This document shows, piece by piece, positions 1-64,000 of a stretch of DNA of 64,000 nucleotides (the stretch's first letter is position 1; the number at the start of each line of letters is the position of its first letter). The DNA is from Colwellia sp. D2M02 (GTDB lineage: Bacteria; Pseudomonadota; Gammaproteobacteria; Enterobacterales; Alteromonadaceae), in the NCBI RefSeq assembly GCF_018860755.1, contig NZ_JAHKPW010000078.1, positions 1-64,000 on the forward strand, in the 5' to 3' direction. Below the pieces are notes generated by a model that saw nothing but the letters and a program-made list of their open reading frames with translations, did not search any database and was not told where the DNA came from. The translations under genes and the position numbers were made by a program.

Positions 1-252
1 AAACATTTTTTAAGCCGAGCTCAGGTTAACTAGTGAGTTAAAACACGCCCTGCTCCTAATGCAACGGTTTCATCCCAATATGACATCACAAATATTAGAG
101 ACCTGCTAAACAATGTATGAGAACACATAGGCATTGCATTGAGTGGTATAAAAATAAAAGAGAAGAGAATAATTCGAAGAGTGCTTGTTACTATAACGAC
201 AACTATTAGCAGTAGTCCTTAATGATAACTTACCTTAAAGATTTTCAAGAAT

Positions 253-289
253 TTAAAAAGAAAAAGCCAGCGGCGAAAACGCAGCTGGC
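253..289 (-). terminator. Rho-independent terminator (minus strand)
   Basis: GCCAGC (266-271) pairs with GCTGGC (284-289), with one mismatch and then an inner GCG/CGC pairing around an AAAA loop. Read on the minus strand the stem is followed by an almost unbroken T-tract (complement of 253-265). It lies about 220 nt past the tex stop, so it ends either tex transcripts or a short separate transcript from 290-510. Confidence 0.65.
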
Positions 290-340
290 AAACCATCAAA
301 AATTTTAAATCGATTGACTCAATAAGAATCCAAAGTGGGT

Positions 341-378
341 ACTTAGTGGTTATGTGTCCTGGAGCATAACCACTAAGT
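341..378. repeat. Perfect 14-bp inverted repeat
   Basis: ACTTAGTGGTTATG at 341-354 is the exact reverse complement of 365-378, with a 10-nt loop between. Neither side is followed by a T-run, so it does not look like a simple terminator. It lies between the tex stop and the terminator at 253-289 and would form a very stable RNA hairpin in the tex 3' region. Confidence 0.7.
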
Positions 379-512
379 TCCGTGCTTTGCCGCTGCTTAG
401 TTAACTGAGAGAGCATTCACTTACCTAAGCAACAATTAAATAGTAATCATTCTCATTTTCAATGTCAACAATATTTTGAAATTGTTTAAAAATAAAACTA
501 CTGCTAGGTAAT

Positions 513-2900
513 TTATTTTTTTAGTTTCGCAAAGGCATCAGCAAAAGCGTTGCCCATAGCGGCATTGTCAATTTTTTTCGGTTTTGTCGAACCCGCATTT
601 CTATTTTTGTGATTACTATTCTGGTGAGGTTTTTTAGGTTGGCTCTCTGCTGATTGCGCTTTATTGTTCTTACCTTGCGCATTATTTTTAGTTTGATTAG
701 CTGAACTCGCTTTTTCATCTAAACGCATGGTTAAGCTAATACGCTTTCTGGCAATATCAACTTCGAGTACTTTCACTTTAACAATATCGCCCGCTTTAAG
801 TAATTCACTCGGATCACTCACAAACTTGTCGGTAATAGACGAAATATGTACTAAACCGTCTTGATGAACACCAATATCAACAAAGGCACCAAAGTTAGCC
901 ACATTAGAAACAACCCCTTCTAACACCATACCAAGCGTTAAATCCGCCATAGTATTAACGCCTTCAGCAAAAGTAGCCGTTTTAAATTCAGGGCGCGGAT
1001 CGCGATTAGGTTTAATAAGTTCATTAATAATTTCTTTCACGGTCACTTCACCAAAGTGCTCATCAGCCACTGTTGCTGCATCAACCTTGCTCAGTGCAGT
1101 TTCATTATTAAGTAACTGTAAGGCATCAAGGTTTAATTGCTTAACAATACGCTCAACAACGGGGTATGTTTCAGGGTGCACCGCAGATTGATCTAATGGG
1201 TTATCGCCATCAACAATTCGTAAAAATCCAGCCGCTTGCTCGAAAGCTTTCGGACCAAGACGAGCAACTTTTTGTAACTGGCTTCTATTAGTAAAGCGCC
1301 CTTCGCTATCACGATACGCAACAATGTTATTCGCCATGGTTTTGGTTAACCCTGAAATGCGTGTTAATAGTGCCGCGGAAGCGCTATTTAAATCAACGCC
1401 AATGGCGTTTACACAGTCTTCTACTACATCATCAAGGGTGTTACTTAGTTTACTTTGACTTACGTCGTGTTGATATAAGCCGACACCTATTGCTTTTGGG
1501 TCTATTTTTACTAGCTCAGCTAACGGGTCTTGTAAACGACGAGCAATTGATACCGCACCACGTAACGACACATCTAAATCAGGAAATTCTTTAGCCGCAA
1601 ATTCAGAGGCTGAATAAACAGAAGCGCCAGCTTCGCTAACCACTACTTTAGTCGGTATAACAAGGTTAGTTTTAGCTTCATCGTTATTTAGCGCTTTAAT
1701 TAGCTCATCAATGAGCTTGTCACTTTCACGTGAACCTGTGCCATTACCAATCGCTATTAATTCAATTTTATACTGACGACATAAATTCACTAAAGTGCGT
1801 ATCGATTTATCCCAATGGTTTTGTGGAGCATGAGGAAAAATAGTGGTGGTATGTAATAGCTTTGCGGTGCTATCAACAATGGCAATTTTACAACCTGTTC
1901 GTAAACCAGGATCTAACCCTAAAGTTACTTTAGCGCCAGCAGGTGGAGCCATTAATAAATCATGTAAGTTATTAGCAAATACTTTAATCGCTTGTTCTTC
2001 TGCTTGTTCTCTTAATTGCGTTAACAGTTCAGTGGTTAAGCTTTTGCTCAATTTCTCTTTCCAGGTGAGCTGCACTACTTTGGTTAAAAATTTTGCTCCG
2101 GCTTGTTGCGTTAGGCGTAACGTTAGGTGTTCACTAATAACCTGTTCAGCACTTGAAACACGCTGGCTTTCCTGCCCTGGGTCAACATCTATCGACAGTT
2201 GAATAAATCCTTCATTTCGTCCACGTAACATCGCTAACATACGGTGCGACGGGACATTGCGGAGTAATTCGTTATGATCAAAGTAATCACGATACTTGGC
2301 CGCTTCTTGTGTTTTAGCTTTAACAACACTACTTGTTAAGTGTGCTTGTTTAAGAATATGTCGACGTAACTTTTGTAATAACGCGGCATCTTCACTAAAG
2401 CGCTCAGCAAGAATATAACTTGCCCCTTCAAGTACTGCGGCTTCATCAGCAAAACCCGCCTCAACATTAATATAATTTTTAGCTTCAACTTCTGGGTTAA
2501 GCTGCCAATTATTGAATAGCTGATTTGCCAGCGGCTCAATACCCGCCTCACACGCGATTTTTCCTTTAGTGCGACGCTTAGGCTTATATGGTAAATATAA
2601 ATCTTCTAAGGTAGTTTTATTATCTGCATTATCAATTAACTGATTCAGCGCAGGGGTAAGCTTACCTTGTTGCTTAATATTGGTTAGAATAATTTGACGT
2701 CTGTCATTAAGCTCACGTAAATAGCTCAAGCGCTTTGCCAAGTGGCGTAAGTGGTTATCGTCTAACCCTTGAGTCGCTTCTTTACGATAACGCGCGATAA
2801 AAGGCACGGTTGAGCCGTCATCAAGTAAGGTAATAGCGGCATTAATTTGTGACGTACTAACTTTAAGTTCTTGAGCGATTGTGTCAGCAATAGTTAACAT
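513..2900 (-). CDS. tex: Tex, S1-domain RNA-binding transcription accessory protein
   Basis: The protein has 795 residues from the ATG at 2900. A longer frame reaches 2972, but those 24 residues are hydrophobic and unlike Tex, whose N-terminus normally resembles the sequence after this ATG. The order fits the family: N-terminal helical region, YqgF/RNase H-like fold ([16 protein letters not shown]), helix-hairpin-helix segment ([13 protein letters not shown]) and a C-terminal S1 domain ([16 protein letters not shown]). After S1 comes a Lys/Asn/Gln-rich, probably disordered tail of about 70 residues, which helps make it longer than the E. coli protein (about 773). Tex binds nucleic acid and affects transcription and RNA turnover in the cytoplasm. 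It appears monocistronic. Confidence 0.95.
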
Positions 2901-3116
2901 TAAATTGCAATTCCAACTAAGAAAAAATAAAAGCAAATCATAACAGAAAATAACTTTAGCGAAAATCAGCAACTGCTATGGGTGGTAGATATTTTATAGT
3001 GGCTTACAAGTAATCATTAATGGCTATTAATGTGCATATAGCGTAAGTGAAGTCAGAGAAGCATTTATTAAACCAAGATCAGGTTAAATAATGTTAACTA
3101 TTCGGCAGATAAGTTA

Positions 3117-4394
3117 TTACGGTTTGGGTCTAACCGCATTTCCTCCTGAGGATTTGGCTTGATATGCAGCTTTATCAGCTAAATTAAACAGTGCTTTATA
3201 ATCAAATACATCTTGTTCAGTAGAAGAAACGCCGAAACTACCCGAAATATTAACTTCATCATGATTAACATTAAGTTGCTTAATAAGCGCTCTAATCATT
3301 TCAGCTTTCTGAATAGCCTCTTGCTTTGAGCAATTAGGTAGTACTAATAAAAATTCATCTCCTCCCAAGCGAACGGCAGTATCTTCTAATCGGCAATTTT
3401 TTTGTAAAACACCAGCTACTTTTAGTAAAACGTCATCGCCCTGTTCATGGCCAAAATTGTCATTAATGTATTTAAACTTATCAAGATCAATCATGATTAA
3501 GCTTAGTGGGTGGGCATGACGTTTGACTTGACTTAACGATTTACGTATCGCTAAATGTAAATAATAACGATTAAATAAACCGGTTAGCTGATCGGTCATC
3601 GCAATTTTTTCAAGCTCTTTCTTTTGTAAAATCACTTGTTGATACAAGTGGCGCGTATCGATAAGATTTTTAACTCTTACCGCCAATTCGGCCTGTAAAA
3701 CCGGTTTAGTAATAAAATCATTCGCTCCTACTTTTAATGCGCGAATTCTTTCATATGAATTACTAATTGACGATATTGCCAGAATAGGAATACTTTTCTT
3801 TTCATCACTACGTGCTCTGATCGCTTGAATAACATCAATACCATCGCGATCACCGGGTAAAATAATATCTAGCAATACTAAATCGTAATGATTATTTGCA
3901 AAGGCTTCGATACTTTCATCTGCCGAAGTAAAGTGCTCAACGGTCAGACCCATTTGCGCAAGAATCTCCATAGTCATGTTTGCTAATGTTAAGTGATCTT
4001 CCACATACAACACATGTCCTGAGCTTTCACAAACAACCAACTCACCTTCACTAATATGAGCGAGTGTTTTTTTCAACTCGGTAATATCCATTTTTTGACA
4101 TACTGCATTAATATCAGCAGTGTGCATTTTGTCTAATTTACCCTGCTCAGTTTCACTCGATAATATAATGATAAAGGCATTACTTTGCCGTGATTTCAAC
4201 TGATGGGCGAGTTCAACGCCTAGCATGTCAGATAGTTGCATTGAAACACAAACTAAGCCAAAGTCATTACTTTCACAGGCCTTAAGCGCCTCTGCACCTG
4301 AGGTAACTTCTTCGGGTATAATTGAGTAACCGTACAAAAACTCTTTTAATAGCGCTCGATAGGTTTTAGAAGAATCAACAATTAACGCTTTCAT
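3117..4394 (-). CDS. Two-receiver response regulator with GGDEF diguanylate cyclase
   Basis: 425 residues with two receiver domains (about 1-115 and 125-250) and a GGDEF domain (about 270-420). The second receiver has a normal acceptor (DLVLLDIILPGDRDG). The first has Ser51 where the phospho-accepting Asp is expected (GLVCVSMQLSD), so it is probably not phosphorylated there. The cyclase has an intact RLGGDEF active site and a product-inhibition I-site RLED exactly five residues before GGDEF, so it should make cyclic di-GMP under feedback control. No transmembrane segment is visible. It is divergent from greB, and no histidine kinase lies nearby. The output could relate to the exopolysaccharide locus, but nothing in the sequence links them. 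Confidence 0.9.
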   Translation of the reverse strand: MKALIVDSSKTYRALLKEFLYGYSIIPEEVTSGAEALKACESNDFGLVCVSMQLSDMLGVELAHQLKSRQSNAFIIILSSETEQGKLDKMHTADINAVCQKMDITELKKTLAHISEGELVVCESSGHVLYVEDHLTLANMTMEILAQMGLTVEHFTSADESIEAFANNHYDLVLLDIILPGDRDGIDVIQAIRARSDEKKSIPILAISSISNSYERIRALKVGANDFITKPVLQAELAVRVKNLIDTRHLYQQVILQKKELEKIAMTDQLTGLFNRYYLHLAIRKSLSQVKRHAHPLSLIMIDLDKFKYINDNFGHEQGDDVLLKVAGVLQKNCRLEDTAVRLGGDEFLLVLPNCSKQEAIQKAEMIRALIKQLNVNHDEVNISGSFGVSSTEQDVFDYKALFNLADKAAYQAKSSGGNAVRPKP

Positions 4395-4504
4395 TGATAC
4401 ACAGCCTCAGAGTAAATAATCTTAACTCAATTATGGTAGGTATTTTTATATATGCCAATCACCTATACTTGACCCGTTGCTTAACCTAACTTAATAATGA
4501 CCCC

Positions 4505-4981
4505 ATGAAAAAATCAAACTACATTACTCGCGCTGGTTGGGATCGACTCGATCAAGAGTTAAAATTTCTCTGGAAAGACGAACGTCCTAAAATAACCCGT
4601 TCGGTAAGTGAAGCGGCAGCCCAAGGCGATCGCAGTGAGAATGCTGAATACATTTATGGTAAGAGACGACTACGCGAAATTGACCGCCGAGTGCGATTTT
4701 TAATGAAGCGTACTGAAGAGTTAACCATAGTTTACCCTGACCCACAGCAAGAGGGCCGTGCATTTTTTGGTGCTTGGGTTACCTTAATTAATGAAGCCGA
4801 CAAAGAGTTTGTCTATCGTATCGTTGGACCCGATGAGTGGGACGTAAAACGTGGCGAGATTAGTATCGACTCACCTATGGCACGCGCCTTACTAGGTAAA
4901 GCGGTTGACGATGAAGTAGTGGTACAAACTCCTGAAGGTGAAAAAATATTTGATATTATTGCCATTGCTTATAAAAAATAG
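4505..4981 (+). CDS. greB: Transcript cleavage factor GreB
   Basis: 158 residues, normal GreB length. The N-terminal coiled coil carries the acidic tip residues (QGDRSENAEYIYGKRRLREID), followed by the FKBP-like C-terminal domain (FGAWVTLINE...). GreB enters the RNA polymerase secondary channel and stimulates cleavage of backtracked transcripts. The sequence matches GreB better than GreA, with FLWKDERP near the start. The gene is transcribed alone and divergently from the GGDEF regulator. The ribosome-binding site is weak. Confidence 0.95.
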   Translation: MKKSNYITRAGWDRLDQELKFLWKDERPKITRSVSEAAAQGDRSENAEYIYGKRRLREIDRRVRFLMKRTEELTIVYPDPQQEGRAFFGAWVTLINEADKEFVYRIVGPDEWDVKRGEISIDSPMARALLGKAVDDEVVVQTPEGEKIFDIIAIAYKK

Positions 4982-4991
4982 TGTGTCACTA

Positions 4992-6476
4992 TCAATAATC
5001 AAATTGAAACCCTATCTGAATATGTGCGCCACGCATCCATTTTTCGCCATCAAGGGTAACAGTATCTAGCGTACTTGCCACATCAATATTGATAAATTTC
5101 ATTACTGTTATTCCCGCATTGAGGTAAGAAAGCTGCGACCCTGCTAAATTACGGCTAAAACCAATTCTCGCACTAGGTAACCACCAACTATCATTTGCGT
5201 AACCGCCTGTGATTGTAAGCCATTGATATCTATCTTTCATCGGGTCAACAGTAGGGTTTGCATCAAGCTCAGCATTAAGGCTCCACTGCCTGTCATCAGT
5301 ATAAATACCTGCTTCAAGCTTTACTTGACGCTGCATAGTAAAAGACTTGTGGCTAGATAGTTTACGTATAATTTGTAAAGAGTTGAAATCGTCTTCCAGC
5401 TCAGGGTATTCATAAGTATTTTCAATGAGGTTAGTAACAGATGCACCGACTTGGTAATTATCTGTCGCCCACACTAGCCCTAAGTCAATATCAAAACCGT
5501 TTTCATAGATGAGGTCGGCATCTTTAATGTCATTAAACAATGCTTCAGAATCAGTAACATCACCTAATCGCGTACTCACATTTGTTAAACCTACACGATA
5601 AAAGTTAGGCTTTACCCCCCAATATAAGTTCCCAGCTCCCGAAGATAATGCTTTAGCACTGTATGCTAGTGAAGCTCGAAAAACCGTCGTGGCTTTTACC
5701 AGTAGTAAACTGTCATTATCGATGCTTAATTTCACCTTTTGATTAGCCGGATTATAAAAAAGGGTAATACCTCCTGATAAGTCAAGCGCTTGAACTGGAT
5801 CGCTTTCATTGAAGTCGGGTATAGTCTTTAATTGCGTTCTCGCTTGTTCACTATCAAAGTTAATATCTTCAAAAATGCCTACAGCTTTAGCATTACCCTT
5901 AAAATCAGTGCTAAATAGCAAACTGCCACCGTAAAAATCATCGCTCAAGACAAAACTGGCATTTGCGATAGCTTCAGCTTTACCGTAACCTTCGGTAGTA
6001 ATTAATGCTAAAACTCCTGCCGTGGTTAGCACTTTATCTTCTAAAACGTCGATTCGGTCCTCTAATTCAGGATACGCTTGAAACAAGTCCTCCCATGTGT
6101 AATCTCTAATAGGGTTTTCTAGGCTAGGTGGAGATCCTGGGGTACCCTCATCTTCGCTTGGTGAAAATTGCGACGATATATCATCTATTTTTGCAAATAA
6201 CTCATCTAAATCGCCATATTCCAAACCCGCACCAAACTCAATAATACCTCCGGTCATCACGTAAGGATCGTTTCGCTCAATCACTAACGCCGCAGCGGCT
6301 GGATTACCCGCATTAGTTAGCGCGCGCTGCGAGTAGTTTAACCCTCCGCTTGGATGGCTATTAGCAAGCGCCTTTATTGGTATTAACAAAAGTAATAAAG
6401 AGGTAATAAAAAAGATATTAACATTTTGAAGTGGTTTGTTAATCGTATATGGCGACATCAAGAAAGAGTATGTCAA
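4992..6476 (-). CDS. TraF_2-type outer-membrane beta-barrel protein
   Basis: About 494 residues. A hydrophobic signal peptide (FFITSLLLLLIPIKALA) is followed by mature sequence with NAGNPAAAALV and many alternating aromatic beta-strands ending in FQFDY, an outer-membrane-like C-terminus. The pattern fits the family labelled conjugal transfer protein TraF (TraF_2), chromosomal in many marine gammaproteobacteria and probably unrelated to conjugation here, since no tra genes are near. Start choice is uncertain. A GTG at 6488 has no Shine-Dalgarno sequence and an ATG at 6458 has none, but a TTG at 6476 has AAGGTG nine bases upstream. The function is unknown. Confidence 0.75.
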   Translation of the reverse strand: MTYSFLMSPYTINKPLQNVNIFFITSLLLLLIPIKALANSHPSGGLNYSQRALTNAGNPAAAALVIERNDPYVMTGGIIEFGAGLEYGDLDELFAKIDDISSQFSPSEDEGTPGSPPSLENPIRDYTWEDLFQAYPELEDRIDVLEDKVLTTAGVLALITTEGYGKAEAIANASFVLSDDFYGGSLLFSTDFKGNAKAVGIFEDINFDSEQARTQLKTIPDFNESDPVQALDLSGGITLFYNPANQKVKLSIDNDSLLLVKATTVFRASLAYSAKALSSGAGNLYWGVKPNFYRVGLTNVSTRLGDVTDSEALFNDIKDADLIYENGFDIDLGLVWATDNYQVGASVTNLIENTYEYPELEDDFNSLQIIRKLSSHKSFTMQRQVKLEAGIYTDDRQWSLNAELDANPTVDPMKDRYQWLTITGGYANDSWWLPSARIGFSRNLAGSQLSYLNAGITVMKFINIDVASTLDTVTLDGEKWMRGAHIQIGFQFDY

Positions 6477-6711
6477 AATAGTAATCACCTTAAAAAAATA
6501 AACTACCTAAGAGCTGTTGAACTTTCAGAGGTAAAATTTATTCAATTTAAAACGGATTTAATTGCAGCCCGAGTTTTTTATTATAGTTATTCTATTAAAA
6601 AGCGAGCAACCATGGATAAATCTATTTTTTATCAAAATCACCACTAAAATTAGCATACAACTCAAAAATGGCTAATAAAGTAGTGATTAAAAAAATAGCG
6701 ACATGCTTTTA

Positions 6712-7617
6712 CTATTTAATGAGCCTACTGCGTACTGGTGTCTGACAAACATCAAGTACTGGAGGTGGCTTTTTATAAAAAAAGGCATTGTCACGAGCAC
6801 GTCGCTGAGCAATACGTTTAGCAAAAGCTTTATTATCGGTATTTTCCACTTCAATAATTAACTGCTCTTGTGCTGGTACATCAGCCATTAATTGCATTTG
6901 AGTGATCACCGTATGTTGTGCTGCGCTAATTGGCTTTTCGCCTTCTATTACACTGGTACGCTGTATTGCTTGAATATGCTGCATACCATAAACCACACGA
7001 CCAAAAATCGTCATAATGCGATCTAAATAACGCGGCGCTTGCCCTATTACAAAGTAAAAATGACTTGAGGCACTGTCGGGATCATTACTACGCGCCATTG
7101 CCAAGGTTCCGGGGCAATGCGTTAGCCATGCCTGACCACCTTGCTCGTTTTGATGAGTGGCCAATGCGAAACCGGCTTTAAAACCTGTTTGCTCTGCAAA
7201 TAAATCGGATTGTTGCACTGGCGTAAATGACCAATTTTTATCGATGCTCCATTCGCCCTCAATCGCTAACGTGGTCACTGCTTTATCTTTTACACTGCCG
7301 TCTTTAGGTCCTGCTTGTGCGACAAAACCATCAATAACACGATAAAAAGCCGTACCATCATAAAAGCCTTGCTGCACTAATTGGCTAAACTGCTTTACAT
7401 GATTTGGTGAAAATTGTGGTGCTAGTTCAATAACTACTTTACCGTGCGGCAACGTCAGTAGCACCGTCTTTTTAGGGTCTAACTGCCGCCATAAACTCTC
7501 ATTGGGCTCACTAGGTAAACTACTTGCTGTGCTATAAGCCGGCTTAATCGCCGCAAAAAATGTTATTGCAGTAAGAGCTAGCCCTAAAGTAACTTTAGAT
7601 AAAAACAGTTTATTCAT
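6712..7617 (-). CDS. Periplasmic cyclophilin-type peptidyl-prolyl isomerase
   Basis: 301 residues from the ATG at 7617, chosen because a signal peptide (LALTAITFFAAIKPAYS) then starts almost at once; ATGs at 7626 and 7659 are alternatives. The cyclophilin core is visible as KVVIELAPQFSPNHVKQF, FYRVIDGFVAQAGP with the conserved Arg, and SSHFYFVIGQAP. A Lys/Arg-rich C-terminal extension of about 50 residues follows the domain. It should isomerise prolyl peptide bonds of proteins in the periplasm. The gene is divergent from the DUF445 gene, with about 75 bp between them. Confidence 0.85.
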   Translation of the reverse strand: MNKLFLSKVTLGLALTAITFFAAIKPAYSTASSLPSEPNESLWRQLDPKKTVLLTLPHGKVVIELAPQFSPNHVKQFSQLVQQGFYDGTAFYRVIDGFVAQAGPKDGSVKDKAVTTLAIEGEWSIDKNWSFTPVQQSDLFAEQTGFKAGFALATHQNEQGGQAWLTHCPGTLAMARSNDPDSASSHFYFVIGQAPRYLDRIMTIFGRVVYGMQHIQAIQRTSVIEGEKPISAAQHTVITQMQLMADVPAQEQLIIEVENTDNKAFAKRIAQRRARDNAFFYKKPPPVLDVCQTPVRSRLIK

Positions 7618-7693
7618 AATCAACATCAAATATATGCCAAGAAAATTAAATGCTATCATAGCGGTTTCAAAAATTTAAGTTGGAGTTTTATTC

Positions 7694-8404
7694 GTGAACA
7701 AAAGTGTTATTACCAATATTATTGCCGTAACGGTAACGCTATTAGGGTACTTTACCAACCAAGCAATTATATTTACCGTGGGTATTTTTGCCTTATCAGG
7801 CGCTATTACTAACTGGTTAGCAATACACATGCTCTTTGAAAAAGTGCCTTTTTTATATGGCTCTGGCGTAATACCAGCACGTTTTGACGAGTTCAAACTG
7901 GCGATAAAACAATTAATGATGGAGCAATTTTTTACTGAAGATAATATCGACCGCTTCTTGTCCAACAGTTCAGGTAAAGCCAGTCCATTAAACTTAACTC
8001 CTGTTATTGAGAAAGTTGATTTAACATCTGCATTTAACAACTTAGTCGAAGTTATTGAACAATCGTCATTTGGCCCAATGCTTGCCATGGTTGGCGGCAG
8101 TGAAGCAATCCAGCCGATGAAAGCGCCTTTTATTGAAAAAATGAAAGCCTCAATACAAGAAATAAGTCAAAGCGAGCAATTTAATACACTACTACGTGAA
8201 GAGTTAGAGCAGCCCAACATGATTGCCAGTATGCGTGACAAAGTGAGCGACATTATTGATAAGCGCCTAAACGAACTAACTCCTCAGTTAGTAAAAGAAA
8301 TCATTCAAGCGATGATAAAAAAGCACTTAGGTTGGTTGGTTGTTTGGGGTGGTGTGTTTGGTGGCGCTATCGGTTTAATTGCTGCATTAACTAAAAACTT
8401 TTAG
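7694..8404 (+). CDS. DUF445 family membrane protein
   Basis: 236 residues. The start is a GTG preceded by TTGGAG. The N-terminal half has two hydrophobic segments and the family pattern GAITNWLAIHMLFEKVPF plus GSGVIPARFDEFK. The C-terminus has a final membrane segment (WLVVWGGVFGGAIGLIAAL), so the charged helical middle lies between membrane anchors. This matches short DUF445 proteins of gammaproteobacteria. Biochemical function is unknown, and its neighbours give no hint. Confidence 0.85.
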   Translation: MNKSVITNIIAVTVTLLGYFTNQAIIFTVGIFALSGAITNWLAIHMLFEKVPFLYGSGVIPARFDEFKLAIKQLMMEQFFTEDNIDRFLSNSSGKASPLNLTPVIEKVDLTSAFNNLVEVIEQSSFGPMLAMVGGSEAIQPMKAPFIEKMKASIQEISQSEQFNTLLREELEQPNMIASMRDKVSDIIDKRLNELTPQLVKEIIQAMIKKHLGWLVVWGGVFGGAIGLIAALTKNF

Positions 8405-8605
8405 TCACTAGGCAAAGACTTATAAAACAATCAATAAAAAATGTAAAAATTAGTCTTAATATTTAGCGAAAATACCACAAAAATCGCTTTAATTTCGCCC
8501 TGTGCTTAGGGTATGCTTGAATGATTAAAATTTGGGAAGTATTGCGAGTAATAGCAATGACGCTTTATTCAGTTTTTCCCGTACAACATAAGGTAAACTT
8601 CTGTC

Positions 8606-9796
8606 ATGTTTGGTAGTTTAAAGGCTTTGCCTGCCGATCCAATTTTAGGATTATTGGCTAAATATAGAAAAGACACTAACCCAAATAAAATCGATTTGGG
8701 TGTTGGCGTATACAAAAATGAAGCAGGTCATACTGCTATTCTTAATTGTGTAAAAAAAGCTGAGCAACACCGCCTAACTACCGAAGACACCAAAGTTTAC
8801 ATTGGCCCTACAGGCTCTGAGCTATTTAATGTTGAAATGGCTAACTTAGTTTTTGGTCAAAACCATAAAGTATTAACTGAAAACCGTGCACGTACTGTGT
8901 CAGCTCCAGGTGGTACAGGCGCATTACGTGTTGCTGCTGAATTTATTAAATCATGTAAAGCAGGCGCTACTGTTTGGGTAAGTAACCCAACATGGGCAAA
9001 TCATACGGGTTTATTTGAAGCGGCTGGCTTACAAGTTAAAACTTACCCTTATTACGATTACGAAAACAAAGGCTTAGACTTCGACGGTATGTTAGCAGCA
9101 CTGAAAGAAGTGTCTAGCGACGACGTAGTATTACTACACGCTTGTTGTCATAACCCAAGCGGTATGGACTTAAACAACGAGCAATGGCAACAAGTTGCTG
9201 AAGTAGCAAAAAGCGTTGGTTTTACACCATTAATCGACATGGCTTACCAAGGTTTTGGTACCGGTTTAGATGAAGACGCTTACGGCTTACGTTTAATGGC
9301 TGAAACTGTTAACGAAATGATTGTATGTAGCTCATGTTCTAAAAACTTTGGTTTATATCGTGAACGTATTGGTGCTTGTACTATTATTGGCGAATCAGCC
9401 CTTAGCGTAGATATTGCTAGTTCAGTATTACTTTCTGTCGTTCGTGTTATTTACTCTATGCCACCAGCACACGGTGCCGCTATTGTAGAAACCATTTTAA
9501 GCTCTGATGAGTTACGTAACGAATGGCACAGCGAGTTAAAAGAAATGCGTGACCGCATTAACGGTAACCGCCAACTATTAGTTGATAAGTTAATTGAAAA
9601 TGGCGTAACGCGCGACTTTAGCTTTATTGCTCGTCAAAGCGGTATGTTCTCTTTCTTGGGTATTACCCCAGAGCAAGTACAACAACTACAAGACGAATAC
9701 AGCATATACATGGTCGGTTCAAGTCGTATGAGTATTGCTGGTATTGCCAATAGTAATGTTGATTACTTAGCGCAATCTATTGCAAAAGTTTTATAA
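8606..9796 (+). CDS. Class I aromatic/aspartate aminotransferase
   Basis: 396 residues, the usual length for AspC/TyrB-type PLP enzymes. Lys246 in SCSKNFGLYRER is the expected Schiff-base lysine, GGTGALR contacts cofactor phosphate, and NPTWANH, HNPSGMD and ARQSGMFSF match the family. It transfers amino groups between aspartate or aromatic amino acids and 2-oxoglutarate in the cytoplasm. I cannot separate AspC from TyrB specificity by eye. The start ATG has AAGGTAA upstream. About 200 bp of AT-rich DNA precedes it and a terminator follows, so it is probably a single-gene unit. Confidence 0.92.
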   Translation: MFGSLKALPADPILGLLAKYRKDTNPNKIDLGVGVYKNEAGHTAILNCVKKAEQHRLTTEDTKVYIGPTGSELFNVEMANLVFGQNHKVLTENRARTVSAPGGTGALRVAAEFIKSCKAGATVWVSNPTWANHTGLFEAAGLQVKTYPYYDYENKGLDFDGMLAALKEVSSDDVVLLHACCHNPSGMDLNNEQWQQVAEVAKSVGFTPLIDMAYQGFGTGLDEDAYGLRLMAETVNEMIVCSSCSKNFGLYRERIGACTIIGESALSVDIASSVLLSVVRVIYSMPPAHGAAIVETILSSDELRNEWHSELKEMRDRINGNRQLLVDKLIENGVTRDFSFIARQSGMFSFLGITPEQVQQLQDEYSIYMVGSSRMSIAGIANSNVDYLAQSIAKVL

Positions 9797-9817
9797 CTAA
9801 CACTTTGCAATAAAAAC

Positions 9818-9868
9818 AGGCTGGGCTTTTTTTACGTGAATAGCGTAAAATAAGGTTCAGCCTTTTTT
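9818..9868 (+). terminator. Rho-independent terminator after the aminotransferase gene
   Basis: AGGCTG (9818-9823) pairs with CAGCCT (9858-9863). An inner CTTTTTTTACG/CGTAAAATAAG stem has one mismatch, and TTTTTT follows. It separates the aminotransferase from gmk. Confidence 0.8.
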
Positions 9869-9911
9869 ATTGGCTATTTTTAATATTCAACACACCTTAT
9901 AGGAGCACCTT

Positions 9912-10550
9912 GTGACTGTGCCAGGCAACTTATTCATTCTTTCAGCACCAAGCGGCGCTGGTAAATCAAGCCTAATCAAGGCATTACTTTCACAAGAAAA
10001 TTCGGTTGCAACACGCCCAATGCAGGTGTCGGTATCACATACTACTCGCGCACCTCGTCCTGGTGAAAATAATGGCGAACATTATCATTTTGTTAGTGTA
10101 AATGAGTTCAAAAAACAAATTAGCAAGAATGCCTTTTATGAATATGCTGAAGTGTTTGATAATTACTACGGTACTTCTGAAGTCGCTATTGATGCACAAC
10201 TTGCGCAAGGCATTGATGTTTTTTTAGACATTGACTGGCAAGGTGCCCAGCAAGTTCGCATGAAAAAACCCTCAGTGACTACTATTTTTATTAGCCCCCC
10301 CTCAAAACAAGAGCTTGAAAAGCGTTTACGTAATCGCGGTCAAGACAGTGAAGAAGTAATTGCCAGCCGCATGGCACAAGCGCAAGCTGAATGTTCTCAC
10401 TATCAAGAATTTGATTACATTATTGTTAATGACAATTTTGAGCAAGCCGTCAGCGAATTAAACGCAATTGTATTAAATCAGCGTTTAAAATGCCGTCAGC
10501 AAGCACAAACTCACGCACAACTATTTGCAGAGCTGTTAAGCGACGCGTAG
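9912..10550 (+). CDS. gmk: Guanylate kinase
   Basis: 212 residues. The start is a GTG with AGGAGC six bases upstream. The P-loop [10 protein letters not shown] lies near residues 11-20, followed by the GMP-binding region [11 protein letters not shown] and [18 protein letters not shown] and [13 protein letters not shown] complete the kinase core. It converts GMP to GDP with ATP in the cytoplasm. It is followed by rpoZ and spoT, the usual gammaproteobacterial order linking nucleotide supply, polymerase assembly and (p)ppGpp. Confidence 0.97.
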
Positions 10551-10582
10551 TTTATTAGCAAGTAGTATTTGCAATGACATAA

Positions 10583-10635
10583 CCGCAGCGTTAATTTTTC
10601 TTGCTTAATTAGCAAGCGCTAAGTAAACTATGCGG
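10583..10635 (+). other. Structured leader before rpoZ
   Basis: In the gmk-rpoZ gap CCGCA (10583-10587) can pair with TGCGG (10631-10635), and CTTGCT (10600-10605) with AGCAAG (10611-10616), flanked by AGCG/CGCT. There is no T-run. It may be only a stable spacer in the transcript, or a leader structure near the rpoZ ribosome-binding site TTGGAG (10664-10669). Confidence 0.3.
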
Positions 10636-10677
10636 CTATTTTGTAAGTTGTTTTATTTTATTAGTTGGAGTGACCAA

Positions 10678-10974
10678 ATGGCTCGCGTAACTGTTGAAGA
10701 TGCCGTAGAAAAAGTCGGTAATCGTTTTGATTTGGTGCTAGTTGCATCACGTCGTGCTCGTCAAATTGCTACGGGCGGAAAAGATCCATTAGTTGAAGTT
10801 GAAAACGACAAGCCAACGGTAATTGCTTTGCGTGAAATAGAAGCTGGCTTAATCACTACTGATGTAATGAACACTTCTGACCGTAAAGAGCGCATTCAGC
10901 AAGATAATGCTGAATTAGACGCAGTAGCAGCAATTGTTGGTGGTCAACAACAAGACGAATCAGGTCAAATTTAA
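10678..10974 (+). CDS. rpoZ: RNA polymerase omega subunit
   Basis: 98 residues from the ATG at 10678, which follows TTGGAG at a good distance and gives the canonical start [20 protein letters not shown]. The frame is open back to 10630, but those extra residues are not omega-like. Conserved [12 protein letters not shown] and ALREIEAG are present. Omega helps assemble RNA polymerase and forms part of a (p)ppGpp site, which fits its position just before spoT. A terminator-like hairpin lies after it. Confidence 0.97.
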
Positions 10975-11013
10975 GCGCGCTCTTCTCACTGAACCGTTTA
11001 TTATTTAACCATT

Positions 11014-11066
11014 AAAACGCGTACCTTATTCTGCTTACAATCAGAAGCAAGGTTACGCGTTTTTTA
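11014..11066 (+). terminator. Rho-independent terminator between rpoZ and spoT
   Basis: AACGCGTaCCTT and AAGGtTACGCGTT form a long stem with an internal CTGCTT/AGAAGC-like pairing, followed by TTTTTT at 11060-11065. It suggests that spoT has its own promoter in 11066-11139 or is reached only by read-through. Confidence 0.75.
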
Positions 11067-11139
11067 TTGCTTTGCATTTAACAAAAATGCCGCGTATTCT
11101 AGTATTTATTCTCCCGTTTTTAGTTATTTGGAGTAGTCA

Positions 11140-13245
11140 ATGTACTTATTTGAACCCCTAAAAGAACTCTGCTCAACCTATCTATCAAAAGTACAAATTG
11201 ATTTACTTAAACATGCCTACATTGTGGCTAGAGATGCCCACGATGGCCAAATGCGTTCAAGTGGTGACCCTTATATTACTCACCCTGTAGCCGTCGCGAT
11301 TAATTTAGCTAAAATGCACCTTGATCACGAAACCTTAATGGCGGCTTTACTTCATGATGTTATTGAAGATACTGAAGTTACTAAAGAAGATTTAGCGGCA
11401 TTATTTGGTGATACCGTTGCTGACTTAGTTGAAGGAGTTAGTAAACTCGACAAGCTTAAGTTTGATAATAAAGAAGAAATGCAAGCGGAGAACTTCCGTA
11501 AAATGGTACTTGCCATGGTGCAAGACATTCGCGTTATTTTAATTAAACTCGCTGACCGTACTCACAACATGCGCACCTTGGGTTCATTAAGACCCGACAA
11601 GCGTCGCCGTATAGCTCGTGAAACCTTAGAAATATATGCACCCATTGCCAATCGCTTAGGTATTCACGATATAAAAAATGAATTAGAGCAATTAGGCTTT
11701 CAAGCACTTTACCCTATGCGCTCTCGTGCACTAGGCTCTGCAGTAAAAAGCGCACGCGGTAACCGCAAAGCCATTGTTGATAATATTCAAAAAGAAATCT
11801 TATCACGCTTAGAAGAAAGTGGAATTGAAGCACAAGTACAAGGCCGTGAAAAACACTTGTATTCTATTTACCGTAAAATGCTCAATAAAGAGCTAATGTT
11901 CAACGAAGTAATGGATATATACGCCTTTCGCGTTATTGTTCATGAAAAAATTGATAACTGTTACCGCGCGTTAGGGGCAATGCACAACTTATTTAAGCCG
12001 ATTGAAACTCGTTTTAAAGACTATATTGCTATTCCAAAAACCAATGGTTATCAATCGCTACATACTTCTTTAATTGGTCCGCACGGTATTCCTGTTGAGA
12101 TTCAAATTCGTACCCAAGATATGGATCAAATGGCTGATAAAGGGGTTGCTGCGCATTGGCTTTACAAACAAGATGGCGACAATAGCGATACCACTGCACA
12201 AATGAAAGCCCGTCGCTGGATGCAAAGTTTACTTGAATTACAGCAAAGTGCTGGTAGCTCATTTGAATTCATTGAAAACGTTAAGTCTGATTTATTTCCC
12301 GAAGAAATTTATGTATTTACCCCAGATGGTCGCATTATTGAACTACCAATGGGCGCTACCGCGATTGATTTTGCTTACGCAGTGCACACTGACGTTGGTA
12401 ACTCTTGTGTGGGCGTTAAGGTTGATCGCAAACCTTTCCCTATGAGTAAACCAATAGATTCAGGGCAAACTATTGAAATTGTTACCTCAAAAGCGGCTAG
12501 ACCTAATGCAACGTGGCTAAACTTTGTGGTAACCGCTAAGGCACGTTTACAAATACGAACCTACCTGCGTAGCCGTGAAAAAGATGAATCGCATACTTTA
12601 GGTTTACGCTTATTGAGCCATGCGCTGGGTAAGTCTAAATTAGCAGATATTAGCCAAGAAAAAATTGCAGAAGTTGTAAAACAAAGCGGTTATAGCACTT
12701 TTGATGAGCTGCTAACCCATATCGGCTTAGGCAACGCATTAAGCATTGGTATTGCACGCCGCTTAACTGATGAATTTACCGAAGATAACGACAATACCGA
12801 CACTAATCGCGCCAAAATGCCAATTAAAGGTACCGAAGGCATGCTCGTTAGTTACGGCAAATGTTGTCGCCCTATTCCGGGTGACGCTATTTTAGCTTAC
12901 TTAAGCCCAGGTAAAGGGTTAATGGTGCATCAACAAGGCTGTCGTAATATCAAAGGTCATGAACAAGGGAGCTTATTCCCAGTAAAATGGGACAGTGATA
13001 TTAATAAAGAGTTTATTGCTAAGTTACGTGTTGAAATTGTTAATCACCAAGGGGCACTCGCCTTACTAACCAATGTGGTCGCTAAATGTGGCTCTAACGT
13101 CCACAGCTTAAATTCTGGCGAGAAAGAAGCCGGTTTATATGTAATAGACATGGAAATAACTTGTCGCGATCGCATTCACTTAGCTGATATTATTAGAAAA
13201 ATTAAAGTAATGGTTGACGTACAACGCGTCATCAGAAATAAATAA
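11140..13245 (+). CDS. spoT: Bifunctional (p)ppGpp synthetase/hydrolase SpoT
   Basis: 701 residues, the normal SpoT length. The HD hydrolase domain is intact, with [11 protein letters not shown] placing the HD pair at residues 72-73, and [12 protein letters not shown] follows. The synthetase domain has [24 protein letters not shown] and [11 protein letters not shown]-terminal regulatory domains include TGS ([20 protein letters not shown]) and ACT near the end. The intact hydrolase motif argues for SpoT rather than RelA. It makes and degrades (p)ppGpp in the cytoplasm. ridA starts 20 bp downstream. Confidence 0.96.
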
Positions 13246-13265
13246 TTATTGAATTAGGAAGAAGT

Positions 13266-13655
13266 ATGAAAAGCATTATTAATACCGAGCAAGCTCCAAG
13301 CGCAATTGGTACATACAGCCAAGCTGTAAAAGTAGGCAACACTGTGTATTTATCAGGTCAAATCCCATTGATTCCTGAAACAATGGAAGTGATTGAAGGC
13401 GGCTTTAGTGAGCAGGCTGAACAAGTATTTAAAAACTTAGTGGCAGTATGTGAAGCGGCAGGTGGCAGCATTAACGATATGGTTAAAGTGAACATTTTCA
13501 TGACCGATTTAGATAACTTTGCCACAGTTAATGAAATAATGAGTCGTTATTTCAAAAAGCCTTATCCAGCAAGAGCGGCAATTCAGGTATCTAAATTACC
13601 TAAAGCCGTAGATATTGAAATTGACGGTATTATGGAACTGCCTAGCGTTAACTAA
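13266..13655 (+). CDS. ridA: RidA family enamine/imine deaminase
   Basis: 129 residues. The trimeric RidA fold signature is visible: [22 protein letters not shown] at the N-terminus, and near the C-terminus the conserved Arg in [13 protein letters not shown], which binds the carboxylate of the substrate, plus the Glu of [10 protein letters not shown]. RidA hydrolyses reactive 2-aminoacrylate and related enamines formed by PLP enzymes. The gene lies 20 bp behind spoT, the same order as in E. coli and Shewanella relatives, and is probably co-transcribed with it. Confidence 0.93.
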
Positions 13656-13673
13656 AAATAGGCTTCATTAATA

Positions 13674-13764
13674 CTATTTAAGCTGCATTATCTACGCTGT
13701 GAGTTCAAGTCACTTATCGACATAAGCTCCATGAACTCACAGCTTGAAAGCTTTGCTTAAATAG
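13674..13764. repeat. Nested inverted-repeat element between ridA and trmH
   Basis: Three concentric inverted repeats fill the gap. The outer is CTATTTAAGC (13674-13683) with GCTTAAATAG (13755-13764). The middle is GCTGTGAGTTCA (13696-13707) with TGAACTCACAGC (13732-13743). The inner is CTTAT (13713-13717) with ATAAG (13722-13726). All are exact. No T-tract follows, so it is not a standard terminator. It may be a mobile palindromic element or an RNA structure in the ridA-trmH transcript. Confidence 0.75.
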
Positions 13765-13857
13765 CATTTATATTGCCTCTTGGGCTCGCTCAGACGAAGT
13801 ATAAGTAGCTCATAAAGATTTTATATTAGATCATATTATTTAAAAGAATAAACCAAC

Positions 13858-14565
13858 ATGACTCCAGAAAGATTAGCACGCATAAATACCATGTTAGACA
13901 AGCGCCAACCAGATTTAACAGTCTGCATGGAAGGTCTTCATAAATCTCATAACTTAGCCGCGGTTGTACGTACTTGTGATGCCATTGGTATTAGCGATGT
14001 TCATGCAGTATGGAAAAGTGAAGAAGCTGAGGTGCGTGGTGGCAGTGCGGCCGGTAGTCAAAACTGGATTGACGTTCATAATTACCATAAAACAGCGGAT
14101 GCCATTGCCGCGTTAAAAGCCCAAGGCATGCAAGTATTAGTAACTAATTTGTCAGATACTGCAGTTAATTTCACCGAAATTGATTATACCAAGCCAACAG
14201 CGATTATTTTAGGGCAAGAAAAATTTGGTACCTCAAAAGAAGCGCTTGAATTAGCAGACCAAGACATTGTTATTCCTATGGTTGGCATGGTGCAATCGTT
14301 AAACGTATCGGTGGCTTGCTCGGTAGTTTTATACGAAGCACAGCGCCAACGTGTTGCTGCTGGCATGTATGAGCAACCACGATTAAGTAATGAGCGCCGT
14401 CAACGCATTTTATTTGAAGGTGGGCATCCTATCTTTGCCGAGGCTTGTCAACGTAAAGGCTTACCTTACCCTGTTATTGACGAACAAGGTCAAATTGTTG
14501 CTGATGATGACTGGTGGCAAAAAATGCAAATGAACAAAAGTGCCTGGCAACATCTCGACGATTAA
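13858..14565 (+). CDS. trmH: tRNA (guanosine(18)-2'-O)-methyltransferase TrmH
   Basis: 235 residues. SPOUT knot motifs are present: LHKSHNLAAVVRTCDAIG near the N-terminus, AIILGQEKFGTS and MVQSLNVSVACSVVLYEA. The tail FEGGHPIFAEACQRKGLPYP is the usual TrmH extension. It methylates the 2'-OH of G18 in tRNA using S-adenosylmethionine. It lies between ridA and recG in the conserved order, with recG starting 33 bp downstream. Confidence 0.95.
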   Translation: MTPERLARINTMLDKRQPDLTVCMEGLHKSHNLAAVVRTCDAIGISDVHAVWKSEEAEVRGGSAAGSQNWIDVHNYHKTADAIAALKAQGMQVLVTNLSDTAVNFTEIDYTKPTAIILGQEKFGTSKEALELADQDIVIPMVGMVQSLNVSVACSVVLYEAQRQRVAAGMYEQPRLSNERRQRILFEGGHPIFAEACQRKGLPYPVIDEQGQIVADDDWWQKMQMNKSAWQHLDD

Positions 14566-14597
14566 GCCTATCTAATCAACATTAGGAATGTAACGCC

Positions 14598-16691
14598 ATG
14601 GCAATGGAGGCACTAAGTAAACTCTCACAAGTCCCCCTTTCAACATTAAAAGGTGTCGGACCTAGCTTAGCGACTAAACTAGAAAAGATTGGCTTACTTA
14701 GCGTACAAGATTTACTGTTCCATTTGCCATTGCGTTATGAAGATAAAACCCGAGTTACCACAATACGTGATTTAATCCCTGGGGTTTCCACCAATATTAT
14801 TGGTGAAATCACCGGCAACCAAATTACGCAAGGTAAGCGTCGTATGCTGGTGGTTACCTTGCATGACGGCACTGGTAGTATTCAACTCAATTTTTTTAGT
14901 TTTTCTGCCAGCCAAAAAAACAGCTTAGCGATTGGTCGTACTATTCGCTGTTACGGTGAAATTAAGCGCGGTCCACGTGGCTTTCAAATTGTTCATCCAG
15001 AATACAAATCTCTTGATGATGACCGTGAATTAACCCCTGTTGAAGAAACGCTAACGCCTGTTTACCCCAGTACCGATGGGTTAAGACAACACTCCCTAAG
15101 AGCATTAACCGAACAGGCACTTATTCGCTTACAGCGCGGCAGCGTAGAAGAGTTACTACCGCCGAGTTTATTTTCAGAGCAATATAGCCTCAGCCAAGCC
15201 TTAGCGATTATTCACCGTCCGCCGCCAGATGTTTCAGTAGAGCAATTAGAATTAGGTAAGCACCCTGCGCAACTACGCTTAATTAAAGAAGAGTTACTCG
15301 CTCACAACTTGAGTATGCAAAAACTAAGACAAAGCAGTGATATTCATGATTCACTCGCATTGCATGGTAGTGAGCAAACTAAGCAAGCCTTTCTTGATTC
15401 TTTGCCTTTTGCGCCAACTAACGCACAAGCACGCGTAGTTGACGAAATAAAAACCGACCTTGCTAAACATCACCCAATGATGCGTTTAGTGCAAGGTGAT
15501 GTTGGCTCAGGTAAAACTTTAGTGGCAGCATTAGCCTCGTTAACCGCGATTAGCGAAGGTTATCAGGTCGCGCTGATGGCACCTACCGAAATACTAGCCG
15601 AGCAACATGCAATAAACTTTGCTAAGTGGTTCGAGCCGCTTAATATTTCAGTAGGCTGGCTTGCAGGTAAAACCAAAGCAAAAGCACGACGATTAGCGTT
15701 AGAGCATATTGCCAATGGTGATATGCAAATGGTGATAGGTACACACGCTTTATTTCAGGCTGATGTTATCTTCAAAAACTTAGTGCTGATTATTATTGAT
15801 GAACAACATAAGTTTGGCGTACATCAACGATTATCACTACGTGAAAAAGGTGTCTTCGATAATAAATATCCGCACCAACTGATTATGACAGCGACTCCTA
15901 TTCCACGCACCTTAGCGATGACCGCTTATGCCGATCTTGATACCTCAGTAATTGATGAATTACCACCGGGGCGCACCCCTATTAATACCATAGCCCTGCC
16001 TGACTCACGCCGTGATGATGTGATTGAGCGTATTAGACAAGGTTGTATTAATGACAATCGCCAAGCTTATTGGGTTTGTACCTTAATTGAAGAGTCCGAA
16101 GTTTTACAATGCCAAGCTGCTGAAGATACTGCGCTTTATTTAAAAGAACAGCTTCCTGAGTTAACCATAGGCTTAGTGCACGGGCGAATGAAAGCAATTG
16201 AAAAACAAGAAATAATGGACGGTTTTAAAGCCGGCTCTATTGATTTACTGATTGCCACTACCGTAATAGAAGTGGGCGTTGATGTACCTAACTCTAGCTT
16301 AATGGTAATAGAAAACCCAGAGCGCTTAGGTTTAGCACAACTGCATCAACTACGCGGTCGTGTTGGTCGAGGCTCAGTCGCATCACATTGTGTGCTAATG
16401 TACAAAGCACCATTGTCAAAAACCGCGACTAAACGATTAGCAGTATTACGTGAGAGTAATGATGGCTTTGTCATTGCAGAAAAAGATTTGGAAATACGCG
16501 GACCTGGTGAGTTATTAGGCACACGTCAAACGGGCTTAGCCGAGTTAAAAATTGCCGACCTAGTACGCGATGGCTACTTAATTAGTGAAATTCAACAAAA
16601 AGCTTACTTAATATCACGCCAACACTCTGAATATATGCAACCATTAATTCAACGTTGGTTAGGTAATAAAGAACAGTATTCTAATGCTTAA
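14598..16691 (+). CDS. recG: ATP-dependent DNA helicase RecG
   Basis: 697 residues, close to the usual length. The N-terminal wedge/OB region (LKGVGPSLATKLEKIGLLSV, HDGTGSIQLNFF) is followed by helicase motifs: Walker A GDVGSGKTLVAALA, Walker B variant IIDEQHKFG, TATPIPRTLAM and QLRGRVGRG. RecG remodels stalled replication forks and recombination intermediates. The start ATG follows AGGA. A second in-frame ATG two codons later is an alternative start. It closes the gmk-to-recG conserved block. Confidence 0.97.
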   Translation: MAMEALSKLSQVPLSTLKGVGPSLATKLEKIGLLSVQDLLFHLPLRYEDKTRVTTIRDLIPGVSTNIIGEITGNQITQGKRRMLVVTLHDGTGSIQLNFFSFSASQKNSLAIGRTIRCYGEIKRGPRGFQIVHPEYKSLDDDRELTPVEETLTPVYPSTDGLRQHSLRALTEQALIRLQRGSVEELLPPSLFSEQYSLSQALAIIHRPPPDVSVEQLELGKHPAQLRLIKEELLAHNLSMQKLRQSSDIHDSLALHGSEQTKQAFLDSLPFAPTNAQARVVDEIKTDLAKHHPMMRLVQGDVGSGKTLVAALASLTAISEGYQVALMAPTEILAEQHAINFAKWFEPLNISVGWLAGKTKAKARRLALEHIANGDMQMVIGTHALFQADVIFKNLVLIIIDEQHKFGVHQRLSLREKGVFDNKYPHQLIMTATPIPRTLAMTAYADLDTSVIDELPPGRTPINTIALPDSRRDDVIERIRQGCINDNRQAYWVCTLIEESEVLQCQAAEDTALYLKEQLPELTIGLVHGRMKAIEKQEIMDGFKAGSIDLLIATTVIEVGVDVPNSSLMVIENPERLGLAQLHQLRGRVGRGSVASHCVLMYKAPLSKTATKRLAVLRESNDGFVIAEKDLEIRGPGELLGTRQTGLAELKIADLVRDGYLISEIQQKAYLISRQHSEYMQPLIQRWLGNKEQYSNA

Positions 16692-16732
16692 TTAAAAACA
16701 ATGATAATGTTGGTATTACCTAAGGAAAGTGA

Positions 16733-17680
16733 ATGTCAGTACAAATATTATTAAAAACCTTGTTGTTTATATCACTGTTAATACTAACTAGCCTCTCGGC
16801 GATAGCAAAATCAATTGATAACACACTCACTATTGAGTACACCTTAGCGGGTAAAACCACCATTATTATTGGTGAAAAAACAAAACAGGGTTATCGCTTT
16901 AATAAAAGCTCTACTAAAGTGGTTCATTTAGCAACCACTAGCTGGCCTCCTTATATTAGCGAAGGTAATTGCAATAAAGGTTGGGTGTTTAAGCTTGCAG
17001 CCGCACTGCTAGTTAGCAAAGGTTATCAAGTTAATATTAACTTTTACCCGTGGGCACGCTCAAAAATGCTTGCCGAACAAGGGCTGGTCGATATTGTATT
17101 TCCTCAATATGATAATAGAAAAACAAATAACGCTGAGACTGTTACTACAAACAATCCACTTGTTTTAAGTGACCCCTTTCCTGGCGGAACCCTCTCGCTA
17201 ATCACTCATAAAGATAGTGCCGCTTTAAAGGCTGATGATTTAACCATTTTATATAATAAAGTGGTTGGGGTCGTTAGAGGCAATAACTACACTGTAGAAA
17301 TAAATAATATGGTCAATACACATATTTTTTCGGTCGTGGAAGCGGTCGATGAGCTACAGCTGGTTAGGATGATGGTAGCAAAGCGTGTTGATTTTATTTT
17401 AGGTGATCGGAAAGTGTTTAATCATAGCGTCACTATTAGCAAACTTTCTGATACGGAAAAGCGCGACTTGCTACAACAGTTAAAATTGTTGGAGCCTAGT
17501 TTAGCTGAACATCCGTTGTTTTTTGCGTTAAGTACCAAAAGGCCACATTGGCAATCATTACAAACAGATCTTAATGATGCGTTACAACGCTTTAAAGTCT
17601 CAGGAGAAACTCAGCGCTTTATCGACAAAAACGCTACATTTCGCTGCTACCAACCTGAAATAGAGTACACTCCTTTATAA
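16733..17680 (+). CDS. Periplasmic solute-binding protein (SBP_bac_3-like)
   Basis: 315 residues with an N-terminal signal peptide (LLFISLLILTSLSAIAKS). The mature part has features of bacterial family 3 solute-binding folds: LATTSWPPYISEG, FYPWARSKMLAEQGLVDIVFP and RVDFILGDRK. Such solitary proteins, common in Alteromonadales, resemble amino-acid-binding receptors, but no permease or ATPase is adjacent, so transport is not shown. Two Cys residues (GNCNKG and near the C-terminus FRCYQPE) could form a disulphide. The ligand is unknown. polA converges on it, with about 30 bp between the stop codons. Confidence 0.8.
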   Translation: MSVQILLKTLLFISLLILTSLSAIAKSIDNTLTIEYTLAGKTTIIIGEKTKQGYRFNKSSTKVVHLATTSWPPYISEGNCNKGWVFKLAAALLVSKGYQVNINFYPWARSKMLAEQGLVDIVFPQYDNRKTNNAETVTTNNPLVLSDPFPGGTLSLITHKDSAALKADDLTILYNKVVGVVRGNNYTVEINNMVNTHIFSVVEAVDELQLVRMMVAKRVDFILGDRKVFNHSVTISKLSDTEKRDLLQQLKLLEPSLAEHPLFFALSTKRPHWQSLQTDLNDALQRFKVSGETQRFIDKNATFRCYQPEIEYTPL

Positions 17681-17711
17681 TAGTGCTAAGTAGCAGCGAC
17701 ATATTTAGCCG

Positions 17712-20516
17712 TTAGTGCGCTTCATCCCAGTTGTCTCCAATGCCATATTCGGCAATAAGAGGCACACTCAGTTCAACGGCATTATTCATTAACGCTACGA
17801 GCTTTTGTGTCGTTTCTTCAACAATATCTTGATGAATTTCAAAAATTAATTCATCGTGTACCTGCATAGTCATTTTCACTCGGTCATCATTTTGCTCAAG
17901 TAGCCACTGATCAACCGCTAACATTGCCTTTTTGATAATATCGGCTGCCGTACCTTGCATTGGCGCATTAATCGCAGCACGCTCTGCAGCTTTTTTACGC
18001 ATACCATTTTTAGCATTAATATCAGGTAAATACAGACGACGACCAAAAATAGTTTCAACATAGCCTTGCTCTGTTGCTTGTTGACGAGTGTCTTCCATAT
18101 AGGTTAATACGCCAGGATAGCGCTGGAAGTACTTGTCTTGGTACTCTTGAGCTTGCTGACGGCCAATATTAAGCTGTTTAGCTAAACCAAAGGCCGACAT
18201 GCCATAAATTAAACCAAAGTTAATTGCTTTAGCACTACGGCGTTGATCTGTGGTTACTTCATCAAGCTCAACTGCAAAAATCTCAGCCGCGGTTGCTTTA
18301 TGAATATCTTTACCTTCGCTAAACGCAGTCACTAAACCTTTATCGTTAGATAAGTGCGCCATAATGCGCAATTCTATTTGCGAGTAATCTATAGCGACAA
18401 TTTTATGATCTTTGGGAGCAATAAATGCTTGGCGAATTTTACGACCTTGCTCACTACGAATTGGAATATTTTGCAGGTTCGGCTCAGTAGAAGATAAACG
18501 ACCCGTTGCCGTTACCGCTTGATGGTATGATGTATGTAAACGCCCTGTTTTCGGGCTTACCATTAGCGGGAGCTTATCAGTATAGGTAGACTTTAATTTA
18601 CTTAAGCCTCGGTTTTCTAATATGACTTTCGGTAACGGGTAATCGAGCGCTAATTCTTGTAACACTTCTTCTGCCGTGGAAGGCGCGCCTTTTGGTGTCT
18701 TTTTGATGACCGGAATTTTTAATTCTTCAAACAATATTTGTTGAAGTTGCTTAGGTGAGCCTAAATTGAAGCTCTTACCTGCTAAGTTATGCGCTTCAAT
18801 TTCAAGTTCATCTAAACGCTGACCTAAACTATGGCTTTGTTGGTCTAAAACATCACTATCAATTAATACGCCGCCTTGCTCCATACGGGCTAATACCGGC
18901 AGTAATGGCATTTCTATGTCGTTAAATACACTTAATGGCTTTTCTGATTGCGCTAAGGCAGGGAAAATGGCTTGGTGTAAACGTAATGTAATGTCAGCAT
19001 CTTCAGCGGCATAATAACCCGCTTTTTCAATATCTATTTGGTTAAAAGTTAATTGCTTAGCGCCTTTACCGGCAATATCTTCAAAGTGTACTGTGCTATA
19101 ACCTAAATATTTAAGCGCTAGCGCATCCATATTATGACGTGTAGCAACGCTGTTATAACAGTACGACTCAATCATAGTATCAAACGCAATACCTTTAACT
19201 TCAATGTTGTACTGACTAAGGACGTTGGCATCGTACTTTAAGTTTTGGCCAATTTTTTTAATCTCAGTGCTTTCAAGTAACGGTTTCAACTGGGCTAACA
19301 CCCAATCTCGGTCTAACTGCTCGGGAGCATCAGCATAATCATGCATTAACGGTACGTAAGCGGCTTTTCCGGCTTCAATCGCAAACGATAAACCTACCAA
19401 TTCAGCTTTCATATAATCAACGCTGGTGGTTTCGGTATCAAACGCAAAGGCGATACTGCTATTAAGTTTATCTAACCACTGCTCAAAAAGCGCTTGGTCT
19501 AAAATGATATCGTATTGGCTCTCACCGACCTCAGCAGCAATAACTTCAACTTCACTTGCGCTGTTTTTTGGCGCGGCGGCTTTTACAACCTCGGTATTGT
19601 TAGCGCTAGTTTTACCTTTAGTGAGATCGGCTAATAACCTTTTTAGTTCGAATTTTTGATATAGCGTAGTTAATGCTTCAACATCGGGTTCGCTAGCGGC
19701 TAGTTGCTCTGCGCTTTGTTCAAGCTCAACATCACACTTAATGGTTGCTAATTGATAAGATAACGGTAATTGCTCAAGTGCTTCACGTAAGTTTTCACCA
19801 ATTTTACCTTTCACTTTATCAGCATTAGCTATAACACCTTCCAGTGTACCGTGCTCTGCTAGCCATTTAACCGCCGTTTTAGGACCACATTTCACCACAC
19901 CTGGAATATTATCAACTTTGTCGCCCATCAAGGCTAAGTAATCAATGATTTGATCTGGGCGTACTCCAAACTTTTCACTAACGCCTGCCACGTCCATTTC
20001 AACATTGGTCATGGTATTTATTAAACGCACATGCGGCGTAACCAACTGCGCCATATCTTTATCGCCCGTTGAAATAACGGTTTCCATACCTTGCTCATCA
20101 GCCTGTTTAGCTAAGGTACCAATAACATCATCAGCCTCAACATCGGGGATCACTAATAACGGTAAGCCCATCGCGGTAATGATCTCATGTAATGGTGCAA
20201 TTTGGCTACGAAGCTCGTCAGGCATCGGTGGACGATTAGCTTTATATTCTGGATACATATCATTGCGAAAGGTTTTACCTTTTGCGTCAAAAATAACAAT
20301 GATATTACCGTTAGGGTAATCTTTTTTTAAGCTACCTAGCATGTTCAATACGCCAGTAATTGCCCCTGTCGGTTGACCATCTGCGGTTGATAGTGCTTGT
20401 AAATAAGGTACGTGATAAGCACGGAATAAATACGACGATCCATCCACTAAAATTAAAGGGCTTTTTGTACTTTCAATCGTGTTATTTTCAGAAGTTGAAC
20501 TTTGAGAAGTTGTCAT
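17712..20516 (-). CDS. polA: DNA polymerase I
   Basis: 934 residues, close to E. coli Pol I (928). All three parts are present: the 5'-3' exonuclease (LVDGSSYLFRAYHVPYL, VEADDVIGTLA), the 3'-5' proofreading domain with its metal-binding Asp and Glu (FDTETTSVDYM), and the polymerase domain with motif A (DYSQIELRIMAHLSND), motif B (RRSAKAINFGLIYGM) and motif C (MQVHDELIFE). It fills gaps and removes RNA primers during replication and repair. No engB or spf gene follows it as in enterobacteria. The region behind its start carries DnaA boxes. Confidence 0.98.
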   Translation of the reverse strand: MTTSQSSTSENNTIESTKSPLILVDGSSYLFRAYHVPYLQALSTADGQPTGAITGVLNMLGSLKKDYPNGNIIVIFDAKGKTFRNDMYPEYKANRPPMPDELRSQIAPLHEIITAMGLPLLVIPDVEADDVIGTLAKQADEQGMETVISTGDKDMAQLVTPHVRLINTMTNVEMDVAGVSEKFGVRPDQIIDYLALMGDKVDNIPGVVKCGPKTAVKWLAEHGTLEGVIANADKVKGKIGENLREALEQLPLSYQLATIKCDVELEQSAEQLAASEPDVEALTTLYQKFELKRLLADLTKGKTSANNTEVVKAAAPKNSASEVEVIAAEVGESQYDIILDQALFEQWLDKLNSSIAFAFDTETTSVDYMKAELVGLSFAIEAGKAAYVPLMHDYADAPEQLDRDWVLAQLKPLLESTEIKKIGQNLKYDANVLSQYNIEVKGIAFDTMIESYCYNSVATRHNMDALALKYLGYSTVHFEDIAGKGAKQLTFNQIDIEKAGYYAAEDADITLRLHQAIFPALAQSEKPLSVFNDIEMPLLPVLARMEQGGVLIDSDVLDQQSHSLGQRLDELEIEAHNLAGKSFNLGSPKQLQQILFEELKIPVIKKTPKGAPSTAEEVLQELALDYPLPKVILENRGLSKLKSTYTDKLPLMVSPKTGRLHTSYHQAVTATGRLSSTEPNLQNIPIRSEQGRKIRQAFIAPKDHKIVAIDYSQIELRIMAHLSNDKGLVTAFSEGKDIHKATAAEIFAVELDEVTTDQRRSAKAINFGLIYGMSAFGLAKQLNIGRQQAQEYQDKYFQRYPGVLTYMEDTRQQATEQGYVETIFGRRLYLPDINAKNGMRKKAAERAAINAPMQGTAADIIKKAMLAVDQWLLEQNDDRVKMTMQVHDELIFEIHQDIVEETTQKLVALMNNAVELSVPLIAEYGIGDNWDEAH

Positions 20517-20614
20517 AAGATGTAGGCAAATAACTATAATAAACTAGGATAACGCTAAGCATGCCACAAAGCGCCTGCAGGCTCCACTATACAAAAAAAC
20601 TTTATAGGATCTTC

Positions 20615-20770
20615 TTGTGGATAACCTTGTGAATAGGCACAAAAAATCGTCAAAGCAAGTGAGGATCTTACTTTGATCTTATTAGATCTATTTTATTGAA
20701 TTCATTGAAAAAAGCGAAAAAGATAGGCTTTAAAATACACAATGTTATTATTTTTATCATTTGTGGATAA
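20615..20770. promoter_or_regulatory. DnaA-box and GATC-repeat cluster (oriC-like)
   Basis: TGTGGATAA, the exact complement of the DnaA box TTATCCACA, occurs at 20616-20624 and 20762-20770 in the same orientation. Between them are three closely spaced GATC-headed AT-rich units at 20664, 20675 and 20685. The last reads GATCTATTTTATT, close to the E. coli oriC 13-mer GATCTATTTATTT. This combination resembles a DNA-unwinding element plus DnaA sites. It could equally be DnaA control of polA or a DnaA-titrating site, since oriC is usually beside mnmG or dnaA. Confidence 0.45.
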
Positions 20771-21027
20771 ATTATTTATCGCTGTCAATTTACCTTGTGC
20801 AAAAAACAAACAAGATTATTTGATGACGTAAGAGATTATCAGAATTGGGCTTAATTACCAGCGGATTATTAAACTTTTTTTACAGAAAAAAGTGAGCTTA
20901 AAATAACAAAATAATCTAAGTCATTATTGGTGGGTGTTAGCTGGCAGCATGCTCGAAAATATAAATTTAAAGAATTCTTATTTAATTTTGGAGCCATAAA
21001 AAATTCATACGAAAAAGATAAAATAAT

Positions 21028-21075
21028 AACAACAATGCGGTGGTTTATTAAGGTAGATAAACCACCGCTGTTGTT
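21028..21075 (-). terminator. Strong hairpin after the RND pump gene
   Basis: GCGGTGGTTTA (21037-21047) pairs exactly with TAAACCACCGC (21058-21068). The stem is extended by AACAACA (21028-21034) with TGTTGTT (21069-21075) after a two-base bulge. On the minus strand T-rich sequence follows. It lies about 57 nt past the pump stop and is the likely end of the metal-efflux operon. Confidence 0.7.
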
Positions 21076-21132
21076 ACCGCCGAAGTCATGTACTAATGTT
21101 CAGTAATTGGTAAACCGCCATTAGAGCGCAAC

Positions 21133-24100
21133 TTAACCTTTATTGCCTTGGCGCCACAAAGCAATACAAGACTTTGAAAACATGCGATATAACACAGGTA
21201 AAACAAATAAGGTCAATAAGGTTGCACTGGCTAAACCACCAACAATAACCGTCGCTAACGGTTTTTGAATTTCAGCCCCGACACCTGTCGACATTAACAT
21301 AGGTAACAAGCCTAATAATGAGGTAAATGCGGTCATTAGAACGGGGCGTAATCTCGCAATTGCGCCTGAGAAAATAGCTTGCGGAAGATCAGCATCGGCT
21401 AATTTTTTCAGCTCACTTTTTATTTGCAGATTAATACTTTCAACCATCACCACACCGTTTAGTACGGCGACACCAAATAAGGTAATAAAGCCCACCGAGC
21501 TAGGTACTGATAAATATTGACCACTAAAATACAACGCGGCAATACCGCCAATAACCGCTAGCGGCACATTCACCAAAATTAACAACGCCTGCCCAATAGA
21601 GTTAAAAGCAAAATACAGCAGTAAGGCAATTAAGGCTAATGATAATGGCACCACTAATAATAGTTTTTTCTGAGCGCGTTGTTGCGATTCAAATTGACCG
21701 CCAATTTGAATGCCGTAGCCACTAGGCAAGTCAACTTGCTCGGCAATAGCGGCATTAATATCAGCCACAACACTGCCCATATCTCGCCCCTGAACATTCG
21801 CTTGAATAACCACACGCCTTTGCACATCATCACGACGCACTTGTGGTGGGCCTGACTCAATAGCAATATCGGCAATATCGGCTAAACGTAACCAAGCGCC
21901 ATCAGGAGATAACAACCGTAATTCACCAATAGCAGCTATATCTTGTCGGTATTGTTTAGCTAAACGTACATAAATATCGTAACGCTCATTGCCATTAATG
22001 ATTTGTCCTGCTGCACTGCCACCTAAGCCGTCTTGCACGACATTCATAACATCGCTAACCGACATACCATAACGAGAAAGTTGTCGGCGTTTTGGCTTAA
22101 TCACTAATTGTGCTTCACCTGCAATTTGTTCCATCGCAACATCTTTTGCGCCCGCAATGGTTTGAATTACTTTGGTTATTTCCTCACCTTTACTCGCTAA
22201 TATGGCTAAATCGGCACCAAATAATTTAACCGCTAATTGCGCTTTAACGCCTGATAATAACTCATCTACCCGCGTAGCTATTGGTTGCGAGAAGTTAAAC
22301 AATAATCCTGGAAATTGCTCTAGCTCTTCAGCCATCAGTTGTTGTAATTCAATACGACTTGAGGCTCGCTGCCATTGAGCTATCGGTTTTAGCCCTAAAT
22401 AGACTTCAATATTATTAACTGGCTCGGGATCGCCGCCAATTTCAGGGCGACCGACACGACTTAAAGCATAGTCAACTTCAGTAAAGCCCAAGAGTATTCT
22501 TTCAATTTTAGGTGCAATACTCAACGCTGTTTCTAAACTGGCGGAAGGCGCTAAAGTTACCCGTAAATTAATGGTACCTTCTTCTAATTCAGGAACAAAT
22601 TCAGTACCAATAAATGGTACTAAAGCTAACGCGCTGCACATTAAAACAAATGCACTAGCCATTAAGGTTTTACGCCAGTGAAATGCTTTGAGTAAACAGT
22701 GACGATAACCGCGCTCTAGCAAAGCAACCATCGGGTTAGTTTTTATTGAAACACCACGGCTAAATAAAATACTGGCAAGTGCAGGCACAATGACGGTGGC
22801 AACAAATAGTGCAGCAATCATAGCTAACATAATGCTTATCGCCATTGGTTGAAATAGCTTAGCCTCAACACCTTCAAAACTAAACAGTGGCATAAAAACG
22901 ACAAGAATAATCACAGTAGCGAAGACGATAGGTTTAACCACAGCACAAGCGGCTTGGTTAATAGTGCTTTGTATTTGCTGCGCTGACAGTTTATTTTGCT
23001 CTTTGTTATTAGCTTGCAATAATGATTGCTGCACTGATAACTGCTTCACAATGCTTTCTACCATTACTACAGCACCATCAACTAACATCCCAATAGCAAC
23101 AGCTAAACCGCCTAACGACATTAAGTTAGCTGAAATACCTAGCCATGCCATTACCATTAGCGCTAAACCGATAGCAATAGGAATAGAAATAAGCACTAAA
23201 AAGGTTGCTGATAAATTCATTAAAAACAGCGCTAAAATAACAATGATCAAACCAAAGGCAAGTACTAACGCATCAACAACGGTATTAACAGCTTGCTCAA
23301 TTAAGTCAGCCTGATCATAAAGCACTTCAAAACGCACGCCTGGTGGCAGCGCCTTATTGATCATTTCTGCGCGCGCATTAATACCGTCAATGGTTAATTT
23401 GGTATTCGCTCCCATACGCTTTAAAACAATGCCAGTAACCACCTCACCTTTCGAGTTAATATTGCCTTGTTCATCGCGGGTTGACATCGTTACCGCACCT
23501 TGACGAATTTCACTACCTAAAGAGACGGTCGCTACATCACCAATGGTAACCACAACACCGTTAACCGTTTTAAGTGGAGTTTGAGCGATTTGCGCTAAAG
23601 TGTCCTCTCCCGCAGTAAGCCACCCCATGCCCCGAATAACTAACTGTTCGTCACCGCGATTTAAATACCAGCCACCCGCATTTTGATTATTTTGCTCAAT
23701 AGCCGCCATAACTTGCTGCTGGGTGACTTGATAAGCCAATAATAAACTTGGATTAATATTAACCTGATATTGCTTGACCTCACCGCCAAATGATAAGACT
23801 TCGGTAACGCCATCAATAGGCATCAACATTAACTTTACTAACCAGTCATTAAGGCTACGTAACGCCATCAAATCTAGATCTGATGATTCATCACTGGTAA
23901 GTAGGTACTGATAAACCTGACCCAAACCTGATGTATTGGGACCAATTTCTGGTGCGCCAACGCCTTGTGGAATCAACTCTTTTGCTGCCAATAAACGTTC
24001 AAAAACTAATTGTCGGGCAAAATAAATATCGGTACCTTCTTTAAAAACAACCGTGATACCAGACAAGCCGGTTTTTGAAATAGACCGTACTTGTTCTACA

Positions 24101-24333
24101 TCTGGTAATGCGTACATTACCGCCTCAATTGGAAAGGTAATAAGCTGCTCAACCTCTTGAGCTGCCAACCCTGGTGCTTCTGTATTAATGGCAACTTGCA
24201 CATTAGTGACATCAGGAAATGCATCAAGATTAAGTTTAGGTAATATTAGGGTACTGCCAACAATTAACGCCAGCAATGTAATAACCACCAATAATTTATT
24301 GGCGATAGACCAATGGATTAAACGATTTAACAT
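21133..24333 (-). CDS. Heavy-metal efflux RND permease (CusA/CzcA family)
   Basis: 1066 residues, full length for the HME-RND family. It begins with a membrane helix (LIHWSIANKLLVVITLLAL) and has the two large periplasmic loops and paired six-helix membrane bundles of the family. The central membrane motif reads AIGMLVDGAVVMVES. It keeps the second Asp and the Glu of the proton relay of CzcA-type pumps, but Ala replaces the first Asp of the DFG-type motif, which resembles the Cu/Ag group (CusA: AIG...). The metal is therefore uncertain. It lies 19 bp after the adaptor gene in one operon, and no outer-membrane factor is present nearby. Confidence 0.92.
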   Translation of the reverse strand: MLNRLIHWSIANKLLVVITLLALIVGSTLILPKLNLDAFPDVTNVQVAINTEAPGLAAQEVEQLITFPIEAVMYALPDVEQVRSISKTGLSGITVVFKEGTDIYFARQLVFERLLAAKELIPQGVGAPEIGPNTSGLGQVYQYLLTSDESSDLDLMALRSLNDWLVKLMLMPIDGVTEVLSFGGEVKQYQVNINPSLLLAYQVTQQQVMAAIEQNNQNAGGWYLNRGDEQLVIRGMGWLTAGEDTLAQIAQTPLKTVNGVVVTIGDVATVSLGSEIRQGAVTMSTRDEQGNINSKGEVVTGIVLKRMGANTKLTIDGINARAEMINKALPPGVRFEVLYDQADLIEQAVNTVVDALVLAFGLIIVILALFLMNLSATFLVLISIPIAIGLALMVMAWLGISANLMSLGGLAVAIGMLVDGAVVMVESIVKQLSVQQSLLQANNKEQNKLSAQQIQSTINQAACAVVKPIVFATVIILVVFMPLFSFEGVEAKLFQPMAISIMLAMIAALFVATVIVPALASILFSRGVSIKTNPMVALLERGYRHCLLKAFHWRKTLMASAFVLMCSALALVPFIGTEFVPELEEGTINLRVTLAPSASLETALSIAPKIERILLGFTEVDYALSRVGRPEIGGDPEPVNNIEVYLGLKPIAQWQRASSRIELQQLMAEELEQFPGLLFNFSQPIATRVDELLSGVKAQLAVKLFGADLAILASKGEEITKVIQTIAGAKDVAMEQIAGEAQLVIKPKRRQLSRYGMSVSDVMNVVQDGLGGSAAGQIINGNERYDIYVRLAKQYRQDIAAIGELRLLSPDGAWLRLADIADIAIESGPPQVRRDDVQRRVVIQANVQGRDMGSVVADINAAIAEQVDLPSGYGIQIGGQFESQQRAQKKLLLVVPLSLALIALLLYFAFNSIGQALLILVNVPLAVIGGIAALYFSGQYLSVPSSVGFITLFGVAVLNGVVMVESINLQIKSELKKLADADLPQAIFSGAIARLRPVLMTAFTSLLGLLPMLMSTGVGAEIQKPLATVIVGGLASATLLTLFVLPVLYRMFSKSCIALWRQGNKG

Positions 24334-24352
24334 ATTACTGCTCTCTTAAAAA

Positions 24353-25621
24353 TTAATGGTTATGAGTATCAAAGCCACTTTTAGCGCCTTGCGAAGCAAT
24401 AAAAAATGCTCCTGTCACCGCAATGTTACTGTTTTCACTAACGCCATAAATTTCACGCCAGCTATACCATTGCTTATTTTCTTGAGAATACGTTCTATAT
24501 AAAGCGCCTAACTCCACCTCTTGTGCGATAAAGGCAACACTTTCTTCATGTTGTTCTGTTATAGGTTGCTCAGCTTCATTGTGTTGATGCGCTACTTCAC
24601 TCTGTTCATCGTGTTGCTCGACTTCATTGTGTTGGTGTGCTACTTCACTTTGTTCATCGTGTTGTTCACTTTGTTGCACATACACCTGCCAATCACCATC
24701 AGCACCACGTAATAGTGCCGTTTCTGGAACCACTAACACTGGTTTTTCGGTGGTTAGAGCAAAGTACACGTCGACAAAGAGTCCCGGGTGCAATTGATGA
24801 TCGTCATTATTAACCTGTAAGCGAACAATACGCGTACGTGTTTTAGGGTCAATGGTATGAGACTGTTGAATAACCTCGGCTTGATAATTTACTGAATCGT
24901 TATTACTACGAGTCAATACAACTTCAGCTTTAGTGCCTTTCGATAAAATAGCGGGGTTGTTTGCAGCTAAACGCGCTTCAATCCATAACTCACTTTCATT
25001 AGTAAGTACCATAATGCGTTCGCCAGCACTGACCCGTTGTCCTTGCTGAAAATTATCAGATAAAACCGCACCAGATCGCTCGGCTTTTAAAGTATATTCG
25101 CCTAACGCTGAGCTATGATCATTGGCAACAATATCAATGGCTCTATCGGTTAATCCATATGCTTTAAGGCGACTGTATGCGGCAATATAGTCGGTTTTGG
25201 CGTTTAAGAGTTCACTCTCGCTAATAACACCGTTACCCACTTTTTTGGCGCGTTGCCAATCCGCATAGGCAATACGATATAGCGCCTGTGCTTCTGCTAC
25301 CGTTTCACTAAATAGTGTTACTAGCGCTTGTCCTTGCTCAACGTGCTCCCCTAAAATGGCATGACGGCGCACAATAACCGACTCAACACGCGGTGAAACC
25401 ACGTAGCTGGTATAACCGTTGGCTTGTATTTCCCCTGGGGCATATAAACGTTGATCCATATAACGTGATTTAATTGTCGCCACCTGAATATTGGCAAGCT
25501 GCATTTGTTTGTTGGTAAAGCTAAGCTGTTGCTCTCTTTGTGGTGTGCCAGCATAAGACTCAGATAAAAATACTGGCGATATAACAGCCACCAGCAAGCT
25601 GATAACATTGAAAAGTTTCAT
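24353..25621 (-). CDS. RND periplasmic adaptor (CusB/CzcB-like) with duplicated His-rich insert
   Basis: 422 residues with a signal peptide (ISLLVAVISPVFLSESYAG). Adaptor features are visible: the barrel/lipoyl region RVESVIVRRHAILGEHVEQGQ, a helical hairpin (YRIAYADWQRAKKVGNGVIS), and LHPGLFVDVYF with VVPETALLR near the membrane-proximal domain. Between VYVQQSEQ and VAFIAQEVELG lies an insert made of two almost identical 16-residue units (core EQSEVAHQHNE), with a third partial His/Glu-rich stretch. It could bind metal. The adaptor should link the pump to an outer-membrane channel encoded elsewhere. Confidence 0.9.
   Translation of the reverse strand: MKLFNVISLLVAVISPVFLSESYAGTPQREQQLSFTNKQMQLANIQVATIKSRYMDQRLYAPGEIQANGYTSYVVSPRVESVIVRRHAILGEHVEQGQALVTLFSETVAEAQALYRIAYADWQRAKKVGNGVISESELLNAKTDYIAAYSRLKAYGLTDRAIDIVANDHSSALGEYTLKAERSGAVLSDNFQQGQRVSAGERIMVLTNESELWIEARLAANNPAILSKGTKAEVVLTRSNNDSVNYQAEVIQQSHTIDPKTRTRIVRLQVNNDDHQLHPGLFVDVYFALTTEKPVLVVPETALLRGADGDWQVYVQQSEQHDEQSEVAHQHNEVEQHDEQSEVAHQHNEAEQPITEQHEESVAFIAQEVELGALYRTYSQENKQWYSWREIYGVSENSNIAVTGAFFIASQGAKSGFDTHNH
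24574..24669 (-). repeat. 48-bp tandem duplication in the adaptor gene
   Basis: Two in-frame 48-bp units (24574-24621 and 24622-24669) differ by only a few substitutions. They encode the repeated His/Glu/Gln-rich 16-residue units. The exact multiple of three preserves the frame, so copy number could change by slippage. Confidence 0.8.
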
Positions 25622-25680
25622 AATTTTCTCGTTTTAATTAATTAAGAATAAGGCGGATTTTCCGCGTAACTAATAACGAA

Positions 25681-26088
25681 TTAAACGATAGGAGGGCGTA
25701 AGCTTGGGCTCACTGGCGCTGAGGTAAAAGTAATTTTTTTAGCGATAACTTGCTTATTTAGTAAACGATTAAATAACTGTAGTCCTGCTAAATCAAAATA
25801 GACTAAGTTGCTATGGTGACAGTGATTATGATGGCAATCTGGGTGTTCAACATCACTATGATTGGTATGATCAGCACTTTCACTTGAGACAATATGATTG
25901 TGGGCACTATGAGTTTGCTGATTAGCTTGGACTTGATTAGCTTGCGCAATATCTTGAAAGGTGTGCTGCTGTTCTGTGTTTTGATTGCTATTTTGATGTC
26001 CGATATTATCTGCGGCGATCGTCAAAGTCGATTGCAATGCAATCACTATAACCACCAAGTAGCAGAAAAATAATCTCACAATAAACAC
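25681..26088 (-). CDS. Small His-rich exported protein, possible metal-binding (CopL-like)
   Basis: 135 residues. The N-terminal hydrophobic stretch (FFCYLVVIVIALQSTLTIAA) looks like a signal peptide. The middle is rich in His and Asp, with a cluster CHHNHCHHSN next to HPDCHH that could bind metal ions. The end is SPSLRPPIV. Small His-rich proteins of this kind often precede copper or zinc RND operons (CopL-like). Its start is a GTG at 26088; an in-frame GTG at 26079 is an alternative. It lies 59 bp before the adaptor gene in the same direction and is probably the first gene of the efflux operon. I assign no precise function. Confidence 0.65.
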   Translation of the reverse strand: MFIVRLFFCYLVVIVIALQSTLTIAADNIGHQNSNQNTEQQHTFQDIAQANQVQANQQTHSAHNHIVSSESADHTNHSDVEHPDCHHNHCHHSNLVYFDLAGLQLFNRLLNKQVIAKKITFTSAPVSPSLRPPIV

Positions 26089-26171
26089 TACACAAAAGTC
26101 CTAATTGACCTCTACTCTAGCAAATTAATCACTAATGTGTAAGTTTATCATCACTTATTTACGAGTAATTC

Positions 26172-27029
26172 TTATTTAGATTCATTAAGATGCTCAAAAT
26201 GAAAACGTAAATGCTCATCAATAAATGATGATATGAAATAGTAACTATGATCGTAGCCCTCATGTATCGCAAGTGCTAGCGGATAGTTGCTCGCCTTTGC
26301 CGCGGTCACTAAAGTTTCAGGCATTAACTGTTCTTGTAAAAAGTTATCAGCACCGCCTTGGTCAACCTTAGCTGGTATTAACTGCGTTGCTTTGCTCATC
26401 AACTCACTTGCATCATGCTGCGGCCATGTTGATTTATCTGCGCCTAAGTATGTTGTAAATGCTTTAATACCCCACGGTGCATTAATTGGATTACAAATAG
26501 GGCTAAATGCTGAAACCGAGCAATAACGTTCAGGGTTCAACAGCGCAATAGTTAATGCCCCGTGTCCGCCCATTGAATGTCCACTAATAGCCCGCTTATT
26601 TGACACCGGAAACAGCGCCTCAATCAGCGCTGGCAATTCAGTAACCACGTAATCGTACATCTGATAATGTCGGTTCCAAGGCGCTTGTGTGGCATTCACA
26701 TAAAAACCCGCACCTTGCCCTAAATCATAACCTTCATCATCAGCAACCTCACTTCCTCGCGGACTAGTATCAGGAGCAACAATAGCAATACCTAATTCAG
26801 CAGCCATACGTTGTGCCGCTGCTTTGTGCATAAAGTTTTCATCAGTACAGGTTAAGCCCGAAAGCCAATATAGTACCGGAACCTTTGCGCCACTAGAGGC
26901 TTGTGGCGGTAAATAAATAGCAAAACGCATAGCACAATTGAGCGTGCTAGACTGATGGCTGTATTGCTTATGCCAGCCACCAAAACTTTTATTCATACTG
27001 ATATTTTCAATTACATGATTACTTGCCAT
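26172..27029 (-). CDS. fghA: S-formylglutathione hydrolase
   Basis: 285 residues, normal for the esterase-D/FghA family. The nucleophile elbow [10 protein letters not shown], the oxyanion region [13 protein letters not shown] and the late [10 protein letters not shown] with the catalytic His are all present. It hydrolyses S-formylglutathione to formate and glutathione, the second step of formaldehyde detoxification. It starts 14 bp after adhC, so the two form one operon. Confidence 0.96.
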
Positions 27030-27043
27030 GTTATTAACCTTTA

Positions 27044-28252
<1,209 letters not shown>

Positions 28253-28281
28253 TTATATGTTTAGGCTTTGTATTTACAGGG

Positions 28282-28303
28282 GTTAACGTCAGTTAACATG
28301 TTA
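28282..28303. promoter_or_regulatory. Candidate LysR-type operator between adhC and its regulator
   Basis: In the 207-bp divergent gap, GTTAAC occurs at 28282-28287 and 28292-28297, together forming TTAAC-N4-GTTAA. The perfect palindrome TAACATGTTA overlaps at 28294-28303. Interrupted dyads with TA/TA ends are typical LysR targets, and the position between divergent genes fits. Confidence 0.45.
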
Positions 28304-28381
28304 TAGCGCTAGTCTACTATATTTATATATCTATGATAATGTACTCAATAAGTAATTCACTTTTACATATAGGTAACAATA

Positions 28382-29248
28382 ATGCAGTGGGATGGTATCA
28401 GCGAGTTCGTTTATGTTGCTGAAAATGAGAGCTTTACACGCGCTTCAAAAAAAATGGCTATTTCTACCGCCCAAGTGAGCCGTCAGGTCAGTGCCTTAGA
28501 AAAGCGATTAAATATTAAGTTGTTTTACCGTACCACGCGCAAGGTTTCATTAACCGAAGAAGGACGGGTTTTTTATCAACACTGTCGCAGTGTACTTGAC
28601 GGTCTAGACGCTGCTGAACGTGCGATTACAAATTTACACTCTAAGCCCCAAGGGAAAATAAAGTTAACTGCGCCAGTTACTTACGGTGAGCAGCAAGTAT
28701 TACCACTGGTTAATAACTTCATTTCACAATATAGCGATATCGAAGTTTCAGCTTATTTAAGTAACCGCAACATAGATTTAGTCGATGAAGGTTACGACTT
28801 GGCAATTCGCCTAGGTAAGCTAAGTGACTCAACCATGATGGCTAAAAAATTAGGCAAACGCACTAGCTATGTTTGTGCATCCCCCCGTTACCTTGAAAAG
28901 CATGGTGTCCCTCATGCACTATCTGAACTTAGCCAACACAGCTGTTTATTAGGCACCTTAGATTATTGGCATTTTAGCGAGTTAGACAGAGAAAAAAGCA
29001 TTCGTGTTTCGGGTCGGTTACGCTATAACAGCGGTTTTAGTTTAACCGATGCAGCGCTAAAAGGTTTAGGCATAGTGCAGCTGCCTGACTACTATGTAGA
29101 ACAACATATAAAAAATGGCGAACTAATTAGCTTATTAGATAGCTACCGCGCACCTGATGAAGGAATATGGGCGGTTTATCCACAAAATAGACACCTATCC
29201 CCAAAAATACGGCTACTGGTAGATTATTTAGCTGAGAAATTGCGTTGA
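28382..29248 (+). CDS. LysR family transcriptional regulator
   Basis: 288 residues. The N-terminal winged helix-turn-helix is clear (FVYVAENESFTRASKKMAIS, QVSRQVSALEKRLNIKLFYR). The effector-binding domain follows from about residue 90 (GKIKLTAPVTYGEQQVLPLV). It is divergent from adhC-fghA, the usual layout for a LysR regulator acting on its neighbour, so it probably controls formaldehyde detoxification. The ligand is not evident. Confidence 0.92.
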   Translation: MQWDGISEFVYVAENESFTRASKKMAISTAQVSRQVSALEKRLNIKLFYRTTRKVSLTEEGRVFYQHCRSVLDGLDAAERAITNLHSKPQGKIKLTAPVTYGEQQVLPLVNNFISQYSDIEVSAYLSNRNIDLVDEGYDLAIRLGKLSDSTMMAKKLGKRTSYVCASPRYLEKHGVPHALSELSQHSCLLGTLDYWHFSELDREKSIRVSGRLRYNSGFSLTDAALKGLGIVQLPDYYVEQHIKNGELISLLDSYRAPDEGIWAVYPQNRHLSPKIRLLVDYLAEKLR

Positions 29249-29262
29249 GCTTAATCCCATAA

Positions 29263-29290
29263 AAAAAACACCGAATGAGTCGGTGTTTTT
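29263..29290. terminator. Bidirectional terminator between the LysR gene and gor
   Basis: ACACCGA (29268-29274) pairs with TCGGTGT (29280-29286) around a 5-nt loop, with an A-run before and a T-run after. It can stop transcription from both sides and serves two convergent genes. Confidence 0.85.
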
Positions 29291-29297
29291 ATCGTTG

Positions 29298-29324
29298 AGC
29301 TAGCCTAATAAAACTAGGCTAGCT
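29298..29324. repeat. Second inverted repeat beside the LysR/gor terminator
   Basis: AGCTAGCCTA (29298-29307) is the exact reverse complement of TAGGCTAGCT (29315-29324), with loop ATAAAAC. No T-run follows in either direction. It lies 8 bp from the bidirectional terminator and would form a second hairpin in the gor 3' end. Confidence 0.6.
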
Positions 29325-29360
29325 AATAATATGCTAGCAAATTAAAGTTACTTAAAATCA

Positions 29361-30740
29361 TTAAGTTAAAGTAACAAATTCTTCTGCCGAGGTTGGGTGA
29401 ATGGCAATGGTATTGTCAAAATCTGCTTTGGTTGCGCCCATTTTCATGGCTACGGCAAAGCCTTGTAGTAGTTCATCACTACCAAAACCAATACTATGTA
29501 AACCAACCACTTTTTCTTCTTTGCCGGCGCAAATTAACTTCATGCGAGTTGGGTCGCGATAATCTTCAGTAATCGCTTGGTAAAGTGCGGTAAATTGAGA
29601 GTTATAAACCGTAATATTGTCTTGGCCGTATTCTTCAATTGCTTCTGCTTCAGTTAAACCAACGGTGCCAATAACTGGGTGACTAAATACTACTGTCGCA
29701 ATACCTGAATAATCTAAATGTTCATTAGGTTTATTGTTAAATAAACGCTCACATAAACGGCGACCTGCGGCAACCGCAACAGGGGTTAACTGTGCACGGC
29801 CTGTGTTATCGCCAACGGCATAAATACCATCAACATTGGTGTTTTGAAATTTATCTGTTGGAATAAAACCACGCTCGTCTAGTTTAATACCTGTTGATTC
29901 AATATTAATGTTATCGGTTGCTGGCTCACGACCAATTGCCCACACTAAGCAGTCGACTGGTGCTAACGATGTGCCATTAGTAAAGTGCACCACTAAACGA
30001 CCGTCACTGAGTTTTTCAATACGCTCTGGGGTGCTGTGAGTATGTAATGTTGGCCCGTGCTTGGCCATTTGCTCAACTAAAGTGTCGGTTAGCATATCGT
30101 CAAAGCCACGCAATGGTTTTTCTTTACGCACAATTAAGTGGGTTTCGCTGCCTAGTGCATAAAAAACACCTGCAAGCTCAACGGCAATATAGCCTGCGCC
30201 AACAACGGCAACACTTTTAGGCTGTTCGGTTAAAGCAAAAAATCCGTCTGAATTAATGCCGTATTCTGCGCCTTCAACTTCAGGAATGGCAGGTCTGCCA
30301 CCTGTCGCAATAGTAATATGATCTGCGGTATATAATTGGCCATCAACTTCTACCGTATTTTTATCAACAAACTTAGCAAAGCCATTAATTACCGTGACTT
30401 TATTAGCGTCAAAACCACGCTGATATGCTGCGTGAATACGTTCAATATACGCTTCGCGATTTTCTACTAATTTTGCCCAATCAAACTTTTTAGCGTCTTG
30501 GCCGTCGTTGTTATTAAGGTAGTGACTAAAACCGTAATCGTTGGCGTATTTCAACGCATCTGATATTTGTCCGGCATACCACATCGCTTTTTTAGGTACA
30601 CAACCAACATTGACACAAGTGCCGCCAATATATTTAGCTTCTATTACAGCGGCTTTTTTACCTAACTTTGCTGCGCGATTTGCTGAGGCAATGCCGCCAC
30701 TACCACCGCCAATGGCAATATAATCAAAATGTTGTGTCAT
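29361..30740 (-). CDS. gor: Glutathione-disulfide reductase
   Basis: 459 residues. The FAD-binding motif [14 protein letters not shown] and the redox-active disulphide [13 protein letters not shown] are near the N-terminus. The NADPH domain has [13 protein letters not shown], and the C-terminal interface has the active-site histidine in [13 protein letters not shown]. It reduces glutathione disulphide with NADPH in the cytoplasm. That supplies glutathione for the neighbouring formaldehyde pathway, though the gene converges on the LysR gene and is regulated separately. Confidence 0.96.
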
Positions 30741-30792
30741 GGTTGTCTCTATTTTTTTATAAAAAGATACTCAATATATATGCCCATTACCT

Positions 30793-30902
30793 CGCTATTT
30801 CAAGTAACGCATTGTAATCATCTTAAAAAGGCTAATGACCTCGAGCTCAGGTTAATGATTAAGGCGAGTTATTTAATATTGCAGACCTACCTTGAAATAG
30901 CG
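30793..30902. repeat. Long-spaced inverted repeat in the gor-prlC divergent promoter
   Basis: CGCTATTTCAAG (30793-30804) is the exact reverse complement of 30891-30902, separated by 86 bp. The interior contains a GAGCTC-centred motif (CGAGCTCAGGTTAA at 30842-30855) that also occurs at 16-29. The layout resembles a small terminal-inverted-repeat element inserted between the two promoters, or a pair of regulator sites. Confidence 0.5.
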
Positions 30903-30952
30903 GCGAATAATCATTACATATAGAGTAACGATTCATTAGCCCAAGAGCCATT

Positions 30953-33016
30953 ATGACCAATCCATTACTTATTCAAGGTGAGTTACCAGCCTTTTCACAA
31001 ATTAAACCTGAACATGTAAAGCCAGCGGTTGAACAAGCTATCGCCAATTGTAAAAAAACAATCAGCGACGTATTAAATAATAACGCGCACTATACTTGGG
31101 ATAATTTAGTATTACCTATTGATGAAATAGACGATGTGCTTTCTAAATTATGGTCGCCTGTTTCACATATGAACTCAGTAGTAAGCAGTGATGAGCTACG
31201 TGATGCTTATGAGTCATGTTTACCATTACTGTCTGAATACGGCACTTTTGTTGGCCAAAATCAGCAGTTATTTGAAGCGTATCAAAGTCTAAAAAACAGC
31301 GCCGAGTTTGATAAACTCGATACCGCACAACAAAAAGTTATTACCAATGCACTACGCGACTTTACCTTATCAGGCATAGCCTTAAATGATGAAGATAAAG
31401 CACGTTACGGTGAAATTGTTACTCGCCTTTCTGAGTTAAGCTCAAACTTTAGCAATAATGTATTAGACGCAACCCATGCTTTTAGCGTAACCATTAATGA
31501 TGCGAGTGAATTAACAGGCTTACCTGACAGCGCACTTGCTGCAGCACAAGCATTATTTGCGAGCAAAAATGAAGATTCAAGCGAGCAGGGTTATACTTTT
31601 ACCTTAGATATTCCAAGTTACTTGCCGGTAATGATGTATTGCGATAACGCGGCACTGCGTGAGCAACTTTATACTGCGTTTGTAACTCGCGCATCTGATC
31701 AGGGTCCTAACGCTGGTGAATTTGATAATAGCGCGATCATGAACGAGCTATTAACACTTCGTCATGAATTAGCTAACCTACTTGGTTTTGATAATTACGC
31801 AGAGCACTCGCTAGCCACTAAAATGGCAAACACCACTGATGAAGTAATGTCATTTTTAGAAAACCTAGCCGTTAAATCACAACATCAAGGTCAACAAGAC
31901 TTTAAAGAATTAACTGACTTTGCCCAAAGCGAATTTAATGTGAGTGAATTACACGCTTGGGATTTAGCTTACTACGGCGAAAAACTTAAACAAAACCGTT
32001 ATGCTATTTCAGACGAGCAATTACGCCCTTACTTTCCTAAAGACAAAGTGGTATCGGGCTTATTTGAAGTAGTACATCGTTTATTTGGTTTAACCATTAC
32101 TAAGCGTGATGGCGTGGATGTTTGGCATGATGACGTGGCCTTCTACGATGTTTTTGATAATAAAAATCAACTGCGCGGTAGCTTCTATTTAGATTTATAC
32201 GCGCGCGAGAAAAAACGCGGCGGTGCTTGGATGGATGACTGTGTTGGCAGAGCTAAACTCAGCAATGGTTCAATTCAATATCCAGTGGCGTACTTAACAT
32301 GTAACTTCAATGGCCCTGTAGGCAATAATCCTGCGTTATTTACCCACGATGAAGTAGTTACCCTATTTCATGAATTTGGTCACGGTATTCATCACATGCT
32401 AAGCCAAGTTAATGCTAGCAGCGTTGCCGGTATTAATGGTGTACCATGGGATGCCGTTGAATTACCAAGCCAATTTTTAGAAAACTGGTGTTGGCAAGAC
32501 GAAGCGCTTGCCTTTATTTCTGGTCATTTTGAAACCGGTGAGCCATTGCCGCAAGCCATGTTAGATAAAATGCTAGCAGCGAAAAACTTTCAATCGGCCA
32601 TGCAAATGTTACGTCAGTTAGAGTTCAGTATTTTTGATTTTTCGATGCATGAAAACTTCAAACCTGATGCAACTAATAACGAAAATCATATTCAACAAAC
32701 TTTAGATAACGTTCGTGAAAAATATTCTGTTGTAAAACCACCAAGCTTTAATCGCTTTCAACATGGCTTTAGCCATATTTTTGGTGGCGGTTATTCTGCA
32801 GGTTATTACAGCTATAAATGGGCAGAGGTACTTTCTGCTGATGCTTTTGGCTTATTTGAAGAACAAGGTATTTTTAACCCCGAAACAGGTAAATCTTTCT
32901 TAGAAAATATTTTAGAGAAAGGCGGTTCACAAGAGCCAAGCGTGCTGTTTGAAAACTTTCGCGGTCGCGCCCCTGAAATAGAGGCATTACTACGTCACAG
33001 CGGTATTGAAGCGTAA
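30953..33016 (+). CDS. prlC: Oligopeptidase A (M3 metallopeptidase)
   Basis: 687 residues, the usual length for PrlC/OpdA. The zinc motif FHEFGHGIHHML is intact, and the downstream GINGVPWDAVELPSQFLENW matches the family. It degrades short peptides, including cleaved signal peptides, in the cytoplasm. It is divergent from gor. A strong hairpin follows the stop. Confidence 0.96.
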   Translation: MTNPLLIQGELPAFSQIKPEHVKPAVEQAIANCKKTISDVLNNNAHYTWDNLVLPIDEIDDVLSKLWSPVSHMNSVVSSDELRDAYESCLPLLSEYGTFVGQNQQLFEAYQSLKNSAEFDKLDTAQQKVITNALRDFTLSGIALNDEDKARYGEIVTRLSELSSNFSNNVLDATHAFSVTINDASELTGLPDSALAAAQALFASKNEDSSEQGYTFTLDIPSYLPVMMYCDNAALREQLYTAFVTRASDQGPNAGEFDNSAIMNELLTLRHELANLLGFDNYAEHSLATKMANTTDEVMSFLENLAVKSQHQGQQDFKELTDFAQSEFNVSELHAWDLAYYGEKLKQNRYAISDEQLRPYFPKDKVVSGLFEVVHRLFGLTITKRDGVDVWHDDVAFYDVFDNKNQLRGSFYLDLYAREKKRGGAWMDDCVGRAKLSNGSIQYPVAYLTCNFNGPVGNNPALFTHDEVVTLFHEFGHGIHHMLSQVNASSVAGINGVPWDAVELPSQFLENWCWQDEALAFISGHFETGEPLPQAMLDKMLAAKNFQSAMQMLRQLEFSIFDFSMHENFKPDATNNENHIQQTLDNVREKYSVVKPPSFNRFQHGFSHIFGGGYSAGYYSYKWAEVLSADAFGLFEEQGIFNPETGKSFLENILEKGGSQEPSVLFENFRGRAPEIEALLRHSGIEA

Positions 33017-33030
33017 TAATCGCAATACTG

Positions 33031-33069
33031 TCACTCATCAAGGCACTTTTTAAAGTGCCTTGATTGTGA
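33031..33069 (+). terminator. Hairpin terminator after prlC
   Basis: ATCAAGGCACTTT (33037-33049) and AAAGTGCCTTGAT (33052-33064) form a perfect 13-bp stem. Flanking TCAC and GTGA can extend it. The tail is only moderately T-rich, so efficiency is uncertain. Confidence 0.6.
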
Positions 33070-33144
33070 TCTTACCCTCATTAATTTTCGTATTAGTTTG
33101 CGACTAACGACCCGACTTAATCCTTGAATTCAAGAATAAAAAAC

Positions 33145-33876
33145 ATGACTCACGAACCATTTAAAGCGCTTTACCAGCGCGCCGCTGACCGTAAGGGCGG
33201 CGAAATAGCCCTTGAAGTATTACTCGGTAAACGTATTCTAGGTAAAAAACTTCTTGATGATAACGCCGCACACGAAAGCGTAGCGCTGTTAACAGACGAC
33301 AGAGTATTAGCGGCATTTACTAAGCAAATATTCAAATCAGGCTTTGTTTGGCGAGTAGTAGAAAATAAATGGCCAGACTTTGAGGAGGCCTTTTTTAATT
33401 TTAATATTGAAAAAGTGCTAATGATGCCCGAAGAAATGCTAGAACGAAAAGCGGCTGACCCTAAAATTATTCGTAACTACAATAAAGTAAAAACCATTAA
33501 AGACAATGCACAGATGATTTTTGAGCATCAGCTAAATGGCAAAAGCTTTGCACAATTTATTGCCGATTGGCCAAGTAATGACATTATTGGTTTATGGGAT
33601 TTTCTTAAAAAAAATGGCGCACGTTTAGGTGGTAACACCGGCCCATACGCCTTGCGATTGCTCGGTAAAGATACATTTATTTTAAGTAGTGATGTTGAAG
33701 CGTATTTACGTGCACAACAAATTATTGATGGTGGCTTACAAAGTAAAAAAAGCCTTAACGCAATTCAGGCTTTCTTTAATGACTTGCAACAGCAAAGTGG
33801 CTATACCTTAACGCAATTAAGCCGATTAATAGCCTTTGCAAGCGGTGATAATTATATGCAGGTTGACGCCACTTAA
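33145..33876 (+). CDS. Divergent DNA-3-methyladenine glycosylase I (Tag) superfamily protein
   Basis: 243 residues from the ATG at 33145; the frame is open back to a TTG at 33124. The central segment FKSGFVWRVVENKWPDFEEAFF and ADPKIIRNYNKVKTIKDNAQ resembles the HhH glycosylase core of Tag. The family's N-terminal Cys/Trp zinc motif and the C-terminal His/Cys pair are not visible, and the protein is longer than Tag (about 190). It may bind DNA without the classic 3-methyladenine activity. It follows prlC after the hairpin, and no repair genes are near. Confidence 0.65.
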   Translation: MTHEPFKALYQRAADRKGGEIALEVLLGKRILGKKLLDDNAAHESVALLTDDRVLAAFTKQIFKSGFVWRVVENKWPDFEEAFFNFNIEKVLMMPEEMLERKAADPKIIRNYNKVKTIKDNAQMIFEHQLNGKSFAQFIADWPSNDIIGLWDFLKKNGARLGGNTGPYALRLLGKDTFILSSDVEAYLRAQQIIDGGLQSKKSLNAIQAFFNDLQQQSGYTLTQLSRLIAFASGDNYMQVDAT

Positions 33877-33907
33877 AAAGTTTACCTGCACTTACCTTTA
33901 TTGATAA

Positions 33908-36406
33908 TCAGTCTGAAGCACGGTTATGTTTTTGTAAGTAATAATTATACAACTGCGCTTCATATTGTCCCTGCCATTTATCCCAGCTGCCATAAGGTTT
34001 ATTGCCACCAATGCCGTATTGAACAAAATGAATGGCATGATCAGCATATTTAGGGTTTTCTACATAAAGCGAATACCAGATTGCCGCATCAACAAAACTC
34101 AAACTACTACCCGAAGCTTTAGTATTGACTTGATAATCAACCACACTGCGATAGTAACTATAATTAGCGTATAAATAATTCCACTCAACGTGATTATGGA
34201 TTAAGTTTAATGTGACTTCCTGATCTGGAAATTCATTATATAAATCAATAAAAACCTTAACTAAAAAACCTTGCTGAAACACAGCCGCTTTAGGGTTTGT
34301 CAACTTTATCGTACCGACTGAAATATTGTGCGGCGCAAGTACATATTTACTATGTATTGTACTGGTATAGTTTTTAAGAAGCTGACCTAACTTTTTATTA
34401 TCAGTTACACGATAAGATGATAATGCAACACTCAAACTATGCCCTTCTGCTCTGTTACTTCTATCTGGCCAAGGGTCAAGCTCTTGTATATATGCTTGTT
34501 TAAATTCTGCCATGAATTCATACCAATCTTTTAGCCACTTATTGCCTGACATTAAATACGCTTGTTCAACATGATAAAACCAAGCATGTTGGTCATCTCT
34601 CGGTTTAGCAACACGTTTACTATCCTCTATATATGAACGGGTTAGTGTAGCAACACCGTGACCTAAAAATTTTCGCCATGTATTGCCCGCATAAGGGTTA
34701 GTGGTCGGCATAACATTATCAAAGTCATCGTCATGGGTATAACCTGAGAGCCACTGCGGTCTAATATTAATTTCAGCTTTCGCCATATTTTGCGCAAAAT
34801 AGTAATCTTTGGGGTTACCTGAAATAAAAAACTTACGATTAGAGTATGGCCAACCACCAGTGCCACTGGTTGCCAGCTTTCGAGCTAAATCTATACCAAA
34901 GTTATCTTGACCAAACCGATAAGCACCATGTAACGGTGAAAAGTCTTTATCTGAATATTGAGGTAACCTAGCTAACTCGGTTTCTGGCTCAGTTAATGGA
35001 AAGTAACCACCCAATTCAAGCGTTACACTGGTTTTTTGATAATATGATTGCGGAATAATAGCTACTGGCGGATACTGAAAATGTAATGAAGTACGTGTAA
35101 TATCTTCATCTGTTTTTTGCTCGGAGAAATCAAACAGTAATTCTTTATAAGTTTGTTTCATATCGTCCAACCAATAATAATCGCCGTTAACAAAATCATT
35201 ATTCAAATATTGTTTCGACCAGGCAGGATATAACTCTACGTCCAAACTACCATCATCATTGACCTGCAAACCATTAGGAAATCGCTGCCAAAAATCTCTC
35301 ATAAACACAGCAACTTTAGGGCTGCCAATATAGCCCGCCCCCTGCGAAGTAATACGCTCTCTCTCTAAATTATCAGCTTTAAGCTCTGCAGTCGTTGTTG
35401 CACCAACACCATCTAACCTCAGTTGGTGACTTTTATAATAAAGTGGCGCTGAAAAAACCGTATTTAATGCCGAGTTTTGTAACTGAAAATCTGTTTTAAC
35501 TAAATGGCTATTGGCGTGGATATAAAGCCTGAGCGCCCAACCATGTTTAATATCTGTCGGGCTCATATAATCGGTTTGAGAGGATATTTTAACAACAGTA
35601 CGTTGTGCACCTAACTCGTCTAATTCAATTTTAATATCCTTATGATTAAACGACTTATCGACAATTCCCTTTTCTGTAGTAAATAACGATGTTAGTTGGC
35701 CAGCCGGCGTGGTAATAATTAGCGGATTTTTTTGTATATTAAGGGTAATTAAGCCATTAGAGATTGATATTTCTTCGTCAGTTTCTACCGTACAAACCGA
35801 GTTTTTGGCTACTGCATCCGCCTTTCCAGCATGCAAATAAAACCGCTTACTTCCAGTATCGGGCTTACCAGTAGTATACACAGGTAAATCAATAGTGAAG
35901 TGTGCCTGAACGTGTCGTAGTGAGCGGTCTTTTGCCCACCAACGGTTTAAAACATTAAATTGTGCTGGGATTACTACCCCTTCATCATTTTTAATATGAA
36001 ATTCGCCCGCATAAAAATGCTCACCAGGGGGAAGTGGAAACACCATAGAGACAGGGTAATTAACAGCTGCAACACCTGCTGATTCTTTAACAATAAAGCT
36101 CGTTAATAGTTGGTCTTTAACCGTGCTTGCTTGCGGATTATGGTAGGAATATTCTGTATCAAAGTGATTTTCCGCTAGGGTGGCTTGCGTCTCACAAACA
36201 GGCTCTTCTTCCTTCTCTTTTTCAGGCTCTTTTTCAGGATCCTGCTCTTCACCTTGATCTGTGTCGGTACTTTGCTCGGTCGTTTTTTCTACAATAGGGC
36301 TAGGTTTAGCGCTATCACCGCCACCACACGCGCTTAACACTAATAATGCAGAAACAAGAAATACAATACTTAATGTGGTTATTATAAAGTGCTTTAGAGT
36401 AAACAT
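33908..36406 (-). CDS. PcRGLX/YetA-like lyase-type lipoprotein
   Basis: 832 residues from the ATG at 36406; the frame reaches 36448. A lipoprotein signal ends in the lipobox LSAC followed by GGGD. A Glu/Asp/Lys/Pro-rich linker of about 45 residues comes next. The folded part begins with SMVFPLPPGEHFYAGEFHI and RWWAKDRSLRHVQAHF, typical of the N-terminal RIFT-barrel of the exo-rhamnogalacturonan-lyase (PcRGLX/YetA) family, then a beta-sandwich and a helical (alpha/alpha) region rich in Trp and Tyr. It is probably an outer-membrane-anchored polysaccharide lyase. It closes the manC-dgkA group and may trim or recycle the exopolysaccharide. The substrate is unknown. Confidence 0.7.
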   Translation of the reverse strand: MFTLKHFIITTLSIVFLVSALLVLSACGGGDSAKPSPIVEKTTEQSTDTDQGEEQDPEKEPEKEKEEEPVCETQATLAENHFDTEYSYHNPQASTVKDQLLTSFIVKESAGVAAVNYPVSMVFPLPPGEHFYAGEFHIKNDEGVVIPAQFNVLNRWWAKDRSLRHVQAHFTIDLPVYTTGKPDTGSKRFYLHAGKADAVAKNSVCTVETDEEISISNGLITLNIQKNPLIITTPAGQLTSLFTTEKGIVDKSFNHKDIKIELDELGAQRTVVKISSQTDYMSPTDIKHGWALRLYIHANSHLVKTDFQLQNSALNTVFSAPLYYKSHQLRLDGVGATTTAELKADNLERERITSQGAGYIGSPKVAVFMRDFWQRFPNGLQVNDDGSLDVELYPAWSKQYLNNDFVNGDYYWLDDMKQTYKELLFDFSEQKTDEDITRTSLHFQYPPVAIIPQSYYQKTSVTLELGGYFPLTEPETELARLPQYSDKDFSPLHGAYRFGQDNFGIDLARKLATSGTGGWPYSNRKFFISGNPKDYYFAQNMAKAEINIRPQWLSGYTHDDDFDNVMPTTNPYAGNTWRKFLGHGVATLTRSYIEDSKRVAKPRDDQHAWFYHVEQAYLMSGNKWLKDWYEFMAEFKQAYIQELDPWPDRSNRAEGHSLSVALSSYRVTDNKKLGQLLKNYTSTIHSKYVLAPHNISVGTIKLTNPKAAVFQQGFLVKVFIDLYNEFPDQEVTLNLIHNHVEWNYLYANYSYYRSVVDYQVNTKASGSSLSFVDAAIWYSLYVENPKYADHAIHFVQYGIGGNKPYGSWDKWQGQYEAQLYNYYLQKHNRASD

Positions 36407-36458
36407 AATCAACTTAAGAGCGTAAATGAATAAAATAGTACAGTGCAAAAAATACAGA

Positions 36459-36845
36459 CTACCAAAAACATGCTCTTATTATTGTAGCTGACCAAACTAA
36501 GACAACCATCAACATAGCAATAAAAACACCTGCTGAGCCTAAGTCTTTAGCGCGCCCAATTAATTCATGATGCTCTAGCGATATTCGGTCGGCTAATGCC
36601 TCTATTGCTGAATTTATTATTTCAGCAAATAATAAAAAAGCTAATGTAAAAATTAGCAATAGCCATTGCGTCAGCGTTGCCGCAACAATAAAGCTAAAAG
36701 GCAAGAGTATTACGCATAACAATAGCTCTTGTCGAAAAGCAGCCTCATGCTTAAAAGCCGCCTTAAAACCCAGGAAGGAACAATAAGTTGCTTTCACTAT
36801 ACGCGCTCCACCTGAGCCATTAGGCTTGTTAGCTTTCAACTGCAT
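36459..36845 (-). CDS. dgkA: Diacylglycerol kinase
   Basis: 128 residues, the usual length for the small trimeric membrane kinase. Three membrane helices are visible, with the catalytic EIINSAIEALADR and the GRAKDLGSAGVFIAM segment. It phosphorylates diacylglycerol at the inner membrane. Diacylglycerol is released when phosphoglycerol groups are transferred from phospholipids, which may explain its place beside a polysaccharide locus. It is 6 bp behind manC and 10 bp before the next frame. Confidence 0.93.
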   Translation of the reverse strand: MQLKANKPNGSGGARIVKATYCSFLGFKAAFKHEAAFRQELLLCVILLPFSFIVAATLTQWLLLIFTLAFLLFAEIINSAIEALADRISLEHHELIGRAKDLGSAGVFIAMLMVVLVWSATIIRACFW

Positions 36846-36851
36846 ACTCTA

Positions 36852-38276
36852 TTATTTGCCATCAACTCGACCGTAGCGATCTTCAAAGCGCACAATATCA
36901 TCTTCGCCTAAATAACTACCAGATTGCACCTCAACCATTTCTAACGGTAACTTGCCTGGATTTTCTAAGGCATGTACAGCGCCAACCGGAATATAAGCTG
37001 ATTGGTTTTCGGTTAACAATACGGTTTTTTCATCTATGGTGACTTTCGCCGTACCTGAAACAACAATCCAATGTTCTGCTCTATGATGATGCATTTGTAC
37101 CGACAATTTAGCACCTGGCTTAACGGTAATACGCTTTACTTGGAAACGCTCGCCATTATCAACACTGTCGTATTTTCCCCAAGGTCGATACACTTCGCGA
37201 TGTAATACCGCTTCAGAGCGTTGCGATTTTTTCAGTTGCTCAACAATATTTTTAACGTCTTGCACTTTATCTTTATTCGCAACCAACACTGCATCAGGCG
37301 TATCAATAATCACTAAGTTATCTACGCCAACGGTGGCAATAAGCTTATTTTGACTATGGATATAGCTGTTAGTCGTTTGCTGCGCAATAACGTCGCCTTT
37401 TACAACATTTTTGTCTTCATTTTGCTGACACACTTCCCATAATGCAGAATAAGAGCCAACATCACTCCAACCCGCATCAAGAGGAATAACAACCGCATCA
37501 TCGGTTTTTTCCATTACCGCGTAATCAATAGATTCGCTAGCACAGGCTAAAAAATCGGCTTTATTAGGTCTTAAAAAATCTAAATCATGTTCAACATCAG
37601 TCATTGCTGCTTGGCATTGCGCTAGAATATCACCACGATACTTAGCTAGTTCTTCAAGGTAACGTGATGCTTTAAATAAAAACATTCCGCTATTCCATAA
37701 AAAATCACCTGACGCAAGATAACCAATAGCCGTTTCTTCATTAGGCTTTTCAACAAACTGAGCTACCTTAAAGGTATTATCTTTTTGCTGTTCGCCTTTT
37801 TTAATATAGCCGTAGCCTGTTTCAGCATGTGTCGGCACGATACCAAAAGTGACTAGTTTTCCTTGCTCTGCAGCAATGCTAGCTTGAGCAACCACCTGAT
37901 GAAAAGTTTCAGTGTCTTTAATTACATGATCGGCAGCCAATACTAACAGCATTGCTTCTTTATCTTGTTTAAGTGCATTTAATGCGGCTAACGCGATAGC
38001 TGGCGCGGTATTTCTCCCCTCTGGCTCGAGCAAAATAGTACCTTGCGAAACAGACAATTGTCTTACCTGCTCTGCGACTAAAAAACGATGCTCTTCATTA
38101 CAAATAAATACGGGATCACTACAATGATTAGGCAAACGCAATAAGGTATCTTGCAACATGCTAGTGTCATTAACTAACGGCAAAAATTGTTTAGGAAAAA
38201 GTGCGCGAGAAAGCGGCCAAAGACGTGTGCCGCTGCCGCCGCACATAATTGCTGGGAAAATAGTAGCAGAACTCAT
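36852..38276 (-). CDS. manC: Mannose-1-phosphate guanylyltransferase/mannose-6-phosphate isomerase
   Basis: 474 residues. The nucleotidyltransferase signature [18 protein letters not shown] is at the N-terminus. The C-terminal cupin isomerase domain carries [34 protein letters not shown] and the metal-binding histidines. It makes GDP-mannose from fructose-6-phosphate via mannose phosphates, the donor for mannose- or fucose-containing polymers. A phosphomannomutase is not in the window. It heads a minus-strand group with dgkA and the lyase-type lipoprotein, 165 bp after the end of the main exopolysaccharide operon. Confidence 0.96.
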
Positions 38277-38441
38277 GTTTATTCCATTGATGAGGTTATA
38301 ATGGCGTAATGATAAGCTATAGGCTGATTATTTCATATATCTTACGCCGAAAAATCTCTGTTTATGACGATTAAAGTTAAATGTTGCCAACAAAAAACAT
38401 CTAAAAATTCACTTAATATAACTAATCATTTCACAATAAAA

Positions 38442-39641
38442 TTATTTAATCGGACAATAATGCCATTGTTCACAAAAACTGTTAGGTAAGGATGGAAAAG
38501 CAGGTAGCCCAAGCTCACTCCGATCATTAAAATAAGTATTACTATCACTGACGTAAGATGAGCTATCTTTACCAATAACAATGTTCTTATTTTGAGTCAA
38601 TTCAATAGCCTGTGACTCTTTAGGTAAAGCTAAAAGATAATTTACGCCCAAGCGTTCCAAGTAAACGACATTATCGGTCATAAGAATGCTATTACGTAGA
38701 TGTGAAATACCTTCAAGCCCATAACCAATAACCTGACCATTGACTGAATTAGGACCTTGCGCAAGCAAAGAGTTTTTCACCATTAGCTCTCCGCCATTAG
38801 GCATATCAATTAAACGACTATCATCAGCTGATAATGAGGCAATAACACTTGCATTAACCACCAAACTTTCACCTCTAACTTTAATGGCATGCCCTTGGCT
38901 TTTCGTTGCAACGAAAACAGACTCTTCGATGTAAACAGACGCTTTATTGCTATAAATACCATGAGCTTGTCCATTATGCCCTAGGCGCTCAAAACGACTT
39001 TGATATATTTTGATAAACCCCGCTTGTTTGGCAGTTTCTAACACTCCTTCTTGACTACCATGAAAAAAGATATGTTTTAGCGTTAAATTAACGCCTTCTT
39101 GACGAATACAAGCACCATTACCGTCTCTATTACTAATACCATGACATTCAATATTATTGACGGTTAGGTTATTGCCTTTACTTAAAATAAAACCTTTACC
39201 TTGCGCAATGCCTTTTTGAAAAATAACATGCCCCAAGCCAGTGATAGTAATATCGTGTTTAGTAATAACTAGCGGCGTATGATAGGTTCCTGGGGCAATC
39301 AGTAGTTCATCGCCATGCTGTAAAGCCGAAACAGCACTTGTTAGATCGCTATATTCTGTACCATTAACTGAAAACGGTTGAGTAAGATGTTGATCCGCAG
39401 GCTGAGGTTTCCAAGCATGAAGCACGCTATCAATTTCATCAGCAACACTTTGCATACGCCCATTGGTTAGCGCTTTATAGTCTTTACTTTTTTGCCATGA
39501 GTAATACTCCTGGCTAATTTTTTTAGTCACTTTAGCGATTAGATACGGCTGGGTAAGTAACACACCGAACACTACTAAATGCGCCAATAACCCAGAAACA
39601 AATAGGTAGTTCGTTATTATTTTTCTAAAGATGCTTTTCAT
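38442..39641 (-). CDS. Membrane-anchored parallel beta-helix protein
   Basis: 399 residues. One N-terminal membrane helix (YLFVSGLLAHLVVFGVLL) is followed by a short coiled region and, from about residue 100, a right-handed parallel beta-helix with repeated turns (GDELLIAPGTYHTPLVI, NLTVNNIECHGISN, SVYIEESVFVA). This fold is shared by polysaccharide lyases, epimerases and hydrolases. I see no diagnostic catalytic motif. It overlaps the upstream beta-helix gene by 4 bp and is the last gene of the exopolysaccharide operon. It may modify the polymer at the outer face of the inner membrane. Confidence 0.7.
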   Translation of the reverse strand: MKSIFRKIITNYLFVSGLLAHLVVFGVLLTQPYLIAKVTKKISQEYYSWQKSKDYKALTNGRMQSVADEIDSVLHAWKPQPADQHLTQPFSVNGTEYSDLTSAVSALQHGDELLIAPGTYHTPLVITKHDITITGLGHVIFQKGIAQGKGFILSKGNNLTVNNIECHGISNRDGNGACIRQEGVNLTLKHIFFHGSQEGVLETAKQAGFIKIYQSRFERLGHNGQAHGIYSNKASVYIEESVFVATKSQGHAIKVRGESLVVNASVIASLSADDSRLIDMPNGGELMVKNSLLAQGPNSVNGQVIGYGLEGISHLRNSILMTDNVVYLERLGVNYLLALPKESQAIELTQNKNIVIGKDSSSYVSDSNTYFNDRSELGLPAFPSLPNSFCEQWHYCPIK

Positions 39642-41128
39642 CGTACTAACCTATCTCTATCATTACTGTTTGTCTGACTCGTTAGGTTTAATTGATACGT
39701 ACAAAAAGAGTCCGAGGAATACGCCCCAACATAAGGTTTACTCGGTAAATTCTGACAAAAATCAATAGAGTACTCTGCCGATGACTTATCTCGAGGTAAA
39801 CTTTCAAGCGGTTTTTTCCAAGAAAAATTCCCTATATCGGGAGCCACAAAGTAGTTTGAAAGCGTATCTTTACCCGTTAAAAAATTACGGTTTTCAATTA
39901 AATTATTGGCTTGTATAATGGTGGCATTATCACGATTTTTTATTCGACCCGACAGTATGTTATGTTCAACATTGGCAGTACTCTCAGGGTACCTCACATC
40001 AATACCTAAAGTGTTATATAAGGTATTATGTGCAATAAGGCTGTTACGTGAACGATTTACATAAATTCCGACGTCATTTGAACAATGCATAATAATATTA
40101 TGGCGAATAACCCCACCAACATGCTCCGCGCTATTTTGATTACGTCGGTGCTGCTGTAATGAGCCGCCGCCACCTAAAGAAAGTCCCAGTGCAGTATAAT
40201 CATCGGATAAATTTGCCGCACAAATTACTAGATTGCGTTCAAAAACTCCTTGTTCGGAGCCGCCTTTAAAAAAGGCAGCATAACTGACCTTGTCGCCCGC
40301 TGATTTTTGAATATCAAAAATAAAGTTATCACTCACTTGCCAATAGCTAGCGTGCATTAAATCAAAAGGAGTTACCGGATTAGCGGTCTTACGGGGGCTA
40401 GTATTGAAAAAAGTATTGTGCTGCACACGACCATAATCAGGATATGAATCACTTACACCATTAACCTTAATCATGGCGTTGAAGTCTTGCATAATATTAT
40501 TTTTGATGACCGTATGTTGTGCTTTTCCAACCACATGGAACGCATGTTCACATTGCGTGTGGCTTTTACAATTACCAATTAGGTGTAAGTTACTAAATTG
40601 CCAGTAAGGCTTATTAACAACAAAGCCTTCTCCTTTAATTAATAACTTTACGGTACCTAATGAGGCAGCTGTGACTTTAATGGGGAAATGACTAGTACCA
40701 CTGTTACCTATCTGAATGCTAGCTTGATTAATTTTATATTTACCTGGCAATAATAAAACAGTTTGTCCAGGCTTAACCTTTTTTAATGCGGTAAGCAGTT
40801 CTGATGCATTAGAGACATAAATATCTTCTAACCTGCTTTGATAGGTGCTTTTTTTATTCGCCCCAGTACCCGACCAATTAGCTAGATCAATTTGTCTAAA
40901 ATAGTAATTTTCAACTTCAAAATAACTCATCGTATTCAAAATTGGCGCTACAATACGATATAGGTTTGGCTGATTAACTTGTAGGTTATTTTTAACTTTT
41001 TCACTAAAAAGCGGAAGAGATAAACCCGTTGAATACACTTTCAGTAATACCACAGCAACAATAACTGCCATAAATATATTGGCAAGTGCACCAATGATAA
41101 TAAAATACCTTTTTAAGATTGCTACCAC
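39638..41128 (-). CDS. Membrane-anchored chondroitinase B/PL6-like beta-helix protein
   Basis: 496 residues. The start is a GTG with TGGAG about 8-11 bases upstream. A membrane anchor (FIIIGALANIFMAVIVAVVLL) precedes a beta-helix with the polysaccharide-lyase-6/chondroitinase B look: DIYVSNASELLTALKKVKPG, LLPGKYKINQASI, GIYVNRSRNSLIAHNTLYNT. The stretch YAAFFKGGSEQGVFERN lies where PL6 enzymes have their catalytic Lys turn, but I cannot confirm the active site. It is translationally coupled to the beta-helix gene behind it. The pair probably cleaves or edits the exopolysaccharide in the periplasm. Confidence 0.72.
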   Translation of the reverse strand: MVAILKRYFIIIGALANIFMAVIVAVVLLKVYSTGLSLPLFSEKVKNNLQVNQPNLYRIVAPILNTMSYFEVENYYFRQIDLANWSGTGANKKSTYQSRLEDIYVSNASELLTALKKVKPGQTVLLLPGKYKINQASIQIGNSGTSHFPIKVTAASLGTVKLLIKGEGFVVNKPYWQFSNLHLIGNCKSHTQCEHAFHVVGKAQHTVIKNNIMQDFNAMIKVNGVSDSYPDYGRVQHNTFFNTSPRKTANPVTPFDLMHASYWQVSDNFIFDIQKSAGDKVSYAAFFKGGSEQGVFERNLVICAANLSDDYTALGLSLGGGGSLQQHRRNQNSAEHVGGVIRHNIIMHCSNDVGIYVNRSRNSLIAHNTLYNTLGIDVRYPESTANVEHNILSGRIKNRDNATIIQANNLIENRNFLTGKDTLSNYFVAPDIGNFSWKKPLESLPRDKSSAEYSIDFCQNLPSKPYVGAYSSDSFCTYQLNLTSQTNSNDRDRLVR

Positions 41129-41176
41129 GCAGAAACTCCATCTATATAGCGATAATTTTTTAGGTAAAGTAAACCG

Positions 41177-41251
41177 TTACTGCTTATCAGTTTGTCTTAA
41201 AACTCTTTGATAAAGAGCCTGTAAACCTCTATAAAAAACAAACCTACTCAC
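41177..41251 (-). other. 24-codon frame with protein-like sequence, possible gene remnant
   Basis: A GTG frame overlapping the stop of the upstream glycosyltransferase reads with a basic, aromatic pattern (RFVFYRGLQALYQRVLRQTD) and ends in TAA at 41177-41179. It lies in the 122-bp gap of the operon. It could be a tiny peptide or the last codons of a lost gene. Support is only composition and position. Confidence 0.3.
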
Positions 41252-42390
41252 TATTTATCTAACGATTTTATATGATTTAATATTGTCTTTACCCTACATT
41301 CCCATGTGTTATTTCTAGCGACACTTTTTCTTTCAGCTAAAGCGGTAGATTGCCCATTTTCATTTAATAATTGTTTAATCTTTTCAATCCACTCTTCGGC
41401 ACCTTCAGCAATAGAAACAACATGAGAGAACTCTCTAACAGCTTCTATATCAGCAGAAATAACTGGTTTACCCACAGCCAAGTATTCATGAAGTTTTAAT
41501 GGATAACCCGACGATGCCCAACCACTTTTATCAGATTTATAAATCATGGTATTAATATCAAAATGATGCATATAAGAAGCTATTTCTTCTTTCTTTTTAC
41601 TTCCTAAATAAAAGCTATTTTTTAAATTTTTTAATTGATTAAAGGCGTGCAAATCTTCTTGTGTTAGATTATTAACAGGCCCAATCAAAACAAACGAAAC
41701 ATCTTGAAAATAATTAGCCAACGCTAACCATAGTGACAAGTCCGCTTTTTGGTTAATCGCTCCAACATAGCCTACTCTCGGCTGAGGAATATTATCTAAT
41801 TCAGCAGGTTGCTCACACGCATTAGAGAAAGCATCATAATCAACCCCATTAGGTACAAACTTTACTTTATTCTCTGATTGCGATTTTAAATAACGCTCCT
41901 GAATAAGTACCGACGAGGTAATGATAAGATCTGCTTGGGTCGATAACCGAGCATCATTTTCTTTCTCATGACTACCGTAACCACTTTGCTTTGAATAGTC
42001 ATCGTAAGCATGAAAAACTAAGTAATCATGCTTAATATGTTTTACATATTCAAAAAATAATGGATGAAATATATATAAAACTACCGGTTGCTCTTTGGAA
42101 ATATGCTTAGTGAGTTTAGCTACATAATGCTCTATAGATGTTTTATCAAGCAACGCTACTCTAGGAGTTCTCAAAAATAAGTAGCTAGGGTTAACTACTG
42201 TAACATTATCTTGTTTTGTGTGTGCTGCGCTAAAAAGTGAATTAACAAGTTTTCCAAACGTAAAGTGCCACGTAAATAATGCTCCGTTTCCGTATGTAAC
42301 ACTATGTTGCTGACCAATAAGGCTAAATAGTTGCTGTCTATTCATCCAGCGACTTTGCCATTCGTTTGGAGCTAACACGATAAATTGCAT
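41251..42390 (-). CDS. Glycosyltransferase (GT4-like)
   Basis: 379 residues from the ATG at 42390. A GTG one codon earlier is possible, but AAAGGAAAAG sits well for this ATG and the upstream remnant ends TGATG here. The fold has an N-terminal acceptor domain (LYIFHPLFFEYVKHIKHDYLV, FHAYDDYSKQSG) and a C-terminal donor domain (RVGYVGAINQKADLSLWLAL, LKLHEYLAVGKPVISAD). It should add one sugar during assembly of the exopolysaccharide repeat in the cytoplasm. Donor and acceptor are unknown. Confidence 0.85.
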   Translation of the reverse strand: MQFIVLAPNEWQSRWMNRQQLFSLIGQQHSVTYGNGALFTWHFTFGKLVNSLFSAAHTKQDNVTVVNPSYLFLRTPRVALLDKTSIEHYVAKLTKHISKEQPVVLYIFHPLFFEYVKHIKHDYLVFHAYDDYSKQSGYGSHEKENDARLSTQADLIITSSVLIQERYLKSQSENKVKFVPNGVDYDAFSNACEQPAELDNIPQPRVGYVGAINQKADLSLWLALANYFQDVSFVLIGPVNNLTQEDLHAFNQLKNLKNSFYLGSKKKEEIASYMHHFDINTMIYKSDKSGWASSGYPLKLHEYLAVGKPVISADIEAVREFSHVVSIAEGAEEWIEKIKQLLNENGQSTALAERKSVARNNTWECRVKTILNHIKSLDK

Positions 42391-42656
42391 CACTTTTCCT
42401 TTAGTATTGATTGATAGATACTTTCTATTTTCGCGGTATATGAATTCAATGAATAACGACTCTCTATTATTGTCTGGTACTCTTGAGAGTCGTAACGTTT
42501 TTTGCCATTTAAAATTGCAGAGACAGGACCTCTAACAATAAATTTAATTAACAACCATGGTGCAAAAAGTCATTTTAAAAAGCACTTTGCATTAAAGTAA
42601 CAAATAAATTGTCTATTGCAGTATGAGTATTTATGCCCTTTCGAATAAAAGCTTCG
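42390..42656 (-). pseudogene. Degraded gene remnant (probable glycosyltransferase C-terminus)
   Basis: Between two intact glycosyltransferases the minus strand encodes about 88 protein-like codons in one frame, interrupted by a TGA at 42570-42572. The part before the stop contains KGHKYSYCNRQFICYFNAK. The part after it runs for 59 codons, with WLLIKFIVRGPVSAILNG, then SQEYQTIIESRYSLNSYT and KIESIYQSILKEK, and stops at a TGATG that overlaps the next gene's start. It has the look of the end of a glycosyltransferase whose N-terminal domain is gone. Family assignment is by eye only. Confidence 0.55.
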
Positions 42657-42718
42657 CTATTATTCACCGTCAGAGTGTCACACTCATAATGAACAAAAAT
42701 TTGTGTTTTTTTTCATTT

Positions 42719-43957
42719 TTATTTAGTTCGCTTTAGTATTCTGTATAGCGTTGGGTAATCTTCTTCTAATTTATCAACAAACAATTGCTTTTTACTTTTA
42801 GCATGCTTTTTCAGCATTTTATCATCATATTTTAGTGCTGACTTTTTCGCTTCATTAACCTCCTCCGCGGTAAGTACTCTAACATTAGACAAAGTATCAG
42901 CGATTTTTTTGGTATTATTTTCCCATGAAAAGTGACGCACAGCATACTCTCTCGCTTGTGCTTTTAAGTTTTGAATATTATTTTGATTATCAACATAAAA
43001 CTTTAACGATTCATGTAAAGAATCAAGCGCAACTTCACATTGCGGCCAATAATAACCATCCCATCGAGACCATAATTTTTCAATATTGACAGCTTTTCCA
43101 TTTTCACCATGCTCACCAACAAACTCATTCATAGGTCCATTATCGGGTACGATAATAGGTAATCCAGCCGATGCGGCTTCTAATATTGTAAGGCCTATAC
43201 CGTCTAATCTAGATGGATAAACGTAAACATCTCCTAAATGATATAGACCTGGAGCAGAAACAGTATATTCATGCAACTCTAATGAGCCTGAGCTTAATAG
43301 TTTATCTATATCTGCTGCTAACTGAGGAAAAGCCGTTTTGAGGTCTACTTGACTATGCACTATTAATTTAGCTTCGCCCTCTAACCTAAGAAATGCTTTT
43401 ATTAATAAATCGGTTCCTTTTCTGTAAGGGCTCATGCCCGCAGAATGGAAAAACTTAACCCCTCCTTCATCTCCTTTGTGCTCTTGCGGTTGATAAAGGT
43501 TGGTATCTGTTCCCCATGGAAAGAAAAGGCACTGAGGGTGATGCTCAAACACACTACGGTGTCGTTCAGTATTACAAATTAAAAAGTCATAAACCCCAAA
43601 ACACGGTACAATTTCTTCAGTATAGTAATCAATATATGCCCCTGTTTTGATATTCAAGTCTCGACAAAGAAGAACTGGCGCCCATATTTTTTGCTCATTA
43701 AAAAGTACAAGCTCAATTTCGTTGTCTAGTAACCAAGCTCTGAAGTTTTCTAAGTTGATATCTGTAAAAGCAAACGTGAGTGGCTTTTTTGCCCAAGTAA
43801 CATAATCACCATCCCAATTAGGATCACCTATTGCAAATTCTTCGCCACCACGAGCATAAATAAAGACGTCATGCTCGTGTTCAAGCACTTCTTTAAATTG
43901 CTTTGATACATACGCAGCACCTCGCTCAAACCATGTTGTTACAATGCCGATTTTCAT
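42719..43957 (-). CDS. Glycosyltransferase family 4 protein
   Basis: 412 residues. The N-terminus IGIVTTWFERGAAYVSKQF is typical of GT4 enzymes. The donor domain shows FFHSAGMSPYRKGTDLLIKAF and PSRLDGIGLTILEAASAGLPII with the conserved acidic EAxxxGxP region. A basic Lys-rich C-terminus follows. It is part of the exopolysaccharide operon, 18 bp behind the pyruvyl transferase gene. Which sugar it transfers cannot be read from the sequence. Confidence 0.88.
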   Translation of the reverse strand: MKIGIVTTWFERGAAYVSKQFKEVLEHEHDVFIYARGGEEFAIGDPNWDGDYVTWAKKPLTFAFTDINLENFRAWLLDNEIELVLFNEQKIWAPVLLCRDLNIKTGAYIDYYTEEIVPCFGVYDFLICNTERHRSVFEHHPQCLFFPWGTDTNLYQPQEHKGDEGGVKFFHSAGMSPYRKGTDLLIKAFLRLEGEAKLIVHSQVDLKTAFPQLAADIDKLLSSGSLELHEYTVSAPGLYHLGDVYVYPSRLDGIGLTILEAASAGLPIIVPDNGPMNEFVGEHGENGKAVNIEKLWSRWDGYYWPQCEVALDSLHESLKFYVDNQNNIQNLKAQAREYAVRHFSWENNTKKIADTLSNVRVLTAEEVNEAKKSALKYDDKMLKKHAKSKKQLFVDKLEEDYPTLYRILKRTK

Positions 43958-43975
43958 AACTTTCCTTATTAATAA

Positions 43976-45214
43976 TTACCAGTTAAATTTCAATTTTGAA
44001 CGGATATACTCTTTAAATTTTGAAGGAAATAGCTTACTGGTATACCTTCCGATGAACAGGGCAAACTTTTGTAGTCGCACTATGATAAATGCGTCATAGA
44101 ACAAGTTGATACAATGGCCTAAAGTCTTTCCTCTTCCTTTAAATTCAAACTGACTGTGGTCTGCTGACATAAACTCCGAAATATTTAACTCGTTTAATTT
44201 AAATGCATTATTTAGCTTATCTGAGGCTACTGTAGAAGGAGAAAATCCTTTCAACTTAACGAGTACATCCTCAGCACTATTATCTAAAGTTAGAATGGCA
44301 TCTTGATATCCCAGTCTACCAATGACATTATTTATCTTTGGATCATAAGACAACGCAACAAATGGTATATTAGACATAATGGCAAATAAATTGGCATGCA
44401 GTCTCATCGATATCAAACCTTCTAAGCCCTTAATAGACTCTAATGTTTTGGAAAAACAACGCTCGTCACTAAGTTCTATTTTCTCGGGAAACAACTCTAA
44501 TAATTGTCGATACAAAATTAAATCATCAGATTCATAAGCAAAAAATACAGGTGTAACGCCATCATTCAGCAGCTTTTCAATTATTTCGGCTAGGAAATCA
44601 ATATGTAAGCCCTTCCATTGTCTAAAAGCTAATCCTACTCTGCTTGTTTTCTTTGCTTCATGTTTGGTTAATTGGCTATTGATCAAATATATTGAATCAC
44701 TTCCTAATTCGCATTTATAACTATATTCACCATAAGCATTATTTGACGCATTCAACGACTCAATATCTCTATAATTAATTCGTTGTACGCTATCTAAGAA
44801 TCGATGACCCAAAGTATGGCCATAGTCCGAGCTAATAGGGCCAAAGCCTACTCCTGTAGCCAATGACGGTATTTTGTAATACTTTGCTATGGCTGCAATA
44901 AGGGTACAGTGCTCCATTAGTTTGGCACTATGAACGTCTTGCAGAATTCCGCCCCCTACAAAAATAACACGATCCATTTTTCGAATCGTAGCAACTAATA
45001 TAAAAAAGTCTTTGGTTGTAATAGGCCTCCCTGGATACGTACATTTTAAGTAGTGGTAAGATTTACCTAAATATTGTTCACTTACATCAGGCTGTCCTGT
45101 GGCAATATATATTTCTGTACTATCATTTTGAATTTGCTGAGCGACCGCTGCACCTATGGCTTCGTCACCGACGTTCAACCCACCTATATAGCCTACTAAC
45201 AATACTTTTTTCAT
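43976..45214 (-). CDS. Polysaccharide pyruvyl transferase family protein
   Basis: 412 residues from the ATG at 45214, where the family's start VLLVGYIGGLNVGDEAIG follows immediately; ATGs further upstream (frame open to 45265) add a Cys/Met-rich stretch unlike the family. VIFVGGGILQDVHS, GVGFGPISSDYG and SMRLHANLFAIMSNIPFVAL match pyruvyl transferases of the CsaB/WcaK group. Such enzymes transfer pyruvate from phosphoenolpyruvate to a sugar to form a ketal, which gives the polymer negative charge. It lies between the flippase and a glycosyltransferase. Confidence 0.87.
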   Translation of the reverse strand: MKKVLLVGYIGGLNVGDEAIGAAVAQQIQNDSTEIYIATGQPDVSEQYLGKSYHYLKCTYPGRPITTKDFFILVATIRKMDRVIFVGGGILQDVHSAKLMEHCTLIAAIAKYYKIPSLATGVGFGPISSDYGHTLGHRFLDSVQRINYRDIESLNASNNAYGEYSYKCELGSDSIYLINSQLTKHEAKKTSRVGLAFRQWKGLHIDFLAEIIEKLLNDGVTPVFFAYESDDLILYRQLLELFPEKIELSDERCFSKTLESIKGLEGLISMRLHANLFAIMSNIPFVALSYDPKINNVIGRLGYQDAILTLDNSAEDVLVKLKGFSPSTVASDKLNNAFKLNELNISEFMSADHSQFEFKGRGKTLGHCINLFYDAFIIVRLQKFALFIGRYTSKLFPSKFKEYIRSKLKFNW

Positions 45215-45277
45215 ACTTTCATCTTTTATAATCATCATCCTTAAACCACAGTAGGGACATGCCACCTACCAAACCTT

Positions 45278-46771
45278 TTAACTAGCTTTCAACAACTTAA
45301 CCTTTATTTTATTTCGAATACTAATCAAATTTAATCTCACAAATTGAGATAAATCTGACTCGGGAAAAAGTCTTAGATATATCAAGGTGAAGAAACTATA
45401 AATGACTATACCTATTATGGCTTTCAGTAGCAGCATTAATAAATTACTTCCCAAACTCACGACTTGTAAATAAGGAAGAAGTAACTCAATACTTATGTAC
45501 ATTAGTAAGCTAGTAAAAACAGGGAACACAAATACCTTGGCACATTTGATGAGAGATATAGATAAATATCTACTCACAATTAAAAAACTTAATGGCATGG
45601 TAATGAGTGATACAAATAAAATAACAAGTGATGCTCCAAGTGCTCCAGAGCGCTCAACGAAGTACAATAAGAGAGGGATAATAAATATAATGCGCACAAG
45701 AGATATTAATGACGGTATATTTGGTTTACCAATAACAACAAAAACAGTACCAATATTTTGTACCGCACACCGACTAAAACCGTAGAGAGATAATATAGCG
45801 ATGATAGGGATTATTGGTTGCCACTGGTCCCCTAGCCCTAACTGAACAATTTCTGGGGAACATATTGAAATCCCCACCGACACTGGCGCACTAACGAAAA
45901 TAATAATTTCCGTGATCTTTAAAAACGTCACTCTAAGCTTTTCAATATCATTTTTTAATTTCGCATAACCTGGAAAAATAGAACGACTCAGAGGGAATAA
46001 TAATTCTGTTGTTGGCAAATTTGAAATTTCATAACCTACAGTATAATAACCTAGTTGCTCAGCACTTGATTGTTTACCAACGATAATGTCAGTAACCTTA
46101 TGGTTGAAGAAAATAAGTAAGTTATTAAGTAGTAGCCATTTAGAAAACTTGAATAACTCCTTAGCTTCACTTAATTCTAACTTAGGCCTGTATGGGTGCA
46201 TTAAAAACGACATGAAAGTCTTAGCAATTGCATTAGCATACATACCTATCACTAATGCCCAGTAGTTTTCTAAATAAAATGTAAAACCTATGGTTATAAC
46301 AAAAGAGAATAATTTTGAATACACCTCAAGCGGAAACTCTTTGGCTAAATCCAACTCTTTTCTATACAGAACAAATCCAATATTTTGTACTGCGGTGATA
46401 AATGGCAACAAAGCTACAGCAAGCACCAATTCCTCTACTCTTTGATCGTTATAATACGTAGCGACTAAACCACTTACAGAGACTAATACAGTAGAGAGTA
46501 TTAATCCCATTATTAACTTTAGGGTCCATGCAGAATTTAAGGTTTTATTCGTGACGTTATCTTTTTGAATAATATTTAAATCAAAACCAAAACTGGTGAA
46601 CACCTCAAGAAAAGCCACAACAATCATACACATAGCAATTACACCAAAATCTTCTGGTGCTAATAACCTTGCTAAAATGACGGTGCTTATTAATCCTAAA
46701 GATTTAACTAAGAACTTAGTGAATACAGCCCAACCTGCTCCAATTGCAATTTTTTTATTGAGAGCATCCAT
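45278..46771 (-). CDS. Oligosaccharide flippase (Wzx-like, MOP superfamily)
   Basis: 497 residues with about 12-14 membrane helices. KIAIGAGWAVFTKFLVKSLG and ILARLLAPEDFGVIAMC at the start are typical of lipopolysaccharide/exopolysaccharide translocases, and VTDIIVGKQSSAEQLGYY follows. It should flip lipid-linked repeat units across the inner membrane. Its start overlaps the upstream glycosyltransferase stop by one base (TAATG), indicating coupled translation. Confidence 0.92.
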   Translation of the reverse strand: MDALNKKIAIGAGWAVFTKFLVKSLGLISTVILARLLAPEDFGVIAMCMIVVAFLEVFTSFGFDLNIIQKDNVTNKTLNSAWTLKLIMGLILSTVLVSVSGLVATYYNDQRVEELVLAVALLPFITAVQNIGFVLYRKELDLAKEFPLEVYSKLFSFVITIGFTFYLENYWALVIGMYANAIAKTFMSFLMHPYRPKLELSEAKELFKFSKWLLLNNLLIFFNHKVTDIIVGKQSSAEQLGYYTVGYEISNLPTTELLFPLSRSIFPGYAKLKNDIEKLRVTFLKITEIIIFVSAPVSVGISICSPEIVQLGLGDQWQPIIPIIAILSLYGFSRCAVQNIGTVFVVIGKPNIPSLISLVRIIFIIPLLLYFVERSGALGASLVILFVSLITMPLSFLIVSRYLSISLIKCAKVFVFPVFTSLLMYISIELLLPYLQVVSLGSNLLMLLLKAIIGIVIYSFFTLIYLRLFPESDLSQFVRLNLISIRNKIKVKLLKAS

Positions 46772-47982
46772 TAATCAAGCGCCCTTAGTAATAAATCTAG
46801 TTGCTGTGTTTTGGCATAACGAGAATAACTTGCACTCTGCCTTTCGCCGTCTGTTTGTTGTTCCAACATACGTGAAATGGCTCGCTTAATATTTTCACTC
46901 GTTTCAGCGACTTCTGTTGCCGCAACAGTACTTAGTAATGTTCCTGTGGCGCCTTCTTCTGGCGTGAGCGCGAGTATAGGTTTATTACAACGAATATACT
47001 CATAAGCTTTACCCGGAATTTGATTATTAAAAAGCTTGCCCTGAATTAACACCAACGCATTGGCTGACATCATTTCAGCTAACGATTCTTTATAGGCAAT
47101 ATTGGCTCTAAACTCTACGATATCTTCAATACCTAGTTCATTAACCTGAGATTTAACCGCTGGACTATTCACTGCTCCTCGAAAAGCCAAAACAAAGTTG
47201 CTACTGTCAATAACGCCTTCATTTTTAAGCACTGATAATGCACTAAATAAAGCTTGGGGATCACGTCCTTGAGGGTAAATTGCGCCACTATGCAATAGCG
47301 TAAAACGAGAGCTATCAACCGTTGCTACAGTAGGTAAATCATTAAAGTTAGCTTCATCAAAGCCGTTTTCAATCACGCAAAACTTAGATAACTTTTCGTC
47401 GGGATATAATCGTCGATAAAGCTGCGCTGATCGCTCAGTAGTAAACACCGCCTTGCTACAATGAGTTATTGTTTTCTTTTCAATCCACTTTGCGACAAAG
47501 CTGTATTGCTGAGCATTACTGTCATAACGACACTGTAAAGGGTCACGATAGTCTGCTACCCAGTTAATTTGACTATGTTGATGCAATTTATAAGCAATAT
47601 AATGCGCCGTAGAAACCGGGTAAGTTGACCAAATAATATCTGGCTTATATTTGGCAATTAATTTTTTGCCTAATGGTACAGCACTAATAGCCCAGCTCCA
47701 CCAACGATCTGGCACTTTACTCCAAGAAAAGTATTTACCTTTAATTGATAAGTCTCTTGCTGAGTCGAGTGACTTACAGCGATAAACTTTAATGGACTCG
47801 GGTATTTTTATATTGCTATCCACTGACCCATAAACACTTTCATTTACCGTTAATACTATTGGTTGCCAACCCAGATCAGCTAAGTACTCAGCAAACTTTA
47901 ATGTTCTTTGGACACCTGCACTTTGACAAGGCGGAAAGTCTAACGCAACCATAAGAATGGTTTTCTTTTGAGGTAAACTCAT
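46771..47982 (-). CDS. Glycosyltransferase family 4 protein
   Basis: 403 residues. LMVALDFPPCQSAGVQRTLKF at the N-terminus is characteristic of GT4 enzymes in XrtA loci. SRFTLLHSGAIYPQGRDPQ and IPGKAYEYIRCNKPILALTP form the donor domain. It overlaps the deacetylase gene by 4 bp on one side and the flippase gene by 1 bp on the other, so it lies in a tightly coupled stretch. Confidence 0.88.
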   Translation of the reverse strand: MSLPQKKTILMVALDFPPCQSAGVQRTLKFAEYLADLGWQPIVLTVNESVYGSVDSNIKIPESIKVYRCKSLDSARDLSIKGKYFSWSKVPDRWWSWAISAVPLGKKLIAKYKPDIIWSTYPVSTAHYIAYKLHQHSQINWVADYRDPLQCRYDSNAQQYSFVAKWIEKKTITHCSKAVFTTERSAQLYRRLYPDEKLSKFCVIENGFDEANFNDLPTVATVDSSRFTLLHSGAIYPQGRDPQALFSALSVLKNEGVIDSSNFVLAFRGAVNSPAVKSQVNELGIEDIVEFRANIAYKESLAEMMSANALVLIQGKLFNNQIPGKAYEYIRCNKPILALTPEEGATGTLLSTVAATEVAETSENIKRAISRMLEQQTDGERQSASYSRYAKTQQLDLLLRALD

Positions 47983-48947
47983 TTACCAATTAACCTTGTA
48001 TATTTTTCATTAAAATTTAACGCTAAACGTAAATTAAACTTGAACTCGGTAACATCCCACGGGGTGAACCGACTCAATGAAAACAAATTATTATTTTTAG
48101 GGGAGATACAGCCCCAGTCAGTACTAAATGCGGCGGTAAAGCCACACTCTTTAGCTATTCGTTGATGGTTATCATTAAAATCGACCTGATATTTGCCATT
48201 AGGGTAAGCAAGAAAATTGACCGGTTTATTAGTTATTTTCTCTAAGTACTGTTTTGAAAGCATCATCTCAGATTGTACTGTTTGGTCTTGTTCACAAGTT
48301 AATATTGGGTGGTTAACGGTATGCGCACCAATTTCCATTCCTGCTTCAGAAAGAGCAAATATTTGTTGCTCACTCAAAAATTGATGTTTGAGTTGAGGTT
48401 TACCTGTTTTATTTAATAACTGCTCAATTAAATGATTACGCTCATCATTGCTTTGATATTTAATTATTTTAGCTATTTTCTTAACGCACTCTATTCGTTG
48501 ACTATAGGTAGCAACAGGGTAATTTACCGCTAAATAAACTAATGTTTCATCACTAGCAGGTAACTGCATAATTGCTGATGAAACCAGCTCATCCCACAAA
48601 TAGCCTTGCTGTATTCCTGAGGTACTAATAAAGAATGTCGCAACTAGCTCATGTTTTTGTAACAAAGGAAATATTTTAGTGTAACTATCTGAGTAACCAT
48701 CATCTATGCTAATCGCTATTGATCGTTTAGGTAACTTACCTTGCGCCTGTAGTGCTAAGCCCTCAGTTAAGCTAATAGGGTTAAAATAACGCTTAAGCCA
48801 AACAAGCTGCTGCTCAAAGAGTTTTTCGTCCATACATAGCTGATTATACGACTCACCAACACGGTGGTATGTCAGTACTGTTAAGCTATTTCGGCTAACT
48901 AACGCTGAAATAATACTAACAAACAACTTAATCGATATTTTATGCAT
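47979..48947 (-). CDS. Polysaccharide deacetylase (NodB-like)
   Basis: 322 residues. The NodB motif SIDDGYSDSYTKIFPLL holds the catalytic Asp and a metal-binding Asp, and GAHTVNHPIL supplies the two histidines. FLAYPNGKY follows further on. It would remove N- or O-acetyl groups from the polymer or its lipid-linked unit. A short hydrophobic N-terminus (IKLFVSIISALVS) could anchor it in the membrane. It overlaps the ligase gene by 8 bp. A second deacetylase of the XrtA type is encoded at 59685-60551. Confidence 0.88.
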   Translation of the reverse strand: MHKISIKLFVSIISALVSRNSLTVLTYHRVGESYNQLCMDEKLFEQQLVWLKRYFNPISLTEGLALQAQGKLPKRSIAISIDDGYSDSYTKIFPLLQKHELVATFFISTSGIQQGYLWDELVSSAIMQLPASDETLVYLAVNYPVATYSQRIECVKKIAKIIKYQSNDERNHLIEQLLNKTGKPQLKHQFLSEQQIFALSEAGMEIGAHTVNHPILTCEQDQTVQSEMMLSKQYLEKITNKPVNFLAYPNGKYQVDFNDNHQRIAKECGFTAAFSTDWGCISPKNNNLFSLSRFTPWDVTEFKFNLRLALNFNEKYTRLIGK

Positions 48948-50250
48948 ATCGATGTCCTTCCCTTTTAATAGCGACTTTCGTTTCTTTTCTTTTAATTAAC
49001 TCGCATAAGATATGTGCTAACGCAAAAATAGCAAACGAGAGATCAAAGTAAGGTAAACTCAATGCCGCACCACCCGCACAATAAGCAATTAAAGAAACCT
49101 TTAACATACGTGCTAAGCCAATAAGCCATTCATCGTCTGTATTACGCGTGACCCAGCTTAATTTTCTATAAGTGATGAGGAGAATACTTAAAAACATAAT
49201 TAACCCCACAAAACCTAAATCACCCAGTACCTGAAAATAAATACTATGTGCCGCTTTAGCTTTAGGAAAGTGAATACCTGTGGTATCAACAATAAAGTTG
49301 AGTTTATAAAAATCAGGCTCGTATAACATCCATAATCCTTGGTTTTGCCCTGCTTTAAAACCAGCGCCAAAAATAGGATTATCTAGTGCCATCAGTGTTG
49401 CTTGCTTCCATGCCATGGCTCGACCTAAAAACGACGTATCTTGGTCCATTGTTTCTATGGTATTCATGCGCCCAGTCCACTCATCAGAAACAAAAGCGCT
49501 ACTGACACCAACAGCTACAACAAGAAAAATCGAAACCAGTAGTTTACGTTTACTTTGTAGAAAAAAGTAACCGCCAACCACAATGAGTGCAAGTGTTCCG
49601 CCACGAGAATAAGAGCCGAGAATAGCAACAATATTAAAAGCCACAGCCCCCATTAATGCCAACCTAAGCCATTTAGATTTGGTTTGGCTTAATAAAAACA
49701 TAATCAATGGAATGGTCATATTTAAAGCTAATGCTAATTCGTTTCGATCCTCTAACCGACTTCCTGGAATACCAGCAACTGTATGTCCACCAGCAGTAAC
49801 AATATACTTAAGCCCTTCAGCAGCGCCAAAATAAGCTGCCGATAAACAAATAGCCCAAAGAAAAACATTGATGTGATGTTTAGTTTTAATGACAAAAATA
49901 CAAAGGAAGTAAAAAATAATGATTTTGAGGAAAATATTCCATTCAAACCAAACAATGCTAGGGTTAGATAGCGTTAAAGCACTTGAAATTGTCGACCAAA
50001 TAAAAAAGATTAAAATTAAAACCGTTAGCCCTGAAGCTTCAGTTTTAACTTTATTTCTTTGAAAGAAATAAGAGAGAATTGTCGCAAGCGCAATAAGCAT
50101 GTTATAGCGTAACGACGAGGCAAACCCCCACACCCAACCGTTAGGGAAAAACATCGCACTCCAGATCCATAACGATACGCCAATGTAGGGACGCTTGAAG
50201 ATGAAATATAATAAAGCAGGGAAAACTAAAACTAAAAATATATCGCGCAA
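48940..50250 (-). CDS. O-antigen ligase/polymerase-like protein, exosortase A-associated
   Basis: 436 residues with about 10-12 membrane helices. The large periplasmic loop contains HFPKAKAAHSIYFQVLGDLGF with the conserved His found in WaaL/Wzy enzymes, and NIVAILGSYSRGGTLAL is a family signature. The sequence fits the putative O-glycosylation ligase of XrtA loci. It should polymerise or transfer the flipped units at the periplasmic face. The start is a TTG at 50250 placed directly after the stop of a small ORF, with GAGGA eight bases upstream. Confidence 0.88.
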   Translation of the reverse strand: MRDIFLVLVFPALLYFIFKRPYIGVSLWIWSAMFFPNGWVWGFASSLRYNMLIALATILSYFFQRNKVKTEASGLTVLILIFFIWSTISSALTLSNPSIVWFEWNIFLKIIIFYFLCIFVIKTKHHINVFLWAICLSAAYFGAAEGLKYIVTAGGHTVAGIPGSRLEDRNELALALNMTIPLIMFLLSQTKSKWLRLALMGAVAFNIVAILGSYSRGGTLALIVVGGYFFLQSKRKLLVSIFLVVAVGVSSAFVSDEWTGRMNTIETMDQDTSFLGRAMAWKQATLMALDNPIFGAGFKAGQNQGLWMLYEPDFYKLNFIVDTTGIHFPKAKAAHSIYFQVLGDLGFVGLIMFLSILLITYRKLSWVTRNTDDEWLIGLARMLKVSLIAYCAGGAALSLPYFDLSFAIFALAHILCELIKRKETKVAIKREGHRYA

Positions 50251-50337
50251 CTACTTGTCCTCGTTATCATTTTTAACAGCCCAGTAGCATAAAAATGCGA
50301 TAGATATTAAGTTAACTAAAAACAATAAACTATCCAT
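50251..50337 (-). CDS. 28-residue single-pass membrane peptide
   Basis: ATG at 50335-50337 to TAG at 50251-50253. The peptide starts MDSLLFLVNLISIAFLCYW, one hydrophobic helix, and ends in charged AVKNDNEDK. The start overlaps the upstream glycosyltransferase stop by 8 bp (ATGGATAG), and the ligase begins at the very next base after its stop, with the ligase's ribosome-binding site inside this frame. Such seamless packing argues that it is translated. Its role is unknown; it may associate with the ligase. Confidence 0.7.
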   Translation of the reverse strand: MDSLLFLVNLISIAFLCYWAVKNDNEDK

Positions 50338-51529
50338 GACGACTGATGTCCTCTTGATGAGTTTTAATAACTTGCTTAAGCAATAGGTATTGTTTTTCAC
50401 TAACCTGTTGCCAACCAAAATGCTCTGCCTGCTCTCTTACCTTAGCCGATGAAATATTCTTAGCGAGTACTGAATGAATACTCGCTGCTATAGCACCGCT
50501 ATCTCGCTGCATAATTAACTCGCCAGCGTTAGGATGAGTGATTATTTCAGCACTACCGCCAACATTAGTCGCCACAACAGGAGTGCCTGATGCTAACGCT
50601 TCTAATAAAACGTTTGGCATACCTTCTCTACTTGAGGCTAACACTAATAAATCAGCACTAGCATAATAGCCAGGTAATTCGGCTTGCTGAATGTTACCAG
50701 TAAAAAATACTCTGTCTTGTAAGCCTAACGCTGTCACTAATTGCGTTAACTCGGCTCTCATTTGACCTTCACCAATCACAATAAGCTTAACCTTAGGTAA
50801 TTGAGTTAGCGCCTCAATGATTAAGTGATGCCCTTTCAACTCAATTAAATTACCGACACTTAGGATTAATTTTTCATCTTTTTCAAATGAAAAAGGTAAC
50901 GTTGGATGAGTTGCATCAGGGGTAAAAAAATCTAAATCGACGCCATTACGCAATACGATAGGTTGTTTTGCTTGAGGTGCGAGCTTGACCATTTCATTCG
51001 CTAAAGCTTGAGAGACCGCGGCACTTGCATTAACTGTCATTAATGCCTGTTTAATGCGTTTACCTGCAATAACATTATCTGGAATAACATTAATATCGCT
51101 ACCACGGGCTGTTACCATAACCGGAATATTCAGCTTTTTACCTAACCAAGCAGCGACGACACCATCTGGGTAAAAGTAATGACTATCTATCATATCAACT
51201 TGGTAACCGCTTAACGTTAAAGACTTCAGTGCCTTTAGGCAGCTACGATATAAAAAATACGGTGTTATATTCATTCCTACTTTGGGAATGACAAGGTATT
51301 TAGGGTGAAAAACGTCAATTCCACTCCGTTTTTCCTGTGTTACGACTTGGCTATATTTTTTATATTCGGCAGCAGGCAACCAGCTCGGAAAATACGGCAC
51401 AGGCGCAATCACTTTAACCTGAGCATCAGGATAACGCTTAACTAATTCTCTCACTCTATTTTCAATAAAAACACCATGACGGTGCTGAATATTATTAGGG
51501 TAAAGTGTAGTTAATACGACAATATTCAT
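50330..51529 (-). CDS. Glycosyltransferase family 4 protein
   Basis: 399 residues. VLTTLYPNNIQHRHGVFIENR opens the acceptor domain and GHHLIIEALTQLPKVKLIVIG and SREGMPNVLLEALASGTPVV form the donor domain. The architecture is like TuaC-type transferases and matches transferases of XrtA loci. Its start overlaps the preceding glycosyltransferase stop by one base, and its stop overlaps the small membrane ORF by 8 bp. Confidence 0.9.
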   Translation of the reverse strand: MNIVVLTTLYPNNIQHRHGVFIENRVRELVKRYPDAQVKVIAPVPYFPSWLPAAEYKKYSQVVTQEKRSGIDVFHPKYLVIPKVGMNITPYFLYRSCLKALKSLTLSGYQVDMIDSHYFYPDGVVAAWLGKKLNIPVMVTARGSDINVIPDNVIAGKRIKQALMTVNASAAVSQALANEMVKLAPQAKQPIVLRNGVDLDFFTPDATHPTLPFSFEKDEKLILSVGNLIELKGHHLIIEALTQLPKVKLIVIGEGQMRAELTQLVTALGLQDRVFFTGNIQQAELPGYYASADLLVLASSREGMPNVLLEALASGTPVVATNVGGSAEIITHPNAGELIMQRDSGAIAASIHSVLAKNISSAKVREQAEHFGWQQVSEKQYLLLKQVIKTHQEDISRHG

Positions 51530-52743
51530 TATTTTATCAGTGAGTTATATAATGGAAGGTAATTACTTACGCTGTTTTTCCAATTACGGATATTTTCAAC
51601 ATAGTTTCTACCGTTAACTAAGACACTTTGTAATTTTTCTTTGTCGTCAAGTAACTCAATGATGCGCTCACTTAGCTGTTCATCATCGCCCGCCTGAAAT
51701 AAAAAACCGGTTTCGTTATCAATAATCAGTTCTCTATGTCCACCAACATCAGATGCAATAACGGGTTTACCTTGCGCCATAGCTTCTAATGGTTTTAACG
51801 GTGTTACCAATTCAGTTAAGCGCATAGGTTTACGCGGATAAACTAATAAGTCGACCAAACTATAGTACTTACCTACTTCACTATGGGCGACACGACCCGT
51901 AAAAATAACTTTGCCTTCAATACCTAATAGCGTTACTAACTGCTTTAAGTTTTGCTCTTGCGGGCCACCACCTACTAATAATAATCGTGCCTTAGGATTA
52001 TGAGCCAGTATTGCTGGCATTGCCTTAATCGCTAAGTCTAGCCCTTCATAGGCATAAAAAGAGCCTAAAAATCCCAGCACATCGCAACCTGTTAGCTCTA
52101 ATGTTTCAGCAAGATCAGCGTTATTGGTTTTGTCTTGCGCTGTTATTACATCAAATTGCTCGATATTAACGGCATTACCAATAACGGTAAATTTACTTTC
52201 TGGGAAGCCACGATTAATCAAGTCGCCTTTAAGACCTTCACAAATAGTGGTAACGGCACTGGCATGACGAACAACATGGGTTTCCATTTTACGAGTTAAG
52301 CGATAACGTAAGTCGTTTTCTTTACAGCTACCATGGTCAACCGCTGCATCTTCCCAAAAGGCACGAATTTCATAAACCACCGGTAAACCAGACTTGCGCC
52401 CTGCCTTTAATGCGGCTAATCCGTTCAATGCTGGAGAGTGAGCATGAATAATGTCAGGCTTTTCGATTTCAATAACTTCTAAAATACGCGCAACCATAGG
52501 CGCAACATACGCCAGCTGATTTAAAACGGGTAGTTTTGACATAACCCCTGAAATAGGTGCGCTACGATAAAATTTAAGCCCGTCTACTTCTTCAACCTCA
52601 ATTTGGTCATTACCATGTTTAGGGCTAGTAACATGGCACGTTTCTATACCCAATGCTTGTTGTTGCTTTAAAATAGAGCGACTACGAAAGGTATAACCGC
52701 TGTGTAGTGGAATTGAATGATCAAATACATGTAAAACTTTCAT
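51529..52743 (-). CDS. XrtA/PEP-CTERM system glycosyltransferase (TIGR04063-like)
   Basis: 404 residues. The start VLHVFDHSIPLHSGYTFRSR and YEIRAFWEDAAVDHGSCKE are hallmarks of a glycosyltransferase type described for exosortase A loci. The donor domain has LGFLGSFYAYEGLDLAIKAM and TPLKPLEAMAQGKPVIASDV. It sits between the amidotransferase gene and another glycosyltransferase. The sugar is unknown. Confidence 0.9.
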   Translation of the reverse strand: MKVLHVFDHSIPLHSGYTFRSRSILKQQQALGIETCHVTSPKHGNDQIEVEEVDGLKFYRSAPISGVMSKLPVLNQLAYVAPMVARILEVIEIEKPDIIHAHSPALNGLAALKAGRKSGLPVVYEIRAFWEDAAVDHGSCKENDLRYRLTRKMETHVVRHASAVTTICEGLKGDLINRGFPESKFTVIGNAVNIEQFDVITAQDKTNNADLAETLELTGCDVLGFLGSFYAYEGLDLAIKAMPAILAHNPKARLLLVGGGPQEQNLKQLVTLLGIEGKVIFTGRVAHSEVGKYYSLVDLLVYPRKPMRLTELVTPLKPLEAMAQGKPVIASDVGGHRELIIDNETGFLFQAGDDEQLSERIIELLDDKEKLQSVLVNGRNYVENIRNWKNSVSNYLPLYNSLIK

Positions 52744-52759
52744 TATTTTCTAGTACCTT

Positions 52760-54706
52760 CTATGCTGCTTCAGCTTGTTTATAAAAAGAAGCAAACATTA
52801 ATAATGTCCATAATGGTGCGCTATATTCACGTCGGCCTGATTGATGGTCATCTAACCATTGAGTAATGGTGTTCATATTAAATAAACCACTGTTATGCAT
52901 TTGTTCACTCAACAGAGTATCACGTAGTTTTTGCTTTAACGGCCCTCTGAACCAGTCAGCTAATGGCACTCTAAAGCCCATTTTTTTACGATAAAGCACA
53001 TCGTGTGGTAAGTGTGGCTCCATCGCTTTTTTCAAAATATATTTACCACAACCGTTTTTAAGCTTTAATGCTGTTGGAATTTTAGCGGACCATTCTACAA
53101 ATTTATGATCAAGAAACGGTACCCTCACTTCTAAGCTGTGCGCCATACTTGCACGGTCAACTTTTGTTAAAATATCGCCAACTAAATAGGTTTTAATATC
53201 TAAATATTGAATCAATGATAATGGGTCATTACCATCAAAGTTGGCTTGGTGTTCTCTAAACACTTCAAGTGCGGTATAGCCTTTTAGTTCTTGATATAGT
53301 TCATCAGAAAACAATGCCTTGCGCTGAGCATCATTTAATAATGACACCCCATGAAAGTAACCTTCGGCAGTGTCCATTGCTAACGATTGAAAAGTAGTTT
53401 TTGCGCGTAAAAATTGTGGTGCCCAATCCATTTTAGGGTAGATTTTACCTAAGGTACCAAAAATAGGCTTACGTACCGAATAAGGTAAAATAGAACGTAC
53501 TTTTTCTTCGTTCATCATCAAACCATAACGACGATAACCCGCTAATAACTCATCTGCGCCATCGCCCGATAAACAAACAGTAACTTTTTCGCGTGCCATT
53601 TGGCAGACACGGTAAGTAGGCATAGCAGAGCTATCAGCATAAGGTTCATCATATAAGCCCGCAAGAATATCAACTAACTCAAAATCATCGCTGGCAACAA
53701 TTTGCTCGTGATGGTCAGTTTGGTACATTGCAGCAACTTCGCGCGCGAAATCGGTTTCATTATAATCTTTAACATCAAACCCTATTGAGCAAGTAGTAAC
53801 TGCTTTTTTCGTGTCACTGTCTTGATTAGCATCTAAGGTTTCAGGATTAGACAATTGTGACATCATGGCGACAACAGCACTTGAGTCTACGCCTCCTGAT
53901 AAAAAAGAGCCTAGTGGCACATCAGCCATCATGTGACTTGCAACTGCGCCTTTAAATTGTTTTTCCATATCGGCAATATAATCGTCTTCGGACATATTAA
54001 TTTGCTGTGAGTAACTCACGTCCCAGTACTGTTCAATAACAGGTGTCGAGTTACCTGCTTGTAGCGTGATAGTATGTCCAGGAGGTAATTTAGCCACTTG
54101 CTGATAGATAGTATGCGGCTCTGCGGCATAGCCTAAAGCAAAATATTGCTCGATAGCCTTTGCATCAATTTTTTTATTCAATCCGGGTACTAACGTGATA
54201 CTTTTCAGTTCTGACGCAAAATATAAAGTGCCCTCGATAATAGAATAGAATAATGGTTTTATCCCTAAGCGATCGCGAGCAATAAATAGCGTTTTCGCTT
54301 GTTTATCCCATATGGCAAAAGTAAACATACCTTGTAATTTATCAACACAAGCACTGCCCCATTGCATGTATGCATGTAGAATGACTTCAGTGTCACTATG
54401 ACTATGAAATACATGTCCAAGCTGCTCTAACTCAATACGGGTATCTTTGAAGTTATAGATTTCGCCATTGAAAATAAGCACATAGTTGCCATCATCACTG
54501 GCCATTGGCTGTTGACCTGTTGATAAGTCAATAATGGATAAACGACGATGCCCTAGTGCAACATGTTCATCTAAATACTCGCCGCCCTCGTCTGGTCCAC
54601 GATGAAATTGCGCCTGATTCATTTGCGCTAATAATTGTTGATTGACTGACGCTTCAGTTAGTGATTTTTCAGCTGCAAGGTGGAGAAAACCGGTAATACC
54701 GCACAT
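52760..54706 (-). CDS. XrtA/PEP-CTERM system amidotransferase (asparagine synthase-like)
   Basis: 648 residues. Cys2 of MCGITGFLHLA is the class II glutaminase nucleophile, followed by QFHRGPDEGGEYLDEHVALG. The C-terminal synthetase domain has the ATP-binding SFLSGGVDSSAVVAMMSQ and LSGDGADELLAGYRRYG. Members of this type found in exosortase A loci are thought to amidate a sugar acid or other carboxyl of the polymer rather than aspartate. It starts 4 bp behind the upstream glycosyltransferase's stop codon. Confidence 0.93.
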   Translation of the reverse strand: MCGITGFLHLAAEKSLTEASVNQQLLAQMNQAQFHRGPDEGGEYLDEHVALGHRRLSIIDLSTGQQPMASDDGNYVLIFNGEIYNFKDTRIELEQLGHVFHSHSDTEVILHAYMQWGSACVDKLQGMFTFAIWDKQAKTLFIARDRLGIKPLFYSIIEGTLYFASELKSITLVPGLNKKIDAKAIEQYFALGYAAEPHTIYQQVAKLPPGHTITLQAGNSTPVIEQYWDVSYSQQINMSEDDYIADMEKQFKGAVASHMMADVPLGSFLSGGVDSSAVVAMMSQLSNPETLDANQDSDTKKAVTTCSIGFDVKDYNETDFAREVAAMYQTDHHEQIVASDDFELVDILAGLYDEPYADSSAMPTYRVCQMAREKVTVCLSGDGADELLAGYRRYGLMMNEEKVRSILPYSVRKPIFGTLGKIYPKMDWAPQFLRAKTTFQSLAMDTAEGYFHGVSLLNDAQRKALFSDELYQELKGYTALEVFREHQANFDGNDPLSLIQYLDIKTYLVGDILTKVDRASMAHSLEVRVPFLDHKFVEWSAKIPTALKLKNGCGKYILKKAMEPHLPHDVLYRKKMGFRVPLADWFRGPLKQKLRDTLLSEQMHNSGLFNMNTITQWLDDHQSGRREYSAPLWTLLMFASFYKQAEAA

Positions 54707-54710
54707 TCGT

Positions 54711-55823
54711 TTATTGTCCTTTAACTAGCGTTTTGTATTGCTGCAAATACGCATTAACCATGTTTGTTTCATTAAAATTAGTAAGCACTTTATTTCGGGC
54801 ATTTTCGCCATGCTCAATAATGAGTTCGGGTTGTTTTATGTAACGCTTTAAAGCTTGAGCTAGTGCTTCAGGATTACTTTTTTCCACTAAATAACCTTCA
54901 ACACCATCGGTAATCACTTCTGGAATACCACCAACGTTGGTGGATACCACCGGAGTTTTTGCTGACATGGCTTCAAGAATAGTCATAGGAATACCTTCGG
55001 CCACTGACGATAAAACAAATACGTCGGTATTGGCGAGTATTTGTGCAACATCATCTCGAGCCCCTAAAAAGTCAACGTTGCTTAATTCATGTTCTTGGCA
55101 GAACGTTTCAAGTATTACTCTTTGTTCACCATCACCAACAATGGCCAACTGTGGCAATGCTTCAATGCCAATGTCGTTTTTGAGTAATAAAAAAGCCTTT
55201 AATAAGGTTGCATGATCTTTTACTGCGGTGATACGCGCGACAATGGCAAAACGAAGCTGCTTGCTTGGTGTTTTAGTAATATTAAAAACTTCGGTATTAA
55301 TGCCGTTTTGAATTAATAGCGTTTTTTTCTGAGTAATGCCAACATGATTAACCAACCAAGAATGTAAGTCTTCACTTACACAGACATAACACTGAATAAA
55401 AGCCGACATTATTTTTCTTAAAAAGTTATGCTTTTTATTCAGTCCTTGTGGATCTCCAATATCGCGGCCATGCTCTGCATGAATATGCCCCTTCACGCCA
55501 GCTAACCAAGCAATAGGATGATACTCAATTGTTGGTAAATTATAAGTGTGCAATATCTGCGGTTTAAGCTGCCTTAATAGTTTAAACAACTTAAAATGAA
55601 TACCTAAGTCACTCCCTTGTTTTTTACCCAAGCAATGTACAGTGACTGGATTATCTACGGCTTGCGCAAAGTTATTGGCATCGGTAAGCGAGATAATAAT
55701 ATGTTGGTAATTCTCATCTTGCATTTGGTTAATACAATTGAGCATTACCCGCTCTAAACCACCAATATCTAAACGATAAATAAGGTGAGCAATAATTGGC
55801 TTACTATTACTCACCACTTTCAT
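54711..55823 (-). CDS. XrtA/PEP-CTERM system glycosyltransferase (TIGR03088-like)
   Basis: 370 residues from the ATG at 55823. The frame is open to 55922 inside xrtA, but those residues are not GT-like. AAGG touches this ATG, so the GTG at 55817, five bases beyond AAGGA, may be the true start. IAHLIYRLDIGGLERVMLNC is the family opening, and VAEGIPMTILEAMSAKTPVV lies in the donor domain. It overlaps the xrtA end by about 17 bp. It adds one sugar during assembly of the exopolysaccharide repeat. Confidence 0.9.
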   Translation of the reverse strand: MKVVSNSKPIIAHLIYRLDIGGLERVMLNCINQMQDENYQHIIISLTDANNFAQAVDNPVTVHCLGKKQGSDLGIHFKLFKLLRQLKPQILHTYNLPTIEYHPIAWLAGVKGHIHAEHGRDIGDPQGLNKKHNFLRKIMSAFIQCYVCVSEDLHSWLVNHVGITQKKTLLIQNGINTEVFNITKTPSKQLRFAIVARITAVKDHATLLKAFLLLKNDIGIEALPQLAIVGDGEQRVILETFCQEHELSNVDFLGARDDVAQILANTDVFVLSSVAEGIPMTILEAMSAKTPVVSTNVGGIPEVITDGVEGYLVEKSNPEALAQALKRYIKQPELIIEHGENARNKVLTNFNETNMVNAYLQQYKTLVKGQ

Positions 55824-57303
55824 CCTTAAATAATTCACTTTGCTTATTGAATGCCGCAATAAGTGTTTTTTCTGCTGTTTCAAGATCAGTAATACCACTA
55901 ACAGAAACTGCGCGAATTTCACTAAAGTCCGATTGTTGAGTCAAGCTATTCCATGCTTGCATTAATTTGGCTTTATTAGCATTAACCGTAAAGTAATCAC
56001 CTATTTTATATTGGTAAAGATAACTTCTTGGAAAGCCTCTGCTATTGCGTAAGTTTACGAGCATTGCATGTTCATTATTAATGATGACTTCTTTGCGAGA
56101 GGCTATGGTCCACAAATCGTGATTATGAGTAACATTTTGCCAAACAATTAATTCGCCTTGGGTTTGTTTATTGCCGTATAACGCTTTAAAAGCTTCAACA
56201 CTTACGTTATTAGCACCACGAATAACGCCATAACGAGTTTCTATCGCATCAACAAAGCTTATACCCCAACTTGAATTACTAGTTTCCTGCTGCTTTTGCT
56301 CTACCGCTAAATCTACCGTAGGTATTGAGCGTAATGTAAATAGAGTGCCACATAAAATAACTAAGGTAGTTGAATAAAGTAAATAATTAGAGCGACTAAT
56401 TGTTGCCGATTTATTGGCTTTATCACCCTCTTCGTTTACAGCTTCAGCATTGTTATCTGAGGTTTTTTCTGGGGCTTTATCGGCAAAAAAGCCACCAATC
56501 CAAAACATTAACATGATAACAAAACCAAAAAACAGCCAACCATAAATTAAATGATCAGCTCCTGTGGCATATTTCATATCAGAATAATAAGCAATAGCAA
56601 CAATGCCATACGCTCGTATTCCGTTAGCTAAAATAGGTAGTATCATCGCAAAAAGCACAAACAATATTTGCTTATAGGTTTTGTTATAGGTTAAATAACC
56701 AAACAAGGTGCCTACGGCAACAGAAGCGATTAAGTAACGAATTCCCGAGCAAGCAACGGCAACTTCAAACATACCTGTAGGTATTTCAATATAAAGGCCA
56801 TTTCGATAAAAAGGAATACCATTAAGGTCAAGGAAAAATACAGTGAACCAAGCGGTAACGTCTTGTAACCAAGGGATTAAATTTTCCCCCATCGGTACAG
56901 CAAATAATAAATAAGCTAATGGAAATTTATAATGCCACGCAACGTTATTACCCACCATAAACCAAGTTAAGCAAATTAATGAAACAACCGCCGAAAGCTG
57001 CCCTAAAACATTAATATCTGCTGCATAAGCAAATAACCAAACAAAAAGTGAACCGAATAAAAATGGTAGTGCCAACCAACTTGGTTTAACTTGGCTACCA
57101 AGTAAGTTTTCTTTATCACGCCAAAGTAACCATAAACTAATAGGAAGAATAAAATAGCCATGTGCAAACGTATCTGAGCGCGCCCATATAGCTTCCATAC
57201 TTAATAACGCATCTTGATAGAGCACCGCCCACGCAACAATAATCAATGCAAACATAGCAATAAAGCGATTATCACGTATTGTCATACCGGTTAAATTACT
57301 CAT
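55807..57303 (-). CDS. xrtA: Exosortase A with C-terminal EpsI domain
   Basis: 498 residues. The membrane part has about 8 helices and the expected catalytic residues: Cys185 (VACSGIRYL), Arg230 (ANGIRAYG) and His251 (GADHLIYGW). After about residue 300 comes a periplasmic EpsI-type domain (DUF3485). Exosortase is thought to cut PEP-CTERM tails and attach exported proteins to a surface polymer, by analogy with sortase. The gene overlaps its upstream neighbour by 8 bp (ATGAGTAA). No PEP-CTERM protein is encoded in this window, so its substrates lie elsewhere. Confidence 0.96.
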   Translation of the reverse strand: MSNLTGMTIRDNRFIAMFALIIVAWAVLYQDALLSMEAIWARSDTFAHGYFILPISLWLLWRDKENLLGSQVKPSWLALPFLFGSLFVWLFAYAADINVLGQLSAVVSLICLTWFMVGNNVAWHYKFPLAYLLFAVPMGENLIPWLQDVTAWFTVFFLDLNGIPFYRNGLYIEIPTGMFEVAVACSGIRYLIASVAVGTLFGYLTYNKTYKQILFVLFAMILPILANGIRAYGIVAIAYYSDMKYATGADHLIYGWLFFGFVIMLMFWIGGFFADKAPEKTSDNNAEAVNEEGDKANKSATISRSNYLLYSTTLVILCGTLFTLRSIPTVDLAVEQKQQETSNSSWGISFVDAIETRYGVIRGANNVSVEAFKALYGNKQTQGELIVWQNVTHNHDLWTIASRKEVIINNEHAMLVNLRNSRGFPRSYLYQYKIGDYFTVNANKAKLMQAWNSLTQQSDFSEIRAVSVSGITDLETAEKTLIAAFNKQSELFKDESGE

Positions 57304-58561
57304 TAATTATGTCCTTTGCAGAAAAGTACTGCTGTAATGGCTGTAATGTATTTTCCCAAGTAAAGTTGTCTATTATCCACTGTCGATTGCTTAAATTGAC
57401 TGCGCTGTCATTTAAATATTTTAGGCAAGCTTGGGCATATACACTTGCCTCATCACTAATCACAACGCCGCTAGATTCTTTGGCGTTAATACCTTCCATC
57501 GCCATTGTGGTTACCACAATAGCTTTATTTAATGACATAGCTTCTAGCACTTTATTTTGTATACCTCGCGCTATTTGCAAAGGCGCAACAACACAAGTTG
57601 CCTTAGCAATAAATGGTCTAATGTCGTGTACTCGGCCAGTAACAACAATACCAGGCTGATCCGCCAATGCTAACACTTCACTGCTTGGGTTACCGCCAAC
57701 AATACAAAAGATAGCTTGTGGGTTTTTAGCAATAATAAACGGCCAAACGTACTTAACAAACCACAATACTGCATCGACATTCGCCCAGTAATCCATAGCG
57801 CCCGTGAAACTAATAAATGGTACGGTAGGTACTGGGCTTTCTGCTGAGAAGTCTGCTTGTGGATCGAAAAAGTCAATATCGACACCATTTAGCACCCCAT
57901 GTACTGACTTTTGCAGTGCTATCGGTTGTCGTGCGCTAAATAATGCTGCTTCATCGGGAGAAACAAACAAACTGTGAGAAAATTCAGCGCATATTTCATC
58001 TTCAACTTGTGCTAATAAACGATATTCACGGTTAAAAAACCACTTAGCGACACCTTGTTTTTTCTGTGCATATTGACGCCACTTATCTGAATCAACATCA
58101 ACAAAGTCAATCACACGCTCTAACGCACTATAACGACTTTCTTGGCAATATTGCGCCATAGAGGAAGAGTATACAAAAACCTTTGCTATTTTATGCTCAG
58201 CGACTATTGCAGAGGTCCACTGCGCCATACGTTTATCATAATAGTAAGGGAGTGTTATGGGCTTGCCAGTAAAAAAGCCTGATAAGCCTTTTATTTTCGA
58301 AAAGGTTTTATTTTGATCAAGATGAAAGACAGAAGCACAATATTTATTGAGTCCATCAACATATTGCTTATCGAAAGGATCATCAATAAAACAACCTAAG
58401 TGAATGGCATAAGTTTCACTCAGCTTCTTTAAAATATTAAACGAGCGAATTTTATCGCCCTTGTTTGGTGGAAACGGAATACGGTGGCAAAGAAACAATA
58501 ATGGCTCTTTGACTGAAACCTTATTATTAGTGGAATGAGGTTGCGATTCGTTACTCATCAC
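57296..58561 (-). CDS. XrtA/PEP-CTERM system glycosyltransferase (TIGR03087-like)
   Basis: 421 residues. LLFLCHRIPFPPNKGDKIRS, FNILKKLSETYAIHLGCFIDD and the late GIQNKVLEAMSLNKAIVVTT match the glycosyltransferase type that accompanies exosortase A. Its end overlaps the xrtA start by 8 bp, and it begins 2 bp after the FemAB-like gene stops. It probably adds an early sugar to the lipid-linked unit. Confidence 0.92.
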   Translation of the reverse strand: MMSNESQPHSTNNKVSVKEPLLFLCHRIPFPPNKGDKIRSFNILKKLSETYAIHLGCFIDDPFDKQYVDGLNKYCASVFHLDQNKTFSKIKGLSGFFTGKPITLPYYYDKRMAQWTSAIVAEHKIAKVFVYSSSMAQYCQESRYSALERVIDFVDVDSDKWRQYAQKKQGVAKWFFNREYRLLAQVEDEICAEFSHSLFVSPDEAALFSARQPIALQKSVHGVLNGVDIDFFDPQADFSAESPVPTVPFISFTGAMDYWANVDAVLWFVKYVWPFIIAKNPQAIFCIVGGNPSSEVLALADQPGIVVTGRVHDIRPFIAKATCVVAPLQIARGIQNKVLEAMSLNKAIVVTTMAMEGINAKESSGVVISDEASVYAQACLKYLNDSAVNLSNRQWIIDNFTWENTLQPLQQYFSAKDIINE

Positions 58562-58563
58562 TA

Positions 58564-59610
58564 TTAGCCCAAATACTTAGATAAAAATGGGCCAATAAAC
58601 TGACTAACTTTTAAAGGTAGTTTTTGCCACAACTGAATAAACAATTTATATTTTGGGTTGTTAGGACTTAAATTAGGTAGCTCTTGTGCGTTAACTAAGT
58701 GGTAATAGTAGTACAGTGACTTAGGCTCCATCCCCCAGTTTTTCTTATACTTAAAAGGGCCGCTATCATTTTTACTTCGACCAAAATCATACCAACGATA
58801 ACCTTTCTCACTGGCATTACACATTACTTGGTAATACATGAAGTCAGCGCTTTTTAAACCACGAGCACTGTCATTACCACCACCGTAATAAGGTAATACT
58901 TGCTCATTAAAGTAAAAATTCATTACCGCACTCGATAATTGATTATTTTTATCTTTAATCACAGCAATATCGATAGCCTCACCAAAAACATCAATAATAT
59001 GAGTGAAAAAACTCTTACTAAATATTGGTGTACCTAAATTACGATAGCTAGTAGATAATAACTCATAGAAATCTGCTAAATTTTCATGGCCTGATGATAG
59101 CGAAAAGTTAAGCTCATTTTTTAATGAGTGACGAATAACTGCACGTTGTTTCTTTTTAATATTCGCTAATATTTGCTCATTATCTTCAGCAAGTTCACAA
59201 CCAAAAGTGCTATGCGCTTGTTTCAATAACAGATCGGAGTCTTGTTTTTCTTGGTATCTAAGTTCAAGATAATCAACCGATAGCTTATCGGCTAACTGGC
59301 AAGCTTCTTTTTCTAACGCTCGCACAATTTCAGGAGAGTCAGCAATTGCACCACCATAAACACAAAAAGGTGTTGAAATAAGTGCATGACCAAATAATTT
59401 ACTTTTAACTTCAACTAAAGGTAAAACGCCACAAATAACGCCTTCTGTTTCAACATACAAAAAATAGCACGGATGATTAAAACTTTGTTCTATGACTTTT
59501 TTCCAGCCACTTAAATGAAAAAAACTTCCTTGCGGATTATTTTTAACGTAAGCATCCCAAGCGCAAGCTTGATCAGAAGTAAGGGTTTTTATTTGGCTGT
59601 TAATATTCAA
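58564..59610 (-). CDS. FemAB family protein, XrtA/PEP-CTERM-associated
   Basis: 348 residues with the GNAT-like fold of FemAB. QGSFFHLSGWKKVIEQSF is near the start, and YYGGGNDSARGLKSADFMYY plus WYDFGRSKNDSGPFKYKKNW form the C-terminal signature of the XrtA-associated branch. These proteins are thought to add amino acids or acyl groups to a polymer building block from aminoacyl-tRNA or another donor. The substrate is unknown. It lies between the deacetylase and the glycosyltransferase. Confidence 0.92.
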   Translation of the reverse strand: MNINSQIKTLTSDQACAWDAYVKNNPQGSFFHLSGWKKVIEQSFNHPCYFLYVETEGVICGVLPLVEVKSKLFGHALISTPFCVYGGAIADSPEIVRALEKEACQLADKLSVDYLELRYQEKQDSDLLLKQAHSTFGCELAEDNEQILANIKKKQRAVIRHSLKNELNFSLSSGHENLADFYELLSTSYRNLGTPIFSKSFFTHIIDVFGEAIDIAVIKDKNNQLSSAVMNFYFNEQVLPYYGGGNDSARGLKSADFMYYQVMCNASEKGYRWYDFGRSKNDSGPFKYKKNWGMEPKSLYYYYHLVNAQELPNLSPNNPKYKLFIQLWQKLPLKVSQFIGPFLSKYLG

Positions 59611-59684
59611 GTTTCCATTCTCTATTTTTAACTGATAGTTATTCGATTAAACGATCATTACGACATATAAGTACGTTTGCTCAG

Positions 59685-60551
59685 CTACTTGCCCAAGTAA
59701 ACACTTTTCATAGTGTCCCATTGGTAATCTTCTAATAAGCGCGCCACTTTGCCTTCCATACGAGACAGGTTGATATAGTGACGTAGTTTAGACTTCATTG
59801 AGGCACTCGTAATACGTGGCTGGTCTGGATCAATTTCCCACGGGTGAAAATAAAAGCTATAGGGCTGTTGCTCATTTGCTAAATAGTTATTTATACGTTT
59901 TTTCGATAACCAATAAGGATACAAGCGAAAATAACCACCGCCACCAATACCAGTATTTTGTTCATTTTTTCGTACTGTTGGAACGGGGATCTCTGAAATA
60001 CCCTCTGGACGATTATATATAAACCTTGGCCATTCAGGCACACCATATAGATCATGCTCAATCGGGTAAGTACTTGAGCTATACTCAAAGCCTAAATCAG
60101 CCAGTATTTGATAGACCCAAGTATTAGTGTCATTAAATGAAAAGCTTGGTGCGCGATAACCAATGATGGCTTGCCCTGCAGCGTCTTCTAAAAGCTGCTT
60201 ACTTTTCGCAACATCATCTTTAAATTGTTGTGGGTTCATTTCAGTCGCGCGCTGATGAGCATAACCGTGGCTTGCTAATTCATGACCTTCATTAACGATT
60301 GCTTTAATTAGTTCAGGGCAACGTTCAGCCACCCAACCTAAGGTGAAAAAGGTACACTTGGCATTTTTTTCAGCAAATAACTCTAACAACCTAAATGTGT
60401 TTTTTTCAACACGTAGTTCTAAGTTTTTCCAGTCTGATTTTTGAATGTTATTTTCAAAAGCAGAAACATGAAAATAGTCTTCGACATCGACTGTCATTAC
60501 TTGTTTTTGAGGCACGTTTAACGTATCTACAATATTACTATTAGACTGCAT
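59685..60551 (-). CDS. XrtA system polysaccharide deacetylase
   Basis: 288 residues from the ATG at 60551, four bases after the upstream gene's stop and with AAGGGG ten bases ahead; a TTG at 60572 is the alternative. MTVDVEDYFHVSAFE and LASHGYAHQRATEMNPQQF are the catalytic motifs of the deacetylase type paired with exosortase A, and IGYRAPSFSFNDTN follows. The late FYFHPWEIDPDQPR is also typical. It would deacetylate the polymer. No signal peptide is visible. Confidence 0.93.
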   Translation of the reverse strand: MQSNSNIVDTLNVPQKQVMTVDVEDYFHVSAFENNIQKSDWKNLELRVEKNTFRLLELFAEKNAKCTFFTLGWVAERCPELIKAIVNEGHELASHGYAHQRATEMNPQQFKDDVAKSKQLLEDAAGQAIIGYRAPSFSFNDTNTWVYQILADLGFEYSSSTYPIEHDLYGVPEWPRFIYNRPEGISEIPVPTVRKNEQNTGIGGGGYFRLYPYWLSKKRINNYLANEQQPYSFYFHPWEIDPDQPRITSASMKSKLRHYINLSRMEGKVARLLEDYQWDTMKSVYLGK

Positions 60552-60555
60552 GTAC

Positions 60556-61959
60556 TTAACGCCCCTTGCCAAACAAGACTACTTCAACGGTACGAATTAA
60601 AATAAGTAAGTCTAATAGAAAGCTACGATGCTTAATGTAATACAAATCGTATTTTAATTTTTCAAGTGAGTCGTTCTCAGTTGCACCATACGGGTACTTC
60701 AACTGTGCCCAACCAGTTAAGCCAGGCTTAACATTATGACGCTCGTTATAATAAGGAATGTTTTTAATCAGTTGTTGCACGAATTCTGGACGCTCAGGTC
60801 TTGGACCAACAAACCCCATATCCCCACGCAATACATTATAAATTTGAGGTAGTTCATCTATTCTATACTTACGTAAATAATTACCTACTTTAGTAATACG
60901 GTTATCATTTTCGCTAGCCATTTGCGCACCATTTTTTTCAGCGTCTAAACGCATACTGCGAAATTTAATAATATTGAATGGTTCGCCATCTAAACCAACA
61001 CGCTCTTGACGATAAAAAACAGGAACATGCATTCCCTCTGTTAGTTTAATTATGATGACCGTAAGCAGCATAATAGGCCAGGTCACTAATAATAAACCTA
61101 ACGCCATAAAAGCATTAAACACCCAATCTAAGGTGTTGCGCAGATGATTGTTAGAAGCAAAGCCATTTGAATAGATAACCCAACTAGGGTAAATCAGGTT
61201 AACCGCTATTTGACCGGTTTCACGCTCAATAAAGTCTAATATTTCGGTAATTTCAATACCGCGAATTTTACATGCAAACAATTCATCAACAGGTAAGTTA
61301 TTACGTCGCTCATCGCTAGCAACAACAATTTCATCAATTTCATGCTCAAGCGCATAACTCACTAATGAACCATCAAGTGTTATACGTGTTTCTTCTCTAA
61401 TGCCTTCCTCAGAATCACCTTCCATAACAATAAAGCCATGAACGGTGAAGTCTTGTCTATCGACATCTCGGCGCATTCTCTTTTCAATAATTGAAGCTCG
61501 CTGTCCTGCACCAACCACTAAGATTCGGCGCTTGCCAAAACCAAAAAAATCTATTTTAAACGTTAAATAACGAAATGAGCTAACAAGCACGACACTAAAT
61601 AATGAGGCGATAGCAATTACTTCAATAGGTAAATGATATGCTCCGTAAAATGGGTTGATTAATGTTGCAGCAAAAAATCCTACGGCTACACACATTAGCA
61701 TCCTACGAAATATGCCACGAAAGCTCTCTCTTAATTTAGAGTTGTAAAGTCCTAAGGCTAAAGAACTTAATTGATTAATTAACGCAAAAATAATGGCGTA
61801 CAATAATAAAAGACCGTTAGGTATATTATTATGTTCAACTAACCCTAACCACTCATTAAAATAAAGTGCTAAAAATAATGCGCTAACAAACAGTATTTGT
61901 TCGATGATAATTAGTGACTTACTTCCGGCGGATAAATCTCGAAATTTTGAACTAGACAT
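60556..61959 (-). CDS. Initiating sugar transferase (TIGR03013-like, XrtA system)
   Basis: 467 residues. Four or five N-terminal membrane helices and a Rossmann-like region (RRILVVGAGQRASIIEKRM) precede a membrane helix and the bacterial sugar transferase domain: VFYRQERVGLDGEPFNIIKF, DELPQIYNVLRGDMGFVGPR and VKPGLTGWAQLKYPYG. It attaches the first sugar phosphate to undecaprenyl phosphate and so starts each repeat unit. It is the first gene of the long minus-strand operon and faces the divergent export genes. Confidence 0.95.
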   Translation of the reverse strand: MSSSKFRDLSAGSKSLIIIEQILFVSALFLALYFNEWLGLVEHNNIPNGLLLLYAIIFALINQLSSLALGLYNSKLRESFRGIFRRMLMCVAVGFFAATLINPFYGAYHLPIEVIAIASLFSVVLVSSFRYLTFKIDFFGFGKRRILVVGAGQRASIIEKRMRRDVDRQDFTVHGFIVMEGDSEEGIREETRITLDGSLVSYALEHEIDEIVVASDERRNNLPVDELFACKIRGIEITEILDFIERETGQIAVNLIYPSWVIYSNGFASNNHLRNTLDWVFNAFMALGLLLVTWPIMLLTVIIIKLTEGMHVPVFYRQERVGLDGEPFNIIKFRSMRLDAEKNGAQMASENDNRITKVGNYLRKYRIDELPQIYNVLRGDMGFVGPRPERPEFVQQLIKNIPYYNERHNVKPGLTGWAQLKYPYGATENDSLEKLKYDLYYIKHRSFLLDLLILIRTVEVVLFGKGR

Positions 61960-62039
61960 GATCGGTCTGATTCCCTCTAACTAATGACTACAGCGTAACC
62001 ATTTACCGATTAAAAACGACGCTTATTCTAACAAAATAA

Positions 62040-62116
62040 TAACCAATGTTAATTGTTTATTTACATTGGTTAATTTAAATTGCTAAAAATAGCAAAAATG
62101 CCATACAATTAGGCTT
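62040..62116. promoter_or_regulatory. Divergent promoter with two inverted repeats, exopolysaccharide locus
   Basis: TAACCAATGT (62040-62049) is the exact reverse complement of ACATTGGTTA (62063-62072), a 10-bp dyad with a 13-bp spacer typical of an operator. A second dyad, TTGCTA-AAAA-TAGCAA (62080-62095), begins with a possible -35 element. TACAAT at 62104-62109 is 18 bp further on and fits a -10 for the rightward export genes. Control of both directions from here is inferred. Confidence 0.5.
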
Positions 62117-62158
62117 TGAATAAAAAATAAATTTAACGTCAAAATGAAGGTATTAACC

Positions 62159-62794
62159 ATGGATATACGTTTTACCGAAACAGCCAAAGTTTTCTTGGTG
62201 CTTATTACTGCTGCTTTATTTAGCGGCTGTAGTTCAAATACGCTACCTACCGCAACCGTACAGCCCTCAACTACTACAGATATTAATTCATACAAATATT
62301 TAATTGGTGCCGGTGATGTGCTTAATATTTTTGTCTGGCGTAACCCCGAAGTTTCAGGCTCTTTTGTTGTCAGACCTGATGGTATGATTACCACCTCATT
62401 GGTTGAAGACATTAAAGTCGCAGGAAAAACCCCCACAGAACTAGCTCGTTCAATAGAAGAAACTCTTGCAACTTATCTACGTGACCCGATAGTAACGGTA
62501 ACCGTTCAAAGCTTTGTTGGCCCTTTTAGCGAACAAATACGTGTTATAGGTGAAGCAGCACAACCCCAAGCAATTAATTACACTCAGAATATGTCTTTAC
62601 TTGACGTTATGATTCAAGTGGGTGGTTTAACTGAATTTGCTGACGGTAATGATGCCGTATTAATTCGTGTAGAGAATGGTAAGCAAAAACAATACGAAAT
62701 AATGATTGACGATTTACTGAGAGACGGCGAAATTAGCGCCAATGTTGATATGTTACCTGGTGACATAATTATTATACCTGAAGCGTGGTTTTAA
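62159..62794 (+). CDS. Exopolysaccharide export lipoprotein (Wza/EpsE-like, XrtA system)
   Basis: 211 residues from the ATG at 62159, which has GAAGG nine bases upstream; the earlier ATG at 62144 has none. A lipoprotein signal ends in FSGC with lipidation at the Cys. Two polysaccharide-export regions follow: YLIGAGDVLNIFVWRNPEVS with RPDGMITTSLVEDIKVAGKT, and the SLBB-like VIGEAAQPQAINYTQNMSLL. It should form the outer-membrane export channel. It is shorter than Wza and matches the small XrtA-locus type. Confidence 0.93.
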   Translation: MDIRFTETAKVFLVLITAALFSGCSSNTLPTATVQPSTTTDINSYKYLIGAGDVLNIFVWRNPEVSGSFVVRPDGMITTSLVEDIKVAGKTPTELARSIEETLATYLRDPIVTVTVQSFVGPFSEQIRVIGEAAQPQAINYTQNMSLLDVMIQVGGLTEFADGNDAVLIRVENGKQKQYEIMIDDLLRDGEISANVDMLPGDIIIIPEAWF

Positions 62795-62822
62795 TCATTT
62801 AGTAACCATCTACAAGCAAGCC

Positions 62823-62851
62823 TAGCAGAAAGACCCAAGGGTTTTCTGCTA
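62823..62851 (+). other. Hairpin between the export and chain-length genes
   Basis: TAGCAGAAA (62823-62831) pairs exactly with TTTCTGCTA (62843-62851) around an 11-nt loop, followed by TTTAT. It could be a weak terminator or a processing site that lowers expression of the chain-length gene relative to the export lipoprotein. Confidence 0.4.
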
Positions 62852-62887
62852 TTTATCATATAAAAAACATGGAGTTAAACGTTAGGA

Positions 62888-64000
62888 ATGCAAGAAGTAT
62901 TTGAAGACATTATTGATTATCTTAAGGGTATATGGCTAAAACGTCGTTATATTATTATTGCGACTTGGCTTATATGTCCTGTTGGCTGGTACTTAGTATC
63001 AATAATGCCCAATGTTTATAAATCTGAAGCTCGTGTTTATGTAGATACTCAATCGCTACTACGCCCTTTATTAAAAGGACTCACTGTTGAAACCAATCCA
63101 AACATCCAAATTAACTTAATGGTAAAAACCTTATTAAGCCGACCTAATTTAGAGCGAATTGCTCGTATGACTGATCTTGACGTACAAGCCAATACCCCTG
63201 AAGAGTTTGAAATTATTATTAAAGGATTAAAAGAAAAAATTAAAATTTCAAGTGGTGGTCGAGAGAACATTTATACTTTATCTATTCAGCATAAAGATCC
63301 TGAGATGGCTAAAAACATTGTACAGTCCGCACTAACTGTTTTTATTGAAAATACGCTGGGTGATACTCGTAACGATTCTGACAGTGCTCAAAAATTCTTA
63401 GATGCGCAAATTAAAGACCGTAAAAATGAGTTATTAGCAAGAGATGCGCGTTTAACTAACTTCAAACAAAGAAATAGTGACGTTTTACCGGGTCAATCAG
63501 GCGGTTATTACAATAAACTCAATAGCAGTAAAGAACAGCTAAAAGCAATAAACCTGGAAATATTAGAAAAAAAGACCCAGCTCGAATCTGCAAAACTACA
63601 GTTATCACAATCTGTTAATACTAAAACGACCGAAGGTAATGAAATCAAATCAGAAACCTCAATACAAACTACCTTTGATGATCGTATTAGTGAACTAGAA
63701 ACTCAACTTGACGGTTTATCTTTACGCTATACCGACAAACACCCCGATGTAGTTGAAGTGACTCGTAGTCTTACTCATTTAAAAAAACAACGCTCGGATG
63801 AAATTAAAAAATATCTTGAACTACGTTCAGGTGATGACGGTACATTAAACCGATTAAGTACCAACCCTGTTATTCAAGAAGTGCAAATTCAAATCAATAC
63901 CTTAGAAAACCAAATTGCCTCTTTAAATGTTAGAGCAAGTGACTATCACCAACAGGTTATTGATCTTGAGGGAAAAATACACACCCTACCTGAAGTAGAA
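62888..64000 (+). CDS. XrtA system polysaccharide chain-length determinant (partial, 3' end outside window)
   Basis: 371 codons from the ATG at 62888 (TTAGGA just upstream) run open to the window edge. The N-terminus DIIDYLKGIWLKRRYIIIATW leads into a first membrane helix and the Wzz-like region YKSEARVYVDTQSLLRPLL. A long coiled coil follows (about residues 170-370), and DRISELETQLDGLSLRYTDKHPDVVEV is the family signature. It controls polymer length and export as part of a polysaccharide co-polymerase. It is co-directional with the export lipoprotein gene, 93 bp behind it. Confidence 0.93.
   Translation, partial: MQEVFEDIIDYLKGIWLKRRYIIIATWLICPVGWYLVSIMPNVYKSEARVYVDTQSLLRPLLKGLTVETNPNIQINLMVKTLLSRPNLERIARMTDLDVQANTPEEFEIIIKGLKEKIKISSGGRENIYTLSIQHKDPEMAKNIVQSALTVFIENTLGDTRNDSDSAQKFLDAQIKDRKNELLARDARLTNFKQRNSDVLPGQSGGYYNKLNSSKEQLKAINLEILEKKTQLESAKLQLSQSVNTKTTEGNEIKSETSIQTTFDDRISELETQLDGLSLRYTDKHPDVVEVTRSLTHLKKQRSDEIKKYLELRSGDDGTLNRLSTNPVIQEVQIQINTLENQIASLNVRASDYHQQVIDLEGKIHTLPEVE

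Follow-up and report, generated by a model that had tools for sequence, protein, structure and literature searches.

The stretch of DNA analysed here (the window, 64,000 nucleotides) contains a frame of 28 codons between the genes of a glycosyltransferase and of a putative O-glycosylation ligase, all three on the minus strand. The small gene (50251..50337) extends from an ATG at 50337-50335 to a TAG stop at 50253-50251 and encodes a single-helix protein of 28 aa, MDSLLFLVNLISIAFLCYWAVKNDNEDK, which was assessed by conservation, selection and profile search. With its first 8 bp it overlaps the upstream ORF (50330..51529, minus strand), the product of which is a GT4-type glycosyltransferase whose best NCBIfam match, TuaC, was below its cut-off; this gene is a neighbour of the small gene and not its linked partner. 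A probable ribosome-binding site of the small gene, AAGAGGA (50349..50355, minus strand), is located inside the glycosyltransferase gene, 11 nt ahead of the ATG. The ligase gene (48940..50250, minus strand) starts with a TTG at 50250, the base directly after the TAG of the small gene, and its probable ribosome-binding site, GAGGA (50258..50262, minus strand), is found inside the small gene, 7 nt ahead of the TTG. The 28-codon ATG frame, its 8 bp overlap with the upstream stop and the start of the next gene at the base after its own stop, with the ribosome-binding site inside the small frame, had all been described in the initial annotation and were confirmed; the strand, which had not been given, is the minus strand. 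A TTG start of the ligase gene is shared by the window, L002 and L004, and an ATG is present at the same place in most relatives (65/77). Further genes of an XrtA system were identified upstream by family scan and provide the context of the locus: an XrtA-system glycosyltransferase (TIGR04063, 51529..52743), an XrtA-system amidotransferase (TIGR03108, 52760..54706) and exosortase A (TIGR03109, 55807..57303), all encoded on the minus strand.

The gene product downstream of the small gene (DUF5935 + Wzy_C) belongs to TIGR03097, with 479.9 bits at a cut-off of 188.1. The profile covers residues 1-405 of the 408 residues of the ligase, so that no ligase helix seems to be missing for the peptide to replace. 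A confident AlphaFold2 model of the ligase was compared with solved structures by Foldseek, and the best match was WaaL (7tpg; E 6.7e-6, TM 0.44/0.50, 16% identity). The next matches were chains of FtsW and RodA (8p1u, 8bh1, 8tj3, 6pl6), which were weaker (E 1.1e-3 and more); all matches except 7tpg had E values above 0.001. WaaL catalysis involves conserved periplasmic Arg and His residues. Putative counterparts in the window ligase are R216, R261, R277 and H335, which are conserved to more than 93% among ligases with and without the small gene.

TIGR03097-type ligases were gathered from searches at relative, order, class and family level and the surrounding regions were fetched. Altogether, 196 loci were scanned (L001-L200 minus L031-L034), from which 24 were set aside, namely 23 with a ligase-profile score below 360 (other Wzy-type proteins or distant relatives) and the duplicate L035. 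Merging of 9 repeated ligases among the remaining 172 resulted in 163 distinct ligases, some of which score below the TIGR03097 cut-off (e.g. L168 and L169). Matches that were partial, broken or low-scoring were left out of the survey, as was at least one congener (G564). A single-helix small gene was found ahead of 83 of the 163 ligases, 77 of them called by rule and six by eye (L137, L145, L153, L154, L155 and L162), and is absent in the other 80. The calls made by eye preceded tree building. Ligases without the small gene are referred to as clade A, those with it as clade B. On a FastTree phylogeny of all 163 ligases, presence and absence of the small gene are explained by one change, compared to a mean of 54.6 changes after shuffling (0 of 500 shuffles as low). 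A single change was also obtained with IQ-TREE for 74 rows hand-picked for spread (SH-aLRT 80). Support of the dividing branch is moderate in these unrooted trees (63 and 80, respectively). The present set comprises 80 loci of family f1 and one locus each in f20, f21 and f134, while the absent set takes in 15 further loci of f1. Since one change on the tree is a single event and does not stand for many independent gains, the weight of this distribution rests on retention: no loss of the small gene was observed on the present side, where the subtree spans 45.3 substitutions per site.

Within the present set, the features of the small gene fit a protein-coding gene. Start codons, Shine-Dalgarno (SD) motifs, lengths and charges, as well as the Mantel statistics given below, refer to the 77 rule-called rows. 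The small gene starts with ATG in 70, GTG in six and TTG in one of these, and an SD-like motif is located ahead of it in 73 of 77 loci and ahead of the ligase gene in 70 of 77. The encoded proteins are 26 to 49 aa long (median 29). In 58 of 77 loci the stop of the small gene ends at 0 to +4 relative to the ligase start, i.e. both genes touch or overlap. Substitutions were counted in 22 disjoint pairs and were distributed 98/48/203 over codon positions 1/2/3 (pS 0.455, pN 0.106, pN/pS 0.233, Fisher p 4.5e-50), with pN lower than pS in 21 of 22 pairs and a nearly identical pair as the exception. For the ligase gene, pN/pS was 0.172 in the same pairs. Between the window small gene and those of five close relatives (L002-L006), pN ranged from 0.03 to 0.15 and pS from 0.57 to 0.87. 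The initial annotation had proposed that the frame is translated, and had named the same frame in related loci and synonymous-biased substitution as signs to look for, and relatives lacking the frame or carrying stops in it as evidence to the contrary. Both signs were found, the frame being retained at 83 of 83 loci of this ligase clade, and the purifying selection makes its translation probable. On this sequence evidence, the 28-codon frame belongs to a conserved family of genes that is linked to a single clade of ligases.

A profile was built on 50 of the 82 referenced peptides and searched against 118 family genomes, where 26 matches were obtained at E<1e-3, all of them directly ahead of a ligase. 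Many of these genomes supplied sequences to the profile, and the informative part of the result is the lack of matches elsewhere at E<1e-3. The profile is blunt, as at least seven present-side genomes of the 118 (G126, G705, G718, G727, G730, G734 and G746) were not matched at this threshold; since divergent copies escape it, stray divergent copies elsewhere could escape it too. In 22 absent-side genomes no match was found at E<1e-3 (best 0.0035). The class-level search (229 genomes) did return matches away from a ligase, the best one in G376 at E 7.2e-4. A genuine stray copy was considered for G376 and rejected, the match being taken as chance; the ORFs within its 3 kb are unlike a ligase by eye.

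An acidic residue is present within positions 2-8 in 76 of the 77 small proteins, and the N-terminal parts of all 77 together contain 81 acidic and six basic residues. Past the helix, the charges begin with a K or R in 56 of 77 peptides. According to the positive-inside rule, which is well established, this pattern suggests that the small protein is oriented with the N-terminus out and the C-terminus in. In a first AlphaFold2 prediction of peptide and ligase as a read-through chain, the peptide helix was poorly placed (pLDDT about 53); in a second read-through chain with more peptide rows, the helix reached a pLDDT of 82-85, a value that describes the helix itself and not its docking. The ligase part was good in both. 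No natural fusion of the small gene to the ligase gene was noticed among the ORFs inspected. A divergent group of ligases (L161-L169), characterized by an N-terminus of the MITDLF/MISDL type, is accompanied by a distinct type of peptide that contains a V[DE][SG] motif and resembles the main type mainly in layout.

Several ligase residues differ between the two sides of the tree. At position 148, K is found in 82 of the 83 ligases with the small gene, and F, Y or W in each of the 80 without it; at position 145, E predominates in the former (66 of 83) and G in the latter (79 of 80). Position 48 is R on the small-gene side vs P on the other side. In addition, about 14 alignment columns just before the conserved His335, which correspond to residues 313-321 and 324-328 of the window ligase, are for the most part occupied in present-side ligases and not in those of the other side. 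K148, E145 and the extra columns are candidate contact sites for the small protein, picked out from the alignment, and nothing more.

The genes upstream of the small gene are variable. A PaaK-like CoA ligase was found in 47 of the 83 loci, a glycosyltransferase in 12 and other genes in 18, while none was found in six. CoA ligase and glycosyltransferase have been exchanged at least seven times among the 59 present rows with either type, and the small gene stayed in place. Both upstream types also precede ligases without the small gene (CoA ligase in 10 and glycosyltransferase in 30 cases). The distances between small proteins track those between the adjacent ligases (Mantel r 0.855, 0 of 2000 permutations as high). 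For 46 loci with a CoA ligase, the partial correlation of small protein and ligase given the CoA ligase was 0.78, while that of small protein and CoA ligase given the ligase was 0.09 (CoA-ligase distances were calculated from the last 190 residues of the adjacent enzyme). An assembly or regulatory partnership with the ligase had been put forward in the initial annotation; neighbour exchanges and distances point to linkage with the ligase and not with the glycosyltransferase, in a narrower form than proposed, as it would apply to one clade and not to XrtA ligases generally. The PaaK-like CoA ligase whose gene frequently precedes the small gene at XrtA loci (47/83) ends with SGK(Y/F)RYVISKV, and the two of these enzymes that were scanned (L008:1-1365 and L051:2843-4255) had no NCBIfam family above cut-off.

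Taken together, the frame is considered a real gene encoding a small single-pass inner-membrane protein, whose role would be that of an accessory subunit dedicated to the WaaL-fold ligase encoded next to it (probability about 0.65). We infer the accessory role from conservation, selection, fixed place and co-divergence, and physical contact of both proteins is putative. Three features expected of a small accessory subunit of a membrane enzyme were found, i.e. a single helix, conservation and a genetic tie to one enzyme. Co-divergence alone does not prove contact, since neighbours that are inherited together co-diverge without touching. According to the accessory-subunit reading, the small protein would be synthesized immediately ahead of the ligase through coupled translation, and would insert with its N-terminus out and its C-terminus in. 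Its helix might then pack against the newly made ligase and thereby stabilise it, aid its assembly or tune the transfer step. The process affected would be the assembly of XrtA-linked polysaccharide or glycoprotein.

Among the other explanations, a real small membrane protein with a different partner at the locus (exosortase, flippase or chain-length regulator), placed beside the ligase for co-expression, is possible if unlikely. Exosortase A was detected above cut-off in 34 of 34 small-gene genomes tested, as expected for a partner, and also in 22 of 22 absent-side genomes tested; being present on both sides, it is no predictor of the small gene, whose occurrence goes with the ligase clade rather than with the presence of an exosortase as such. 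A precedent for a chain-length regulator as partner is provided by RmpD, which is small, has one helix and a cytoplasmic C-terminus, and is reported to bind Wzc (PMC10294653). Presence of the small gene splits exactly with the ligase clade and its product diverges along with the ligase, which speaks against such a partner. A function in cis, where the ribosome-binding site of the ligase is opened or coupled by translation of the small gene while the resulting peptide is idle, would be in line with the position of this site inside the small gene and with the touching or overlapping stop and start codons. It appears quite improbable in view of the constraint at the amino-acid level and of the conserved acidic N-terminus and helix. 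Moreover, clade-A ligases adjoin the upstream gene directly and lack the small gene (e.g. L014-L017); at L016, the CoA ligase gene overlaps the ligase gene with no small gene between them.

A small hydrophobic toxin or stress peptide located here by accident would agree with the gene in size and hydrophobicity only, and is very improbable given the linkage to one ligase clade and the lack of profile matches away from a ligase in the family genomes. A chance ORF is hardly credible and was rejected at the sequence level. Short hydrophobic ORFs are not rare as such: a loose rule (hydrophobic ORF of 20-60 aa with its end close to the start of a gene), applied to the window ORFs of at least 180 aa, was satisfied at five of 39, and a hydrophobic ORF precedes two of the 80 absent-side ligases as well (L110 and L175), in both cases without the N-terminal pattern. 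What raises a small frame above chance is conservation at the same place in relatives together with purifying selection, both of which were found here (83 loci; pN/pS 0.23), while a single sequence proves little. Elsewhere in the window, at about 36406 on the minus strand, a hydrophobic 28-codon frame, MVSYNNKSMFLVVCIFCTVLFYSFTLLS, is located ahead of another ORF and may be a chance case.

As an accessory subunit of the ligase, the small protein would work most like DltX and RmpD, two small proteins needed by envelope polymer machines; this is an analogy, and membership in neither family was shown. DltX has a single helix. It is a very small membrane protein encoded in the dlt operon and reported to be essential for a membrane-bound envelope transferase system (PMC5541007). 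The protein described here is likewise very small and encoded with a membrane-bound envelope transferase, whereas DltX serves Gram-positive D-alanylation and not a WaaL-type ligase. The DltX family (PF12459) matched two of 50 peptides with a negligible best E value of 0.023, short of a match over the gathering score, and did not match the window peptide. RmpD, described as acting on polysaccharide assembly through binding of Wzc in Klebsiella capsule assembly (PMC10294653), has one N-terminal helix and a charged C-terminal part. It differs in its length of 49-58 aa, in the positive charge of the C-terminal part and in its partner, and the likeness is drawn from its published description and not from sequence.

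In cytochrome bd, CydS acts as an accessory subunit. CydS-like small subunits (PF22282) resemble the small protein in that a charged tail is attached to a very short hydrophobic helix. Eight of 50 peptides matched this family weakly (best E 8.4e-4), the window peptide not being among them, and when 20 peptides were scanned singly, five matched with at most 18.5 bits at a cut-off of 25, i.e. below the level of membership. The neighbours of the small gene that were scanned in the window are genes of polysaccharide and exosortase systems, unlike the cytochrome bd context of CydS. BcsF is a small membrane component of the cellulose (exopolysaccharide) machine; it resembles the small protein in being such a component of an exopolysaccharide machine, although of a different one, a likeness taken from description and not from sequence. 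The titles of the FtsW and RodA structure entries name RodA-PBP2 and FtsWIQLB complexes, which indicates that a fold of this type can take partners, while the title of 7tpg names WaaL only. The partners of FtsW and RodA are larger proteins with periplasmic domains, whereas the whole partner would be one helix in the present case. As a rule, ligases of the WaaL and Wzy types are regarded as enzymes of a single chain. It is a doubtful extension of the accessory-subunit reading that one XrtA-associated clade of WaaL-fold ligases forms an obligate two-component enzyme, in which a helix of 26-49 aa would be part of the working ligase, with the conserved acidic N-terminus at the periplasmic face and with K148, E145 and the insert before His335 setting acceptor or chain-length specificity.

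The window peptide had no significant match in Pfam (best E 0.12) or in NCBIfam (best E 0.086), the latter scan covering this one peptide of the family, and the 50-row profile had none among PDB chains (best E 0.24). In the titles and abstract starts that made up the literature search, which included few subscription papers and no preprints, no small partner was named for exosortase-associated or O-antigen ligases. The main text of the founding PEP-CTERM paper contains the terms "small protein" and "ligase" 0 times each (PMC1569441). A conserved gene family can thus be without a model in Pfam, NCBIfam and PDB, in this case because its members are under 50 codons, and a gene of 28 codons is easily overlooked for its size. 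The role assigned to the TIGR03097 ligase in XrtA/PEP-CTERM systems is so far putative, and a small gene linked to a single clade of these ligases gives a direct handle on it.
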